From assembly GCF_033958435.1 (NCBI RefSeq), contig NC_134138.1:7638001-7702000 (forward strand): DNA of 64,000 nucleotides, in the 5' to 3' direction. Under the pieces are notes generated by a model. It searched no databases. It was not told the origin of the DNA and saw only the letters and a program-made list of their open reading frames with translations. Positions 1-64,000 of the stretch are shown one piece after another. The first letter of the stretch is position 1; every line of letters starts with the position of its first letter. A program made the translations under genes and the position numbers. Source of the stretch: Carettochelys insculpta (taxonomy: Eukaryota > Chordata > Testudines > Carettochelyidae).

Positions 1-15
1 GCTGCACCAGGGCAA

Positions 16-330
16 TTGCCTCTCTTGATCCCCTGCTGGGGTGTGTGTGGCGGGGGGGAGGGGCTGGGCTCTCCCCTTTCCTCTGCGGCATGTGTATTTG
101 GCTGGGATCCCATTTCCCTGTGTATATGTGTATGTCTGGGCTCCCCCCCTCCCTCTGTGTGTGTGTGTGTGTGTGTAGGATCCTGCCTTCCCTCTCTGTG
201 TGTGTATGTATATGGGGCAGGGCTTCCCGCTTTCCTCTGGGGCATGTGCGGTTGGCTGGGCTCCCCCTTCCCTGTGTATATATGTGTATCTGGTCTCCCC
301 CCCTGTGCTGTCATGCGCACACATCTGCTT
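16..330. repeat. GT-rich minisatellite, two diverged units plus (TG)n
   Basis: A block of about 90 bp at 59-155 (GGGGCTGGGCT, TTTCCTCTGCGGCATGTG, TTGGCTGGG, CCCTGTGTATATGTGTATG) recurs at 213-302 with about 85 percent identity, a period near 154 bp. A pure TG run lies at about 155-177 between them. Short open frames here are low-complexity products of the repeat and not genes. Confidence 0.7.
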
Positions 331-1715
331 TAAAAGTGCCTCCGTTAGTACCGGACGGCTTCAGTGCCATGGTGGCACATGGCTGAACCACAACACATGA
401 CATCAGTATTGGTGCACAAGGCAAAACTCAGTCCACTCCTGAATGACAAGCCTTAGAGGGCATAATGCTGCACACCCCAACCCTCTGCCTCCTGAACCCC
501 CTGCCCTAAACCCTCCCACACTTCACCCAACCCTTAAATATCTTTCAGGCACTGTTTTATCACAGCAGCCACCCCAAGGAGAATAGGTGTTAGAGTAGAG
601 TACCTGGAACATGTGTGTTTCTTTCACCTCGGGTTATGATTAAATACAAAGAATTGGAAGGAGGTTCCTGTCCTAGTGTTTCTCTAAGGATTTCAGAGTA
701 TAAACAACATCATCTCCATGGCAGTCACTGAAGCTGCTCAGGTCTGTGAGACTCTGCTACCCTCGAAAATATGAAAAGGTAAAGAGGAGCTAAGATCACT
801 TCCCAGTTGGAAGAGATGGACAGCACAGGAGACACACAGCTATAAAATGTCTGGCTGCTTAAGGCAAAGATTGGTCATTTTCTGCACAGTAACCACTAGA
901 AAAGGTGTTCTGGGGGAAAGTCCTTAGAATTCAAAAGGGCATTTGCTATCCTGATAAGGAATCAACATTTGTGTGTAACAGTCTGGGCCCTACCTGGGAC
1001 TCTGACCCAGCCGACTGCAAAGGCAAGAGTCTCTCAGACAAGTGTGAAGGGGAACAAAATGGAAGAATAGATATCCCACCCTGGGGTACCACCAGTGCTC
1101 CCAAAATTGGAGTGCTGGGAAAAACAGGAAAGGTTTAAGTGTAATTTAAGCAGTGCCTGTGGTGGGACAGCATGGTTGTGTCTTGACAGCAGGGAAAGAT
1201 CCCAGCAGATCGTCCCACTTTAGCTCTGCTGCTCTTACAGCAAAGAATAGCCAGCTGGGGCTTGTGGGAGAAGAGTGAACTAGCTTTTCAATCAGTGTGG
1301 CTGGGGGTGCAGGCGGAGGGGAGAACTCCTCAGAGACTCAGCAGAGCCAGAGATGCATAAAGTATCCTACATTCCTCATACTCCTGGGTAGAGGGAAGGC
1401 AGGAGCTGATGTCCTGCAGTGGTGGGGTTGCGGGGGGGCCTCCTGTCCCCTCTCGTCCCCCGCGCCACCATGGCATTCCTATTGTCGAGACAGGGTCTGC
1501 TCAGGGCAAGGTGAGGCCCATTGTCTGGGCAACATGAGATGTGCGGAGCTTGTTCTGCTTCTGAACCCATTCTGACTTAGAAGCTTCCAGCTTGCCAAGC
1601 TGTGCCTTGAGGAGCTCCAAGCTGCTAGCTGATACCTGGGCCCTCTCAGACATGTCTCCATTAGGATGAAAGCTGTATGGGTTAACACCCTGGTAAAGAT
1701 AGGGCAAGGTGCATT
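331..1715. other. Single-copy stretch, no recognised feature
   Basis: I see no repeat family, splice-framed exon or RNA gene. Open frames are short (up to about 115 codons), overlap on both strands and match no family I know. The last 100 bp run directly into the CR1 at 1722. Confidence 0.5.
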
Positions 1716-1721
1716 TTGACA

Positions 1722-2420
1722 CATGCTGTCTGGTCAGTATCAAACTACAGAGATCAGTTCTGTGTCCAGTTCTGTTCAATGGCTTCATTGGTGATGTAGA
1801 TAATTTCATAGACAGAAGTGCCCTTGTAGAGTCTGTGGATGATACCATGCTCAGAGGGGTTGCAAGTACTTTGGAGGCTAGGATTAAAATTCAAAATGTT
1901 CTGGACAAGCTGGAGAAATGGTCTGGAGTCACTCGGATGAAATTCAGTGTGGACAAATACAAAGTGCTCCTTTTAAAGAGAAGGACCAATCACTTGCACA
2001 CGTACACAAGGGGATGTGGCTGCCCAGGAAGGAGTAGTGCAGAAAGGGATTTGGGGGTTATAGTGAACCACAAGCTAAAGATGAGTCAACAGTGTAATAG
2101 AGCAGCAAAGAAAGCAAACCTTGTTCTGCAGTGTATTAGCAAGAGTGTCATAAGCCAGGCAGGAGAAGACATTCTTCTGCTCCACCCTGCTCTGGTTAGC
2201 CCTCAGCTGGAGTACTGTGTCCTGTTGCGGGCACGGCGTTCCAGGAAAGATGTGGACAGATTGGAGGAAATCCAGAGAAGAGCAACGGATTACAGGATTA
2301 AAGATCTAGAAAACACGGTCTTGAGGGAAGATCGAAAGAACTGGGTTTGTTTAGTCTGGGCAGAGAAGACTGAGGAGGACATGATGACTCTTTTCAAGCA
2401 CACACTGTACAGTAAACTCT
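1722..2420 (+). pseudogene. CR1 LINE reverse transcriptase, C-terminal fragment
   Basis: A 240-codon open frame (1709-2431) reads as the C-terminal half of a CR1 ORF2 reverse transcriptase. Recognisable blocks: LCPVLFNGFIGDVD (normally [13 protein letters not shown]), then the catalytic block as SVDDT (residues 42-46; CR1 has FADDT, so both Asp remain but the preceding residues changed), then [39 protein letters not shown] and SPQLEYC. The N-terminal endonuclease and RT fingers are missing, as usual for 5'-truncated LINEs. The frame stays open but has drifted strongly, and the 3' end is lost where the reverse CR1 begins. A dead relic, not a host gene. Confidence 0.85.
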
Positions 2421-2430
2421 TAGAATTGTA

Positions 2431-3028
2431 GAATCATAGAATACTAGGACTGGAAGAGACCTCGAGAAGCCATCAAGTCCAGCCCCCTGCCCCAATGGCA
2501 GGACCAAGTATGGTCTAAACCATGCCTGATAAACATTTATCTAACCTGTTCTTAAGTATCTCCAAAGATAAAGATTCTACAACCTCCCCTGGCAATTTAT
2601 TCCACTGTTTGACCACCCTGACAGTTAGGAACTTTTTCCTAATGTCCAGCCTAAACCTCCCTTGCTGCAGTTTAAGTCAGTTGCCTCTTGTTCTATCCTC
2701 AGGGGCCAAAAAGAACAAGTTTTCTCCCTCCTCCTTATGACTCCCTTTTAGATACCTGAAAACCTCTATCATGTCCCCCCTCAATCTTCTCTTTTCCAAA
2801 CTAAACAAGCCCAGTTCTTTCAGCCTTTCTGCATAGATCACGTTCTCTAGACCTTTAATCATTTTTGTCGCTCTTTTCCGGACCCGCTCTAATTTCTCCA
2901 CATCTTTCTTGAAGTGCGGTGCCCAGAACTGGACACAATACTCCAGCTGAGGCCTAACCAGTGCATAGTAGAGCGGAAAAATGACTCCTTGTGTCTTGTT
3001 CACAGCACATCTGTTAATGCACTCTTGC
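2431..3028 (-). mobile_element. CR1 LINE 3' end, reverse orientation
   Basis: Starts with the CR1 3' terminal AGAATCATAGAATACTAGG and the block GGACTGGAAGAGACCTCGAG. On the minus strand it encodes [37 protein letters not shown] and [20 protein letters not shown] (about 110 codons open), the conserved CR1 ORF2 tail. It abuts the forward CR1 at 1722-2420, giving a tail-to-tail pair. Homology fades near 3028, so it is 5' truncated. Confidence 0.9.
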
Positions 3029-3298
3029 TTAACTGGTACTTGAGTAACCAGCACACCCAAATAACCAGCATAACTCTCATGTTCTCTTCCTCCCTGGGGG
3101 CAGCTGCAAGGTACACTGTAAGAAGCTGGCAGCAATAACATCTCATTGGTTTAGTTGGAGGTCGCTCTCCGAGAGGGCATTTAGATGCTAACTGACAAAC
3201 CTCACATGTCTTGGCATCCTGTTCTGTGAAGAAACTACAAAGACGTGCTTAATCTAGCCCCATTAATCATGTGCTTAGCTAACAATTTAAATAGATTA
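3029..3298. other. Unassigned spacer
   Basis: No repeat or coding similarity recognised between the CR1 and the PLE tail. Confidence 0.4.
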
Positions 3299-3388
3299 AA
3301 CAAAACAGCAGAAATGTAGCACTTTAAAGACCAACAAAATGATTTATTTGGTGATGAGCTTTCATGGGACAGACCCACTTCTTCAGAC
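3299..3388 (-). mobile_element. Penelope-like element tail, type B, truncated
   Basis: Reverse copy of the type B PLE 3' tail: GTCTGAAGAAGTGGGTCTGT, CCCATGAAAGCTCATCACC and AGTCTTTAAAGTGCTAC can be followed on the minus strand. It stops exactly at GTCTGAAG (3381-3388), the 5' edge of the hammerhead-like core, a breakpoint shared with other copies here. The distal end (TAGACTAGCACGGCTT in full copies) is absent. Confidence 0.8.
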
Positions 3389-3835
3389 AAGCACCACCTT
3401 TTTCCTCTGAACCCTGTGCCTGCCTGCTGCCCTGCCCCTGCAGGGTGGGCAGGGAACTGCCTGCTCTGAATGGGGAAAGCTGGCAGCCAGGGGCACACTC
3501 TGGAGCGAGCTGCAGCTCCCCCTGCGGTGCCACCCCCTTTCCCCGCTGCTGTGAGGCTCCACCTTGGAGCGCTTTGTAGACCCCTGGGTTGGGAGCTGGC
3601 AGCTGCAACCCTGCGTCCTCCTGCCCAGGCCCATGGCTGTCCTACAACAAAGCACAGAGCCAGGAATTAAAATACAGGGAGCCGAAGCTGGCGTTTGTGT
3701 ACAGCTCTGCCCCTCGAGGGAGGAGGGGTGGATAACCCACTCAGCTGTGCTGCTCTGTGTTCCTACCCAGCGTGAGTACTGAACTCTGTATTATCCAGAA
3801 TATTTGCAACCTCCTGGCCCTGATGCCGGATATCA
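3389..3835. other. GC-rich spacer, no gene seen
   Basis: GC-rich sequence with overlapping short open frames on both strands and no protein family match. The segment about 3780-3835 (TATTATCCAGAATATTTGC) resembles Tigger/pogo-type MITE sequence but is too short to call. Confidence 0.35.
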
Positions 3836-4147
3836 AAGAGTTTACTGTAAACAGTTTTAACAAGATGGAGGGGAAAATTGTCCTTGACCTCTGAGGATAG
3901 GACAAGTAGCAATGGGCTTAAACGGTGGCAAAGGAGGTTTAGGTTGGACATTAGAAAAACGGTGGTTGAGCACTGGACTAAATTGCCTAGGGAGGCTGTG
4001 GAATCTCCATCATCGGACATTTTTAAGGACAGGTTAGACAAACACCCATCAGGGATGCTCTAGATGGTGCTTGGTCCTGCCGTGAGTGCTGGGGGCTGGA
4101 CTAGATGTTCTCTTGAGGTCCCTTCCAGTCCCATGTTTCTATGATTG
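3836..4147 (+). mobile_element. CR1 LINE 3' fragment
   Basis: Carries the CR1 ORF2 end ([38 protein letters not shown]) and the 3' UTR (GGTGCTTGGTCCTGCC, GGTCCCTTCCAGTCCC, TTTCTATGATTG). Frame is broken and the piece is about 310 bp. Confidence 0.9.
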
Positions 4148-4848
4148 AACTCCATCATGTCCTTTCCTCTGGGGGTTTTAACACGTGCTCAAAAACACCC
4201 AGTTAGCCAAGTGTGGACATAATCCGAAGGTAGAGCAGACACGGGCTTTGTGTGCCCGCACACAGGGAAATAAAGTACCCTAGGACTAGGACAAATGTGA
4301 GCTGAAACAGGGACAAAGAAGTGGCCTTCATTGTTCATGGGCAAAAGGCACTTGGAAAGCCTCCTGCAGTGTCAGGTGCTGGGGTGGAGTTGACAGCATC
4401 TGCTGGAGATGAGGAGTTTGCTGACACTGTCTGCAAAGCTGAGGCCAGCTGGTTCACCATCTGAGCGGGGTTTGCAAGCCACCAGTGGAGGCCAGAAAGC
4501 TGCTGCAGAGTCACCCATCCCTTCCATGATGGCTGAGTTCAGGCCGGGGCTTCAGAAGACTTTGTGCAGCGACGCCACGTGGCTCTGGGTATGCTGGTCT
4601 CTCTGGGGCATGGAGGGGCAGAGAAAGCCATAGACTCTGTCTGTTTCCTGCAGCTTCCCTAAAGAATCTCCAGGAAATCCATTACACCTGAGTCCTATCT
4701 TCTACCCTGAGACTGACACTACAAGCGGCACAGAACAATTGTCTGCTGGGTGTCAGGCTCATCCATCTCATTAAAAATGTTGAAATATGTTCCCGTTTTG
4801 ATGTCTGTGTATTCACATTTATATACTGATTAATGAAGTTTTTCTACA
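4148..4848. other. Single-copy stretch, no recognised feature
   Basis: No repeat family or exon recognised. The 74-codon frame at 4409-4633 has no family resemblance and I treat it as chance. Confidence 0.45.
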
Positions 4849-5042
4849 TTCTACAGACTTATTTTGAAAAATATCATCAATGCTGCTGCAGGAGAACCCT
4901 AAGTATCCCTTGGGAGGAGAAACACATGAACACTTGTGTCCTGGAAGAGTCCAACGTGACCAGCATTGAAGCCATTATCATTCACCAACAGCTTCGTTGG
5001 ATGGGTCACGTGGTTCGGATGTCTGAGCAGCGCCTCCCAAGG

Positions 5043-5166
5043 TCTGACAAAGTGGGTCTTTGCTCACAAAAGCTTATGCTCCAAAATATCTATTAGTCTA
5101 TAAGGTGCCACAGGACTTGTTGTTTTTCAAAATACAGGCTAACATGGCTACCTCTCTGATACTTGG
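5043..5166 (+). mobile_element. Penelope-like element tail, type A, inserted in LINE
   Basis: Type A PLE tail: TCTGACAAAGTGGGTCTTTG, CAAAAGCTTATGCTCC, TATTAGTCTATAAGGTGCC, ACATGGCTACCTCTCTGATA. It begins at TCTGA, the start of the hammerhead-like core, directly after the LINE codons for RLPR, and the LINE resumes after it. The same LINE/PLE junction occurs inverted at 9386/9387. No clear target duplication found. The ribozyme-like core is degraded here (CTGACAA, AAAA). Confidence 0.85.
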
Positions 5167-5527
5167 AAAACAGACTCTGCTTTGGGACAAGTTGGAGGAA
5201 GGACAGAGGAGCGTTGGGGATCAGTGGAAGAGATATAAGTGATATAAGGCTTGCTGAAGGCACACATGAAAAAGTACAGCATTGGTGTTGACGCTTAGGA
5301 GAGCTTTGCCCAGGACCTTCCCCGGTGGAGAGCAGGAATCCATGAGGAGTTGGTGCAATATGAGAGGTCCCACCTCAGCGCAGAAGAAGAGAGCTGGAGA
5401 AGGAGAAGACAGCAGAAAAAACTGCCCCGCTCCCCTCCAACAGCTGCCCGCACCTGTGCCTTCTGCGCTAAGACCTGAGGTTCCAGAATCGGGCTGGTCA
5501 GCCATCAGCAAACTCACAAATAGGAAG

Positions 5528-5713
5528 TATCAGAGAGGTAGCTGTGTTATTCTGCATCTTCGAGAACAGCAAGAAATCCTGTGGCACCTTATAGACTAAC
5601 AGGTGTTTTGGAGCATAAGCTTTCATGGGCAAAGACCCATTTCATGCATCTGATGAAGCAGGTCTTTGCCCACGAACGCTTATGCTCCAAACTATCTGTT
5701 AGTCTATAAGGTG
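5528..5713. mobile_element. Head-to-head Penelope-like dimer with 12-bp target duplication
   Basis: Left arm is a reverse type A tail (TATCAGAGAGGTAGC to GGCAAAGACCCATTT); right arm is a forward tail from ATGCATCTGATGAAG to GTCTATAAGGTG. Both arms point their 3' ends outward. The insert is flanked by a perfect 12-bp direct repeat ACAAATAGGAAG at 5516-5527 and 5714-5725, so the whole inverted structure entered in one event. The left arm starts inside the hammerhead-like core (TGAAATGGG) and the right arm is cut before GCCACAGG. The target is the LINE 3' end. Confidence 0.9.
5646..5685 (+). ncRNA. Hammerhead-ribozyme-like motif in PLE type A
   Basis: Stem I GCAT (5646-5649) can pair with ATGC (5682-5685). 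Core CTGATGA lies at 5650-5656, followed by an extra A, a stem II that pairs weakly here (GCAGG against CCCAC), then GAAC in place of GAAA. PLEs in other eukaryotes are known to carry hammerhead motifs. The changed GAAA and weak stem II suggest this copy is inactive. Confidence 0.5.
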
Positions 5714-5775
5714 ACAAATAGGAAGGGTGACAGAAAGACGGCTTACTCGTTATCGAGTGACCTCCAGGAGAGACT

Positions 5776-6559
5776 TACTTTCTAACACGTGTCAAAAGGG
5801 GGCTTTATTCATATGAAATAGACAAATTTTCTGTTGGTTTGGATGATGAGACTGGTTGGGGGTGCCCTGCTAGTTGCAGGGATCAAAAATGGGACCTTGT
5901 GTAAAAAGTTTGCTCACTGCTGTCCCAAAGGACAGAGCACAAAGAAATAAAACCCGGGAGCTGTGTTCCCAGCTGTCTGTTGGCAGACTCTAGGGATAGC
6001 CTCTGCTTTCAGAACTGGCTCAGCCCAAGGCCCAAAGGGGAACGAACACATCTGGACTCCAGGAAGCTGCTCCATAGCTCAAGCCCTGTTCTACACCATG
6101 AGTTGTGGAGGCAGCTCAGACCTTGGGGCAGGAGTTGGATCACATTCGGTGCTAAAACTGCCGAAGGGTCCAGATGGCCCAGGGGAGCCCTGGGCTGCTG
6201 TCTGGCACTGGGATGCTGTCCATTGCACCTGTGTTGGGGCTGTTGCCGTGGGCAACGGGCAGCATGCCTGGAGGGGAGGCTCCTGCTTGTTCATTGCTGG
6301 GCTGTGGGGGGCATTTGTCTGGGACAAATATTTTAATTGCCAGAAGGCTGATTCTCCACCAGCGCCCTGGCCCTTGAACTCCAGGGCCCCATCCCGAGAG
6401 CCACCAAACATCCTCTTCAGAGTGTGGCAGTGTGGGCTCAGCACTGCATGTCCCAGAGCGATGCACGTTTAAAGGGTCCCAGCCGGTCATCCCTGCCCCT
6501 GTTGGTGCCCCCCTCCATTAGCGCCGTCCCCAGACGCTTGCCTTTAGGCAGCTAACTCC
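5776..6559. other. Single-copy stretch, no recognised feature
   Basis: Open frames up to 169 codons (5963-6472) overlap others on both strands in GC-rich sequence. They have no recognisable domain or splice context, so I do not call a gene. Confidence 0.4.
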
Positions 6560-7060
6560 CCGGCTTCTGCCCCATTATCTTAATGGGGGTCACCAGACCC
6601 CTTCCGGTGGTCGCCATGACAACACTGCTTGGCCAGCCATCTTGAGGATGCTAATGCAGTGGCTTGGTCCCTTTCCAGTCGGCCCCCTGCTCCCTCCCTC
6701 CTTTCCCCCACCGCTCTGTAGAACTGTACATAAGGCCTACAGCTCCCCTTGGCCTTGTATTTTTCATCTCTTTCCCCTCTCTCCTTCTCAGAATTGCTGC
6801 CAATTAAGGTGAAGCTATTTGATGGTGTCATCAGCCCGGTGCCAGCAGGCAGACCTGTGTGGTGCAAAGGGAGAAAGGCCTAATAATAAAAATAATAATA
6901 ATAATAGGGAGGAGGAGGGGAGGGAAAAAAGCCCCTCTTCCATCTCTCCTCTCACAAGGTAAAGAATCAAAAAGTCATTTGATGCATAATTGATTGCTTT
7001 GGAGTGATTCAGAAACTGCCAAGGAACGTTGATACTCTGGGTAATAAGCAAATGGAAAAA
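6560..7060. other. Candidate conserved non-coding segment
   Basis: Repeat-free, moderately AT-rich sequence with several homeodomain-type words (CAATTAAGGTGAAGC, GCATAATTGATTGC, GGGTAATAAGC) on either side of an (AAT)n tract. It looks like a regulatory-element candidate, but composition alone is weak evidence; cross-species alignment would decide. Confidence 0.25.
6881..6906. repeat. (AAT)n microsatellite
   Basis: TAATAATAAAAATAATAATA and continuing, about eight AAT units with one interruption. Confidence 0.9.
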
Positions 7061-7418
7061 CACAGGGACTTTTTGACCGCAGGGTTGAGGAACAGGGCTG
7101 AGGAGGGCGGGGAAGGAGAAGACGTGAGAAAGATATAATAAAAACCCAAAACCTGGAGCGGCAACTACAAAAAAAGAAAAAAAAAGGAGATTAAAAACAT
7201 TATTTTAATGAGCATCAAGAACAAGGGATCTGGAGCTGCCTGAGCTGAGGCCAAAACAACAAATTAGCAAATGAGAAGGGAAACAAAAGCAAAAGAGGCT
7301 TTTCTTTTAAACAAAATCTTTTTGCATAAGAAAAGCAAAAAAAAATGCTGAGCGTGCAAGGATGGGGTCGCAGCTCCCCCTCCCAAGTCTGGTCTCTGTG
7401 GAGCTGGCAGACAGGGAT
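7061..7418. other. Purine-rich spacer
   Basis: A-rich and GGA-rich tracts (around 7080-7330); no gene or repeat family seen. Confidence 0.4.
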
Positions 7419-7582
7419 GGAGGTTGTGGAATCTCCGTCACTGGAGATATTTAATGGCAGGTTAGACAGACACCTATCGGGAGTGGTCCAGGTGGTGCTT
7501 GATCCTGCCATGAGGGCAGGGGACAGGACTCGATGACCTCTCAAGGTCCCTTCCAGTTCTAGTGTTCTATGGTTCTGTGATG
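7419..7582 (+). mobile_element. CR1 LINE 3' end
   Basis: GGAGGTTGTGGAATCTCC, TTAATGGCAGGTTAGACAGA, GGTGCTTGATCCTGCCATGA, GGTCCCTTCCAGTTCTAG and TTCTATGGTTCTGTGATG: the last 60 bp of CR1 ORF2 plus the 3' UTR and degenerate 8-bp tail. Confidence 0.9.
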
Positions 7583-7647
7583 CTTTTCCTACCAATTGCC
7601 GCTAACTACTTCCCAAGTCTTCTCTGACAGCCTGCCTGCATTGCACT

Positions 7648-7766
7648 CAGGGTGACCAAGTATCCTGATTTGACAGGGACAGCCATGATATTTGGGGCTG
7701 TATCTTATCTGGCGCCTATTACTCCCCACCCCTCATCCCAATTTTTCACTTTTGCACACTTACTCG
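7648..7766. mobile_element. Short hAT-type MITE, CAGGGTGACCA family
   Basis: Begins CAGGGTGACCAAGTATCCTG and continues with TTTGACAGGGACAGCC, TATTTGGGGCTGT and GGCGCCTATTACTCCCCACC, a pattern known from amniote non-autonomous elements. The right terminus is interrupted by the PLE piece that follows. No transposase is encoded. Confidence 0.6.
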
Positions 7767-7872
7767 TTGCGGAGGGGCAGTCGTGTTAGTCTGTACCTTC
7801 ACAGAACAAAGCAAGCTGTCCAGTAGCACCTTAAAGACTGACAGCTGTTACTGGACGGCTTGCTTTGTTTTA
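7767..7872. mobile_element. Mini head-to-head Penelope-like piece
   Basis: Left arm: reverse tail with TCGTGTTAGTCTGTACC and AGTAGCACCTTAAAGACT. Right arm: TTACTGGACGGCTTGCTTTG, the complement of the CAAAGCAAGCTGTCCAGTA in the left arm. A very short inverted dimer of a third tail variant. A target duplication is not clear. Confidence 0.6.
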
Positions 7873-8185
7873 TCTGATCACTCTGTTTGCACTGTAGGAA
7901 TGATTCGGAGTGTCCCCCACTTCCGCTGCCCATGAACCCCTCTCGGTCTGCAAGGGGAGCCTTCATCCCCGACAGGGTGTTGCTGGTTGGCTAATGTTAA
8001 CAGAGTCATACAAAATGAAATGCAGCACACAGTTTTAACAGTTGGGGGGAGTAGTCATTGGAGAAAACCATGGAGGGCATGGTGGGTTTTCATTGGCTCT
8101 TGTTGTCTTCAGAACCAGAGGGGAGGCCTTCCTGGAAGAGATGTTCAGTCAAGTTATTACTCTGAGAGCAGGGAAATGGGATGAA
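7873..8185. other. Spacer, nothing recognised
   Basis: No repeat or exon recognised. Confidence 0.4.
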
Positions 8186-8398
8186 AATCACAAGCTCATA
8201 GGTTACCAGGCCAGAAGGAGCCATTGTAAGGATCTGGCCTGCTGTGTCAAATGGGCCAGAGACCTACTTCAGAACAATTCCTGGAGCAGATCATAAGGAA
8301 ACAACTGCCAGTCTTGGTCTAAAAATTACCAGGGAGGGAGCACTCATGTGGCTCCTTGGTAAATTGTTCTAAAGGTTAATTTTCTTTAGCATATCAAC
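8186..8398 (-). mobile_element. CR1 LINE 3' end, GCCAGAAGG subfamily
   Basis: CATAGGTTACCAGGCCAGAA, GGAGCCATTGTAAGGATCTG, AATTCCTGGAGCAGATC, TAAAAATTACCAGGGAGGG and CTTGGTAAATTGTTCTAAAG match the 3' UTR of a CR1 subfamily distinct from the common one. Only about 210 bp remain. A 23-bp word at its end (TTTTCTTTAGCATATCAAYC) recurs near 9270-9292. Confidence 0.75.
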
Positions 8399-8589
8399 CT
8401 GTCTCGTCAAGCCCCTTGCCTGAAGCAGCACCAATGTCAACTGATACCCCCCTGGAACTGATATGCTTGCTGTGTTACTGAGAGCTCCTGGCTCAAAAAT
8501 CTTACCAATCAGCTGGCTGCTACTTGCCTGCTCCTTTGCAGTCTTTTATGCTGGTGGTCAGAAGGTGGCCTTTTCCTAAATCCCATTAG

Positions 8590-8965
8590 CCTTTGCTAGC
8601 CCTACTGTAACCCACACACCTGCCGGGTGTGGTTCACTTTTCTAGCTACTTGCACTGAGCCCACTGCCAGAGACCATAGCAAGTCTACTCTGCAGCCTTA
8701 GCTGGCATTCAGCTGATGAGATAGATGCTTGTGGGTTAAGGTCCCAGGTTCAATTCTGCCTGTCAGGGTTACAAGTGGGGCTCATCTTCAACTGAGATGT
8801 TCCCGAGGTTTGGGAAGTGCTGCCTCAGCTAGGAGAAGAGCTACTGTAACCCACTCACCTTCTGGGTGTATGTACTGTCCTACTCAGGCCACTTCCCGCT
8901 CATGTGATAGAAGATCATGGTTTATGTTCTAGAGGTCCCAGGTTCAATTCTACCTCTTGGTGTTA
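8590..8965 (+). mobile_element. Tandem tRNA-derived SINE units
   Basis: Two tRNA-like heads, at about 8700-8770 and 8897-8965, each end in GGTCCCAGGTTCAATTCT (B box GGTTCAATTC) after a degenerate A-box region. Each is preceded by CTACTGTAACCCACWCACC and a GGGTGTGGTT- or GGGTGTATGT-type body, so the unit repeats with a period near 200 bp. Acceptor pairing is lost, so these are SINE heads and not tRNA genes. Confidence 0.65.
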
Positions 8966-9040
8966 TACTTCCAACTGCGTAGCCCGCTTGTGCCAGTGCA
9001 TGACTGTCAAGTCATCCCGACCCAGGAATTGCATCTCTTT

Positions 9041-9110
9041 CTATCATAGAAACCTAGGGCTGGAAGAGACCTCAGGAGGTCACCAAGTCCAGCCCCCACA
9101 GGGTTTGACC
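9041..9110 (-). mobile_element. CR1 LINE 3' terminal fragment
   Basis: TCATAGAAACCTAGGGCTGG, AAGAGACCTCAGGAGGTCAC and AAGTCCAGCCCC: the last 70 bp of a reverse CR1. Confidence 0.85.
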
Positions 9111-9298
9111 CAAAGGTTCTTGTCTGGCCATTGCTTGTGCCCCACCCAGTTATTGCCTCAGTCATTTCAAACCCTGTGTCCCATTGTTGCCCTGGCTGGG
9201 ATAATTAGCCATTCAAAAGCCCATGGGGATGAGTAGGTTGTGTGCAGGCTGAACAGAATTCAGTTTGCATTTTCTTTAGCATATCAATCTGCATTTTC
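9111..9298. other. Spacer, nothing recognised
   Basis: No repeat family identified apart from the 23-bp word shared with 8378-8400. Confidence 0.4.
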
Positions 9299-9816
9299 AA
9301 AAATAACAAGAAGTCCTGTGGCACCTTATAAACTAACAGGAATTTTGGAGCATAAGCTTTTGTGGGCAAAGACCCGCTTCGTCAGACTTTGGGAGGCGCT
9401 GATCAGACATCTGAACCATGTGACCCGTCCAACGAAGCTGTTGGTGAATGATAATGGCTTCAATGCTCATCATGTTGGACTCTTCTCCACATTAGCATCT
9501 GACAATGGGCCACATCCCCGCTGACTGAACTGACTTGTTTTCTCCTCTGTTGATGTTCACAACTCCACATTAACTGCCGATAATGGGCCACATCCACCCT
9601 GACTGAACAGATCTTGTCAGCTCTGGCCCTCTTCTTTACTGAGACCCCACCTCTTTAAATCCTCCTCTGAAACCCTGCCCCACTCATGCATCTGACGAAG
9701 CGGGTCTTTGCCCACAAAAGCTTATGCTCCAAAATATCTGTTCACCTGTAAGGTGCCACAGGACTTCTTGATGTTTTTGAAGATACAGACTAACTCGGCT
9801 CCCCCTCTGATACTTG
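9299..9816. mobile_element. Composite: reverse PLE tail + LINE fragment + forward PLE 3' end
   Basis: 9299-9386 is a reverse type A PLE tail. 9387-9487 is a reverse LINE fragment that on the minus strand encodes SIEAIIIHQQLRW and the RLPK block. 9488-9816 is a forward PLE 3' end (CTGACAATGGGCCACATCC, TGACTGAACAGATCTTGTCA, CATCTGACGAAGCGGGTC, CCCCCTCTGATACTTG). The LINE/PLE junction (CGCCTCCCAA then TCTGAC on the minus strand) is the same as at 5042/5043, and LINE plus tail match there at about 90 percent. The outer ends point outward as in the other head-to-head PLEs. No target duplication found. Confidence 0.85.
9688..9727 (+). ncRNA. Hammerhead-ribozyme-like motif, mutated
   Basis: GCAT (9688-9691), CTGACGA (9692-9698), stem II arms GCGGG and CCCAC, AAAA (9716-9719; the first G of GAAA is lost), AGCTT and ATGC (9724-9727). 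Fold preserved but the core G12 equivalent is mutated, so likely inactive. Confidence 0.45.
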
Positions 9817-10242
9817 TCACCAAGCAAGAATCTGTATTTTGAGATTTTTTTCCCCAAGTTTCTTCAAATTAACTTAAATGTGCATAGTCGCACAAAACCC
9901 TGGGTTTTAAATATCCCTCCTTCCCACCCCCAATGTATCTATTAAATGTTCACAGTTGTGTGAAGTTATCGGAGTTGTCAGACAATGGATGCGTGCATGG
10001 AGGGGGTTTCAGATAATTATTTAATGGTAGCAGATATTGAGATTCACAAAGCTTAAACTTTATACCCGTTAAACCACATATTGTCAAGAGCACAAGTCAA
10101 AATTTAGCAAGTATATAGCCATAACTCACACTCTAATGGGTTTTCAAGCAATATTTTTGTACTTCACCAATCTGGATGTGGAACTATTGTTTGTTGCATG
10201 GGGCTGTGTGGTGAAATCCCCATGTCTGGGTAGCGATCTTCT
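9817..10242. other. AT-rich single-copy stretch
   Basis: AT-rich sequence with no repeat, exon or RNA gene recognised. Confidence 0.4.
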
Positions 10243-10560
10243 AAGTTAGCGGTGCCCGAACTTTTCCTGTCCCACACACCTTACCAGGGATGGAAAGTAT
10301 CTGCATCTGGCCCACCACTCCTGGGCTGGGGCAGAGTTGTGACCAGGCAGGGGGCTGGAGCCAGGCGTGGTGCCGTGGTGGGGGCTGAGAGCCAGCTCTG
10401 CATTTGGGACTGGGGTTGCAGGCAGGGCTGAGGGCTGTGAGTTGAATGGGGGCTATAGCTGTGGTCAGAGGATGGGGCTGGAGCAGAAGTTGTGGGGAGC
10501 ACAGCTGGGTGGTACTTCCACTCTATCCTCCATGCAGGCTGGCCCAGGACATCCTGTGCC
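10243..10560. mobile_element. Possible hAT-like non-autonomous fragment
   Basis: GCGGTGCCCGAACTTTTCC followed by CCACACACCTTACC resembles the left end of hAT-type elements starting CAGTGGTTCCCAAACTTTT. It is followed by GC-rich filler with repeated GGGGCTGGAG/GGGGCTGAGAG words. No right end was identified. Confidence 0.3.
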
Positions 10561-10905
10561 ACCCCCAAATGTTCCTTTATACTCCCTTAGGAAGGTCTGC
10601 TCCATAACTGACGGGCTTTTCCAAGCCTCCATATATGGCATGTTACCCCTCCCTGACTGGTCACATGGCATCCTTCTCTTCTCTGGTTGGATGAGCATAA
10701 CTCCTTGACTCAGAGGTTTGATGTGAATACTCCCAGGTGTGAATTCAAAATGTGCGCCTGGAAAAGTCCTGTGGAATTTAATAGGGATTCCAAAGAAGTT
10801 TGTTACGGTTCTAAAGGCATTACTCTGAAAAGTATCCAATTTAATAGAGAATGAGATCTTCCCCATAGGTTTTATTTTTAATCCAGCCCACAGCATTGGG
10901 CAGCA

Positions 10906-11275
10906 GAGATGTAATGCCCTCCTACGTTCTATAGCACTAGTAACCCTCTTCCACTCCCATTTCTTGGAGCATAGGCCATTTATGGCCATATACCAGTGTC
11001 TCCTGTCTTGGATGATCTTTCCGAGTTCAGACCAGGTGTATTCTGTCTTTTTCGTGTCTACCTTCAGGTCTCTGTGCCAGCTGTTTCTTGGGCACTCTCT
11101 TTTCCTTTTTCCTTGTGGCTTCCAACTCAAGATTTGTCTTGTGATGTTGGTGGTTGGTTTTCTAAGGATCTGTCCCACCCATCGCCATCTTCTCTTCCTG
11201 ATTTCTTCTTCCTCAGGAAGTTGGTCAGTCAGTTGCCACAGGTCTTGGTTGTTGATGGTGTACAGTCTATAGGGT
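10906..11275 (-). pseudogene. Non-LTR LINE ORF2 C-terminus, RxRWRWxGxxLRKP type
   Basis: The minus-strand frame reads YTINNQDLWQLTDQLPEEEE, then RWRWVGQILRKPTTNITRQI, LSWKPQGKRKRECPRNSW, HRDLKVDTKKTEYTWSELGK and NGLCSKKWEW. This is the post-RT tail of a widespread animal LINE family (the GHTLRKPxxNITRQALxWNPQ signature). The RT core and 5' end are missing. The downstream part of the 237-codon frame (to 10465) is unrelated sequence joined by chance. Confidence 0.8.
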
Positions 11276-11649
11276 GGTTAAAATAAAAGATTCTCTTTTA
11301 CACTGTACAGGGCTCTGCCAGTTGGGTTTCTGTTTAAAGACATGCGGGAATTACCACACCAAATCAGACCGTGCTTCAGCTATGCCAGGTACCTCTCTGT
11401 TTAGGGACATCAACTGGTGAAAGAACAAGAAATCCCATAATGGAACAAAATGGAAGAACTTGCTACAAGAGGTTCCTTTCTAAACCCATCAGCCAGAGGT
11501 TGGCTTGTATACTGAAGCATTAAAGTCTGTGTTCCTAAAATTGAATCCTATCTAATTGAAACATTACTGAACGGTTTTCATCAGTAGATCTCCAAGTGTT
11601 TTACAAAGGAGATAAGCATCAAGGGTTCTTATGTGAGTTCTAGTTCACA
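11276..11649. other. Single-copy stretch, nothing recognised
   Basis: No repeat family or exon recognised. Confidence 0.4.
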
Positions 11650-11825
11650 GAGTCATAGGGCTGGAAGGGACCTCAGGAGGTCATCTAGTCCAGCCCCCTG
11701 CTTCAAGCAGGATCAACCCCCACTAAGTCATCCCAGCCAGGACCTTGTCAAGCTGGGACTTAAAAACCTCAAGGGATGGGGAATCCGCCACCTCTCTAGG
11801 CAACGCATTCCAGTGCTTCACCACC
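11650..11825 (-). mobile_element. CR1 LINE 3' end
   Basis: CATAGGGCTGGAAGGGACC, TCATCTAGTCCAGCCCCCTG, CTTCAAGCAGGATCAACCCC and GGCAACGCATTCCAGTGCTT; the subfamily whose forward copies read GGTTGATTCTGCTTGAAGC (as at 21240). It runs straight into the minisatellite. Confidence 0.9.
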
Positions 11826-12262
11826 TGGTTGTTGCTAACATGGTTCTCACGGGGGTTATAGCACCACTAGTGTTAGCAGGGTTCTTGAAAGTGTTTCCGC
11901 TCTGTGTTGTTGTTAATGGGGGTTCTAGCTCTGCGCCTGCAAGGTTCTGGCAGGGGTTCTAGATTGGGTTGTTGCTAGCTGGGTTTTATCATGTGTTCTA
12001 GCTCTGCGCTATTGCTAGCAGAGTTCTAGCATGGGTTCTAGCTCAGTGTTGTTAGCTGGGTGGTTGTTAGCGGGAGTGTAGCATGGGAGGATTCTAATGT
12101 GGTTTTCTAGATCTTTGTTGCTGTTAGTGGGGTTCTAGCATGAGTTCTTGCTCTGGTTGTTGTTAGAAGCATTCTAATATGGGCTCTAACTCTGGTTGTT
12201 GGAAGCAGGAATCTCACCTGGGTTCTAGCTCTGGTTATTGCAAGCAGGGTTCTAGCTCAGAT
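11826..12262. repeat. Degenerate minisatellite, unit about 45-50 bp
   Basis: About nine imperfect units built on GTTGTTGTTAGCAGGGTTCT followed by AGCATGGGTTCTAGCTCTG-like sequence, for example around 11950, 12000, 12040, 12110, 12150, 12200 and 12240. Units differ by substitutions and indels. No coding potential. Confidence 0.75.
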
Positions 12263-13385
12263 TTTAGGTCCCTTGGGGATGGGCTGTTTTTTCTGCAGAA
12301 CAGTGCAAGGCAAATGTTGCTAAAGAAAGAGAGAAAACGAGCAAGTGAGTGAGCATGCAGACTACACCTCTTCTTCCTGCCACTGCAGATGAATGGCTGG
12401 CCACCTAGAAGGCTAGCTGTCCATCACGCAGGTTATTTTTGCTCTCAGTGGTGCTATTTCCACCATTGCTGATGTGTGCCTCGAGGGCTGTCAGGCTCCC
12501 TAGCAATTTACCTCATTATAAAGTGGAGCACTCAGCCATGGAAAGGACAATGGCCTTGCAGTGCCCTTGGGCACATGTACTCCACCTGCAAGATCTTCCT
12601 TGTTGAGTGGTGGTGCAGGGAGGGCAGGGGCTTTTCCCACCATGTTACACTGCCACATGCACTGTACAGCTGATTCGGCTGGGGTGATCTCATGCATGGG
12701 CTTTGCAGACCATCCTGCGGGTCTTCCCCATAGCTAGGCAGCTGCTGAGTGGTGGTATCTCTGATGCATCCCAGAGGCAGGGCAGTGAGTCTCCTAAGGT
12801 GGCTGGGTAATTACCTGTCTGTGAGACAGGAAGTGGTTCTGGGGGGCCCATAGGGCCTTCCCCACCCATTATAAACCCTGGGGGTTCTCTTCTCTGCTTC
12901 GTCACTGCCCTCCTATGTGCCTTTTCCCTCTGAGCCTCAGTTCTGCCTCCCGTCTTTCATCAGCCTTCCCTCTTTAGATGGTGAGAATGGTTCTATGTGT
13001 TGGCCCAGAGCCTAACTCAGCAGAGCCCTGATCCGTGGGCACTACAGCCAGAGAAATAACAGCTCCTAATAATGTGCCCTCTCTGTGAGCATATGCGGGG
13101 GTCCAGATGTGCTTGCGTCTGGGTGTTCAGGGACTTTCTGGAACTCCCAGTTTTTGCTCTGCTGGTCGACCTTTGTCCTGCACACTAGGTTTTCTTCTCT
13201 GCTCTTCATGCCCCCTCCCCCTTATATTTGAAATCAATTCTGTGGGTTGGGGAGGAGAATCTCAGCCATGGTTTTCAGGTGTGATGAGAGATTTCAGGAC
13301 ACTCAGCTAGAGATCGAGAAGAAGGTCCTGATTCTCAGAGGGTGTCTGCTCATCACTTTTGGAAAGCCTGTCTTCCTTAAGCGTC
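12263..13385. other. Single-copy stretch, no gene seen
   Basis: No dispersed repeat, exon or RNA gene recognised. Short frames at 12476-12905 overlap on both strands and look accidental. Confidence 0.4.
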
Positions 13386-13942
13386 AGAAGAAGTCATTCT
13401 TCTGCTCTGCTCTGCACTGATTAGGCCTCAGGTGGAGTATTGTGTCCAATTCTGGGCACCACATTTCAAGAAATATGTGGAGAAATTGGAGATGGCCCAG
13501 AGAAGAGCAACAAGAATGATTAAAGGTCTAGAGAACATGAGCTGTGAAGAAAGGCTGAAAGAACTGGGCTTGTTTAGTTCGGAAAAGAGAAGACTGAGAG
13601 GGGACATGACAGTGCTTTACAAGTACCTCAAAGAGGGTTACAATGAAGAGGGAGACAACTTGTTCTCCTTGGTCTCTGAGGATAGGACAAGTAGCAATGG
13701 GCTTAAACTGCAGCAAGGGAGGTTTAGGTTGGACGTTATGAAAAACTTCCTATCAAGGTCGTTAAACACTGGAATAAGTTACCTAGGGAGGTTGTGGAAT
13801 CTCCATCGCTAGAGGTACGTAAGAGCAGGTTAGATAGACGCCTGTCTGGGTTGATCTGATAGTGCTTGATTCCTCTGAGAGGGCAGAGGACTGGACTTGA
13901 TCACTTCCCAAGGTCCCTTCTGGTTCTAGTGTTCTATGAGTT
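13386..13942 (+). pseudogene. CR1 LINE ORF2 C-terminus and 3' end
   Basis: A 126-codon open frame (13432-13812) reads [20 protein letters not shown], then [36 protein letters not shown] and [20 protein letters not shown], then diverges by frameshift. The 3' UTR follows (GTGCTTGATTCCTC, AAGGTCCCTTCTGGTTCTAG, TGTTCTATGA). About 555 bp; RT catalytic region absent. Confidence 0.9.
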
Positions 13943-14366
13943 GCGTCTCATATTTGGCACCTACCCTAAAGCTGAATTACTCCAAGTCACGAGGCACTCT
14001 GGGAACTCTTTGCCAGGGTCATCCCTGGGCTGTACTGGTAGGTGCCTCACATGCTCTTAGCTGCCATTAACCATGACAGTCTCACAGGTGTGGTGCATTC
14101 CCACGCAACATGCAACACCCGCACTGTACAGGGACCTTCCTCCTCTATCACTGCCTGGCAGGAGCTGGTTAACTGTGCGGAAGAGTGCGGCCTAGGAGTG
14201 TAGGCAGCTAGCAATGAAGACTCCTGCAACCAGCTGAAAGTATGGGGTGGGAGCCAGGGGGAACAGGGAACTATTTTGGTGGTACGTCAATGGGACTAGC
14301 AAACGCTGCAATAAGCCCAGTCTTGTAGGCCTAATACTGCTCCAGAAAATGTGCGAGTGATATTTC
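13943..14366. other. Spacer before the PLE insertion
   Basis: No feature recognised. Its last 10 bp (GTGATATTTC, 14357-14366) are the left target duplication of the PLE. Confidence 0.45.
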
Positions 14367-14417
14367 GAGAACAACAAGAAGTCCTGTGGCAACTGATAGA
14401 CTAACGGATATTTTGGA

Positions 14418-14457
14418 GCATGAGCTTTCGTGGGCAAAGACCTGCTTCATCAGATGC
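14418..14457 (-). ncRNA. Hammerhead-ribozyme-like motif (left arm)
   Basis: On the minus strand: stem I GCAT (14457-14454), CTGATGA (14453-14447), extra A, stem II arms GCAGG and CCCAC (two mismatches), GAAA, palindromic AGCT, C at the expected cleavage position, ATGC (14421-14418). Core nucleotides are intact but stem II is weakened. Confidence 0.5.
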
Positions 14458-14576
14458 ATGAGTGGAGTGGTGCGGGTTCAGAAGGGTATTTAGAGGGCGG
14501 GGGGTCCTGGTAAAAGGGAGGGCCAGAGCTGACAAGGTCCATTCAGCAAGGTGGAAATGGCCCATTATCAGTAGTA

Positions 14577-14674
14577 TTTTTGAAATGTCTTTGTTTTAGG
14601 ACTGCTACTTTTAAATCTGGACACTCAATAACAGATTTAAAAGTAGCAGTCCTAAAACAAAGAAATTTCAAAAA
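14577..14674. repeat. 43-bp inverted repeat at PLE arm junction
   Basis: Arms 14577-14619 and 14632-14674 match at 42 of 43 positions around a 12-nt loop (GACACTCAATAA). Both arms are the same PLE ORF segment in opposite orientation; strong cruciform or hairpin potential. Confidence 0.9.
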
Positions 14675-14852
14675 TCAAATGGAGAGAGAAATCTCTGAGC
14701 TGCAATTTATTTTCAAAGTTGACTCCATCAACCAAGGATTAAACAGAGACTGGGAGTGGCTGGCCCCTTACAAAAGCAGCTTCGCTGCCCTAGGTGTTAA
14801 TATCTCCACATTGGACTCTGACAATGGGCTATTCCCCCCATGTCTGATCTGA
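14620..14852 (+). pseudogene. PLE ORF C-terminus
   Basis: The frame reads HSITDLKVAVLKQRNFKNQ, EREISELQFIFKVDSINQGL and NRDWEWLAPYKSSFAALG before a stop at 14852. It matches the segment after the GIY-YIG domain of the PLE frame at 33229. The GIY-YIG motif and all RT sequence are missing by 5' truncation. Its ATG start (14580) lies in the opposite arm and is an artefact of the inverted junction. Confidence 0.8.
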
Positions 14853-14973
14853 CTGGTTTTTTCCTCTTTTGATACATACCACTGATAATGGACCATTTCC
14901 ACCTTGCTGAATAGACCTTGTCAGCTCTGGCCTCCCCTCTTTAAATACCCATCTGAACCCTGCCCCCACTCAT

Positions 14974-15014
14974 GCATCTGACGAAGTCGGTCTTTGCCCA
15001 TGAAAGCTTATCCT
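14974..15014 (+). ncRNA. Hammerhead-ribozyme-like motif (right arm)
   Basis: GCAT (14974-14977), CTGACGA (14978-14984), extra A, imperfect stem II (GTCGG against CCCAT), GAAA (15002-15005), AGCTT, then ATCC in place of ATGC, which weakens stem I. Confidence 0.45.
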
Positions 15015-15108
15015 CCAAAATATCTGTTAGTCTATGAGGTGCTACAGGACTTCTTGTTCTCGAAGATACAGATTAACATGGCTGCCTCTCTGATACTGGT
15101 GATATTTC

Positions 15109-15374
15109 ATTACTGAACAAGGCCAGGTTTCCCAACACTGAAAGTAATAACTAATAACACCTAACTCTAGAGCTTTTCATCCCTTGATTTCAGAGCACTT
15201 TAAAGAAGGGCTTTATTCGTTATCCCCTGGTTTACAATTGGCGAAACTGAGGCACAAGCCAACAGCTTTAAGGGTCTAAGGTCACTCAGCAGGGCAATGG
15301 CAGAGCCAGGAGAAAACCCCAGCACTTATCTGGTGTTTTAGCCGTTAAACAGAGCTGCCTGGTCCCGTCATTGA
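15109..15374 (-). mobile_element. CORE-SINE / MIR-like relic
   Basis: In roughly 15175-15335: TTTACAATTGGCGAAACTGA, GGCACAAGCCAACAG, GGTCACTCAGCAGGGCAATG and GCAGAGCCAGGAG correspond to the reverse MIR/CORE-SINE pattern (GGGGAAACTGAGGCACAGAG, GTCACACAGCAAGTC, GCAGAGCCAGG). Strongly diverged. The flanking bases up to the TIR element are unassigned. Confidence 0.55.
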
Positions 15375-15714
15375 GGCTACGTCTACACTAGCACACTACG
15401 TCAAACTAGCCTATTTCGACGAAAGAACATCAAAATAGGCTACTTCGACGCATATTGTCTACATGCCCTCCAGGGCTGGTGCCATTGACGTTCAATGTCG
15501 AAGTAGCGACGGGAAACGTCGAAAGGACCTGCCCAGGAAGGAAATGTGGAGTGTCCACACACACAAGCGCTGCCCGTCGAAATAAGGGGCCAGCAAAGCC
15601 CCAAGCTTCTCCCTTAAAGGGCCCCTCCCAGACACACACGCCCTGCACAGCACGAGATCCACAGAGCCGACAACCGATTGCAGACCCCATGCACACAACA
15701 TGGACCCCCCAGCT

Positions 15715-15756
<42 letters not shown>

Positions 15757-16090
15757 AGAAGCCCTGGGCTAAGGGCTGCTGTGCGCAGTGACCATAGAGC
15801 CCCACTGGGGCTGGACAGAGCGTCTCTCAACCCCTCAGCTGATGACCACCATGGAGGACCCCACTATTTCAATGTAGTGGGATGCAGATCCTCTACACAT
15901 GCCCTACTTCGATGTTGACCATCCAAGTAGGGCGCTATTCCTATCTTCGGATAGGAAAAGCAATTTCGACGTCTCGCCGCCGAACGTCGATTTCAACATC
16001 AAAATAGCTCACGGCACGTGAAGACGCGCCACATACTATTTCGATGTTGTGCCGGCTACTTCGAAGTAGCCGGCTAGTGTAGACGCACCC
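15375..16090. mobile_element. TIR DNA transposon, non-autonomous, 3-bp target duplication
   Basis: Left end GGCTACGTCTACACTAGC and right end CTAGTGTAGACGCACC are inverted repeats of about 17 bp (two mismatches), flanked by TGA on both sides (15372-15374 and 16091-16093). A 3-bp duplication suggests a PIF/Harbinger-type element. Subterminal motifs such as CTATTTCGACG and CTACTTCGAAGTAGCC are inverted and repeated. Internal frames (105-112 codons) run through the CAG tract and show no transposase motif. Confidence 0.75.
15715..15755 (+). repeat. (GCA)n trinucleotide tract
   Basis: An uninterrupted run of about 13.7 GCA units inside the TIR element; readable as 14 Gln in one frame or Ala in others. 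Confidence 0.95.
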
Positions 16091-16254
16091 TGACTGGCAG
16101 GAAGAGCACCAGAACTGTTCCACACTGCTGCATCACCTTGGCACTGCCATCCACCTCAAGAACCACCCTCAGTTTCCTAGGTCCCAAAGCAGTGCTTTAG
16201 CCACAGAATTTTCCATATTCTCCCAGCGAGAATCTAGAGCTTCCTGATCACTTT

Positions 16255-16400
16255 CCATCAATAGACCTTAGCTTTCTTTACAGAGGAGGACAGGATTGTT
16301 ACCCCTTCCTAGAAACCAAGGCACAGAAGTGACATGCCCACGGTCCCTAAGGAGCAAAGCCAGGACTAGAATCCAGGTCTCCAGAGTCCTAGGCTACATC
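16255..16400 (-). mobile_element. CORE-SINE / MIR-like relic
   Basis: TTTACAGAGGAGGACAGG, CCAAGGCACAGAAGTGACAT, GCCAGGACTAGAATCCAGGT and CTCCAGAGTCCTAGGC follow the reverse MIR/CORE-SINE order. Confidence 0.55.
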
Positions 16401-17085
16401 TGGACCACACTGCCTAATGTTGACATGATGCTAATCGTTCCGTGCTGAGGGTAGACTATCCATTGGGCCATACATGGTTTGGATCCAGAGCTGCTGCAGC
16501 AGAAGCCAATATATTTGGCCCTCCAGGCCCCCACCGTCCCACAAGCAACGGTTGGATGGTGTGTCCAGGTTCCCGACCCAGCCATCCCTGCTGGGCTGTG
16601 CCCATGGCTCCCGTGGGTCTGTGCCTGTGATTGAAAGCTAACAGGCACAGAAGCTGTGAGGAACGGGGCTTGTGGGAGATCTGTCAAGCTGGCAGAGCGC
16701 TGGGAGGGGAGGCAAGCGGGAGCAGACGCACGAACACTCGACAAGACAGATGCATGGGAAAAACAGCACTCTGCTGCGCAGACAGGGAGAGCTGCCTGCA
16801 ATTCACAAGCAGACAGTCAGGGAGACAAGCCCGGCGGGAGGCATGAAGAGATTAGTGACAGAGTTGCACAGGAAGGCAGAGACACTTCCTGTGTGCAGTG
16901 AGTGTTGGAGCTCTGTGGACACTCCTTTGAGGGCAGACCCTGAGATTTACTCCATTGGGGGGCGCAGGGTCCCTTTCAGGTGCAGGGTAATGCGTGCATG
17001 TTCTGTGGTTGCAGGATGCTGGATGTGTGCTGCATGGGGTGTAGGCTCTGTTTCCTGGGTGATTCAAGTGCACTGTAGGGTATGA
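16401..17085. other. Single-copy stretch, no gene seen
   Basis: Frames up to 137 codons (16394-17085) overlap heavily on both strands without domains. No repeat family recognised. Confidence 0.4.
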
Positions 17086-17145
17086 AAATCAAAACAAAAA
17101 AGCAGTCAAGTAGCACTTGAAAGACTAACAAAATAATGTATTAGG

Positions 17146-17184
17146 CGATGAGCTTTCGTGGGACAGACCCGCTTCTTCAGACGC
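17146..17184 (-). ncRNA. Hammerhead-ribozyme-like motif, type B
   Basis: Minus strand: CTGAAGA, extra A, stem II GCGGG against CCCAC (one mismatch), GAAA, AGCT, C, ATCG. Stem I is weak because of the adjacent 14-bp duplication. Confidence 0.4.
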
Positions 17185-17341
17185 GCTTCTTCAGACCATA
17201 GCCAGACCAGAACCTGCTCAATATTTAAGGCACAGAGAGCCAAAAACAGTAATCAAGGAGGACAAATCAGAAAAAAAAATTTACCAAGGTGAGCAAATCT
17301 GAGAGTGGAGGGGCAGAAGTGGGAGGAAGTCAAGAATTAGA

Positions 17342-17720
17342 TTAAGCTAAGTATGCAAATGAGCCCCTATAGTGACCCAGAACATTCCCATCCTGGTTCA
17401 AACCACATGTTAATGTGTCGAATTTGAATATAAAAGAGAGTTCAGCAGCCTCTCTTTCAAGAGTGTTGTGAAAATTCCTCTTCACCAACACACAAACTCT
17501 TAAGTCATTAACAGAATGGCCCACTCCATTAAAATGCCGGCTAACACGTTGGTAGATCAGGAGTGTTTTTATGTCTGTTTTGTGCCCATTGACTCTGTCT
17601 GAGAGAGTTTGAAGTCTGTCCAATATACAAAGCATCTGGGCATTGTTGGCACATGATGGCACGTATGATGTTAATTGAGGAACATGAGACTGTGCCAGTG
17701 ATTCTGTGACTAACCTGGTT
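17342..17720 (-). pseudogene. PLE GIY-YIG endonuclease remnant and ORF end
   Basis: Minus-strand reading: ...IMCQQCPDALYIGQT (GIY-YIG motif, IYIG form), then a 1-nt frameshift, then LSDRVNGHKTDIKTLLIYQR, VSRHFNGVGHSVNDLRVCVL, REAAELSFIFKFDT and GLNQDGNVLGHYRGSFAYLA before a stop at 17342. In Penelope-like elements this endonuclease follows the RT and nicks the target. The only long open frame starts inside the domain; the frameshift and missing RT mark a dead copy. Confidence 0.85.
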
Positions 17721-17850
17721 AGGTCCAGTGATGGTATCTCCAGAATAGATATGTGGACAAACCTGGCAGCAGGCTTTGTTGCAAGGAAAAGTTCCAGGAC
17801 CGGTATTCCTGCGATATAGACTGTGGCTGTTGGTGGGAATCCTCGTAAGG

Positions 17851-18287
17851 TTGGGAGGTTGTCATCAATACCACCCCATCATTATTGCTGCTTCATTGGT
17901 AGTCTGCATGCATTAAGTTTGTTAGGGCTCTGCCCAGTTCCCAGTGGGCTGGCATCGGCATCCCAAAAACCACATCTCCCAGGCTGTCCTACCTTGCTTG
18001 GCCCTCCTCCCAGGTACTTCCAGACTCTGGCAGCTGACAGGCGCTGCATATGCAATACATGTGAAATGCATTGGTATTGCATGGGCCAAACAGGCTCTAT
18101 GCTATGTAGCCAATAGCCAGGGTTCCCACAGTGATTCTATGGCAGAAAAGGCTGTCCATTTGCAGAGCCATTGGCTTGGTACCCATCAGGAGTGTGACCC
18201 GAATAAAGGAAATATACTGGATGGGATTGGTGGGTGGCAGGTTGAAGACGGGAGTCCCGGAAAGCAACATGGTTTTGGCATTAGGAT
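17851..18287. other. Single-copy stretch, nothing recognised
   Basis: No repeat family or exon recognised; short frames overlap on both strands. Confidence 0.4.
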
Positions 18288-18456
18288 TTCCTCTAATTTT
18301 TTCCACCCATGAGTGAAATAAATTTTATGCACCCCATGGCAAGGGCAAGAAACATGTTGCCAGCAGTGGGCGGATGTGGGTGCTCTGCTAATCAGCTGAG
18401 CGGAACCTGAATGTCTCCTGGATGGCCGCCCAAATGCTCAGCTTACAGGGACCAGC
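18288..18456. mobile_element. MITE, TTCCCTSTAA family (copy 1 of 7)
   Basis: TTTCCTCTAATTTTTTCCAC, CATGAGTGAAATAAATTTTA, TGCTAATCAGCTGAG and AGCTTACAGGG. It is in the opposite orientation to the other six copies in the window (23919, 35935, 49019, 53160, 57670, 60425). Ends of the form GTTCCCTSTAA/TTAYAGGGAAC suggest a hAT-type non-autonomous element. Confidence 0.75.
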
Positions 18457-18884
18457 GGACGACCTTGTTAGTTGTGAGTGGTTGCGTTTCTCTGTGTGTG
18501 TCTTTGGGGGTGTGTATCTTTGCATCTCTGTCCATATTTGCACATGGTCGTGTGGCGAGGTGTTGTGGCCTTTCCCTGCCCTGGGGGGAGTGAACCCCCA
18601 ACACACCTCAGTGGCACATTAGGGTGTGTGTGTCCATGTCCCCATGGGGTTGGGGGGTGGGCATTAAATTCCAGCCCCAAGCTCCTGTTTGACCCAGCTC
18701 CTCCCACATCTTTCCCAAGTTTCAGGCTTGACTGAAGTTCCACACCAGACCCCTGGAGGAATCTGTGCATGATTTGAGGCCATGGAACCACAAATGGGTC
18801 CCACCCTCCCCAGATGTGAATTTCTCCACAGGGAGGGACCAAGACGGAGGAAGGTGAAATGAAGCTACTTTGCTGTAGCAAACC
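18457..18884. other. Single-copy stretch, nothing recognised
   Basis: TG-rich at 18490-18540; otherwise no feature recognised. Confidence 0.4.
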
Positions 18885-19000
18885 CCACCTGGTAGAATGG
18901 ACTTTCCCCAGCTCACACAGCAAGTCAGGAACAGCTGAAAACAGAACCTGGGTCACCTGCTGCCTTGCTTTAACCATCACCCCACACTGCCTCGCAGTGG
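18885..19000 (-). mobile_element. CORE-SINE / MIR-like relic
   Basis: CCCAGCTCACACAGCAAGTC and AGAACCTGGGTCACCTGCTG follow the reverse MIR order; the rest is too diverged to place. Confidence 0.45.
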
Positions 19001-19484
19001 CTAGCTCATCCTTAGGGAGATGCTGGCAGGCCCTAAATGGTGCTGCTTGGCAGGCTCCCTGACAGCAGGAAGGGACTGGAGCAGTTTAGATGGCACAGGG
19101 GGCACCAGTTTAAATGGGCCGGTGCCTTCTAATCTTTGTCCTGGCGGTGAGTCATGGTGGATGGGGAGGCTCCTTATTTATTGCTCTACTCAACAGGGAC
19201 CCTTCATTATGTGGAACTCCCTCCATCCAGTCTTTCCTGCCAGGAAGGGCTTATTAATATTCCAACAGCTCTGATGGGCTTCTAAATGAAAGCTGCCCCT
19301 AAGGGGGGTTAGATAATTAGAACTGAGGGCCACTGCATTCAGTCTTGTCAAATCCATGCACGCTGGCACCTCGGCAGAGGCCCTGAGCAATGGGAAATCA
19401 AAGGCCTGCCCCCCACCCCCCTTGAAAGAGAAGCTGCTCATAGGCTCAAGCCTACTGTGGTCATGAGGCAGAGCCACGCTCCAG
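19001..19484. other. Single-copy stretch with a possible conserved non-coding element
   Basis: About 19190-19400 is free of known repeats and has words typical of deeply conserved elements (CTTATTAATATTCCAACAGC, GATAATTAGAACTGAGGG). Only composition supports this; alignment to other amniotes would confirm or reject it. Confidence 0.25.
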
Positions 19485-20767
19485 GCCACTGACGGTGCAT
19501 TTTAGGAGGGGCATTGTGAGAGGAACCATCCAATATGACGGTGCATTATCGGATGCTTTCAGAATCAGGAGCGGCGTCAAACAAGGATGCGTGCTTGCTC
19601 TGACATTGTTCGGGATCTTCTTCGCACTCCTCCTGAAGCATGCCTTTGGATCTTCAACAGAGGGCATCTTGCTGCACACAAGATCTGATGGGAAACTGTT
19701 TAACCTTTCAAGGCTGAAAGCTAAGTCTAAGGTGCGAGAAGTCCTCATCAGAGACATGCTGTTCGCAGACGATGCTGCTGTAGTGTCTCACACAGAAGAC
19801 CAGCTTCAAAAACTTCTGGATCAGTTCTCCAAAGCGTGCGAGGACTTTGGGCTTACCATCAGCCTAAAGAAGACAAACGTACTCGGTCAGGATGCTGCTG
19901 AATCCCCATCAATCAGCATTGACAACTATACGTTAGAGGTCGTCCACGAGTTCGTTTACCTCGGGTCCACCATCACTGACACCCTGTCATTGGACACTGA
20001 GCTGAATAAGAGGATCGGAAAAGCGGCCACAACTCTGTCCAGACTCAACAAGAGAGTGTGGAATAACAGCAAGCTGTACACTCACACCAAAATGAAAGTC
20101 TACAGAGCCTGCGTCCTCAGCACCCTCCTTTATGGCAGCGAGACTTGGACCCTGTATGCCCGCCAGGAAAAGAGGCTGAACGTCTTCCACTTGCGCTGCC
20201 TCAGGTGCATCCTTGGAATATCATGGAAGGACAGAGATACCAACACCGCCGTCCTCGAGCAAGCTGGAATCCCAGCCAGGCACACCCTCCTCAGGCAGCG
20301 TCGGCTCTGCTGGCTTGGCCACGTCCACAGGATGAATGATGGAAGGATTCCAAAAGACATCCTGTGTGGTGAGCTAGTCTCTGGCAAAAGACCTCCCGGA
20401 CGCCCCCAGTTGCGTTACAAAGATGTCTGCAAGAGAGACCTCAGAGAGGTACACATCGAGCTGGACAACCGGGAAGAACTAGCAGACGACCGCAGCAGAT
20501 GGAGGCAGGGGTTACACAAGGGCCTTCAGAAGGGCGAGTTGAAGATCAGACAGCTAGCAGAGGACAAGCGAGCTCACAGAAAGCACAATAAGGACTTGCC
20601 AGACACCCACCACATCTGCAAGAGATGCAGCAAGGACTGTCACTCTCGTGTGGGTCTTTATAGTCACAATAGATGCTGTAAATGAAGTCCTCAATTGAAA
20701 CTTTAAAGGGCGCGATCCATAGTCTATGCAGACTGAAGGATGCCTACTACTACTACTACTACTATTG
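19485..20767 (+). CDS. RTE-like non-LTR retrotransposon, RT C-terminal half with intact reading frame
   Basis: The open frame 19495-20685 (396 codons) starts inside the reverse transcriptase and reaches a natural stop. Residues 27-39 ([13 protein letters not shown]) are RT motif B-like, FADDA at 90-94 is the catalytic box, LGSTIT and [20 protein letters not shown] follow, then [20 protein letters not shown] and [20 protein letters not shown], and a C2H2-like [20 protein letters not shown] end. The 3' UTR is short and ends in (CTA)7 at 20744-20764. The first Met is only an internal residue; endonuclease and RT fingers are missing (5' truncation). No frameshift or stop in nearly 1.2 kb suggests a younger copy than the other LINEs here. 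Clade (RTE versus related) is inferred from C-terminal architecture. Confidence 0.85.
20744..20764 (+). repeat. (CTA)7 tail of the LINE
   Basis: Seven CTA units directly after GACTGAAGGATGC, the 3' terminus of the LINE at 19485; short tandem tails of this kind are typical of RTE-like elements. Confidence 0.85.
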
Positions 20768-21318
20768 TGAGCAGATCTAGAGAAATTGTTGTTCCCCTCT
20801 ATTTGGCACTGGTGAGGCCACATCTGGGCTATTGTGTCCAGTTTTGGGCTCCCCAGTATAAAGGATGTGCATTTGCTGGAGCAGGTTCAGCGGAGGACAA
20901 CGAAAATTATTAAGGGGCTGGAGCACAAGACCTATAAGGAAAGTCTGAGGGCTTTGGGCTTGTTTAGTTTACAGAAGAGAAGACTGAGGGGTGATTTAAC
21001 AGCAGCCTTCAACTTCCTGAAGGGGAGCTCTAAAAAAGATGGAGAGAAACTGTTCTCAGTGGTGATAGATGACAGAACAAGGAGTAATGGCTTGAAGTTA
21101 CAGAGGGAGAGGTGTAGGTTGGATATTAGAAAAACCTATTTCACCAGGAGGGTGGTGAAGCATTGGAATGTGTTGCCTAAGAGGTGGTGGATTCTCCATC
21201 CCTTGAGGTTTTTAAGTCCTGGCTGGACAAGGTCCTGGCTGGGATGACTTAGTGGGGGTTGATTCTGCTTGAAGCAGGGGGCTGGACTAGATGACCTCCT
21301 GAGGTCCCTTCCAGCCAC
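20766..21318 (+). pseudogene. CR1 LINE ORF2 C-terminus and 3' end
   Basis: Reads [16 protein letters not shown], then after a frameshift [60 protein letters not shown] and LDIRKTYFTRRVVKHWNVLP. The 3' UTR (GGGGTTGATTCTGCTTGAAG, TAGATGACCTCCTGAGGTCC) follows. A subfamily different from the 13386 copy (AAFNFLKG instead of AVFKYLKG). It starts at the end of the preceding LINE tail. Confidence 0.9.
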
Positions 21319-21320
21319 GT

Positions 21321-21595
21321 CATAGAATCATAGAGTCATGGAGCTGCAAGGGACCTCAAGAGGTCATGGAGTCCAGCCCCCTGCCCCAAGCAGGATCAAT
21401 CCCAACTAAGTCATCCCAGCCATGACTATGTAAAGCAGGGACTTAAAAAGCTCTCAAGATGGTGATTCCACCACATCTCTAGGCAACGCATTCCAGTGCT
21501 TCACCCCCCCTCCTGGGGAAGTAATTTTTCCTAATATCCAACCTACTCCTCTCGTCCTGAAACGTCAGACCATTGGTTCTATGATTCTATGATTG
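21321..21595 (-). mobile_element. CR1 LINE 3' end inserted in another CR1's tail
   Basis: CATAGAATCATAGAGTCATG, CTGCAAGGGACCTCAAGAGG and AACGCATTCCAGTGCTTCAC on the minus strand. The right edge is GGTTCTATGATTCTATGATT (21577-21596), the forward-type 8-bp tail, so the reverse copy sits inside the terminal repeat of the forward CR1 at 20766. Confidence 0.85.
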
Positions 21596-21596
21596 T

Positions 21597-22351
21597 GGGT
21601 AACTGGTGGGTTGATCCGTTGAGTTGAAGGTGAAGTGACAGTCCCCCAGGCTGCCAGTGTTTGGAACGAGAACATGCAGGAGCCAAAACCAGCAGTGAGA
21701 TGCTCACGAGTTCTCCCTTATTCACTCTGATGAGGCAAAGGATCCCTCCACTGCTGCTAATGCCCCACGGAGCCCACCTTGTGTTTTAACTCAGGGAAGG
21801 ATTTCTCCAAGGGTGAAATCACCTGCAGGAGGGAAGGCAGAGGTGGTGGGTGGGGGGGATTGGGGGACATAGGAAAGGTCCAGCCCCTCTCTGAGGGGAA
21901 TGAATCCAACTTGGCTTGGCTTGGCTTGGCTTCCCATGGGAGGGGGTAGCTGAAAGGGGTCCTTGGTGCACGTTGCGTGGCATCAGGGGAGCTGGCAGCC
22001 ATGCCAGGTCCCTGGGTTGGGGGGTGGGGCTGAGGGCAGGCACCCCTCAGGGCCTTCTGGACCATGGTGGCCCAGAGGCTTCCCTGACTGAGAGGAGCAG
22101 GGGGCTGTGCCAGGCAGGGGTAGACATCGATATCCCTGGAGGAAGCGGCTGTCAGGCTGTCTCAAGTCACCGTGTCTCACCTCTCACAGTGACGCACCTC
22201 TCTGCTTGCAGGTCTTCTTCCTGGGGCACGTTCCTGAGAAGGGGAGGATGAGACAGCCCTAGTATCCCCAGTATCCTTGGCCCTGGTCTACTGGACTTTG
22301 AGCCTGCGGAGAAAGCACAGCTCACATTGGCGGCATTGGCCAATGACCTTC
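21597..22351. other. Single-copy stretch, no gene seen
   Basis: GC-rich, overlapping short frames on both strands, no domain or repeat recognised apart from the (CTTGG)n tract at 21910-21932. Confidence 0.4.
21910..21932. repeat. (CTTGG)n microsatellite
   Basis: About 4.5 perfect pentanucleotide units. Confidence 0.9.
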
Positions 22352-22944
22352 TCCAGGAGGCAGAGGGACTTCGGCTTATTTAGTTTGCAGAAGAGAAGAC
22401 TGAGGGGCGATTTGATAGCAGCCTTCAACTTCCTGAAGCGCGGCTAAAGAGGATGGAGAGGGGCTGTTCTTAGTGGTGACAGATGGCAGAACAGGGAACA
22501 ATGGTCTCAAGTTACAGCAGGGGAGGTCTCGGTTGGATATTAGGAGAAACTATTTCACTGGGAAAGTGGAGAAGCACTGGAATGCGTTACCCAGATAGGT
22601 GGTGGAATCTCCATCTCTAGAGGTTTTGTGTAGGGATAACTCAGTGGTGTGAGCATTGACCTGCTAAGCCCAGGGTTGTGAGCTCCCTTCCTGAGGGGGC
22701 CTTTTCGGGATCTGGGGCAAATAGATTAAGAAAAGGGATGGTGCTTGGTCCTACCAAGAGGACAGGGGAACTAGACTCAATGACCTCCTGAGGTCTCTTT
22801 CAGCTCTATGAGATGTGTATCTCCATGTATTCTATGTAAGTCTTGGCTGGGATGATTTAGTTGAGGTTGATGCTGATGTGGGCAGGGGGCTGGACTTGAT
22901 GACCTCCTGAGGTCGCTTCCAGCACCAGGAGTCTGTGATTCAGG
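22352..22944 (+). mobile_element. CR1 LINE 3' fragment split by a SINE
   Basis: The left part (22352-22629) reads GDFIAAFNFLK-type ORF2 sequence up to the codons around GGTGGTGGAATCTCCATCTC and TAGAGGTTTT. The right part (22833-22944) resumes AAGTCTTGGCTGGGATGATT and ends TGACCTCCTGAGGTCGCTTC, GTCTGTGATTC. Between them lies the Cry-type SINE. Confidence 0.85.
22630..22832 (+). mobile_element. Cry / tortoise Pol III SINE
   Basis: tRNA-derived head: GGGATAACTCAGTGGTGTGA (A box), ACCTGCTAAGCCCAGGGTTG and GGTTGTGAGCTCC (B box). Body: GAGGGGGCCTTTTCGGGATC, TGGGGCAAATAGATT, GGTGCTTGGTCCTACC. Tail: GATGTGTATCTCCATG. This SINE is characteristic of cryptodiran turtles. It lies inside a CR1; target duplications are not clear. 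Confidence 0.88.
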
Positions 22945-23744
22945 CTGAGGGACGAATGGCAGGGATTCAGGTAATGCAGTCCTGTCCCCTGCTTACCATG
23001 CTGTGGATGGAAGTAGGTGACTCCATTCCTTCCATTCTGTGAGATTCCCGTGGGGGGTTAGGAGAAGTGGCTCAACCCCCCGAGAGCTTCAGGGGCTGCT
23101 ATTCTGTCTCTGCTGATTTGTCATGGAGGCTAGCGAGACAGCATGGGTCATGCTGGCTTCTCTTGGCGGATGGCATGGGACTGGGTGTGAATCCCTTCTG
23201 AGCAGGCCAGCACAAGGGCAGGGCTCACCCAGTGTCTAACGGGGGACGTTGAGCAAACAGCCCCCTCCCAGGGCCTGTGCTCTAATAGGCTGGGAGGAAA
23301 CAAATGAGAGTTGCAGTAGACATGAGGTCAGCACCCCAGTGGGTGGGGATTGCTCAGCTCTCACCACCCTGGCGTGGGCAGGACCCTGGCTGAAGAGCAG
23401 CAGCTTGCCTGGAGATATTACCAGTTGTGCTTGGCAAGGCATTTTCCCTGGGACGGACCGCCTCACGTGGGTCCCTTTGCCTGGCTCACCTTGCAGCTGG
23501 GTTCCTGCCATGCTCTCCCCTGCATCTCCGCAGCATCGACTGGTCTGCTTGTCGAGCAGTTACAGCCGAGCTTCTAGACCTCTGCCGACTGCCAGCTGGT
23601 TTCTGAGCGACCGTCAGGTGGTGGGTTGGCTCTAGAAGGCCCTTCGTGCTCAGTGCCTGCCCCTGTGAGATCACCTCATGTGAGACCCTGGAGGGGTCTG
23701 GCAGCCGCAGTGCTCATTTGAGGCCCTCAGGGTCACCCCCCCAA
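22945..23744. other. Single-copy stretch, no gene seen
   Basis: Frames up to 128 codons overlap on both strands; no domain or repeat recognised. Confidence 0.4.
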
Positions 23745-23902
23745 CACAGGTATACAGCAGCCCTTTCATATCGCCATGGCTGCCATTATGCTAATGAGGC
23801 ACTGCATATTCATGCAAGTGCCTCATTAGCATCTTCCCACCTCGCTCATTACCATGCCCCTTTCGAAAGGAAGGGGCTAGCATGGACGTAGCCTTAGTGT
23901 GT
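23745..23902. mobile_element. Right-end fragment of a foldback TIR element
   Basis: GCTGCCATTATGCTAATGAG, GCACTGCATATTCATGCAAG, GCCTCATTAGCATCTTCCC, CCCCTTTCGAAAGG and GGGGCTAGCATGGACGTAGC match the right half of the 438-bp palindromic element at 46671-47108. Confidence 0.8.
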
Positions 23903-23918
23903 TAGCACCGCCGCAGCG

Positions 23919-24094
23919 TCCGTGTAAGCTGAGAGCTTGGGCAGCTGCCCTGGAGAGATCCAGGCGCCACCCAGCTGATTAGCAGAACGGATCACAGCTA
24001 ACAGCGAGTGTCTCTATTACTGGTGCGCATCTGCCCACTCCTTGGCGCACATCAAACATTTATTACACCCAGGGGTGGAAAAAATACAGGGAGC
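23919..24094. mobile_element. MITE, TTCCCTSTAA family (copy 2 of 7)
   Basis: GTAAGCTGAGAGCTTGGGCA, CCACCCAGCTGATTAGCAGA, CATTTATTACACCCAGGGGT and ACAGGGAGC; diverged ends. Confidence 0.75.
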
Positions 24095-24305
24095 ACTTGG
24101 CTGCTGCCCTGTAGGGGCTGTCCAGCTCGATCTGAGCAAACTCTGGCTGGTGTCATTAGACAGAACTTCAGGGTCTGTCTGTGTCCAGCATCTTCAGCAC
24201 AGAATTCCCTTCATATCCCTGGGTTTCCTTTTCCACAGGGCATGCTACAAGCACTAATCCACAGGGTTTCGGTCGGGGTCTTTGGGAAGGAAGACCCAAC
24301 CTCCT
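24095..24305. other. Spacer, nothing recognised
   Basis: No feature recognised. Confidence 0.4.
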
Positions 24306-24645
24306 CAGGCTCTCAAGTACCTAAAAAGGGGTTAGAAGGAGGAGAGAGAAAAGTTGTTCTCGTTGTCCTCTCAGGGCAGGACAAGAAGCAAAGGGCTTAA
24401 ACTTCAGCAAGGGAGGTTTAGTTTGGACATTAGGAAAAAATCTTTCTAGCTGTCGGGGTGGTTAAGCACTGGAATAAATTGCGTTGGGAGGTGGTGAAAT
24501 CTCCATCGTTCGAGACAATTAAGAGCAGGTTAGATAGACATCTATCAGGGCTGGTTTAGATGGTGCTTGGTTCTGCCATGAGGGCAGGGGACTGGACTCA
24601 ATGACCTCTCGAGGTCCCTTCCAGGTTGAGTGTTCTGTGGTTCTG
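24306..24645 (+). mobile_element. CR1 LINE 3' fragment
   Basis: GGGCTTAAACTTCAGCAAGG, GAGGTTTAGTTTGGACATTA, GGTGGTGAAATCTCCATCG, TTAGAGCAGGT-type text and GTGCTTGGTTCTGCCATGAG, GAGGTCCCTTCCAGG. Frame broken. Confidence 0.88.
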
Positions 24646-24679
24646 CGTGGCACTGAGAGAATGATGAGTCTATTCGACA

Positions 24680-24775
24680 GGTTTCACTAGCGGCTGGGTT
24701 TTAGCTCAAGCAGCTGAGGCTCATGTTCTCTGTCCCTGAGATCCCAAGTTCGGTTCGGCCTGTCAGCGTTAGGTT
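24680..24775 (+). mobile_element. tRNA-derived SINE head
   Basis: TTTTAGCTCAAGCAGCTGAG (A box), then GATCCCAAGTTCGGTTCGG (B box GTTCGGTTC) and CCTGTCAGCGTTAG, the same unit as at 8700. No intact acceptor stem. Confidence 0.55.
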
Positions 24776-25279
24776 TGCCTCTGAGCTACGTGCTCCTGGA
24801 GAGAGACGTGTTCTCTCCGGCACTTTACCTCTGCAGCTCCTGTTCACGCTGGTGCTCGCTCGGCAGCAGATGCAGGTTAGACCCCCCCCACTTTCTGATT
24901 TCAGCTGAACGGTTAGAAATTCTGACCCGCGGCCTCTGCGATTCCCCCCTTGGTGTGCGCTGCTGCTGGAAAAGCTGCTGCTTCAGCAGAGCAGCCTCTG
25001 TCAGTGTCTAGCAGCGGCTGGTTACATTCCTTAATCGCATCTGTGTATCCCCCAGGGAGATCTGTCCCAGTCTCGGGGGGGGGGCCATGGGGGGGGCACT
25101 CCTCGTGATTCTGCAGATGCATGAGCTGCTGCCAAGCTGGGCTTCCCTAAAGTGGCTTTGGCCGGGAGAACGAGAAGGCGGCGGGGCCCACGACCGGCGA
25201 ACGGAACAATTGAAAACAAATATCAAATTAATTGTCGATGGGAATCCCTGCTCTTTCACAGAGCTGGGTCATGGAGGCA
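24776..25279. other. Single-copy stretch, possible conserved element at 25120-25250
   Basis: 25195-25250 (GAACGGAACAATTGAAAAC, AAATATCAAATTAATTGTCG) is AT-rich, repeat-free and palindromic around AATTAATT. Weak evidence for a conserved non-coding element. No gene. Confidence 0.25.
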
Positions 25280-25500
25280 GCATGGCCCGATTGGTAGAGC
25301 AGGGACCTGGCCTACAGGTACCCTGGGCTCTCATCCCTGCTTTGCCCTTAACCTGCTCTGGGCATCTGGGTAAATCACATCCCTGGTTGATGCCTCAGTT
25401 TCCCTTCATATCTTGCAAGCTTTTTGGGGCAGGGGCGGTTTCTTATTGTGTTCGTACAGCACCTGGCACAATGGGACCCTGCTTTCCTGTGGGCACTTGA
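25280..25500 (+). mobile_element. CORE-SINE / MIR-like element, forward
   Basis: GGCCCGATTGGTAGAGCAGG (tRNA-like A box region), then a CATCTGGGTAAATCACATCC core-like segment, GATGCCTCAGTTTCCC, and TTGCAAGCTTTTTGGGGCAG with TTGTACAGC-type tail GTTCGTACAGCACCTGGCAC. A common turtle arrangement of MIR-like and 3' tail sequences. Confidence 0.65.
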
Positions 25501-25827
25501 GGGGTTCCTGCAAGAAAGAAAATATATCAAAGCCTGGAGGGCTTAACAGCTGGTTTTCCCTTCGAGAGGTTCCCTGCCCAGTTCTCAGCCCACGTGGCTG
25601 GTATTGGATCCCACTTACCACCGGAGGGCATATTCAGGGGGCTATATGTGGCATGAGTTGGTTGTGTTTCAGTACAGACCCTAGTGGGCAGCAGTCATCA
25701 GAAGGACATGCTCCTCACACCCCCAGGGCAAGCACAGAACAGACTGCCGAGTGCCCGGCTGGGACCTTGTGTACGGGAAACATTGATTATAATGCCATGG
25801 TCATGTCACTTTGTGGCGTCTCTGCTG
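25501..25827. other. Spacer, nothing recognised
   Basis: No feature recognised. Confidence 0.4.
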
Positions 25828-25925
25828 GCAAGGCCAAAACACAGAGACCCGTTGTAAGCTGGGGTTTATGAGCTGTACAGCTCGCTGCCAGAAGCAGGGC
25901 TGAGACCTACCAAATTTGTTGCACA
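25828..25925. repeat. Unclassified dispersed repeat, copy 1
   Basis: TCTGCTGGCAAGGCCAAAAC, ACAGAGACCCGTTGTAAGC and GGGCTGAGACCTACCAAAT correspond to 29168-29272, which has the same words in the same order (34 of 36 bases identical in the first block). I do not recognise the family. Confidence 0.6.
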
Positions 25926-26429
25926 TAAGGCCACCTACTGTGTGTTAGAGGTTTGCCAGGTGTCTCCCCACATCTTGGCCAGATTGTTGGTGCTTGCCTA
26001 GACGTGCGAGTCACTCCCGCTATCCAGCCCTGGGAGCTGTTAGTTGCTCTTCTGCAGGAATGCAACACCAACAGCACAACCAAGCAGGAGCACAGATTCA
26101 GGGTCAGCTCCATGGGTGGGCGATCCAGGACCAGTACGGGGAAGAAAGAACCTTCACCCATATCCCAGGTCAAATGCACCAGAGCTCTGTTCAGGCAGAG
26201 CCACCACAGTGACACAGGTTCTCATGGCTCTACTCACGGAGGCAAGGCAAGATGAGACAAAGTGAGGTGAGGTGGCAGGACACTGGTCCTGTAGCCCTTT
26301 GTGTGCCCTGAGTGGCCATTCTGAGTCTAACTCTGCTTCCTCTAGGAAACAGCCATTGTGTTGCACTACCCAGAACCCTTAGGAGCATGTTGGGCATCTC
26401 AGGGAAGAGGGACAGTAAAGCCCATGGGG
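25926..26429. other. Single-copy stretch, no gene seen
   Basis: Overlapping short frames on both strands; nothing recognised. Confidence 0.4.
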
Positions 26430-27470
26430 CTGATAGCTGTAGGTAGTCCATCATGTCCGACGATGACGTCTTGAGCTTGCGCAGGCTCATCGGTTGTGGA
26501 CTCGCAAGTGGCAGAGGAGTCCAAGCTTTGAACAGCATGGGCGTTCACAGTGGGGGCAAGGGAATTGTCCTGGCTCTGTTGGTGCAGCTGCTGCTGTTGC
26601 TTTCTTCCTCTCACGAGCATCAATGAGGTGTACACGTTGCTGCTCTTCAAAGTTGTCATATGCGTGTCGTACAAGAGCACGCCAGCCTGTTCGATCTTTG
26701 CATGCTGCTCTAGCTGATCTGGTTTTAAACCAGCATGAGCAATGTTGACTTTCACGCAGTCTTTATACCTCTTGCGAAGGCTACCCTGATTCCTCTTGCC
26801 CTGGGAGAGTTCACCGTAGAGGAGTTGCTTAGGGATTCTTGACTCCTCCATTTGTATGATGTGCCCTGCCCAGCGAAGCTGGGCTTTCAGAATCATGGCT
26901 TCGATGCTCGTGGTTCCTGCTCTGTCCAGGACTTCCAGGTTTGTAACTCCGTCCTGCCATCGAATGTGCAGTATTGACCTCAGGCTGCATGCGTGAAAGC
27001 GCTCCAGCAGTTTTATATGTTTTCTGTCCAAGGTCCAGGTTTCACAGCCATACAGGAGACTCATCAGGACTACAGCCTTGTACACTTTCAGTTCAGTGGA
27101 CTGTTGGATATTGTGCTGATTCAAAACTTGCACTCTCAGGCGTCCTAGTGCTCAGCTGGCCTGGCAGATTCTGTTGTTGATTTCTTTGTCAAGGGAGCCA
27201 TCATTGGCTATCACACTGCCAAGGTACTTGAACTCCTCGACTGTTTTTAACTCTGTTCCTTCAATAAAGATTGAAGCGGGGAGAACAGCAGGTCCTGGAG
27301 CAGGTTGAAACAGCACCTCGGTCTTCCCTAGGCTGATGGTCAAACCAAAGGGGTGAGTGGCATCAACAAACTTGACAATGAGCTGGAGATCAGATTCCTT
27401 GTGTGCCATAAGTGCACAGTCATTAGCAAAAAGGGTGAGAGCGGGGTGCCAGGTGCGGACCAAAGGTGCA
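26430..27470 (-). pseudogene. RTE-like LINE ORF2, RT box mutated, frameshifted
   Basis: Two minus-strand frames. 27152-27601 includes LFANDCALMAHKESDLQLIV, FGLTISLGKTEVLFQPAPG and ELKTVEEFKYLGSVIANDGS. 26399-27133 continues KVYKAVVLMSLLYGCETWTL, LRSILHIRWQDGVTNLEVLD, RAGTTSIEAMILKAQLRWAG, RIPKQLLYGELSQGKR and a Gln-rich end. They are joined by a frameshift at about 27140. The catalytic box is FAND where FADD is expected (first Asp replaced by Asn), which would inactivate the RT. Same C-terminal family as 4849-5775. The N-terminal 45 residues of the first frame are unrelated flank. Confidence 0.82.
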
Positions 27471-27556
27471 CGAACTGCCCCCGAAGAGACACGACAAGTC
27501 CCCACACCAGAGGTTCTACCCCTCCCTCGACACCCCATACGCCCTGGGTTGATAGC

Positions 27557-27642
27557 TAGGGTGACCATATCTCTCCCGGCCAAATATGGAACACCGGGCA
27601 ATGAAACTGTCCCGGCTCAAAATGGGGCAGATGGTCACCCTA
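27557..27642. mobile_element. 86-bp MITE with perfect 12-bp TIRs
   Basis: TAGGGTGACCAT (27557-27568) and ATGGTCACCCTA (27631-27642) are exact inverted repeats enclosing 62 bp (CCCGGCCAAATATGGAACAC). Related to the CAGGGTGACCA element at 7648. Confidence 0.8.
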
Positions 27643-28639
27643 CCTGGGAGTCAGGCAGTGGCTGCCCTGTGGGGTCTGCCACCTTGCTGGGGGGCTTTGA
27701 GGGGGAGGCAGCTGTATCTCTCGGCTCCAGGAACTAGGCTGCTCCCTGCCAGCAAAGCTTCTGGCTCCCACCAGCTGAGGGAAACTGGGCAACAGCCACA
27801 CCACAGCACAGGTCCGGCTCCCGGCTCCCGGCTCCCCACCGCCGAGGGGAGCTAGAATGGGGGCAGCCACCTGCTCTAGCAAAACGTGGAGTATGGGGCA
27901 ATTAGCATCTTTGGCAAAATAAATCAGGATGCTGGGATGTGCCTGAAATATGGGGCTGTCCTGCCCAAACCAAACCCTCTTGATAGCAGCATGTCACAGT
28001 CTGTCCTTCCTAGCGCCCTGTGGACCTCGCACCCTCCAGTGCAGTGAGGGCCCAGAGTACAGCCTCAGAAAAGAAAGGGAGACATTCCTGGAGGACAGGT
28101 GCTGGATGACTGGCGTGCAGCCCTGTGCTCAAGGGCCCCTCAGCTGCTGACTGCTGGATTTGGGATTGGGCAGGCGGGGACAGATCACTCAATAAACTGC
28201 CCCGTTCTGTTCGCTGGCTCTGAAGTGTCTGGCGTGGTGGGAAGACAGGGCGCTGGGCTAGCTGGGCTACGGTCTGCCCCCCCGGGGACATTCTTACAGT
28301 CAGAAGCAGGATGCCAGGTGCGTAATGCGGTATCAGAGCAAATCGTAGCCGGTTCCCACCCGAGCAGCGCTCTCGGCTGAGCAGTGACTCTGGCGATGTT
28401 GGGGTGCCCAGGCTCACCCGCTCCCACATCCAGCCAGCTGAGCTGTCTCCTGGCTGCTGACGTTGCAAAGCCCCTGGGAATCGGCCGCACCAGCTGGGAC
28501 CTTTCTGCCCTTCACCAGAGAGCGACGCTGCAGGGCCTAGTTCTGAGGCTGAGGCACAAGGTGGATTCAGCTACTACCTCTTGTCCTGGAGTGCGGGGAG
28601 CGCCAGGCCCTGCTCGCTATCTGCAGTGATCTGGGACTC
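27643..28639. other. GC-rich single-copy stretch
   Basis: Overlapping short frames on both strands; 27880-27960 has AAATATGGGGCTGTCCTGCC, possibly a diverged piece of the same MITE class. No gene recognised. Confidence 0.35.
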
Positions 28640-28960
28640 TCATTCGGCAGGAAGAACAGAAGGTTTAATAGGTGACAGGGACACAGCCTAGCACAGCTTT
28701 GTCAGCACAGACATCAGACACTGTCAGGGCCATCCACATTAGGGAAAGGGGCCCAGAGGGGTCCCCGAGATGGGGCCCTGGCCCCTCCTTCCTCCCTCTC
28801 CAGCCAGATGACACTGACCCCTCAACAGCCCAGTTCTCATGCAAACCAGCCAGGCCCCTCCTCCCTCCTTTGTCCTGTTTCCCAGGGAAGAACGGTATCA
28901 CCTGGTTGCCTAGGTTACAAAGGACATGGAAGGCCACTGCCTACCTTAGGCTTTGGGCTC
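28640..28960. mobile_element. LTR-like or unclassified turtle repeat, copy 1
   Basis: CTCTCATTCGGCAGGAAGAA, AGAAGGTTTAATAGGTGACA, GGGACACAGCCTAGCACAGC, AACCAGCCAGGCCCCTCC and GTTGCCTAGGTTACAAAGG share order with 63660-64000 (GGAAGTTTATTAGGCGACAG, CAGCACAGAGGTGTCAG, TTAGGTTACAG). Looks like an LTR or LTR-derived dispersed repeat; no retroviral gene is present nearby. Confidence 0.4.
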
Positions 28961-29167
28961 ATCTGAGATGCCCTCCCTGTCTTGGCCATCCAATGTCAGG
29001 CTGTGACTGTTCCCTGTCTAGCCTTTCCTTTGATCACTCTGATCACTGCCCCGCCTCCGATTCTCAGAGGGAGCTTCTCAGATGATCCCCTTGGGATGCG
29101 GAGGCAGGAGGAAAAGCTGCGCATGGAGAGGCCAGGGTGGAGAAACTCTGCATCCTTAGGATCCTCT
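28961..29167. other. Spacer, nothing recognised
   Basis: No feature recognised. Confidence 0.4.
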
Positions 29168-29272
29168 GCTGGCAAGGCCAAAACACAGGGACCAGTTGTA
29201 ACTGGGAGTTCATGTGCTGGTCACCTCACCTCAAGGAGCTGGGCTGAGGCTCACCAACTCGTTTCACATCTG
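29168..29272. repeat. Unclassified dispersed repeat, copy 2
   Basis: CTCTGCTGGCAAGGCCAAAA, CAGGGACCAGTTGTAACTGG and GGGCTGAGGCTCACCAACTC parallel 25828-25925. Confidence 0.6.
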
Positions 29273-29280
29273 TTAGTGGT

Positions 29281-29352
29281 GCAGTCCTGCAGGGACTGGA
29301 CTGGATGACTTCCTGAGGTCTCTTCCAGCCCTAGGATTCTAGGCTTCTATGA
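29281..29352 (+). mobile_element. CR1 LINE 3' terminal fragment
   Basis: GGACTGGACTGGATGACTTC, CTGAGGTCTCTTCCAGCCCT and AGGATTCTAGGCTTCTATGA. Confidence 0.85.
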
Positions 29353-29849
29353 CGGACTTGGGCAAGGAGGTTACTCCTCAGCTAGAAGGTTGTATTTGAA
29401 TCTTGCTGCCTGGTTAGGGGCTACCTGGCCAGCTCGCACATTGTGCACAGTGTCACCCAGTTGTGCACTCCCCATCCACTGAGCTGACACTGGGAATGAC
29501 TAACGTGCAGACCTGTGTGCAAGCTGTCTGCTCACTGGGCGGGACAGGCCGGCCCAGAGGGCTTGACCCCAGAGATGGTCTCACTGCCTCCCAGGGCATG
29601 GGAAGACTGGATGCAAATGCTGACCCTACACCCCTTCCAAACACCCCAATGTGCACTGTTACCCCAGCTCCTTCTTGAAGCCACCTTCCCCTCGCTGTCA
29701 GCTGAGCTTGAGCAGACCAGAAGAGCCACAGAAGATACAAGCCCATGAAAATCCCAGCACAGCCCCTCTGCTCCATTCCCTCCTTCACTGGGCTTTCACG
29801 TTTTGTCCTTCGCTCCTCTCTCCTTTTGCAGAGTCCATTCTCTCTCACA
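29353..29849. other. Single-copy stretch, nothing recognised
   Basis: No repeat or exon recognised; frames up to 131 codons overlap on both strands. Confidence 0.4.
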
Positions 29850-30785
29850 GGCTAAGAACATAAGAACACAGGAATGGCCTTACTGGGTCCCTCTGACCCA
29901 GTGTCTCGTCTGCCGACAGAGACCAATACCAGATGCCCCAGAGGGAGTGGCCAGAACAGGTAATCATTAACGTGTTCCTTCCCCTGTCATCCACCTTCAG
30001 CCTCTGACAAACAGAGGCCAGGCACATCAATCCTACCCAGCCTGGCTGATAGCTACCGATGGAGCCAACCTCCATGAATTTATCTAGCTCTTTTCTGAAC
30101 CCTGTTGAAGTCCTGGTCTTTACAACCTCCTCTGGTGAGGAGTCCACAGGCTGACTACGCACTATGTGATGAAATACTTCCTTTCGATGGTTTTAAACCC
30201 ACTACCCACTAATTTCATTTGGTGACCCCCTAGTTCTTCTGCTATGAGAACAGGAAAGTAGCTTTTCCTGGTTCACTTTTTCCACACGAGTCCTGATTTC
30301 ACAGACCTCTATCGCATCCCCCCTCAGTCTCCTCTTTTCTATTCTGAAAAGGCCCAGCCTTTTTAATCTCTCTTCGTATGGCACCCGCTCCAAACCCTGA
30401 ATCATTTCTGTTGCCCTTTCCTGAACCTTTTCCAGTGCCAAGATCTCTCTTCTGAGATGAGATGACCACATCTGTGCACAGGATTCAGGACGTGGGCGTA
30501 CCATGGAGTTATATAGCAGCAATACGATATTCTCTGTCCTCGTCTCTGGCCCTTTTTAATGATTCCCAACTTTCTGTTTGCTATTTTGCCCGCTGCTGCA
30601 CAGCAAGTGGGTGTTTTCAGAGGCCTCTCCATGATGACTCCAGGATCTCTCCCTTGAGTGGTCACAGTTAATTTAGTCCCCATTGTTTTGTACATCGAGT
30701 TGGGGTTGTGTTTTCCAATGTGCATTCCTTTGCATTCCTCAAGGTTAAATTTCATTTGCATTTTATCGGCCCATCACTGAATCAC
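29850..30785 (-). pseudogene. CR1 LINE, TAAGAACATAAGAAC subfamily, 3' half
   Basis: The 3' UTR (AAGAACATAAGAACACAGGA, ATGCCCCAGAGGGAGTGGCC, ACAAACAGAGGCCAGGCAC) leads into ORF2 on the minus strand: SMVRPRPESCAQMWSSHLRR, RATEMIQGLERVPYEERLKR and [17 protein letters not shown], then MQMKFNLEECKGMHIGKHNP and TTQGRDPGVIMERPLKT in a second frame. Two frames of 106 and 119 codons overlap, so at least one frameshift. A CR1 lineage clearly separate from the copy at 33848. Confidence 0.85.
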
Positions 30786-31500
30786 TCCCCTCTCTCATCC
30801 TTTCTTTTGCTTTCCTTCCTTCCTCTCGCCCTCCAGTTTTCACTCTGTTCTTCCCCCTCGTCCCCGCCTCCACTGCACACATGCACCTGCTGTCTCACAA
30901 GGTGACACCGAGCCCTTCGGAGCTGCTTAGCGCGGATCGTTAGAGGCAGCAGGTTAATGGGACCCTGCTGAAGAACTTTTTGTGTTATGTTCCCCTGATG
31001 TGAGTGTGCCAACACCTGGCCCCCAGCCCCGGTGCGGAAGATTGGAAATGCACCTGCTGCAGCCCTCGCCATGGCACATTTTAGAATCCCTGCTGTGTCT
31101 TCTTTCCAATAAGACGAAAGGCCTGTCAGCATTAAGCAAATCAGGCGCGCCTCTCACCTCCCCTGAGTGGTGTGTCACACATGAATATCTGAGGCTCCCC
31201 CCCCCAGCTCCATTCCCATTTCTGGCCTCTTGGTTTTTAATGAAAGAAAAGTTGAATGCGCTCCCTGAGAAGGCAAGAAATATCCATAAAACTCCAGTTT
31301 AAACCCCTTTAACCCGTTCCGCTGCTTTCCCTTTAAACTTTGCGCTACTCCTTTTTTTATGCTTAATAGGGAGAAGGTTGGAGTTTTTTTTCCCCCTGAG
31401 CAGCCAGAGCAGCAGGAGGAGGAAGGGCCACCGAATACAGAGGATCCTGGTGGAAACACGGAGGTGAAACGCAGGAATAGCAAATGAATCCCCTGTGCGG
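30786..31500. other. Repeat-free stretch, possible conserved non-coding element
   Basis: No repeat recognised. 30900-31350 contains ordered AT-rich words (GCAGGTTAATGGGACCCTGC, AATATCCATAAAACTCCAG, CCCTTTAAACTTTGCGC) typical of conserved non-coding sequence. Inference from appearance only. Confidence 0.25.
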
Positions 31501-31823
31501 GCTGCAGGCTGCAAGAAGCTTTCTACTCCATCAGTGGTTCAATTGTCTGTCGCTTCCCCAGGCCACAGGCCATTGCTGGCATGGCTAAGTAGAGGACTGG
31601 TGCTCCAAATAGCCTCTCATAACCAGAGGGGACCAGGGAGGGAGCAATCTTCAGAGATTTAACATGGAACATGGGAACCTCCCATCCCACCTCCTGCAGT
31701 GTGGCAGCCTGATCTTCCCTAGCTACAGTTAAGGGTGTAAGTCAGAGAGCTAGGAGTGGGAGTCAACATGAGTCAACGTTTTCCCCTTGGAGCCAAAAAT
31801 GGGTGCATTAGGAGGAGCATTTC
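31501..31823. other. Spacer, nothing recognised
   Basis: No feature recognised. Confidence 0.4.
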
Positions 31824-32375
31824 CAGCAGATCTAGAGATGATCTACAGCCCCCTCTATTCAGCACTGGTGAAGCCACATGTGGAGTACTGAGTCCAGTTC
31901 TGGGCCCCCCAGTGTAGAAAGGATGTGGATGCACTGGAGCGGGTTCAGTGGAGGGCAATGAAAATGATTAGGGGGCCGGAGCACATGACCTGTGAGGACA
32001 GGCTGAGGGATTTGGGTTTATTTAGTTTGCAGAAGAGAAGAGTGAGGGGGGAGTTGACAGCAGCCTTCAACTTCCTGGAGGGGCTCTAAAGAGGATGGAG
32101 AGAGTCTGTTCTTGGAAGTGCGGGATGGCAGAACAAGAAGTTACAGTGGGGAAGTTGGATATTAGGAAAAACTATTCACCAGGAGGGTGGGAAAACACTG
32201 GAATGCGTTACCTAGAGAGATGGTGGAATCTCCATCCCTAGCAGTTTTTAAGTCCCGCGTGACAAAGCCCTGGCGGGGATGATTTAGTTGGGGTTGGTCC
32301 TGCTTTGGGCAGGGGGCTGGACTAGATGACTTAATGACCTCCTGAGGCCTCTTCCAGCCCATGGACTCTAGAATT
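31824..32375 (+). mobile_element. CR1 LINE 3' fragment, AAFNFL subfamily
   Basis: Begins AGCAGATCTAGAGATGATCT, continues with LVKPHVEY-type codons followed by stop TGA, AATGAAAATGATTAGGGGGC, AGTTTGCAGAAGAGAAGAGT, and ends GCTGGACTAGATGACTTAAT, CTCTTCCAGCCCATGG. Several frameshifts. Same subfamily as 20766 and 54190. Confidence 0.88.
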
Positions 32376-33228
32376 CTTGGTGACAATGACTGGCCACTGG
32401 AGGAAGACAAAACCTCACAGAGGACAAACACGTTGTGAATTGGATGGCCTGAGATGAAGAAGGGGCTATGGCTTGGAAAGGGACAGTAGCACTCTCAGCT
32501 TTGCTCCAGAGACACAGGAGCGAAAAGAGACTTTTTGTAACACGTATCAGGGCTTCTCTCTCCTCCATCCAGTCCTCCGGGTGTTCTGTGGTGACAAAGG
32601 TGCAGCCACTCGAGTGATCTCTGTCTAACCAGGATGGATCACCTGGTTCTCTCCACTGGGTTGTAATGGAGACCTGTACACAGCAGTAGAGCCCATAGTG
32701 GAAAGGGCAGGATGTGTCTGGCACAGATCTCAAACTCAATGAAATGGGGTCATTTTGTTCAAAACTTTCCAGGGTATTTTCTTCTGATTTCTATGGGATT
32801 TTTAAGATGAAAATTTTCACATTCAAATTCTTCAAAAGTTTCACTTGGTTTCAGGGGGAGAAACAAGTAGAGAGGTTTTCTGGAGAGAAAAACAACTTTC
32901 TTTCCCTATTGCAACTGCCCTGGGAGGCCCAGCTATGTTCAGGTGGGAAACCAAAGCACAGAAAGATTATTTGTGTCACTCAACATGACACAAACAGCCT
33001 GAACCACAGCAGGGCATTGGGCAGACCAGAAGAACCACAGGTCTCAGAGCCAGACATCTCAGGTCTCTGGCTAGCTCTCAGATCACTGGACCCTCTGTCA
33101 TCACTGATCTACCTATGTGGGAAGAGCTCAGAGAAAATACATTAGCAATCAGGGTTTGTGGTGCTTGGGTAGCTGGTTCCATGTGTCAAAAGTGTGTGCA
33201 AGGGAAGTGCTGGGATATGAAGGCCTAA
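32376..33228. other. Single-copy stretch, no gene seen
   Basis: Frames of 123 and 143 codons on opposite strands (32368-33145) show no domain, and no splice-framed exon is evident. Confidence 0.4.
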
Positions 33229-33678
33229 ACCAGCAACACCATCGCAGGACCTAACCAGGTCAGTCACACCATCACAGGTTCATTCAGCTGCACATCTACC
33301 AAAGCAATATATGCCATCATTTGCCAGCAGTGCCCCTCTGCTATATACATTGGACAGACTGGACAGTCCCTATGGAAAAGAATAAATGCACACAAGTCAG
33401 ATATCAAAAATGGCAATGTACAAAAGCCCATAGGAGAGCACTTCAATCTCCCAGGACACACAGTAACAGATTTAAAAGTAGCTATCCTACAGCAAAAAAA
33501 TTTTAAAACCAGACTCCAAAGAGAAACTGCTGGGCTGCATTTCATCTGCAAATTTGACACCCTCAGCTCAGGATTAAACAAAGACTGTGAACGGCTGGCT
33601 AAATACAAAAGCATTTTCTCCTCTCTTGGTGTTCACACCTCCAGATCAACTGCTGGTAGTAGGTCTCACCCTCCCTGA
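33229..33678 (+). CDS. PLE GIY-YIG endonuclease C-terminal reading frame
   Basis: A 149-codon stop-free frame, bounded by TAA at 33226-33228 and TGA at 33676-33678, with no in-frame Met near its start. It reads NQVSHTITGSFSCTSTKAIY, AIICQQCPSAIYIGQTG (the IY...YIG motif, CxxC pair just before), then LWKRINAHKSDI with the conserved Arg, GEHFNLPGHTVTDLKVAILQ, LHFICKFDTLSSGLNKDCER and LAKYKSIFSSLG. GIY-YIG endonucleases sit C-terminal to the RT in canonical PLEs. The frame is intact for the whole domain although the RT is gone, so this is a recent or lightly damaged copy. The antisense frame at 33264-33614 is a shadow. Confidence 0.85.
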   Translation, partial: TSNTIAGPNQVSHTITGSFSCTSTKAIYAIICQQCPSAIYIGQTGQSLWKRINAHKSDIKNGNVQKPIGEHFNLPGHTVTDLKVAILQQKNFKTRLQRETAGLHFICKFDTLSSGLNKDCERLAKYKSIFSSLGVHTSRSTAGSRSHPP

Positions 33679-33753
33679 CTGGGTTAACCTTGTTATCTCC
33701 AGCCTTGCTCTGGCCTGCCTAGATATACCTGCCTCTGCAAATTTCCACTACCT

Positions 33754-33793
33754 GCATCTGATGAAGTGGGTCTTTGCCCACGACAGCCCATGC
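33754..33793 (+). ncRNA. Hammerhead-ribozyme-like motif, mutated
   Basis: GCAT (33754-33757), CTGATGA (33758-33764), extra A, stem II GTGGG/CCCAC, then GACA (33782-33785) in place of GAAA, and ATGC (33790-33793). The core A substitution should abolish activity. Confidence 0.5.
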
Positions 33794-33847
33794 TCATCCA
33801 TTTCTTTTAGTCTATAAGGTGCCACAGGACAGCTCGTTGCTTTTAGA

Positions 33848-35765
33848 GCAAATCATAGAATCATAGAATCATAGAAGAGTAGGACTGGAAGGGACCTCGA
33901 GAGGCCATCGAGTCCAGCCCCCTGCCCTCATGGCAGGACCAAGCACTTTCTAGACCATCCCTGAAAGCCATCTATCTAACCTCTTCTTAAATATCTCCAG
34001 TGATGGAGATTCTACCACCTCCCTTGGCAATTTGTTCCAGTGTTTGATCACCCTGACAGTTAGGAGCTTTTTCCTAATGTCCAACCTGAACCTCCCCTGC
34101 CGCAATTTCAGTCCATTGCCTCTTGTTCTATCCTCAGAGGCAAGGAAGAACAAGTTCCCTCCCTCTGCCTTATGACACCCTTTTAGATACTTGAAAACTG
34201 CTATCGTGTCCCCCCTCAATCTTCTCTTTTCCAAACTCAACACGCGCAATTCTTTCAGCCTTTCTTCATAGGTCATGTTCTCTAGAGCTTTGATCATTCT
34301 CGTCGCTCTCCTCTGGACCCTCTCCTATTTCTCCACATCCTTCCTGAACTGCGGTGCCCAGAACTGGACACAATACTCCAGCTGAGGCCTAACCAGCGCA
34401 GAGTAGAGCAGGAGAATGACTTCTCGTGTCTTGTTCACAACACACCTGTTAATGCATCCCAGAATCACGTTTGCTTTTTTCACAACAGCATCACACTGTT
34501 GACTCATATTTAGCTTGTGGTCCACTATAACCCCCAGATCCCTTTCTGCCGTACTCATGCCTAGGCAGTCCTTTCCCATTCTGTATGTGTGACACTGATT
34601 GTTCCTTCCTAAGTGGAGCACTTTGCATTTGTCCTTATTAAACCTCATCCTGTTTACCTCAGCCCATTTCTCCAGTTTATCCAGATCCTTTTGAATTATG
34701 ACGCTATCCTCCAAAGAAGTTGCAACCCCTCCCAGCTTGGTATCGTCTGCAAACTTAATAAGTGTACTTTCTATGTCAATATCTAAATCATTAATGAAGG
34801 TATTGAACAGAACCGGTCCTAAAACAGACCCCTGCGGAACCCCACTAGTTATACTTTTCCAGCAGGATTGAAAACCATTAATAACTACTCTCTGGGTACG
34901 GTTATCCAGCCAGTTGTTCACCCACCTTATAGTAGCCCCATCTAAGTTGTATTTGCGTAGTTTATTGATAAGTATATTATGTGACACCGTGTCAAATGCT
35001 TTACTGAAGTCTAGGTGTACCACATCCACTGCTTCTCCCTTATCCACAAGACTCGTTATTCTATCAAAGAAAGCTATCAGATTGGTTTGACATGATCTGT
35101 TTTCAACAAAACCATGCTGGCTGTTCCCTAGCACCTTACCACCTTCCAATTGCTTGCAGATGATTTCTTTAATTACCTGCTCGATTATCTTTCCTGGCAC
35201 AGAAGTTAAGCTGACTGGCCTGCAGTTTCCTGGGTCATTCTTGTTCCCCTTTTTATAAATGGGTACTATATTTGCCCTTTTCCAGTCTTCTGGAATCTCT
35301 CCCGTCTCCCACGATTTACCAAAAATGATTGCTAAAGGCTCAGATACCTCTACTATCAGCTCCTTGAGGATTCTAGGATGCATTTCATCAGGCCCTGGTG
35401 ATTTGCAGACATCTAATTTCTCTAAGTAAATTTTAATTTGTTCTTTTCCTATTTCAACTCCTAAACCTACCCCTTTTTCACTAGCATTCTCTATGTCAGG
35501 CATTCCTTCAGATTTCTCAGTGAAGACCGAAACAAAGAAATCATTAAACATTTCTGCCATTTCCAAATTCCCTGTTACGGTTCCTCCCTCATCACTGACC
35601 AATGGCCCTACCCTCTCCTTAGTCTTCCTCTTGTTACCAATGTATTTGTAAAAAGCCTTCTTGTTTCCCTTTATGCTTGTAGCTAGTTTGAGCTCATTTT
35701 GTGCCTTAGCCTTTCTAATCTTGCTCCTGCATGCTCATGTTGTTTGCCCATATTCATCCTTTGTA
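33848..35765 (-). mobile_element. CR1 LINE, longest copy in the window
   Basis: The 3' end carries ATCATAGAATCATAGAATC (8-bp tail), followed on the minus strand by the 3' UTR and about 1.65 kb of ORF2. The 5' end fades at about 35765 within [23 protein letters not shown] codons, so the endonuclease domain is missing. Immediately adjacent to the PLE tail on its 3' side. Confidence 0.95.
33950..35602 (-). pseudogene. CR1 ORF2 reverse transcriptase with single nonsense codon
   Basis: Two consecutive frames in the same phase: 35602-34325 (425 codons) and 34297-33950 (115 codons). They are separated by one TAG at 34325-34327 where other copies have TTG (Leu) in VEKLERV. RT motifs in order: [17 protein letters not shown] (103-119), [14 protein letters not shown] (195-208), [15 protein letters not shown] (253-267), FADDT (284-288), [31 protein letters not shown], then after the stop the RRLRGDTIAVFKYLKG tail. 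With one nonsense change in about 550 codons, this is the youngest-looking CR1 here. Confidence 0.93.
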
Positions 35766-35934
35766 AATGATTCATCTGCTCAATATTTCTGGGGTCTTCA
35801 TAGAGTTTGAGACAGAGTGTGTTCCCTGGTAAACAGGGGAGACGAAGAAGAGACTCAAGCTGCGTAGACCTGCCTTTAATAAATACCTGTGCTGAAGACA
35901 GACCACGATTCTCTGTACTGTGACACTAAGCACC
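35766..35934. other. Spacer
   Basis: Contains a 21-bp segment (35823-35843) that recurs in inverse orientation at 39700-39720; otherwise nothing recognised. Confidence 0.4.
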
Positions 35935-36098
35935 TGTAAGCTGTGTATTTGTGCAGACATCCAGGAGAGATTCAGCTGCCACCCAGCTGATTGCCCACCG
36001 CTAGGTTTTTTGCTTCTGCTGATGGTGCACAAGTGCACATGCTTTGGTGCACAGAAAAATTTATTCTGCTCATGGATGGAAAAGAACAGAGGGAACGT
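35935..36098. mobile_element. MITE, TTCCCTSTAA family (copy 3 of 7)
   Basis: CTGTAAGCTGTGTATTTGTG, CATCCAGGAGAGATTCAGCT, GGTGCACAAGTGCACATGCT, TTATTCTGCTCATGGATGGA and GAGGGAACG. Confidence 0.8.
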
Positions 36099-36403
36099 TG
36101 TCACCCATTTACAGCCTCCTATCTTGGCTTGACTACTCATCTGTCCTGCTCCTCCACTCAACCGCCTTTCAGTCCTTTCCCACAGTCTCAGCAATGAGGG
36201 TGTGAGAGCCTTCTCCTCTGCAGCCCGGGCTGCCCAGAGCAGCCTCTCTGCTTCGCATGCCCCCTGTTGCTAAAGCTCAGCTGTGACCTCACAGTCCTTG
36301 TTCCCCTGTGCTTGTGTTGCTAAGCATCACTCTTCAGCTGCAGTCACTTTTATCCCAGTACTGCAGAGTGTATGCAGATTGAGCGTGGACAGTTTATGTC
36401 ATG
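36099..36403. other. Spacer, nothing recognised
   Basis: No feature recognised. Confidence 0.4.
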
Positions 36404-37990
36404 GAATCATAAACTATTAGAACTGGAAGGTACCACGAGAGGTCATTGAGTCCAGTCCCCTGCCCTCATGGAAGGGCCAAGCACCATCAAAATCATCCCT
36501 AACCAATGTTTGTCTAACCTGCTCTTACATATCTCCAACAGTGGGGATTCCACAACCTCCCTAGGCAATTTAATCCAGTGCTTAACCACCTTGACAGTTA
36601 GAAAGCTTTCCCTAATGTCCAGCCTAAACCTCCCTTGCTGCTGTTTAAGCCCCTTGCTCCTTGTCCTGTCCTCAGAGGTTAAGGAGAATAAGGTTCTCTG
36701 CTTTTGCAGCAGATTGGGACTATTTTAGAATGGCCTCCACCTGTTGGACCTCGTTGTATTCCACTGGGTCTGGTCACTTTCTGGGGTAGCCTCTGGATGT
36801 GCTTCTCAAGGAATCAGGCAAACTGCTTTCAGTTGGGGGTAGTTTCTTTAACTGAGAGTCCTTAACAGTAGAGCAGAAGAATTACTTCTCAGGACTTACT
36901 TACAGCACTCCTGTTAGCGAATCCCAGAATGATGTTTCCTTTTCTTGCATCAGCATCACACTGTTGACTCATATTTAGTTTGTGGTTCACTCTGAGCCCC
37001 AGACCCCTTTCCACAGCACTCCTTCCTAAGGAGTCACTTTCCATGCTGTCTGAGTGAAACTGATTTTTCTTTTGTAAGTGGAGTACGTTGCATTTGTCCT
37101 TATTGAACTTCATCCTGTTTGCCTCAGACCATTTCTCCAGTTTCTCCAGATCATTTTGAATTCTGACCCTATCCCCCAAAGCACTTGCAACCCCTCCCAG
37201 CTTGGTGTCATCTTCACATTTTAGAAGCATACTCTCTATGCCATTATCTAAACTGATCCCCACAGAACCCCCCCTTACTTTTAATATATGGAGACACACA
37301 TCTCATAGGGCTGGAAGGGACCTTGGGAGGTCATTGAGTTCAGTCCCATGCCCTCTTACCAGGAACAAGCACTATCTTTTTTTTTCCCTCCTCCTATTTG
37401 CCCCAGATCCCTAAATGACCCCCTCAAGAATTCAGCTCACAATCCTAGGCTTAGCAGGCCAGTGCTGAAACCTCTGAGCTATCACTCCCGCTTCCAGCAT
37501 GATTGTGAACTATTGATAGCTACTCTCTGAAAATGCTTATCCAGCCAGTTATGCAGCCATATTATAATAGCACTGTATATGCTATATTTCCCTAGCTTAT
37601 TGGTAAGCAGGTCATGTGAGATTGTATCAAATGCTTTGCTAAAGTCTAGGTATACCGCATCTACCACTTCCCCCTCATCCACAAGGCTTGTTATCCTCCC
37701 AAAGAAAGCTATCAGGTTGGTTTGATATGACTTGTTCTTTACAAATCCATGCTAACTGTTATTTATCACCTTCTGATCTTCCAGATATTTGCATATGAAT
37801 TCTTTAATGATTTGTTCCGTTACCTTACCTGGCACAGAAATTAAGATGACTCGTCTGCATTGTAGTTCCCAGGCTTGTTCTTATTTCCCTTTTTATATTT
37901 ATTTTTATATTTGCCCTTTTCCAATCTTCTGGAATCTCTTCCATGACTTTCCAAAGATGGTAGCTAATGACTCAAGCTACCTCTGTTTTT
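36404..37990 (-). pseudogene. CR1 LINE split by a SINE and by unrelated sequence
   Basis: 3' segment 36404-36700 (GAATCATAAACTATTAGAAC to CTTGTCCTGTCCTCAGAGG). A non-CR1 block lies at about 36700-36863. Middle segment 36864-37292 encodes MKFNKDKCNVLHLQKK and [13 protein letters not shown], with the RT box changed to CEDDT. A Cry SINE lies at 37293-37493. 5' segment 37494-37990 includes [20 protein letters not shown] (37482-37682 frame). Frames are broken and the block at 36700 replaces about 180 bp of CR1. Confidence 0.85.
37293..37493 (-). mobile_element. Cry / tortoise Pol III SINE inserted in CR1
   Basis: On the minus strand: GGGAGTGATAGCTCAGAGGT (A box), TGGCCTGCTAAGCCTAGGAT, GGATTGTGAGCTGAATTC (B box), GTCATTTAGGGATCTGGGGC, GGTCCCTTCCAGCCCTATGA and GATGTGTGTCTCCATATATT. 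The CR1 frame resumes on both sides (ACTTTT on one side, CCAGCATGATTG on the other), so the SINE is the younger. Confidence 0.9.
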
Positions 37991-39896
37991 ATTTGTTCCC
38001 ATGCTGCCCTTGAGTTGTCCTTGGCATCATCAGATTGTGTGATTGAAGCTCTTCCATGAGTCTTCCGTATGTGAAACATCAGCAGCGTTGCTTAGCTTAG
38101 GACGGTTATAGGGTGTTGCTTTGGTTCCCTGATTAGGCATGTGCGACTCAGACCTTGGTCTCCAGAACAGCATGTGGTGGTTGCCAATTCAAATGTCCCT
38201 TCCCCTGAATACGGCTCAGAACGTTTTTCTGTGCCGGTTCCTGCTGGTGAGTTTGATCATGGGTGCAGATCCCTTGCAGCAGAGACCCGACCGAACTGTG
38301 TTGCAACGATGGAGTGTAACTATACAGAGCTATAAAGGGCCTCTGCTGTGGCTGCCAGACACAGACAGATCACATGGTTCTAACTAGCTCCCTGTCTGTT
38401 CAGCCTGGTGTCACCACTGGGGGGGGTCTCTTGATAATACTGGCCCAGATTAGGCAACTGCAGAAAATACTATTGACTACACGGCATCTGAACCAGTGGT
38501 TCTTAATTTGAGGACTTGTGGGCAGGCAGGAGAGGTTCCTGGCTAGATCCCAGCTGGGTCAGAGGGAAAAAACCCGAGTTAAGTGATTGGTGGAAAGCCA
38601 AGATGACAAGGCAATGGCACAGGGGCAGGAATTTCGTTTAGACATCGGAGTGCTGCATCGCAGACAGGCTGTTATACTCTTCATCTAGCTCTGCCTTTGA
38701 GCTGCTAGTTTCTCTGAGGGGGTGCTAGCTACAATGGAAATTGTACAGCTCATAAGGACTGTGTGCAGTCTCCAGGCCTCTCACCAGAAGGCTGGAAAAG
38801 AGGATAATGCTCAGGAATCAATATTGGAGGATTTTTTCCCTTCATGGGGCTGGAATTACCTGTTGAAGTCATTTATCTTCCTTGCCAGTTAATGCTCAAT
38901 TGATCCACAGCCCTAATTGACTGCACTTGCAACCAGCGACAGAGAGGGAGGTAGGGTTGGGATAAACTGGCTATTTCCTGGCGATGCACGAGGGAATTAG
39001 GCAGGGAAATGGAGAGAGCTCAGGGATGTGTACTGCCAACGCGCAGCTTCTGGTGTGCGGTCATAGATCCTGGCATACTGCAGTGTGTTGCGGCAGGCTC
39101 CTGCAGTTCCTCATCGGCCTCCACTCACTGTTGGCCACATCTCTCTCACTCAGCCTGCAAGCCCTTCTGAGCATGAAACTGACAAAGCTGAGGGCCTCTT
39201 AATGTCACAGGTCACCCCAGAAGGAGCTTTCTGGTTTCCACTGGAGATCCTAAACTCAGGGGTACTTATACTGAGCACAGTTGTGTTGGACAATGTGTTT
39301 AGGTCTGTAACTTCTACGGGTTTGTGTGCGTTATGCTGTATCCCCAAATTGCTAAGAACTCTGCTGTCTGTGGATGCGTACAGCTGCATGTTGCATTCAG
39401 TTCAGTGCGCATGCAACAGGTGGCACACTTATATTGCTCTGTCTTGGAGACTTTACTTTAGTTCTTTGTTGGCCCTTGCTTTGAAATTAAGAGTCATTCT
39501 TACTGGATGAATCTGTTTGATTTTCCATAAGGGGTTAAAAGCAAGGTATAGAATCCCTCATGCAACATGAGCATAGGTCCTTTCCTGGCTGTAGTGTTGC
39601 ATTGAATTGTTGTCCTTAAAATAGGAGACATTGAATAATGAGAACAGCTACAATTACATGGACACCACTGGGGTTTCACATAGCTTGAATTCCAGCTTTG
39701 TCTCCCCTGTTTACCAGGGACCATGTCCCATCGGGAACTCTATGCAGCACACAGAGACATCTAGTGGCAGACTAATATACCACAGGTAAACATGAAAGTA
39801 CAACAGCTTGTGTACAAGATCACCAGCAATGCCATTTTTCCCCCCTAGCTGCCTCCATATCAGCTTTGAGGGAGTTGAGTCTGTACGGTCCTCTAA
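37991..39896. other. Single-copy stretch, possible conserved element at 38800-38970
   Basis: About 1.9 kb without recognised repeats or exons. 38800-38970 has ordered words such as AGGAATCAATATTGGAGG, TTGCCAGTTAATGCTCAATT and CCCTAATTGACTGCAC that look like a conserved non-coding element. Frames (up to 141 codons at 39085) show no domain. Confidence 0.3.
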
Positions 39897-40228
39897 GGCA
39901 CAGTTTCCCAAAATTTGTATAGTTGGAACCCATTTTTTTGGTATTTTTTTTTTGCAGCCCAAAAATATAAACCCATAAAAAAATGAAAAATGAATACATT
40001 CGCACCATTTATTATTTATTCACAATAATAATAGCACATAATACTATAAATCTTATTGCAAAATACTTAAGTGCCTAACTTACTGTTATTACCTTAATTA
40101 TGCAGGAAAATACAAAATATACCACATTAATAGGATCTCATGTGATCATTTGTATATTTTCTAAGGACTGTTTTTTTTTTTTCCCCAAGGACTGGTACTG
40201 TGCTGTGGACCACACTTTGGGAAATGCT
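39897..40228. mobile_element. hAT-like non-autonomous element
   Basis: Left end CAGTTTCCCAAAATTTG and right end CACTTTGGGAAATGCTG are imperfect TIRs enclosing an AT-rich interior (39950-40160) with long A and T runs. No coding capacity. An 8-bp target duplication could not be shown. Confidence 0.55.
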
Positions 40229-40815
40229 GCTCTGTGTTAATGGCTAGATCTCATATCGACACCCACCTAACGGGAACTAGGTTGAAACAGCCAACCTATT
40301 CTTCCACGGAGGTCATTAAATAGTCATCAGCCTTATCAACTCTTAGCTTCCACTGCTCCATGAAGTGAGTCATTGATGCAGACATGCAAGGCTCCATCTT
40401 CCCATCACATCACTCTGAGCGACCCAGTTCCTTTCTCCTTCCCCATGTCCTGTGCCTGTGACATCCTGGCCACCACATCTGGGACACTTCACCAGGGTTG
40501 TTAGGCCTCTGTTGTCAGGCAGTTAATAAGCTATTTCTCAAGGCAACCACAGACCATATACGCAAGACACAGGAAGTTCAGTCAATGTCAGTGTTTCTTT
40601 GGGTCATGGAAAAAGAGACAGCCTCAAAACTCACGCCGTGTAACTTTCATATTAGAAGAGATCTGTGGCCTCTGAAGTCTTGTATCCTGCCCCTAAGAGT
40701 GGCCAGTGCCTTAAAGGCAGGTAGATGTGACCTCCCACTTCCAGGTACATAGATGTGACCTCCACTTCCTTGTGCCATAAAAAGCTCTATGGTCGTTTCT
40801 TCCTTCCCCCATCAG
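40229..40815. other. Single-copy stretch, nothing recognised
   Basis: No feature recognised. Confidence 0.4.
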
Positions 40816-41475
40816 GGATACGGCTACACTACCTGGTTATTCTGAAATAACAGCAATTATTTTGAAATAACTGATCTGTCATCTAGACTACGCGCATGTT
40901 ATTTTGAAACAATGTGGAAATAGCAGGAGCATTATTCTGAAATTGGCAACCCCCAGAGTCTGCACTACCCCACAACTTTGAAAGGGGCATGATCATGATA
41001 ACCTATTTGATTATAGGAATCAGAGGATTTCGAAGTGTGCGAGGGGTCCTTTCGAAAAGGACCCCATGTAGATGAGCCGCACGCAACCGAAAGTGACACT
41101 TCCAAAGTGCCACGACCACCATTATGCTAAAGAGGCACGGTAGCGCCTCGTGAGCATCTTTCAATTAGGTTCATTATCATGCCCCTTGCAAAGTTCCGGG
41201 GCTAGTGGAGATGTAGCCCTAGTGAAAGGAACAATGTCTATTTCGATATAGGCGCTATTGAGACACGGAATAGCATGATTTCGAAATAAGCCAAGGTGAA
41301 CTCCTATGGCACTATTTCAAAAGAGCCCTGTGGAGCCAGAAATGCTACTTCGATATAGCTGAGTGTTGTTTCAAAATGTATTTTCTGTCTGGCCGTGTCA
41401 TTTCAAAATAGGATATTTCAAAATAGCAGTGTTGAAATATTTTCTTTCGAAACAGGGCTTCGGTGTAGCCATGGC
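40816..41475. mobile_element. Nested TIR elements
   Basis: Outer ends GATACGGCTACACTACC and GGTGTAGCCATGGCC frame a TTTCGAAAT-rich interior (TTATTTTGAAATAAC, ATTTCGATATAGG, GCTACTTCGATATAGC). Nested inside at about 41030-41221 is the right half of the foldback family (TCCTTTCGAAAAGGACCCCA, ACCATTATGCTAAAGAGGCA, GGGGCTAGTGGAGATGTAGC). Confidence 0.65.
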
Positions 41476-41516
41476 CCAGGGGAGCGCAGTCCGGCAGTCC
41501 TTGACATAACAAGATT

Positions 41517-42113
41517 CTGGGATGCATTAACAGGTGTGTTGCGAACGAGACACTAGAAGTCATTCTTCCGCTCTACTCTGTGCTGGTTAGGCCTCGGCTG
41601 GAGTATTGCGTCCTATTCTGAGCACCGCAGTCCAAGAAAGATGTGCAGAAATTAGAGCGGGTCCAGAAAAGAGCAACAAAAATGATTAAAGGTCTGGAGA
41701 AAGTGACCTATGAAGAAAGGCTGAAAGAATTGGGCTTGTTTAGTTTTGAAAAGAGAAGATCGAGGTGGGACCTGATAGCAGTTTTCAAGTATCTAAAAGG
41801 GTGTCATAAGGAGGAGGGAGAAAATCTTTCTTTTTGGCCTCTGAGGATAGAACAAGAGGCAATGGAACTGCAGCAAGGGAGGTTTAGGTTGGACATTAGG
41901 AAAAAGTTCCTAACTGTCAGGGTGGTCAAACAGTGGAATAAATTGCCAAGGGAGGTTGTGGAATTTCCACTGCTGGAGATTTTCAGAACAGGTTAGATAA
42001 ATGTCTATCAGGGATGGTTTAGACAGTACTTGGTCCTGCCATGAGGGAAGGAGGCTGGACTCGATGGCCTCTCGAGGTCCCTTCCAGTCCTAGTATTCTA
42101 TGATTCTATGATA
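41517..42113 (+). pseudogene. CR1 LINE ORF2 C-terminus and 3' end
   Basis: Begins CTGGGATGCATTAACAGGTG. The frame 41643-41996 reads [40 protein letters not shown] and AVFKYLKGCHKEEGENLSF, has a small deletion, then GRFRLDIRKKFLTVRVVKQW. The 3' UTR ends GAGGTCCCTTCCAGTCCTAG, TATTCTATGATTCTATGA. An upstream TGA replaces the Trp of QFWAP (TATTCTGAGC). Confidence 0.9.
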
Positions 42114-42117
42114 ACGC

Positions 42118-42345
42118 CATGTCTACATTACCCAGAAGATTGACTCACTCAGGGTTGATCTTCCGTGGTTCGATTTTGCGCACCTAGTAGAGAGGTGTGA
42201 AATGGACCTAAAAAACTCTCCCGTTGAACTTCAGTGAGGGCGGCCAGGTAAGTCAATTGCAGATAAGTTGATTCTAGCTATGTAATTGCTATAGCTACAA
42301 TTGCGTATCTGCAACCAACTCACCTGCCTCGTGTAGACCAAGCCT
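42118..42345. mobile_element. Short TIR element, GTCTACA type
   Basis: CATGTCTACATTACCCAGAA at the left and CTCGTGTAGACCAAGCC at the right are inverted imperfectly. Internal inverted words include TAGCTATGTAATTGC / GCTATAGCTACAATTGC. Non-coding. Confidence 0.55.
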
Positions 42346-43382
42346 CGCTGTCTTTAAGCGCAACAGCCCCTGCTCTCCTGATGCATACATTTACCCAATA
42401 CCTTCTTAAATCTGACTGAGCTGCCAGCCCCAACAGTATCCAGCTGCAGTGAGTTCCAAGAATCCTAGGGACCCTTTCTGGCCAATGTGTTATGACAGAG
42501 ACCAGTGATACAGCACCAAATGCACTTTACAAAGCAAACAAGGCTGGTCTTTAAACCTCCTCTCCTATGGGAACTCTCCCATCTCCCTGATGTCTCTAGT
42601 GGTTCTGTTCTCCCCATCTCTGAGCTAGTTTTATTTCCTCCACCCGCCGGGGTGGCTCCTTAGCTGGAGCAGCTCCAGGGATTTCAGCGGAGTCATGCCA
42701 GTTTGCATGAGCTCGGGGCACACAGTGTCTTTCACCAAATGAGGTGACCCAAACCTGAGCTCTCCCGGCCTCCAGAGGCTGCCTTTCTTCCCACAGCCAA
42801 TCACAGCAAGGCAAAACCAGGCTTTGTACTGAGGCTGGTTCGGACCAAACTGGCAAGAAGTTCAGCTATCTCATCCATCACCCGTCCCCTCCCTTCCCAC
42901 TGCAATTGGCCAGCACTGGCTGTTTGCCATGGGTCCCTTATTTGAAGGGACAGTGGCGGCTGCTTTCTAAAAGGCTCTCACAGCCGGTTGGGGTTTGCCT
43001 GGCTTTCTCAGTCACTAGGAGACAGTGTTTGGCTCAAAGATCAGTGGCTGGTTTAATCTTCTGCAGCTTCTGCCTCTGATTCTCTGGGAAGTTTTTGGCT
43101 CCCAGATGTGAGAGATGGAGAAGGCTGGTTAGCTCTGGCCCAGGCGAGCTACCCTGCCAGTGCAGGAGTATGCTCTCCTTCACCTTCCCCAGAGCACGGC
43201 CTTCATAATAATCACACAGGGCCAGGGCCAGAGGGATTTAGGCTCATAACTCTCATTGGTTTCACTGGAAGTTAGGAGTTTGAATATTTTTGTGGCTTGG
43301 GGCTTCAGCGCGTTCCACTCATGAGATTAGGAAACATGAAGGAGTTTAGCCTCCCAATCTCTCCTGCAGGTAGGGAAGAATC
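42346..43382. other. Single-copy stretch, no gene seen
   Basis: No repeat or exon recognised. Confidence 0.4.
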
Positions 43383-43515
43383 TTTGCTCCCATTTTAGAG
43401 GCAGGGAAAGTGAGGCACAGACAGACTTAAGTGACTTGCCCAAGGTCTTATGGTAAGTGTGTGCCAGAGGCAAGACTAGAAGCCCTCTCTCCTAGTGCTT
43501 TATTCCACCACAGCA
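43383..43515 (-). mobile_element. CORE-SINE / MIR-like relic
   Basis: CCATTTTAGAGGCAGGGAAA, GTGAGGCACAGACAGACTTA and AGTGACTTGCCCAAGGTCTT follow the reverse MIR order closely. Confidence 0.7.
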
Positions 43516-44789
43516 GCTTCCCTTTGGTCCTGTCCTGGCTGTGCCACTGACATGCCAAAGTGGCCCAGGGAGGAGGTCAAGGGGAAAGGGGCCGGAGGGT
43601 GACTCCCCCTCATGCCCTAGGCATGTCTCCAGCAGAACAGTGGGGAAGGGCAGCAAGGGGGAAGCTCACCCTGTTGCTGCCATGGCTGGGCCTGCCCCGT
43701 GGACGTTGGTCTCTGGGGATCTTTCCCTCGCTTGGAAGGCCCCAAGAACTGCTGCTTCCTGGAGCGGTTGTGGCCCGAGCAAGGCACCAATGGGTGAGCA
43801 GGGTGGAGGGATCCCACGAGGGCTGAATCACCGTGGAGCTGAGAACCAGCCACCTCTGGCATTGTCCAAGTGATGCCCGAGAGATGGGAGGAGCTTTGGG
43901 CCTGTATCCCTCCACCCAGGCAGCAAAGGTGCCATTTCAGGGGGGCCGGCAGCCATGTGTACCAGGACGCCATGGTCTACACCCCTTCCCCGACTGTCAG
44001 GGAGTGAGGGACCGTACACCTCACTCCTGGCTGGGGAAGGGAGGGGGCAGAGGAATGAATCACACAAGCCATGAACTTTCCCCTCCCTCCCTGACAGGAC
44101 GGGAAGAAGAACAAGCAATGTCTGGGTGTGCACAGAGATGGGGCCCTGACCCTGCAGCTATGACCCAGGAGCAAGCCCTACGGCCCTCCTGAGAGGGGAA
44201 GCACCTATCAGGATGGCTGCGCAGGGGGGTCAGGGAACGGAAAAGCAGGCAAGGCACCCACCAAGCTCCAGCGCCTGGGCCGTGGGGTGAGGAGGCAATG
44301 GGCAGGGGCGGAGGAGCGGAGCCGGTTGAGAGGCTCCTGACAGGGGCTTAATGCACCTAGAAGGGGAAGGCTTCACGTCCGATCCTTGTCAAGGGCTAAT
44401 CAGCCGGATGCCACTTCCCCAGGAAGGAAGGGCCCCAGGAGCGGCCAAGCCACTTTGCTCCGGGGGGGCTGCTGGCTTTCAGAGGCTTTTAATCCCGGCA
44501 CTTGGCCACTCAGCAGAGAGATGCGCTGTCATTAGAGTGACACTAAAAGTATCCAAAGATTAGCTTGGGAGGGGACTGACTGACCCATCTCTGTCAAGCA
44601 TGGAGCTGTGCGTGCGAGAAATGTGGGATTCCCCCCCCCCAAACCCAAAGGCATTATTTAAGGGAGAAACTAAGGCAAGCAGGGCAGGGGGGAAGGGGAC
44701 AGGGTGGGACGAGTATCGATTTCCATTCCAGAATGATATGCAGGCTGTGATGCCGTCAATGCTCTCAACACACGCCAGCTAATTCATCC
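43516..44789. other. GC-rich single-copy stretch
   Basis: Many overlapping frames of 65-119 codons on both strands, with no domain; consistent with high GC and not with exons. 44480-44570 (GATGCGCTGTCATTAGAGTG, ATCCAAAGATTAGCTTGGG) could be a short conserved element. Confidence 0.35.
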
Positions 44790-44960
44790 TCCCAAGCTGC
44801 AGGGAGATTATCCCCCTGGGGAGACTGCGGCACCGGGACACTCAGTGGCTTTCCCCAGGTCCCAGAAGGGGCCAGGGGAGAGCTGGGAATGGAAGTGAGG
44901 AGCTCCTGACCAGCTGGCAGATCAATCAGTCGCGTTCTATAACCACGCTCTCCTGATGCT
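44790..44960 (-). mobile_element. CORE-SINE / MIR-like relic
   Basis: GGGAGATTATCCCCCTGGGG, ACTGCGGCACCGGGACACTC, GGCTTTCCCCAGGTCCCAGA and GAGAGCTGGGAATGGAAGTG; diverged reverse copy. Confidence 0.5.
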
Positions 44961-46670
44961 ATAACGCGCAGCTACTTTTAAGGATGTCAAAGCAGCTCAG
45001 ACAACAACAGGCTCGACCCAAAGCTCAGACTGAGATGCCAACAGACTCTCTGAGAGATCCAGGTTGGACTTTGGTCTTGTCTGGCCTTGTCATTTCCCCA
45101 CCTGTCTCTGCCCTTTGAGGCTTTATTTGGTGCCCTGAGCAGATGGGGAAATCTATGAGGAAGCATGTCCCAGCTAGTGTGAGCGCGTGTGAGGTCATCC
45201 GGCACACCGCATGTGCTTGTCTCAGTATTTGGAGCTTAGCTTGCCATGTCTCAAAGTTCCCAAACTTGGAAATGGGGTTTAGAATCGTGTCCCAGCTTCG
45301 CAAATGAGGCAAGACTTATCAAGACAGCAACATGGAATTATGGGCATATAAATGGGGTTTTTTTTTCCCTCACTTGCTGTTCTACCCCACAGAACAACAT
45401 GGTGTGCCGACATTCTGTGGCCATGTTCCACCCCAGAGGTGGCTGCATTTCAGTAACGTGTAGAGTGGGTGATGTGTTCCCTGTATGGCCCAGGTACCTA
45501 CTGGGGTGAATGTTGCAATAAAACCACAAAGAAACAGTGCCATCTAGAACTTAGCAACCATCTCTTGCAGCTGCATGCTGGCAAATTTAGATCCTTGTAC
45601 TCCACCCATGCAGGAGACTCCCCCTTTGCCCTTAGTGATATAGGGCCTACGCAACACAGGCAAGTACTTATGGTTCCATCCAGAAGAAGGCAGTTCATTA
45701 TAATATGGCTATCATTCCTGTGTCAGCTTGGGAAGCTGAAGGGCAGAGGACAAGCAACCCACAAACGGCTGCAGAGGAAAGGAAGCGGAAAGATAGGAAA
45801 CAGTCAGGAAAGAATATTGTGGCTTCACCCCTGTTGTAGTGCTAAGCTGTCCTGAGCACCTGTGTTCCTGCTCTTTGCTGGAACTGGAGATTTGCACAGC
45901 CTATTTCTTAGTGCCCAGCATTGCAAATGAAGCCTCTTACCCCTTGCAGGCCCTGCCATCTCCCTGGGCTCCCCTCCCCTCCCCTTGCTGTGCCTTCACA
46001 CCCAGGGCACACCCCAGAGATGGCAGCATTGCTCTTGTGCCGAGCTGCATCCCTCTTCAGCTTCTCAGCCCCCATCCAGTGACTTGAGCCCCATTTCCAG
46101 GGAGATGGCAAAATGGGACACTGGCTGTGTGAGCTTCAGCCCTTCTGGAGCAGGCCTGGAAGTGGGGCCAACCTGCAGAGCCACAGTTGGTGTTGAGCAG
46201 GCAGCTGGAGAGCTATGGGATCCGCATGCATCCAGCAGAGCCCCCCCCCTGGGTCTTTAGCTTCCTTATGAACTCAGAAGGAGCTGCCCTGGGTCTTATG
46301 ATGACTCTGTTGTCCCTGAATAACCACCTGCAGGGGGACTTGAACCTGTAACCTCTGGAGCTTAGTGCAGGAGCCTCTACAGAGTGAGTTTAAAACCCAC
46401 TGGCTCTTAGCTAAGGCTGCGGAAGAGGATTTGTTTGTTCTCTCCGTAAACGGTTCCGGTAGGACAGTGAATCATGCCCATAGGTGTGCGGGTTACAGCT
46501 GCAGGAAGGACCAATGGCCCCGTACTAGGCCAACGCCTGTTCCAGTGAAGTCCAGGACAAAAGCCTGACTGACTTCAATGGCGCACATGTATGTGCATCA
46601 AACACTGGCACATGAAGCCAGGAGCTCACCAAACAGCTAGATCATTGCAGACTCCAGGCATGGACACTAT
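44961..46670. other. Single-copy stretch, no gene seen
   Basis: About 1.7 kb. Frames up to 128 codons (45469-45855) have no domain and are overlapped on the other strand. No repeat family recognised with confidence. Confidence 0.4.
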
Positions 46671-47108
46671 GGCTGTGTCTACACTAGCCCCCACCTTTGG
46701 AAAGGGGGATGCTAATGAGGCACTTTGGGATACACTAATGAGGCGCTGCCATGAGTATGCAGTGCCTCATTAGCATAACAGCAGCCACGCCGATTCGAAA
46801 GTGCTGCTTTCGAATCTTGCGCCGCCTGTGCAGATGGGGGCCTTTTGAAAGGACCCCCCCCAGTCTTCGAAAGCCCCTTCTTCCTATTTGGTTTCAGGAA
46901 GAAGGGGCTTTCGAAGACTGTGGGGTCCTTTCGAAAGGCCCCCGTCTACATGGGCGGTGCATGATTCGAAAGTGGCACTTTTGAATCACTGCAGCTGCCA
47001 TTATGCTAATGAGGCACTGCATATTCATGGAAGAGCCTCATTAGCATATCCCAAAGTGCCTCATTAGCATCCCCCTTTTGAAAGGCAGGGGCTAATGTAG
47101 AGATAACC
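46671..47108. mobile_element. 438-bp palindromic foldback TIR element
   Basis: Two arms of about 210 bp (46671-46886 and 46899-47108) are inverted copies with only scattered mismatches, around a 12-nt centre TATTTGGTTTCA. Ends GGCTGTGTCTACACTAGCCC and GGGGCTAATGTAGAGATAAC; TAT flanks both sides (46668-46670, 47109-47111). Within each arm TGCTAATGAGGCACT and AGTGCCTCATTAGCAT form further nested hairpins. Non-coding; needs a transposase in trans. Fragments of the family lie at 23745 and 41030. Confidence 0.9.
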
Positions 47109-47395
47109 TATGTAAGGAGTTCTGCCTCTATCCCAAAAACTGTTCTCAAGACCTTGGCATGAAGACAGGTCGCCAGGAGGAAATCTTCCTTTCCAGCAGG
47201 GAACCTCAGACTGGCCATTTATGTCTTGTCTGTCTTGCCCCACATGCCTAGATTTTCATCCCAGACAACGGGAATTAAGCCCCTGTGTACCCCAGCCTCC
47301 AGTTTGCCTTCTGACTCAAATTCCCTATGCTTTGAGCCCTCTGGGACTGCAGAAAAGCTCACCAACGTGGCCTCCAAAGAATTATGAGCAAGACC
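47109..47395. other. Spacer, nothing recognised
   Basis: No feature recognised. Confidence 0.4.
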
Positions 47396-47785
47396 AGTGG
47401 TTCCCAACCTGGGGCTTGTGGACCCCTGGCAGTTCACGAGGGTAGTGCAGGGGGTCTGTGGAAAAAAATAAAAGATAAATAAAAATGGTCATAGAAAGGA
47501 AGTTTTACATAAACTGCAAAGTTACAATCAATTTTTTTTTTAAGTTCCAGATCTTCCAGTGATGTTATAGATGTCTGGCTGAAAATCCATGTTGTGGTTT
47601 CCTTTTTCATTTAATGGCTTGTCCATAGTGGCTAGAATTGGCTTTGAGAGGGGTCCATGAACAGTTTGGGGGATGTAACTGGGGGTCTGTGAATGGTTTG
47701 GGGGGGGTGTGATTGGGACCCTATGAACGGTTTTGGGTGATTGGGGCCTGCACCAGTTGGAAGGTTGGGAAAAGAAAAATGAGAT
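47396..47785. mobile_element. hAT-like non-autonomous element
   Basis: Left end CAGTGGTTCCCAACCTGGGG with GGACCCCTGG, typical of non-autonomous hAT elements; right end GGAAGGTTGGGAAAAG is an imperfect inverse. Internal GGGTCTGTGAATGGTTTGGG words repeat three times (about 47645-47735). Non-coding. Confidence 0.6.
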
Positions 47786-49018
47786 CCCCATAGTTAGTGA
47801 TGTTTTAAACCAGTTTCACGACTGGGGGCCAGGGCACTCACTGGTGTGTGCATGCCCTGGTCTGCATGCCAAACTGAGGGCATGTCATTGCATGCACGGT
47901 GCCTTGCAAACAGGCATTTTTGAGCATGCAGGATGCAAAATAAGCCTCATGCTACCAGGGTGGACTGCTCCCAGCATCGTCCTCTCTTTGCTCTGCAGCA
48001 AACAGCTACCCAAGGCTCGTGTGTGTGTGCTTCTGTACCTGCCTGGAGGAGATGTACAGCCACGTGTGCTGTTTCGAGTATGTCTGTACTGCAGCCAGGG
48101 ACGTGAACAGCGGCTCGTGCATTCGAGGTCAGCTGCTAAAAACAGCAGTGAGGATGCAGCGGCCCAGGCTTTAGCGTGGGTTGTAGAAACTCACCTGATC
48201 CTGGTGGGCACCGAGCCCACACTGGGCCATCCTCTCGTCTGTCCTTAGCCAGCGAGGGTGGGTATGGGTCCACGAGCTGCCACCCGACCCCCTTTGGTAG
48301 CAGTGCAGACATAGCTCTGTAACGGGCAGGGAGGTGTGTGATACACGAGGTGGGTGGGTGATGTTGCAGAGAATGGGTGCATGCGTGTGGCGCTGGGAGA
48401 TGCATTGGTGTGTGTAAGCCTTCCTAGTGCGGGGGCAGGGGGTGGATTTCCCAGCTCTCCCACCTTCTTGCCCCTCCGATGAAACCTGAGGAGCTGTGAT
48501 TGTCTCACTGGCCCTTGAGCCCGTGCATTGCTGGGGTGTGAAAGGGCAGCAAAGTCACCCAGTCTGGGGCAGCTCAGGGACCCCTTGGCTGTGTAATTCA
48601 TGGTGGGGAGATGTGCAGAGCCTCAGATCAGCAGCAGTCTGGGGCAAAGCTGAGGAAGTGGCTGGGAGGTTATTGGCCCTCCTGGGCTTCACCAGTAACC
48701 CCTAAGGAGAAGCCAGGGCCAATGTTACCCCAGTCAGTGGAGCTGAACAACACACTACAGCTTCTTTTCATGTGGGCTCTTGCACCATCTGAATGCAAGA
48801 GGCAAAGGGGCGGTAGAAGGGGCATTTGGGAGGCTTTCCTCCTGAGATAGAGGGAAAGAGGCTTTCTCAGAGAGACCAGGCTGCAGGAGAGAAGGAAGGG
48901 GCAAGGATCCAGCCTGCTGCAGATGGGCTGGGGGAAGGCAGCAGGTTGGGAGCCCAGGAAGGGTGTGTGATGCAATCACCAAGGGGAGAAGGTCCCTTTT
49001 CCCAAGAGCCGATGACTG
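47786..49018. other. Single-copy stretch, no gene seen
   Basis: A 171-codon frame (47733-48248) starts inside the hAT-like element and has no domain. Overlapping antisense frames exist. No exon called. Confidence 0.35.
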
Positions 49019-49206
49019 GTGCTCCCTGAAAGCTGAGCATGTGAGCAGCCGCCCAGGAGAGATTCATGTGCTACCCAGCTGATGGGCAGAGCATCCACGG
49101 GCACCCATAGCCAGCAGCTTGTGTTTCTATGGTGGTGCACATTTGCACATGCCTCAGGGCACATAACATTTATTCCACCCAGTCTGGCAAAAATTAGAGG
49201 GAAAAC
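49019..49206. mobile_element. MITE, TTCCCTSTAA family (copy 4 of 7)
   Basis: GTGCTCCCTGAAAGCTGAGC, GCCCAGGAGAGATTCATGTG, GTGCACATTTGCACATGCCT, ACATTTATTCCACCC and AATTAGAGGGAAAAC. Confidence 0.82.
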
Positions 49207-49579
49207 TGCTGGTGCCTGGAGCCTCCTGTGAGGACCAGTAACCCCTATGCTTAGTTAAGGAGCGGGACTCATAACAGCCCGACAGCGCCAGGGGTTGGGG
49301 CCATGCTGGAGTAGGCGTTGCAGAGGCTGGCAGCTCATTTTAGCTAATGAAGATGGACGATGCAGCTGCCTCGGAGAAAACACCAGGGGCACATAACTGC
49401 CCCCTGTCCCAGGCGGAGATTCTGAGGCACACAAGTCACTGCAGTGGGTGAGTGCTTAATAATGCAGGAGATGCAGCATTTGGAAAGCCTCCCAGAGCTC
49501 GGGCCGGAAGGAGAGAGGAACAGAATCTTCCTGCCTTCCCAGAAATCTGTCCCCGGGAGAGATGGTGGGACTTGGCTGG
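49207..49579. other. Spacer, nothing recognised
   Basis: No feature recognised. Confidence 0.4.
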
Positions 49580-49775
49580 GCTCTGTGCTGCTGCTCAAGC
49601 AATTAGACATGGGGACCGAGTGCCAGGCTCCACCCCAGCTCACTCTATGACCTCAGCAAGTTTCTGCGCTGCTATGTGCCTCAGTTTCCCCTTCTTTAAA
49701 ATAAAGAGAATTCCACAGACTGCCTTTGGAGAAGTGCTTTGAGATCAATGGTGAGTGGTGCTAGGTAAGTGTGAA
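49580..49775 (+). mobile_element. CORE-SINE / MIR-like element, forward
   Basis: TGACCTCAGCAAGTTTCTGC, TGTGCCTCAGTTTCCCCTTC, TTTAAAATAAAGAG, AGAAGTGCTTTGAGATCAAT and GGTGCTAGGTAAGTGTG: the classic 3' half of the amniote MIR/CORE-SINE. Confidence 0.75.
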
Positions 49776-49977
49776 GCATAAGAATGGCCAGAATGGGTCA
49801 GACTAAAGGTCCATCTAGCCCCATCTTCCAACAGTGGCCACGGCCAGGTGCCCCAGAAGGAGTGGACAGAACAGGTAATCACGACAGCGATCTCTCTCCT
49901 GTCATCCATCTCCAGACTCTGACAAACAGAGGCCAGGGACACCCTTCCTGCCCAGCCTGGCTAATAGCTGCTATGCT
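49776..49977 (-). mobile_element. CR1 LINE 3' end, TAAGAACATAAGAAC subfamily
   Basis: GCATAAGAATGGCCAGAATG, GGTCAGACTAAAGGTCCATC, GCCAGGTGCCCCAGAAGGAG and ACAAACAGAGGCCAGGGACA; same lineage as 29850, 3' UTR only. Confidence 0.88.
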
Positions 49978-50140
49978 CAGTTGCACAAGGCACTTCTCAA
50001 TATGCACCAGCAGGGTCTGCACAGATTGGGGAATGCACTACATGCTGGAAATTGCATCCCTGTAGTCTGCATTACGGCTAGGTGTGGACAAGCCCTTAGG
50101 TACAGTAACCAGTGTGTGAGCTCCTGGATAAACATCAACT

Positions 50141-50160
50141 TCTTTCTTTCTTTCTCTCTC
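50141..50160. repeat. (TTTC)n microsatellite
   Basis: TCTTTCTTTCTTTCTCTCTC. Confidence 0.85.
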
Positions 50161-50272
50161 GAGACGTTTTGTCAGCAGAAGCCCAGACCCAGAATTCAGA
50201 GCTGCCATAGGTACAGCTCACAGATCTGAAAAGAAAGCACCCAAACCCTCCACCCCCTGAGAATTAAAAACT

Positions 50273-51490
50273 TTGTTTCGTGGAGATCATCATCCTCATC
50301 ACGAACAACAACCATGAGCTCAGCGCCTGTTGGTGTCTGATGTCTCTCTTGGTATTTCCTTCCATCTTGCTCTGTTCAGTGAGGAGTGGCTTAGTTTCTG
50401 TAGATTAGCTCTGCTCCAATCTACTACATCATCTACCCATTCTCTGTGGGGTCTGCCTCTCCTATTCAAACCGTCCATTATGTTGAACACCAGGGTCTTG
50501 ATTTTTCATTTGTTGTTCATTCTGCAGATATGCCTGAATATCTGTAACTTCTGCTGTAGAAACTCCTGCAGAAGGTTCTCTTTCAGCTGTATCTTCCAAT
50601 ATAATTCCTCGTTGGTGACCATCTGTGTCCATCCTATTCTCAGGATCTTTCTATAACAACTCCACTCAAATACCTATATCCTTCTCTTCAAATCTTTCAT
50701 TACCACCCATGTCTCCCATCTGTACAATACGCTGCTGAATACACACATTTTCAAGACGCTCAGCTTCGTTCCTTAGCTGGAGGTTCTTGTGCTTTCATCG
50801 AGCTTTCTCCACTATCAATCTTTGTGCCAATATCTGCTTTAGGGTACTTCTGTCTTTCCTGAACCCCGCTTGCTCATCTGCTAGATGTTCTTCTATCTGC
50901 GACCTCAGTCTCTCCATCAGTATCATCATCTGCACCTTACCTAGATGACTTGTTAGGGCAATCGTTGTGTTATTCTTGCACTCCAATGCACTTCCTTTCT
51001 TGTGTATAGTTGCTAGCATGGATCTTGTCCATTCCTTAGGTGCCTCCCCTTCTTTCCATGTTATATTACATGGTCAGTGTATTTCCTGAGTCATACTTTC
51101 TCCACAGTATTTAATCATCTCTCCCATGTTCTTATCGTTTCCAGGGCTCTTGCTGTTCTTTAGCCATTTCACTGCTCTTTCTACTTCCTCCTTCGAAATA
51201 TCGGTCTTGCTCTCAATGCCCGGTGGAGATACCTCTTTCGTTTCTTCCATCAGCTCCTCTGAGACGCTCGGGTCCAACTGTGCTTTGTAGAGATCGGTGC
51301 CATATCTCGTCCAGTGCCGTACAGCCGTCTCCTTATTCATAAGCACGTCTTCGTTCTCATCTTTGATCATCATCTGCTTCAGCTGCCACTTCCTATTAAT
51401 GCTCCTAATCATTTTACACACCTCCCTGGTCTTACATTCGCTGTAATACGGCTCTATCCCTTCACACTGCTTCATAGAGATCACCTAGAG
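50273..51490 (-). pseudogene. Third LINE type, RT fragments and C-terminal tail
   Basis: Minus-strand pieces in order. 51484-51074 (136 codons): TREVCKMIRSINRKW, ENEDVLMNKETAVRHWTRYG, DISKEEVERAVKWLKNSKSP and GNDKNMGEMIKYCGE (the pre-RT and finger region). 51019-50795: ATIHKKGSALECKNN, VQMMILMERLRSQIEEHLAD and EQAGFRKDRSTLKQILAQRL (RT motifs 1-2A). Then a jump past the catalytic box to the C-terminus near 50480-50330, where a further frame reads MDGLNRRGRPHREWVDDVVD and ends in TNRR-stop-AHG, with a GATGAGGATGATGATC-type tail at about 50275-50300. RT box missing by internal deletion; several frameshifts. Confidence 0.8.
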
Positions 51491-51574
51491 GTGAGCTTTA
51501 CTGTCCCATATAGTGACACGTAGGCCATTGACAAGAACATGAGCAAGTCTTCTCTGCAGCCTTAGCAGAGCTCT
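51491..51574. other. Spacer
   Basis: Contains CTCTGCAGCCTTAGC, the upstream word also seen before the tRNA-like SINE at 8690. Confidence 0.4.
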
Positions 51575-51645
51575 CAGGGGCTTTTAACTCAAACTGTAGA
51601 GGCTCCTGAACTGAGGTCCCAGGTTCACATCCACCTGTGGGCAGT
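51575..51645 (+). mobile_element. tRNA-derived SINE head
   Basis: GGGGCTTTTAACTCAAACTG and GTAGAGGCTCC (A-box region), then GAGGTCCCAGGTTCACATCC (B-box-like). Same unit as 8700 and 24680. Confidence 0.55.
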
Positions 51646-51877
51646 TACCCCAGTTGCTGTGATAACAAACTCAATCGCTTTTCCTCAGATGCTGTTAACC
51701 ACAGAGCGAGTGCAGATATAGTTTGAACTAGCCTTTCAGGCAAGTCGTTCTGCCTCGAGAAATAGGCCAGATAGCTGCTATGTGGCAGATAAATATAGGC
51801 CTCCTGCTTTAACAACTGCCAGGGCCTCAAAGGGGCAGGTATCTGTCCTTTGTTGGCAAGGTAGATGCTGAACCCCG
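51646..51877. other. Spacer, nothing recognised
   Basis: No feature recognised. Confidence 0.4.
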
Positions 51878-52262
51878 AGGCTGTCTACACTAGAGGCATC
51901 TGTCGATAGAAGTTACTCTGTCAACAGGCTGCATCTAACACACAAAGTGCTGTGTCGAGAGAAAACTGCCAGACTGCACTGCCCTCTGGTGCCAGAAAGC
52001 AGAATGGCAGCTCTGCAAAGAGGGCGGCCAGGCAATCGGAAGTCCTCCCTGGCGATAGAAGTGTCTACACTGCACTGTTGTCTACAGTATTCTGTCCAGA
52101 GACTGTTATGCCTCAAATTTTTGAGGGATACTACTGTCGAGGAAAATGCAGAGTTCTGTTGAGACTTTGTTGACAGAATGCTGTAAGTGTGTGGGTGCTC
52201 CCTGGGTTAGGTCGACAGAAGCCCCCCCCTTCTGTCAACAAAACTGGCTAGTGCAGACCCAG
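51878..52262. mobile_element. TIR element, GTCTACACTAG type
   Basis: Left GAGGCTGTCTACACTAGAGG and right AACTGGCTAGTGCAGACCCA are imperfect TIRs. Interior has TCTGTCGATAGAAGTTACTC, GTCGACAGAAGCCCC and TTCTGTCAACAAAAC, inverted subterminal words. Non-coding. Confidence 0.65.
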
Positions 52263-52267
52263 TTCTA

Positions 52268-52490
52268 GGCTGCATCTACACTTGCATTCATCTTTCAAAA
52301 GAGGTATGCAAATGAGGGAAATTGAAAATGCAAATGAGGTACATATTTGCATATTTGGCACCTTGTTTGCATATTCTTATTTCGAAAGAGCTTCTTCCGA
52401 AAGAAGAAAACCAGTGCAGACGCTGCTCTTTCAAAAGTAAGCTCCATCTTCGAAAGAGTCCTTCTTCCCTTTATTTAAGGGAAGGACATC
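52268..52490. mobile_element. Left half of a foldback TIR element
   Basis: GGCTGCATCTACACTTGC, AGGTATGCAAATGAGG, TTCGAAAGAGCTTCTTCCG, GTGCAGACGCTGCTCTTTC and TCTTCGAAAGAGTCCTTC lead to a near-central CCCTTTATTTAAGGG; the second arm is missing. Starts 5 bp after the preceding element ends. Confidence 0.6.
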
Positions 52491-53159
52491 TCACCTCTGA
52501 CCGTCCCGTTTGAGGTCCTCGCCTCTGCCGAGATCTCTCCCCAGCACACAGGCTGCAGGACAGCCCCTCCCCACCCACATTGGAACAGGATTGCTGCTCA
52601 TTGGTGGTTCACACTGCTTCCTTTGGCCTAAAGACGTTCGGTGCAGAGGTGACGTGAGGGGGAAGCCTGGGGGGCACCGGCCATGTGACCGCCCCAGCCC
52701 CCCACCAGCTGAGCTCCTCCCCTGCCCATCCTTGCTCTGCCCTGCCCCCACTCACCTCCTAGCCCTGCTCTGTCCCTGCCCCTCCCTAACCTTGTTCCAT
52801 CTCTAACCCCCTCACCTCTCAGCTCTGCTCCACATATACATATCCCCTGCCCGCGGCTTTCAGTGATTGTGTGGGGGGGGGGCGTTGGGAAGATGCATAT
52901 GACCCCACTCCTGCCCCCCCATTAATATTGTCAATGGCGAAAGCGCCACCCGCTTCATTTGGACCAGTCCAGAGTTTCCAACCTCCCTGTGCTGGGACGG
53001 GACGAATGGGCCATCCTAGGGCAAGTCTGGAAGAAGAACAAGAGCCTCATGCTGATCTCAGTTACACTTGGGTGAGTCAGGAGTTAACTCCGTCAAAGTT
53101 GGGGTCACATTGGACTTACCCCCGTGTAGCAGTAACAAGAAGCAGGTCCTGAGGAGCAG
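52491..53159. other. GC-rich single-copy stretch
   Basis: No gene or repeat recognised; short frames on both strands. Confidence 0.35.
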
Positions 53160-53328
53160 AGTTCCCTGTACGCTGGGCACTTGTGTGGAGAAGCAATTCC
53201 AGTGCTGCCCAGCTTATTAACCGAGTGCCCACAGCTAGGTCTGTGTGGTGCACATTTGCACATGCCTGGGTGGGCATAAAATTTATTCCACACATGGATG
53301 GAAATAATCTACTAATGGAAGGGAAAGA
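53160..53328. mobile_element. MITE, TTCCCTSTAA family (copy 5 of 7)
   Basis: GTTCCCTGTACGCTGGGCAC, CCAGTGCTGCCCAGCTTATT, GTGCACATTTGCACATGCCT, AAAATTTATTCCACACATGG and AAGGGAAAG. Confidence 0.82.
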
Positions 53329-54189
53329 TTATCAGCAACATTACTGGGGAATGATCCTTTTCACCCCAGCATTTGGTCCAAAGAGCCCATCAATTTGGCT
53401 CCGAGCAGCAAGAAGGTAATTAAGTCAATGGGTCTGTTCACAGGCTTACATATGCTAGCACATGACTGAATCTGGGCAGGGACCTGTTTCCAGAGAGTCT
53501 AATTATTAAAGTAATCCTACCTGCTAACATACACCCCTGGAGAAAGCTCTGTCTGATAACGTATCTGCTGACCGAATGAGGCAGGAACGACCAATGGGCC
53601 CACAAGAAAACTGCAGCATTTGTGGGTTTTCCCTGTGCTAGTGTTTTTACTCCTGGCACAGTAAGATTCCTAATAAGGGACAGTGGCCAGAAATGTTAGG
53701 TCCAGTTTAAAAGCAATTCCTGACTCTGATTGCACATGTGGTGGTGTAAGTCAGGAATAGCGCCATTCATATCAATGGAGTTACTCTGGTTTTCACATAG
53801 ACTTGGAAGCGGAATTAATTCCCTGGAGTTGCCTATGAAGCCCCATCACAGGCCTCCTGTGTGATAAGCGCACAATCTTGCTCCAGCATGTAATGAGGAA
53901 TGCCAGTGAGATCAGCAGAGGCGCTCTGATAACAGCGCACGGCTGATCCTCCTGCAGGGAGTTCCCTCACATCCACACCCAGTCTGGCGGCCCCTGCATC
54001 TCACTGCAATGGCAGAAAGGAGCAGAATCAATCCTCAGGCTGTGAAACTGACCAGTTCAGCGCCCGGACCCCGTTTGAATTGCACTGCTGAATTTAATTG
54101 GCTTACACTGGTGAACGTGAGAGCAGATTCAGTCCCTCCACGTCCAAAGTGCAACAACAAAACAAGTGCCTTGGGAAAAGCAGCAGATC
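53329..54189. other. Single-copy stretch, nothing recognised
   Basis: No repeat or exon recognised. Confidence 0.4.
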
Positions 54190-54533
54190 TAGGAGGAGCA
54201 TTTCCAGCATATCCAGAGAAGTTATTATTTCCCTTTGTTTGGCACTGGCGAGGTCACATCTGGAGTAGTGCGTCCAGTTCTTGTCTCCCTAGTACAGAAA
54301 GGATGTTGATGCATTGGTGGGGGTCCAGCAGAAGGCAACAGAATTGATTAGGGGCTGGAGCACATGACCTAAGAGGAGAAGCTGAAGGATTTGAGCTTCT
54401 TTAGTTTGCACAAGAGAAGAGTGAGGGGCGATTTGATAGCAGCCTTCAGCATCCTGAAGGGGGGTTCTAAAGAGGATGAAGAGAGACTGTGCTCAGTAGA
54501 GATGGATGGCAGAACAAGGAGCAATGGTCTGAA

Positions 54534-54803
54534 TAGTAACAGAGAGGAAGCCGTGCTAGTCTATACACTAACAAAGCAAAAAGCAGCCAAGTAGCACTTT
54601 AAAGACTAGCCAAATGGTTTATTAGGTGAGCTTTCGTGGGACAGACCCACTTCTTCAGACTTCAAATATTCAAACACTTCTTCAAATATTGAGTCTGGTC
54701 TGGTCTGGCTATGGTCTGAAGAAGTGGGTCTGTCCCACGAAAGCTCACCTAATAAACCATTTGGCTAGTCTTTAAAGTGCTGCTTGACTGCTTTTTGTTT
54801 TGA
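54534..54803. mobile_element. Head-to-head Penelope-like dimer with 12-bp target duplication
   Basis: Left arm reverse type B tail from TAGTAACAGAGAGGAAGCCG to CCCACTTCTTCAGAC (ends at 54660). A 53-bp middle (54661-54713) includes GGTCTGGTCTGGC. Right arm forward tail from GTCTGAAGAAGTGGGTC to CTGCTTTTTGTTTTGA. Flanks CAATGGTCTGAA at 54522-54533 and 54804-54815, a perfect duplication of CR1 sequence. The left arm begins exactly at GTCTGAAG, the hammerhead core edge. Confidence 0.93.
54713..54749 (+). ncRNA. Hammerhead-ribozyme-like motif, type B, well preserved
   Basis: Stem I GGT (54713-54715) with ACC (54747-54749); CTGAAGA (54716-54722; position 7 may vary in the family); one extra A; stem II GTGGG/CCCAC perfect; GAAA (54739-54742); palindromic AGCT able to form stem III between two molecules; C54746 at the expected cleavage position. 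The extra A before stem II and the 3-bp stem I are departures from the consensus. Confidence 0.55.
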
Positions 54804-55042
54804 CAATGGTCTGAAGTTACAGTGGGGGAGCTCTTGGTTGGATCGTAGGAAGAAACTATTTCACCAAGAGGTTGGTGAAACACTGGAATGCGTTGCCTAG
54901 GGAGGTGGTGGAATCTCCATCCCTGGAGGTTTTTAAGTCCCGGCTTGACAAAGCCCTGGCTGGGATGATTTAGCTGGGGTAGATCCTGCTTCAATGACCT
55001 CCTGAAGTCTCTTCCAGACCATGGAGTCTATGATTCTATGAA

Positions 55043-55694
55043 AGCAGATCTGCCTATGAAAATCCTTCCCTGTGGACTCAGTAACAGTGTTATTAGTCAG
55101 TGGGAGGGCTTTTTCCTCACTCCATTTCTTTTCAGACATCTACATGGAAGGCCTGCCCTTGCTCCAGTCCAGGGGAACTGTAAAGAGACACGTTCAACTT
55201 GATCTCTTTTGAAAATGACTAATCTCACAACAAGGTCAGTTCCAGACCTCGCTTCCATTCAGCAACAGGGGCCAGAGCCACATCTGTATAAACTAGCATT
55301 GCTCATGCTGATTTACACTCACTGAAACTCTGGCCCCTCTAATGCAGATTAGCTCCTGCTGCTGCTGCTCTAGGGAAGGTGAGTGAATTCGCACAGGAGT
55401 CTCTGTCAGTGGAACAAGGGAGCCGTCGGAGAAGGTCTGGACTTGTGAATGAGCTCCATTCGTTGCCTTGCTGCCTGGATTTTTGCAGGAGAAATAGACC
55501 CAATTCCCCTTCTTTCCTCATTGTCTCACACGCTGAGAGTGAGAGGACACAGGGTTGGAATTACTGGCTGGTGAATGCTGAACAGACACCCAGTGAGACA
55601 AACACAAAGTTGGGAGATTAACTGCCCTAAGTGGGGAGGTCAGAGGCATAAACAGAGGCTGGAGTTCATGGCATGCTGGGTAATTTTAATCACA
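55043..55694. other. Single-copy stretch, nothing recognised
   Basis: No repeat or exon recognised. Confidence 0.4.
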
Positions 55695-56195
55695 CAGTTA
55701 TAGAATCACAGAACTCTAGAATTGGAAGAGATGTCAAGAGGGCATCGAGTTCAGCCCCCTGCCCTCACGGCAGGACCAAGCACCATCTAGATCATCCCCG
55801 ACAGACGTCTATCCAACCTGTTCTGAAATATCCCCAATGGTGGAGATTCTGCAACCACCCTCGGCAATTTCTTCCAGTAATTAACCATCCTGACAGTTAG
55901 GAAATTTTTCCAAATGTCCGGTTTAAACTTCCCTTGCTGCAATTTAAGCCCATTGCTTCATGTCCTACCCTCAGAAGTTAAGAACAGTTTTTCCCCTACT
56001 CCTCGTAACAGCCTTTTCGGTACTTGAAAGCTGCTACCATGTCACGTCTCAGCCTCCCCCCCCACCCCCACTCCCAAACTAAACAAACTCGGTTCCTTTA
56101 TTCTTCATTCATAGATCATATTTTCTAGACCTTTAATCGTTTTAGCTGATTTTCGTCAGACCCTCTCCAATTTCTTCACATCTTTATGATCCTCC
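55695..56195 (-). mobile_element. CR1 LINE 3' end
   Basis: ATAGAATCACAGAACTCTAG, ATTGGAAGAGATGTCAAGAG, ATCGAGTTCAGCCCCCTGCC, CTATCCAACCTGTTCTGAAA, and ORF2 codons up to TCTCCAATTTCTTCACATC. A C-rich interruption (CCCCCCCCACCCCCA) lies at about 56055-56075. Confidence 0.9.
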
Positions 56196-57669
56196 TAACG
56201 ATTGGAAGCATAATCCATGCTCATACTTCAGGGCATAGACAGACAGCAGACAGCTGCTGGGGTCAGGAAGGAATGCCTGGTAGATACAGCATTGCTTCAT
56301 GAACCAGATGCACAATAAGGGGATTTTTGCCTTGTTTGCAAACTTGAGGTACAGCAGCATAGGACGCAGGAGGAGCACACGTCTTATCTTCCTACAGCAA
56401 GGGAAGCACGGCGTTAGCTCCCCAAGCCCTGCTGGCCCGGGAAGAGCTGAGTGGCACGGGCTGCCTTCAGCTGACTCCACTGGCTGACAGCTTCACTTTA
56501 TTTATGGGCCTGATCGCAGCCGACACGTGAGCTGATTTATTAACTCCGCTCTCCCGCTTCTCGGAGCCTCGTGGATGAATGGTAGCGCTGGAGGCGAGGG
56601 CTAAAACTCAGCTAACATTAAAGTGAAGGATCTGCTGCTCCCACTGCCTTGGTCCTGGGGGCGGGAGGCCAGATGTGCTTTTGGTTGGTTTCTCTTTGCA
56701 GAGCTGTCTGTCGCTGGCAGGCCTGGCAGAGTGTTATGCCAGGCAAGGCAGGGGAAAGTGCCGGGGGGGGGGTGGCTCCTGCAGGGTGCTTAGTCAGCAC
56801 TTAGTTCTCCTGCGGGCAGTTCCCCTGCTGCTTGTGGGAAGGTCGGGTCAAGCCAGGCGCTTCCCTGTCACTCGCACACAGCTGGGCCTGGGAAAGGAAG
56901 AGCTGCAGAACGAGCTCATCCGGTCTGTGCCCAGGGGGTGCTGCAGCTGGGCAGGGCAAACAGTGTTTGTTTTGTGCCTGACCTTTGCCACTCTGGATTC
57001 GCTGGAAGGGCAACAGACGGCAGCTGGGTGCAAAGCTGGAGTCCTTCCCAAACGACCCTGTGCGTGTCTGTGTGTGTGGCTAGGCCCACGGGCATGTCAA
57101 AGGGCCTCATTCGTTGCACGCGCCCAAGGTTGAAAATCAGGAGCGCTGATACTCAGGGCAATGGTTTTGTGCTACTGTAAATTGGTGCAAGAGGAGAATC
57201 AGACCCCTGAAGCCTGCTTCCCTGCCTCCTTGCACTACGTCCTCCTTTGCACTGGTGCAAAGAGTACATAGTGCGCCCCCGCCCCCTTCTGGGTTATTCC
57301 ATCCGCCTCACCAACGGGGGAGGCGGAAGGCGTTTGCACGGGCAGGGGCATGCCAGATCCACACTTCTGCCCGGGAGGTTGCTTAGCAAGGACAGGGCCC
57401 AGTGTCTTTGCAAGGAACAGCCAGGCAGGAGGTTAACAGAAACTCTTCCCCATCACTCACAGTCCTGACGGTCCCTCCTGCCCTGGTAGCAGTCAATTCG
57501 CACGTGGTATGGTCCGTTGGGGGGATGCACTTGGCTCCCTATCCCCGTGGCCTGTCGTGGCACCAGCCGCCTGCCCTCTGCAGCCCTGGAGAGCGTCTCT
57601 GGATAGCTGACAAGTTACCCCACGTCCAGAGACGGGGGGGCGTAGCTGTATGAATGGGGCGGGGGTCGG
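56196..57669. other. Single-copy stretch, possible conserved element at 56490-56640
   Basis: No repeat recognised. 56490-56640 (CACTTTATTTATGGGCCTGA, GTGAGCTGATTTATTAACTC, CTCAGCTAACATTAAAGTGA) resembles conserved non-coding sequence. Frames up to 152 codons (56675-57133) overlap antisense frames and have no domain. Confidence 0.3.
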
Positions 57670-57862
57670 TGTTCCCTGTAAGCTGAATGCTTGGGCAGCC
57701 ACCCAGGAGAGATTCCAGTGCTTCCCAGCTGATTAGCAGAGTGTCCACAGCCACCCACAGCTGGCAGCCTGCGTTCATGTGGGTGGTCCACATCCAGACA
57801 TGTCTTGGTGCACTTAACAAAATTTATTCCGCTCATGGATGGAAAAAAATTATAGGGAACGC
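57670..57862. mobile_element. MITE, TTCCCTSTAA family (copy 6 of 7, best ends)
   Basis: GTGTTCCCTGTAAGCTGAAT at the left and AATTATAGGGAACGC at the right form TIRs (TTCCCTGTAA / TTATAGGGAA). Body CCACCCAGGAGAGATTCCAG, AGCTGATTAGCAGAGTGTCC, AAAATTTATTCCGCTCATGG. Confidence 0.85.
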
Positions 57863-58077
57863 TGAGGGCAGTTGTGTCCTCCAGTGCTGTGGCTGATCTG
57901 TGCTGGGGCGTGAGGCTGTCTGCCTGTAAGTGGCAAGCAAGGCAGGCAGGCAGCAGATAATCAGGTTCACAAAACCCCTGGGCTGCAGCCCTTTCATGTG
58001 TGGTACCCAGACTCACTGAGACCTCATCCTAGGGTGAGTGAAGTCCCTGCTCTATAGCCTTGGCTGGGAGCCAGCTG
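57863..58077. other. Spacer, nothing recognised
   Basis: No feature recognised. Confidence 0.4.
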
Positions 58078-58150
58078 GCCTTCAGCTCATGTGGTAGAGC
58101 ACAGGGCTTTAGCCCCTATGATTGCAGGTTGAACCCTGGTGCTGGCAACC
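58078..58150 (+). mobile_element. tRNA-derived SINE head
   Basis: CCTTCAGCTCATGTGGTAGA and GCACAGGGC (A box), then GCAGGTTGAACCCTGGTGC (B box GGTTGAACC). The best-preserved Pol III boxes of this SINE in the window; acceptor arms do not pair, so not a tRNA gene. Confidence 0.6.
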
Positions 58151-58867
58151 AGGGTCTGTCAGCATTACGCATGTTTGCCAGTCTGGTGCAAAGGGCGTGC
58201 ATGTCTGTGCTGAAGCAGCTACAGAGCATACCCCAGCATTTGGAGGCTTCTGCAAAGAATTGGGGGTGGGGGGATTCTGTGGTGGGGCGATGTGAGGAAC
58301 AGGTGGGGCAAGGCTGCACCATTGGGTAGGAGGAGGTGCCTGGCAGTAGCGCCCTTTTCAGCTAAGCTGTTTGGAAATCTAACCTGCTTTGGGGAGGCAG
58401 AAATTCCTTCAGGCCACAAGGAAATGGCTTGAAAGCACAGATAATCTGGAACTACTCAGGGTAGATGCTGGGCTCAGAACCTGGCCCCTAAAAGTTCTGA
58501 AGAGCTCTTATGCATGGTACAGGTGGTGATTTCCAGCTACGTTCATCCAGATTTTTATCCAGCTGAATGGTTTGCACGTGAAAGAAGCTGGAACATCGTC
58601 TGCTGGGCACCACTACATAGTCCAGATGCAGCAACTGGGAAAAAGAAAAGAAGGGTGAGTTTTGTAAAGGAGTCAGAAGTCGAATCACCACCTCTGTGCA
58701 GAAGGCTAAAGCCAAGTGTTTTGTTGCTAATTAATTGGTCCACCCCCACCTTGCTCTTCAAAAGACATTTTTGCCCCAAAATCTGTCTTGAATTACCATA
58801 AGGGCTCACACCCCCCCGGCTGCCATTTGGGGCCCTGGCATAAATGGGCAGAGCTCTATAGCTAGAG
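58151..58867. other. Single-copy stretch, nothing recognised
   Basis: No repeat or exon recognised. Confidence 0.4.
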
Positions 58868-59150
58868 GTTCATCGATTCAACAAAGCCAGAAGGGACCAT
58901 TCTGGTCCGGCTGCTTGTGTAACACAAGCCGGAGATGTGCCCCAAACCATTCCTAGAGCGGAGCTTTTCAAGTCAACACCCAACCTGGATTTCCAGCTAT
59001 GGCGCATATGCCAGGGCCCTCACTGCATTGTTCCAATGTCAGTCCCATTCACTGTCAAAAGCCCACACCTTCTTTCCTGCCCGAACGTGTCTCTCTCCAC
59101 CTCCCAGCCGCTGTGCGGCGTGAGACCTTTCTCTGCTCTGGCGCATTATC
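58868..59150 (-). mobile_element. CR1 LINE 3' end, GCCAGAAGG subfamily
   Basis: AAAGCCAGAAGGGACCATTC, TGTGTAACACAAGCCGGAGA, AACCATTCCTAGAGCGGAGC, ATTGTTCCAATGTCAGTCCC, CATTCACTGTCAAAAGC and GAGACCTTTCTCTGCTC; same subfamily as 8186. Confidence 0.8.
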
Positions 59151-60424
59151 AAATATTTGTGCTGCTTGTGGACCGTGACCCAAGTCACCCCCTAATTTAC
59201 TGCATGGATTGGTCTCCTTTCGAATAAATAGACCAGCTGAGGATCTGGGCTTGGGTTTTGAAAGGTATTTAAAGGTCTAAAGTATCTCTGGCAGGACAGT
59301 TCCCCGTCTGCTCTCGCTTTGTCCAGCTACACCCTGGATCTCAGGAAATACCTTGCCCCATGGAGTTCCCATTGCCTGCCACCCCTTTGTTTCCCCTAGG
59401 GGTTTCCAGGCCCAGTGCTGACCTGGTCCAGCCATACTCCTGGTAGCTCATGGGCTTGCGACGGGGATGCAGATCGTCCCAAGGGCATGACGTTGCACAG
59501 GGAAAAGCCCGCAAAGAGAGGGTGGAGTGCTGCAGGTGGAGAGCTTGTTTCAGTGGACACGAAGAAAGGTGGGGCGCTGGGCTGTCCTTGAAGTTCCAGG
59601 CTGTGACATTCAGATCCCAGTTCTGCACTGAGCTATGCCACAGAGAAGGTTGCTACATCCCCCCGGGATGCAGTCGCTGAAGCTGGGAAGCAGGGATCAT
59701 TCCGCTGGCCCTCATTGGGGAGTGGTGGATGGAGCAGTAAATTCTGGCCTGGTTTGCACTGCTGTCAAACAGAGGTATGGATGCTGCACACGCTGGCTAC
59801 CAGGCTGCTGTTGTTTAAAAACTGCTGGCCTTCCCTTCCATGGTGAATGGGAAACATCCTGATGACTGATGCCTGGTCTGGTGGGAGCAGCTGCTGCAGC
59901 CGGACGTAGAGCTGGATAGATCTGATACTGCAACTGCGTGGCAGGGAGGTGCGAGGGAAGCGGGGTCGATCGTGCAGATCAGGAGAGAGATGAACGGTGA
60001 GAAAAAAAGCCAACTTTGCTAACCAACCCCGTGTTACTCCCCAGGCACGGCTGGTACCACCAGCCACTGAGCCTGTAAGAACGCAGAGGCGTTTCACCCC
60101 CAGGGTCTGAGTCAGCTGTCAGGGCTCTTTCTGTGGGCACATAGCGAATGCCGGCTGGACACTGCTGAAAGGATGGCAGGACGGGCTGTTGTTTTGTAGG
60201 CTCAGCCAGCTGGAAACTGAGGGCAATTGTCTTCCTACATGACAAGGGCCTGTTCCAAAAGGCATGTCCCTGTCTCATCCCCATCTTTTTCATGCCCTTT
60301 CCAGATGTAGGCTGCAGCCAGCCACCAGCTTTACTGATTGACTAGCCACCTGCCCCTGCAGCGGCACTGAGACCAAGTGACGCAGCAGGAGCATCTCGTT
60401 TTACCTCCTCCACTGCAGGTCTTT
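59151..60424. other. Single-copy stretch, no gene seen
   Basis: No repeat or exon recognised; short overlapping frames only. Confidence 0.4.
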
Positions 60425-60600
60425 CCAGCAAGATTCCCTGGAAGCTGAGCGCTTGGGCGCATGCCCAAGAGAGATTCAGCTGCTGCCTAGCCAATGAGCA
60501 GAGCACCTAAAATCGGCAGCGTGTGCGTCTACTGGTGGTGCACAGCTGCACATGCCTTGGTGCATGTAATAAAATTTATTCCACCCGTTGATGGAGAACA
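60425..60600. mobile_element. MITE, TTCCCTSTAA family (copy 7 of 7)
   Basis: GATTCCCTGGAAGCTGAGCG, CCAAGAGAGATTCAGCTGCT, GGTGCACAGCTGCACATGCC and AAAATTTATTCCACCCGTTG; the right end is lost. Confidence 0.78.
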
Positions 60601-60732
60601 GACGCTGTCCAGTGCCCCTGTTGTCATGCCATCATCCACTTGCGGTCCCCGGAGATCCGAATTCCGGGCACCACAGGCTCTTCTGTCTGGAGAGCACAGC
60701 AGGGGACTTCCAAAGGGCTGCCCAGAACATTA
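60601..60732. other. Spacer, nothing recognised
   Basis: No feature recognised. Confidence 0.4.
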
Positions 60733-60838
60733 TTTCTCAGCCTTTTTGAGACTAGCGACTGGTTTGCTGTTTTCCTAAACCACGTCGGAGGTCCCAGTCT
60801 ACGGCCCCAGTCCACGGACCGATTGTTGAGAAAACTAG
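60733..60838. mobile_element. Short hAT-like MITE
   Basis: TTATTTCTCAGCCTTTTTGA at the left and GACCGATTGTTGAGAAAACT at the right form TIRs (TTTCTCAGC/ TTGAGAAA); GACTAGCGACTGGTTTG inside. Confidence 0.55.
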
Positions 60839-60967
60839 ATGAGATGGTTCAGCTATAGGCATGTTTTATTCCGGACCCTGCAGCAAACGGAGCAGTGTTA
60901 CCTGCAATGAACCTGGGAAGTTGAATAAAAAGTGTATTGAACCAGGATGTATATAAAAATATGCAAT

Positions 60968-61060
60968 TGGAGATACACATCTCCCAGAACTGGAAGGGAC
61001 CTCAGGAAGTCATCTAGTCTACTGCTGATACCACTGAGCTCTCCCTCTGTTCTAGCCCAG
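60968..61060 (-). mobile_element. Cry-type SINE, internally deleted
   Basis: GGAGATACACATCTCCCAGA (tail), CTGGAAGGGACCTCAGGAAG, TCATCTAGTCTACTG, then directly CTGATACCACTGAGCTCTCC (reverse A box). The middle of the SINE is missing. Confidence 0.75.
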
Positions 61061-62344
61061 GGGGAAAGGTTTTTCTAGCTGTAGCATCCCACGTTGGCAC
61101 AACTTTCAGGAAGTTTGGAACTGCAGGAATACTGCTATCATATAATTGGCAGGAAGGACATGCTCAAAAAGCCTATAGCCAGTGTGGAGATGGTGGCAGC
61201 ATTTTGTTCTCATGGATGTATGACCAGGAGACTGAAAGGTGCTGATCCACAGGCGGGGTCTGTGGAGAGAAAAGTAACGTGGCGTGTGTTTCTGTTGGTG
61301 GGGCACAGCCACTCATGCTTTGGTGCTGACCCTGGAAGGCTTTTATTTCACCTTGGGCAAGACTCTTCATCTCTCGGAGATAACCTCCAAAGAGGACACA
61401 CCGACAAATATTATAATCTGTGCAAAAGAATCTTTGACATTGATGCTGTCTTCATTCTGATAAGCTAAGTCTTCCAAAATCAGGAGTCCTTCACCTTAAC
61501 TCTGCCCCCCTCATACTTCACCTTTACGTGCTGGTCCCCATGGCATTCCCATATCATCTGATTGTTAATTTGTTACTCCAGCCTTAGTGACAGACAGATC
61601 CTTCCAACACAAAAATCTCACTAGGATGAACCCGGAATCAAACTAACTTCCTTCCCCCCCATTTCTCCCTCTCCCCGTCTCATTTCCTCTGGAGCTGAAT
61701 AAATCTGGTGGATAGATGCCTCCTGACAAGCTGAGCAGTTAAGAATCTCATGTCAATAGGGCTATAATTAGGAGAATTGAGCCCTGTCAAGCCCGGACTG
61801 ACATTTATCTGAAATCAATGGCCAATAGGGTGGAAAGAATGAGGATGTGGGAGTGTTTGCTTTGGAGCTGCCAGGGTTCTTTACACCATGTCTGAGCACA
61901 GCCCCTCTGGGTGGGGACTTTCCTGCTGGCTGAAAGGGAGAAGGATTATTGCATTAGCCACAGAGATCTGCCTCTGTCACTGGGCCTTAAAGCGCCAAGA
62001 CCCCTGTGACCTCTCTGGTCATGCAGGAGCCAATGAATCACCCCAAGATAGGACCACAACAGTCTGCTCTGATAGAGGAACCAGGCAGAGCGGGTGTGAC
62101 TCATGCATACCCCGCAATCCCAGCAGGGGGATTAGCCCGGCCTTCTCATTCCTCACTGGGGTTGGATTATCAAAGGCATATTTACAATCACAACTATTTG
62201 AACTAGGGGGAGATCTAAACAGAGACCTCAGCTACCCCCGGCTGGAGCCAGCTTGGAACTTCCTGGCTCCTGGCCATATTCAACACAGCAGCCCAAGTCT
62301 AATTTAAACAGCAACCAGATCCCAGGAATAATAATTCGCTGAAC
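61061..62344. other. Single-copy stretch, possible conserved element at 61700-61860
   Basis: 61700-61860 (GGAGCTGAATAAATCTGGTG, GGGCTATAATTAGGAGAATT, CGGACTGACATTTATCTGAA, TCAATGGCCAATAGGG) is repeat-free, dense in ATTA and CCAAT words, and the best conserved non-coding candidate by eye. 62120-62340 may be the diverged 3' UTR/ORF end of the following PLE, but the reading is uncertain. Confidence 0.35.
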
Positions 62345-62525
62345 ATTAATATTGAGTTCTCTATACCTTAAATACTGAGTCTGTTCTGGTCTGGCTCTGG
62401 TCTGAAGAAGTGGGTCTGTCCCACGAAAGCTCATCACCTAATAAATTACTTTGTTAGTCTTTAAAGTGCTACTTTACTGCTTGTTTGTTTTGATAGTATA
62501 TAGACTAGCACGGCTTTCTCTCTGT
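62345..62525 (+). mobile_element. Penelope-like element tail, type B, complete
   Basis: TTAAATACTGAGTCTGTTCT, GGTCTGAAGAAGTGGGTCTG, TCCCACGAAAGCTCATCACC, GTTAGTCTTTAAAGTGCTAC, GTTTGTTTTGATAGTATATA and GACTAGCACGGCTTTCTCTC, TGTTGC. The most complete type B 3' end in the window and the reference for its terminus. Confidence 0.9.
62398..62436 (+). ncRNA. Hammerhead-ribozyme-like motif, type B, best preserved
   Basis: Stem I TGGT (62398-62401) with ATCA (62433-62436; one U-G pair); CTGAAGA (62402-62408); one extra A; stem II GTGGG/CCCAC perfect, with a TCTGT-type loop; GAAA (62425-62428); palindromic AGCT (62428-62431) as a minimal, possibly dimeric stem III; C62432 at the cleavage position. Departure: the extra A between core and stem II. 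Confidence 0.58.
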
Positions 62526-62989
62526 TGCTGATTATTATTGAGAACGATTCATTGTTCATTCAGTTAGAAGCCTATGGTTGGTCTGGATCAGGAGGAGTGA
62601 AGCTGAGTGAAATTTTTCAGACCCAACATTTTTTGGCAAAAAATGCCCGTTCTAGGGTACCGGAATTCTTTGCAAATTTGTGTTGCTTTCACTGAATTGT
62701 TTCAGTTAAGAAAAAAAAAAAAAAACATTCAAAAAATCACCAGGGGAAGTGTTTTGTTTCACCGTTTTCACACCAAACTGCTTCCATTTTTTCCAGTTTA
62801 AAATTTCCGGCAATAAAATTTTAAAAATCGTTTTAAGAGGTTTGAGATGTAAACCAGATTTTTGCTCAGCTTCAAACAATCCCCCCAACGCGCCAATCTT
62901 TCGGGATTGCTGTGATCCCAAAAGTGTGTTATTCACACTGCTCTGGGAGTGGGCTGAATCACGTATGAATACATACAGTCTGTTTGTAG
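62526..62989. other. AT-rich spacer with poly(A)
   Basis: A 16-nt A run lies at 62710-62725. TTTTTTGGCAAAAAATGCC and AAATTTCCGGCAATAAAATT are AT-rich without a recognised family. Confidence 0.4.
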
Positions 62990-63300
62990 ACAGGCCCACC
63001 GCTGGAGGGGCTGAAGGAAGCAGTTGCCCGGGACCCGGCTTTTCATAGGGCCTGGAGCTCTGAGCATTGTCCAGCTACTTTGGTAGTGGCTGGAGCTCTG
63101 GACCCTTTGAAATGCTGTGGCTGTGCTGCTACACCACTCCCCATGACTCTGAGGCAACACCATCACTGCCGCACGTCCTAGGCCCCACCCCTTCTGCCTG
63201 AGGCTCCGCCCTTCTACTCCTGGCTCCGCCCCTTCCAAGGCACAGAGCTGGGCCCCCCTCCCACCTTTCCCCGGGACCCACAGTGGCTGTTCGTAGCAGG
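62990..63300. mobile_element. Possible non-autonomous DNA element, GC-rich
   Basis: GCAGTTGCCCGGGACCCGGC and AGGGCCTGGAGCTCTGAGC followed by repeated GGCTCCGCCC words resembles a turtle element with CTGCCCGGGGCC-type ends. No TIR pair was shown. Confidence 0.3.
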
Positions 63301-63324
63301 GTAGCACTGACAGACCCTGATCAA

Positions 63325-63405
63325 TGTCTGGGCCGGGCTGTGCCAGGCCCTGTACAAACACACAGTATGAGACAGTCCTGGCCCTGCGAAGCTTACAGCT
63401 AAGCG
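63325..63405. mobile_element. Ancient amniote repeat tail
   Basis: GCTGTGCCAGGCCCTGTACA, ACACAGTATGAGACAGTCC and GCGAAGCTTACAGCTAAG match a widespread old SINE/LINE 3' tail (CTGTACAAACACA, AAGAGCTTACAATCTAA). Confidence 0.5.
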
Positions 63406-63639
63406 CTGGCAATGTGCTTGGCCCTGCAGAGGGGACACAAAGTACAGACCATCCCTGTGCAGGGTTGGAAGCAAGACTAGAGTGTCTAGATTAGTAACTT
63501 GGGAACAGGGGGCTCAAGGGCCAACCCTGCCACATGCTTCCTGTGAGTCCCTCCCGGTGGTAGCGCTGCCATTGACTTCAACCGGACCCAGCTCTCATGT
63601 TCCCTGTGCTCAGCTCCTGTGATGGGGTTCAGGGGTCCC

Positions 63640-64000
63640 CAAGCACTGCCCCCCGTCTGCAGGCAGGAGTGACTCACTCAGCAGGTAGAACAGGAAGTTT
63701 ATTAGGCGACAGAGGCCCCGCTCAGCACAGAGGTGTCAGTCCAGCCGGCAGAGATAGTCATTCTAAACCCATCTTGGGCAGAGGAGCCCGTGGGGTGCCC
63801 CAGACGGGGTGTAGCTTCCCCCTAACCAGGCTGGCTGCCTTCTAACTCTCTCTCCCCCCAGCTTCTAACTCCCGCCTCTGATTCAAACCCAGCTCGGCTC
63901 CTCCCTGCTCTTTGTTCAGGTCAGAGGTGTTACCTGCCAGCTTAGAGAACAACAAGAAGTCACAGCTACCTCTCTGATACCTGCCATCTTAGGTTACAGC
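63640..64000. mobile_element. LTR-like or unclassified turtle repeat, copy 2
   Basis: CAGGAGTGACTCACTCAGCA, GGAAGTTTATTAGGCGACAG, CTCAGCACAGAGGTGTCAG and CATCTTAGGTTACAG parallel 28640-28960. Interrupted by a 33-bp PLE piece and cut by the window end. Confidence 0.4.
63946..63978. mobile_element. 33-bp micro head-to-head PLE with 14-bp target duplication
   Basis: The first half AGAACAACAAGAAGTC is the reverse type A tail middle; the second half ACAGCTACCTCTCTGAT is the forward tail end. Flanks ACCTGCCAGCTTAG (63932-63945) and ACCTGCCATCTTAG (63979-63992) differ by one base. The smallest member of the head-to-head class. Confidence 0.8.

Follow-up and report, generated by a model that had tools for sequence, protein, structure and literature searches.

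A complete hammerhead-like motif lies at 62398-62436 on the plus strand of the window (the whole stretch of DNA that was analysed, 64,000 nucleotides of the turtle Carettochelys insculpta). It reads TGGT-CTGAAGA-A-GTGGG-TCTGT-CCCAC-GAAA-GCT-C-ATCA, and every part of a minimal hammerhead is present: C3-A9, an extra A, stem II, G12-A13-A14-A15.1, AGCU, C17 and stem I. Stem II is a perfect 5 bp, and stem I has 4 bp including one G-U. The self-complementary AGCU stands where stem III would be.

Altogether, 12 such motifs were found in the 64-kb window on both strands (five of type B and seven of type A). Two of them are complete and the rest are decayed; the core is intact in seven. The features are listed in Table 1. 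With a permissive descriptor (CTGANGA, GAAA and GCT without mismatch; any letter but G at H17; at least three of five stem II pairs; 0-2 extra letters), eight matches were found in the window, seven of which had one extra letter, vs. one match in 200 dinucleotide shuffles.

Table 1. Coordinates of hammerhead-like motifs, tails and coding pieces of Penelope-like retrotransposons (PLEs) in the window
Feature	Position	Strand	Details
Complete type B hammerhead-like motif	62398..62436	+	Stem I TGGT 62398-62401 / ATCA 62433-62436
Core of this motif	62402-62408	+	CTGAAGA; extra A 62409
Stem II of this motif	62410-62414 / 62420-62424	+	GTGGG / CCCAC
3' core of this motif	62425-62432	+	GAAA 62425-62428; AGCT 62428-62431; H17 = C 62432
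Predicted cut of this motif	62432/62433	+	
Type B PLE tail with long 3' end	62402..62529	+	
TATA-like CTTAAATA	62367..62374	+	Begins 35 nt 5' of core
Second complete motif, B'	54713..54749	+	First core letter 54716; stem I GGT/ACC, stem II GTGGG/CCCAC
Type B tail, head-to-head with 54716	54535..54658	-	Intact core, stem I 2 bp
Type B tail	17088..17180	-	Intact core, GCGGG/CCCAC mismatch; motif start duplicated immediately upstream
Type B tail	3298..3386	-	Homology starts at core; intact core
Type A tail	5044..5163	+	Core broken: G8 and G12 changed to A
Type A tails, head-to-head pair	5526..5716	.	5526-5645 minus, without first core letters; 5650-5716 plus, core broken (GAAC)
Type A tail	9288..9385	-	G12 lost (AAAA), GCGGG
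Type A tail	9688..9814	+	First core letter 9692; G12 lost (AAAA), GCGGG, stem I GCAT/ATGC
Type A tail	14364..14457	-	First core letter 14453; intact core, GCAGG (stem II 3/5), stem I 4 bp
Type A tail	14974..15097	+	First core letter 14978; intact core, stem II 4/5, stem I down to 2 bp
Type A tail after 33229-33630 coding piece	33754..33844	+	First core letter 33758; perfect stems, broken core (GACA, GCCC)
Tail piece lacking core	7772-7844	-	One of two tail pieces without core or without its first letters (other: 5526-5645)
PLE coding piece, GIY-YIG endonuclease	33229..33630	+	Pfam 25.0 bits, cut-off 22.6; before tail at 33754
PLE coding pieces before 17180 tail	17345..17861	-	Two protein matches; no Pfam match for 17595-17861
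PLE coding piece before 14978 tail	14622..14795	+	40% identity over 58 residues

The first-pass annotation had named seven tails as carriers of the motif. All seven places do carry it, but an intact core together with both stems occurs only at 62398 and 54713. The copy named at 14418 is on the minus strand (14457-14418) and keeps its core with three of five stem II pairs; the one at 14974 also keeps its core, but has lost one stem II pair and half of stem I. At 5646, 9688 and 33754, the motif is recognizable but the core is broken. Five motifs (5044+, 9385-, 54658-, 17180- and 3386-) lie beyond those named. A separate dispersed repeat was seen at 3867-4146 and at about a dozen further places in the window, its copies being ~69-83% alike.

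The Rfam hammerhead models, which had been proposed as a check, gave no match in the whole window at the gathering threshold and none in two stretches even at E 10. In monomer folding, only one of seven motifs exceeded its shuffles (33754, with 2 of 200 shuffles as good; for 62398 it was 57 of 200), and folding energy therefore offers no support. Two-strand folding favoured one long duplex and did not represent the dimer form. A pattern scan of viral contigs gave a single match, in apparent coding DNA of an unrelated contig, which was taken as chance, and no such motif was found in phage records.

The host element and its abundance

The repeats that carry the motifs are probably the 3' tails of PLEs of C. 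insculpta, mostly decayed, with a minimal type I hammerhead motif at the start of each tail; the first-pass annotation had also taken them for PLE tails. PLE-like coding pieces (RT and GIY-YIG) are located just upstream of several tails. The order of RT then GIY-YIG, adjoining the repeat, is that of EN-containing PLEs, with most single Pfam matches below curated cut-offs. Among seven proteins submitted to Pfam, one was above the cut-off (GIY-YIG, 33229-33630), three were below and three had no match. On DNA upstream of type B tails, RT and GIY-YIG were both below the curated cut-offs (E ~1e-3). Protein matches were found in the window and at 23 loci (the query's own locus counted), and 25 of 29 homologues bear turtle names.

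Type B copies reach upstream by variable lengths, and three of 30 exceed 1.4 kb, which is near the limit of the fetched sequence. A type A tail at locus L038 is preceded by coding pieces that match the type B protein, at 69-86% for RT and at 34-76% for pieces of the endonuclease. Type A was assigned to a related PLE on account of this match. Two type A tails share the same 100-bp upstream piece, located at 4944-5044 (+) and 9385-9485 (-) and fused at the motif start. This piece reads as a non-LTR-like C-terminus (QLRWMGHVVRMSEQRLP); joined to the type A tail, it looks like one chimeric retroelement seen twice.

The tails end at two 3' points ~35 nt apart, near +96 and +128..136 in type B and near +83 and +122 in type A. 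Judged by eye, TGTTAGTCT...AGACTAACA (type B: AGACTAGC) could form a stem-loop at 62455-62520 and in other tails; it is perhaps a structure at which reverse transcription would start. Neighbouring tails mostly stand head-to-head: among the matches listed (three lists of 100), the minus-then-plus orientation applied to 23 of 24 neighbours within 1 kb and to 33 of 37 within 5 kb.

Exact-core patterns matched 17,335 times in the genome for type B, 7,055 times for A2 and 5,448 times for type A; the type B pattern also fixes flanking letters, and the type A pattern fixes G-C at 10.4-11.4. The reversed-pattern controls gave 0 matches genome-wide throughout, except for the pattern with G at the extra position (6 vs. 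443). In 20 evenly spaced 10-kb stretches of one contig (C1), 22 tail pieces were found at E 1e-3 (16 A and 6 B). Extrapolated from these 20 stretches, the genome total would be ~240,000 tail pieces.

The extra A and the pairing of the stems

The letters of hammerhead catalysis are C3, G5, A6, G8, A9, G12, A13, A14, the A15.1-U16.1 palindrome and a non-G H17. We analysed 71 PLE-like copies comprising 44 distinct stem sets, after 47 further rows had been dropped as not PLE-like. The hammerhead core (CTGANGA, GAAA, GCT and non-G at 17) was intact in 46 of the 71. As 22 copies had been fetched by an exact 40-mer and are hence perfect by choice, the other 49 were also counted separately: 24 have an intact core, and nine of these also have all of stem II and 3 bp or more of stem I. 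The first-pass annotation had described a palindromic AGCT, of the kind that replaces stem III in dimeric PLE hammerheads; the complete copies have it. At the level of sequence, it is the A15.1-U16.1 palindrome that could pair between two copies.

In a type I hammerhead, stem II follows directly after A9. The turtle motifs depart from this by one letter, as had also been claimed. In a scan that presupposed a single extra position between A9 and stem II, the letter there was A in 70 of the 71 PLE-like copies; leaving aside those retrieved by the exact 40-mer, the figure was 48 of 49. Type B with the extra A deleted was found 12 times genome-wide vs. 17,335 times with it, and no type B lineage in which stem II follows the core at the usual distance was found in the genome. 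The pattern with G at the extra position, which allows a deletion or a change, matched 443 times. Among 12 of these matches with letters shown, 11 had A changed to G and not deleted, and one looks like chance. The extra A is fixed in these PLE lineages.

Stem I differs among lineages but remains paired. The claim that its two sides compensate between the tail types was borne out: in the 44 distinct stem sets, 81.8% of stem I was paired vs. 66.8% in shuffles, and 30 cells were doubly changed vs. 15.7 in shuffles. No shuffle of 500 reached either value. For stem II, no covariation beyond shuffles was found in the same sets (226 of 500 shuffles pair equally well). The covariation check, which had been proposed for both stems, supports the selected fold in stem I, whose signal comes mainly from the split between types A and B; in stem II, these sets show none. 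A further set of 25 copies was chosen by hand for variety among copies already retrieved. Here, 90.7% of cells were paired vs. 82.1% in shuffles, and 16 cells were changed on both sides vs. 6.0, each reached by 0 of 500 shuffles. Two of the five measures in this set were unremarkable, namely the count of double-change pairs (49 of 500 shuffles) and that of pair types (174 of 500).

Single pairs were tallied in lists of 100 matches. At pair 2.2-1.2 of type B, 98 of the 100 matches listed are paired (79 G-C, 13 G-T and 6 A-T, with 2 A-C; Fisher P 5e-4). Among copies viewed at full length, those with G-C also have a 3-nt deletion after the cut; the partner was therefore replaced and not point-changed. 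The second stem II pair of type A (10.2-11.2) is T-A in 49, C-A in 50 and A-A in 1 of 100 matches listed (hand tally). This share of C-A argues against strict pairing of stem II in one source lineage. Decay of a C-G pair at CpG was considered as the source of C-A, but type B, with a single occurrence of the C-G form, did not bear this out. In the A2 lineage (stem II GTGAG/CTCAC), 99 of 100 matches listed have A-T and one has A-C at 10.4-11.4, the position where type A has G-C; in RNA, A-T is A-U. Stem I is supported, mostly via few lineage splits (chiefly A vs. B). The support for stem II comes mainly from one compensated pair, the change from G-C to A-U in A2.

Ends of inserted copies and the role of the motif

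The 5' breakpoint, defined as the first position homologous to full copies, was located for 63 tail pieces, which came from the window, from the 20 spaced stretches and from 20 loci selected with a 31-mer lying downstream. In this set, L059/L060 and L070/L071 look like duplicates. Fifty breakpoints lie within 60 nt of the core, and 18 of them fall at -7..+3, vs. 4.6 expected if they were uniform (P 2e-7). There was no excess at the predicted cut: one of 50 at +29..+35 (2.9 expected) and five of 50 at +27..+37 (4.6 expected). By our reading of these data, 10 of the 18 pile-up pieces adjoin a head-to-head partner. The motif start of type A is palindromic (ATGCAT), and the joining of two cDNAs via a palindromic start could also place 5' ends there.

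Of 46 type B rows (22 of them retrieved by the exact motif and so with more upstream sequence), 26 have a TATA-like box at -35; of 25 type A rows, only 6 have one at -36..-39. The pile-up of 5' ends sits ~30 nt downstream of the box. With a TATA box at that distance, initiation by Pol II would be expected at about -7 to -4. Given the 5' ends at the motif start and the spacing of the box, the inserted DNA therefore appears to begin where the RNA begins. The breakpoints suggest that the hammerhead cut leaves no mark on insertions and is not what determines the termini of newly inserted copies.

Resemblance by chance, or conservation owing to coding, is highly improbable. The motif is short, the CTGATGA of type A includes an ATG, and excerpts of a study on an Anolis PLE place the beginning of its reading frame at stem II (PMC11167929); the eight window matches vs. 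one in 200 shuffles and the thousands of genome matches vs. reversed controls of 0 stand against it, as does the type B core CTGAAGA, which has no ATG. Still more remote is a C/D-box snoRNA-like element. Weak Rfam matches to C/D snoRNAs exist (best E 0.16), but all scores are far under the gathering cut-offs, and several matches, including the best, are on the opposite strand. A reading that predicts insertion 5' ends gathered at the predicted cut is unlikely. It would fit a motif close to the start of the repeat unit, and such a role is proposed for other ribozymes in the part of a 2020 review consulted (PMC7761336), but the single end at +29..+35 falls short of the 2.9 expected, and many copies continue upstream beyond the motif.

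A more serious competitor, which we nevertheless hold to be rather doubtful, is a fossil ribozyme that no longer cuts here and is retained in a different function, for instance as a hairpin that binds protein or as a template signal. The extra A within the core, the C-A mismatch in half of the type A matches listed and the lack of excess insertion ends at the cut would all agree with it, and in the Anolis PLE, mutation of the hammerhead leaves insertion normal, as stated in excerpts of that work (PMC11167929). The catalytic letters are, however, common to lineages in which stem I has changed.

The explanation that we consider probable is a weak PLE hammerhead, dependent on a dimer or on protein, which would sit at the 5' end of the RNA and be dispensable for making inserted copies. 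A known PLE hammerhead, slow alone, at the RNA 5' end would be the most economical reading. The TATA-like box would make the RNA begin at the 5' strand of stem I, and a start there would limit stem I to ~4 bp. Stem III would form only between two motifs, whether these belong to the 5' and 3' repeats of a single RNA or to separate RNAs; alternatively, the PLE protein may help to form it. The extra A may keep cleavage slow. Uncut RNA would be the template for new copies, and any cut would come later or be dispensable. Cutting and extension of both strands by the PLE protein, as in the Anolis PLE, would account for the head-to-head pairs. We put forward only tentatively that the hammerhead is throttled as a whole, with a promoter that limits stem I to ~4 bp, a fixed extra A that slows the core and a template that stays intact until two motifs, or a motif and the PLE protein, come together at a late stage of the cycle.

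Minimal dimeric hammerhead variants of PLEs were reportedly described by Cervera and De la Pena in 2014 and by Lunse, Weinberg and Breaker in 2017. The turtle motifs are like them in the type I order, the tiny palindromic stem III and the absence of long loop contacts, and also in their place within PLE terminal repeats, their thousands of copies and the dimers. They are unlike them in the extra A after A9, present in every lineage sampled here, although the published sets may include it. In the titles and abstract openings searched, there was no mention of turtle PLE hammerheads or of an extra core A in PLE hammerheads; the two primary reports of PLE hammerheads were outside that search. PLE hammerheads are already published; the present analysis adds the breakpoint test and the finding that the extra A is fixed. 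The latter may turn out to be a variant described before.

According to excerpts of the Anolis study, the PLE PAc has two RT start sites, which match two 3' end points; its hammerhead cleaves only with protein, with no reads at the cut site, and its protein cuts and extends both strands (PMC11167929). PAc and the turtle elements are alike, as far as these excerpts go, in element class, the two 3' end points and stems I and II. Cleavage of PAc depends on protein (PMC11167929), and we propose that the same may hold for its turtle counterpart. The PAc frame starts at stem II, whereas the type A frame from the core ATG soon hits a stop (by eye). In the excerpts, PAc is cut 26 nt past its start codon; judged by this distance, PAc may also have an extra A.

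The excerpted text on a viroid hammerhead with an extra core nucleotide describes weak cleavage that became faster once the nucleotide was removed (PMC11014351). The turtle motif likewise has one extra core nucleotide; the viroid case differs in that it concerns viroid RNA and not a retroelement. The viroid is presumably chrysanthemum chlorotic mottle viroid, with its extra nucleotide following A9. The hammerhead of that viroid is not known to have a dimeric stem III. The rotifer Penelope pLTRs, in the portion of the report consulted, form head-to-head inverted repeats with palindromic junctions, have an optional 31-bp tail and contain a TATA box in the repeat (PMC3846280). Inverted pairs, an optional tail and a TATA box are thus shared with the turtle PLEs; the word 'hammerhead' does not occur in the text (PMC3846280).

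The role of PLE hammerheads was called unknown in the excerpted part of the 2020 review (PMC7761336). The tens of thousands of exact-core matches, the fixed insertion and the readable ends make the extra A directly testable as an attenuator. The same turtle copies make it testable whether cleavage ever shapes inserted DNA.
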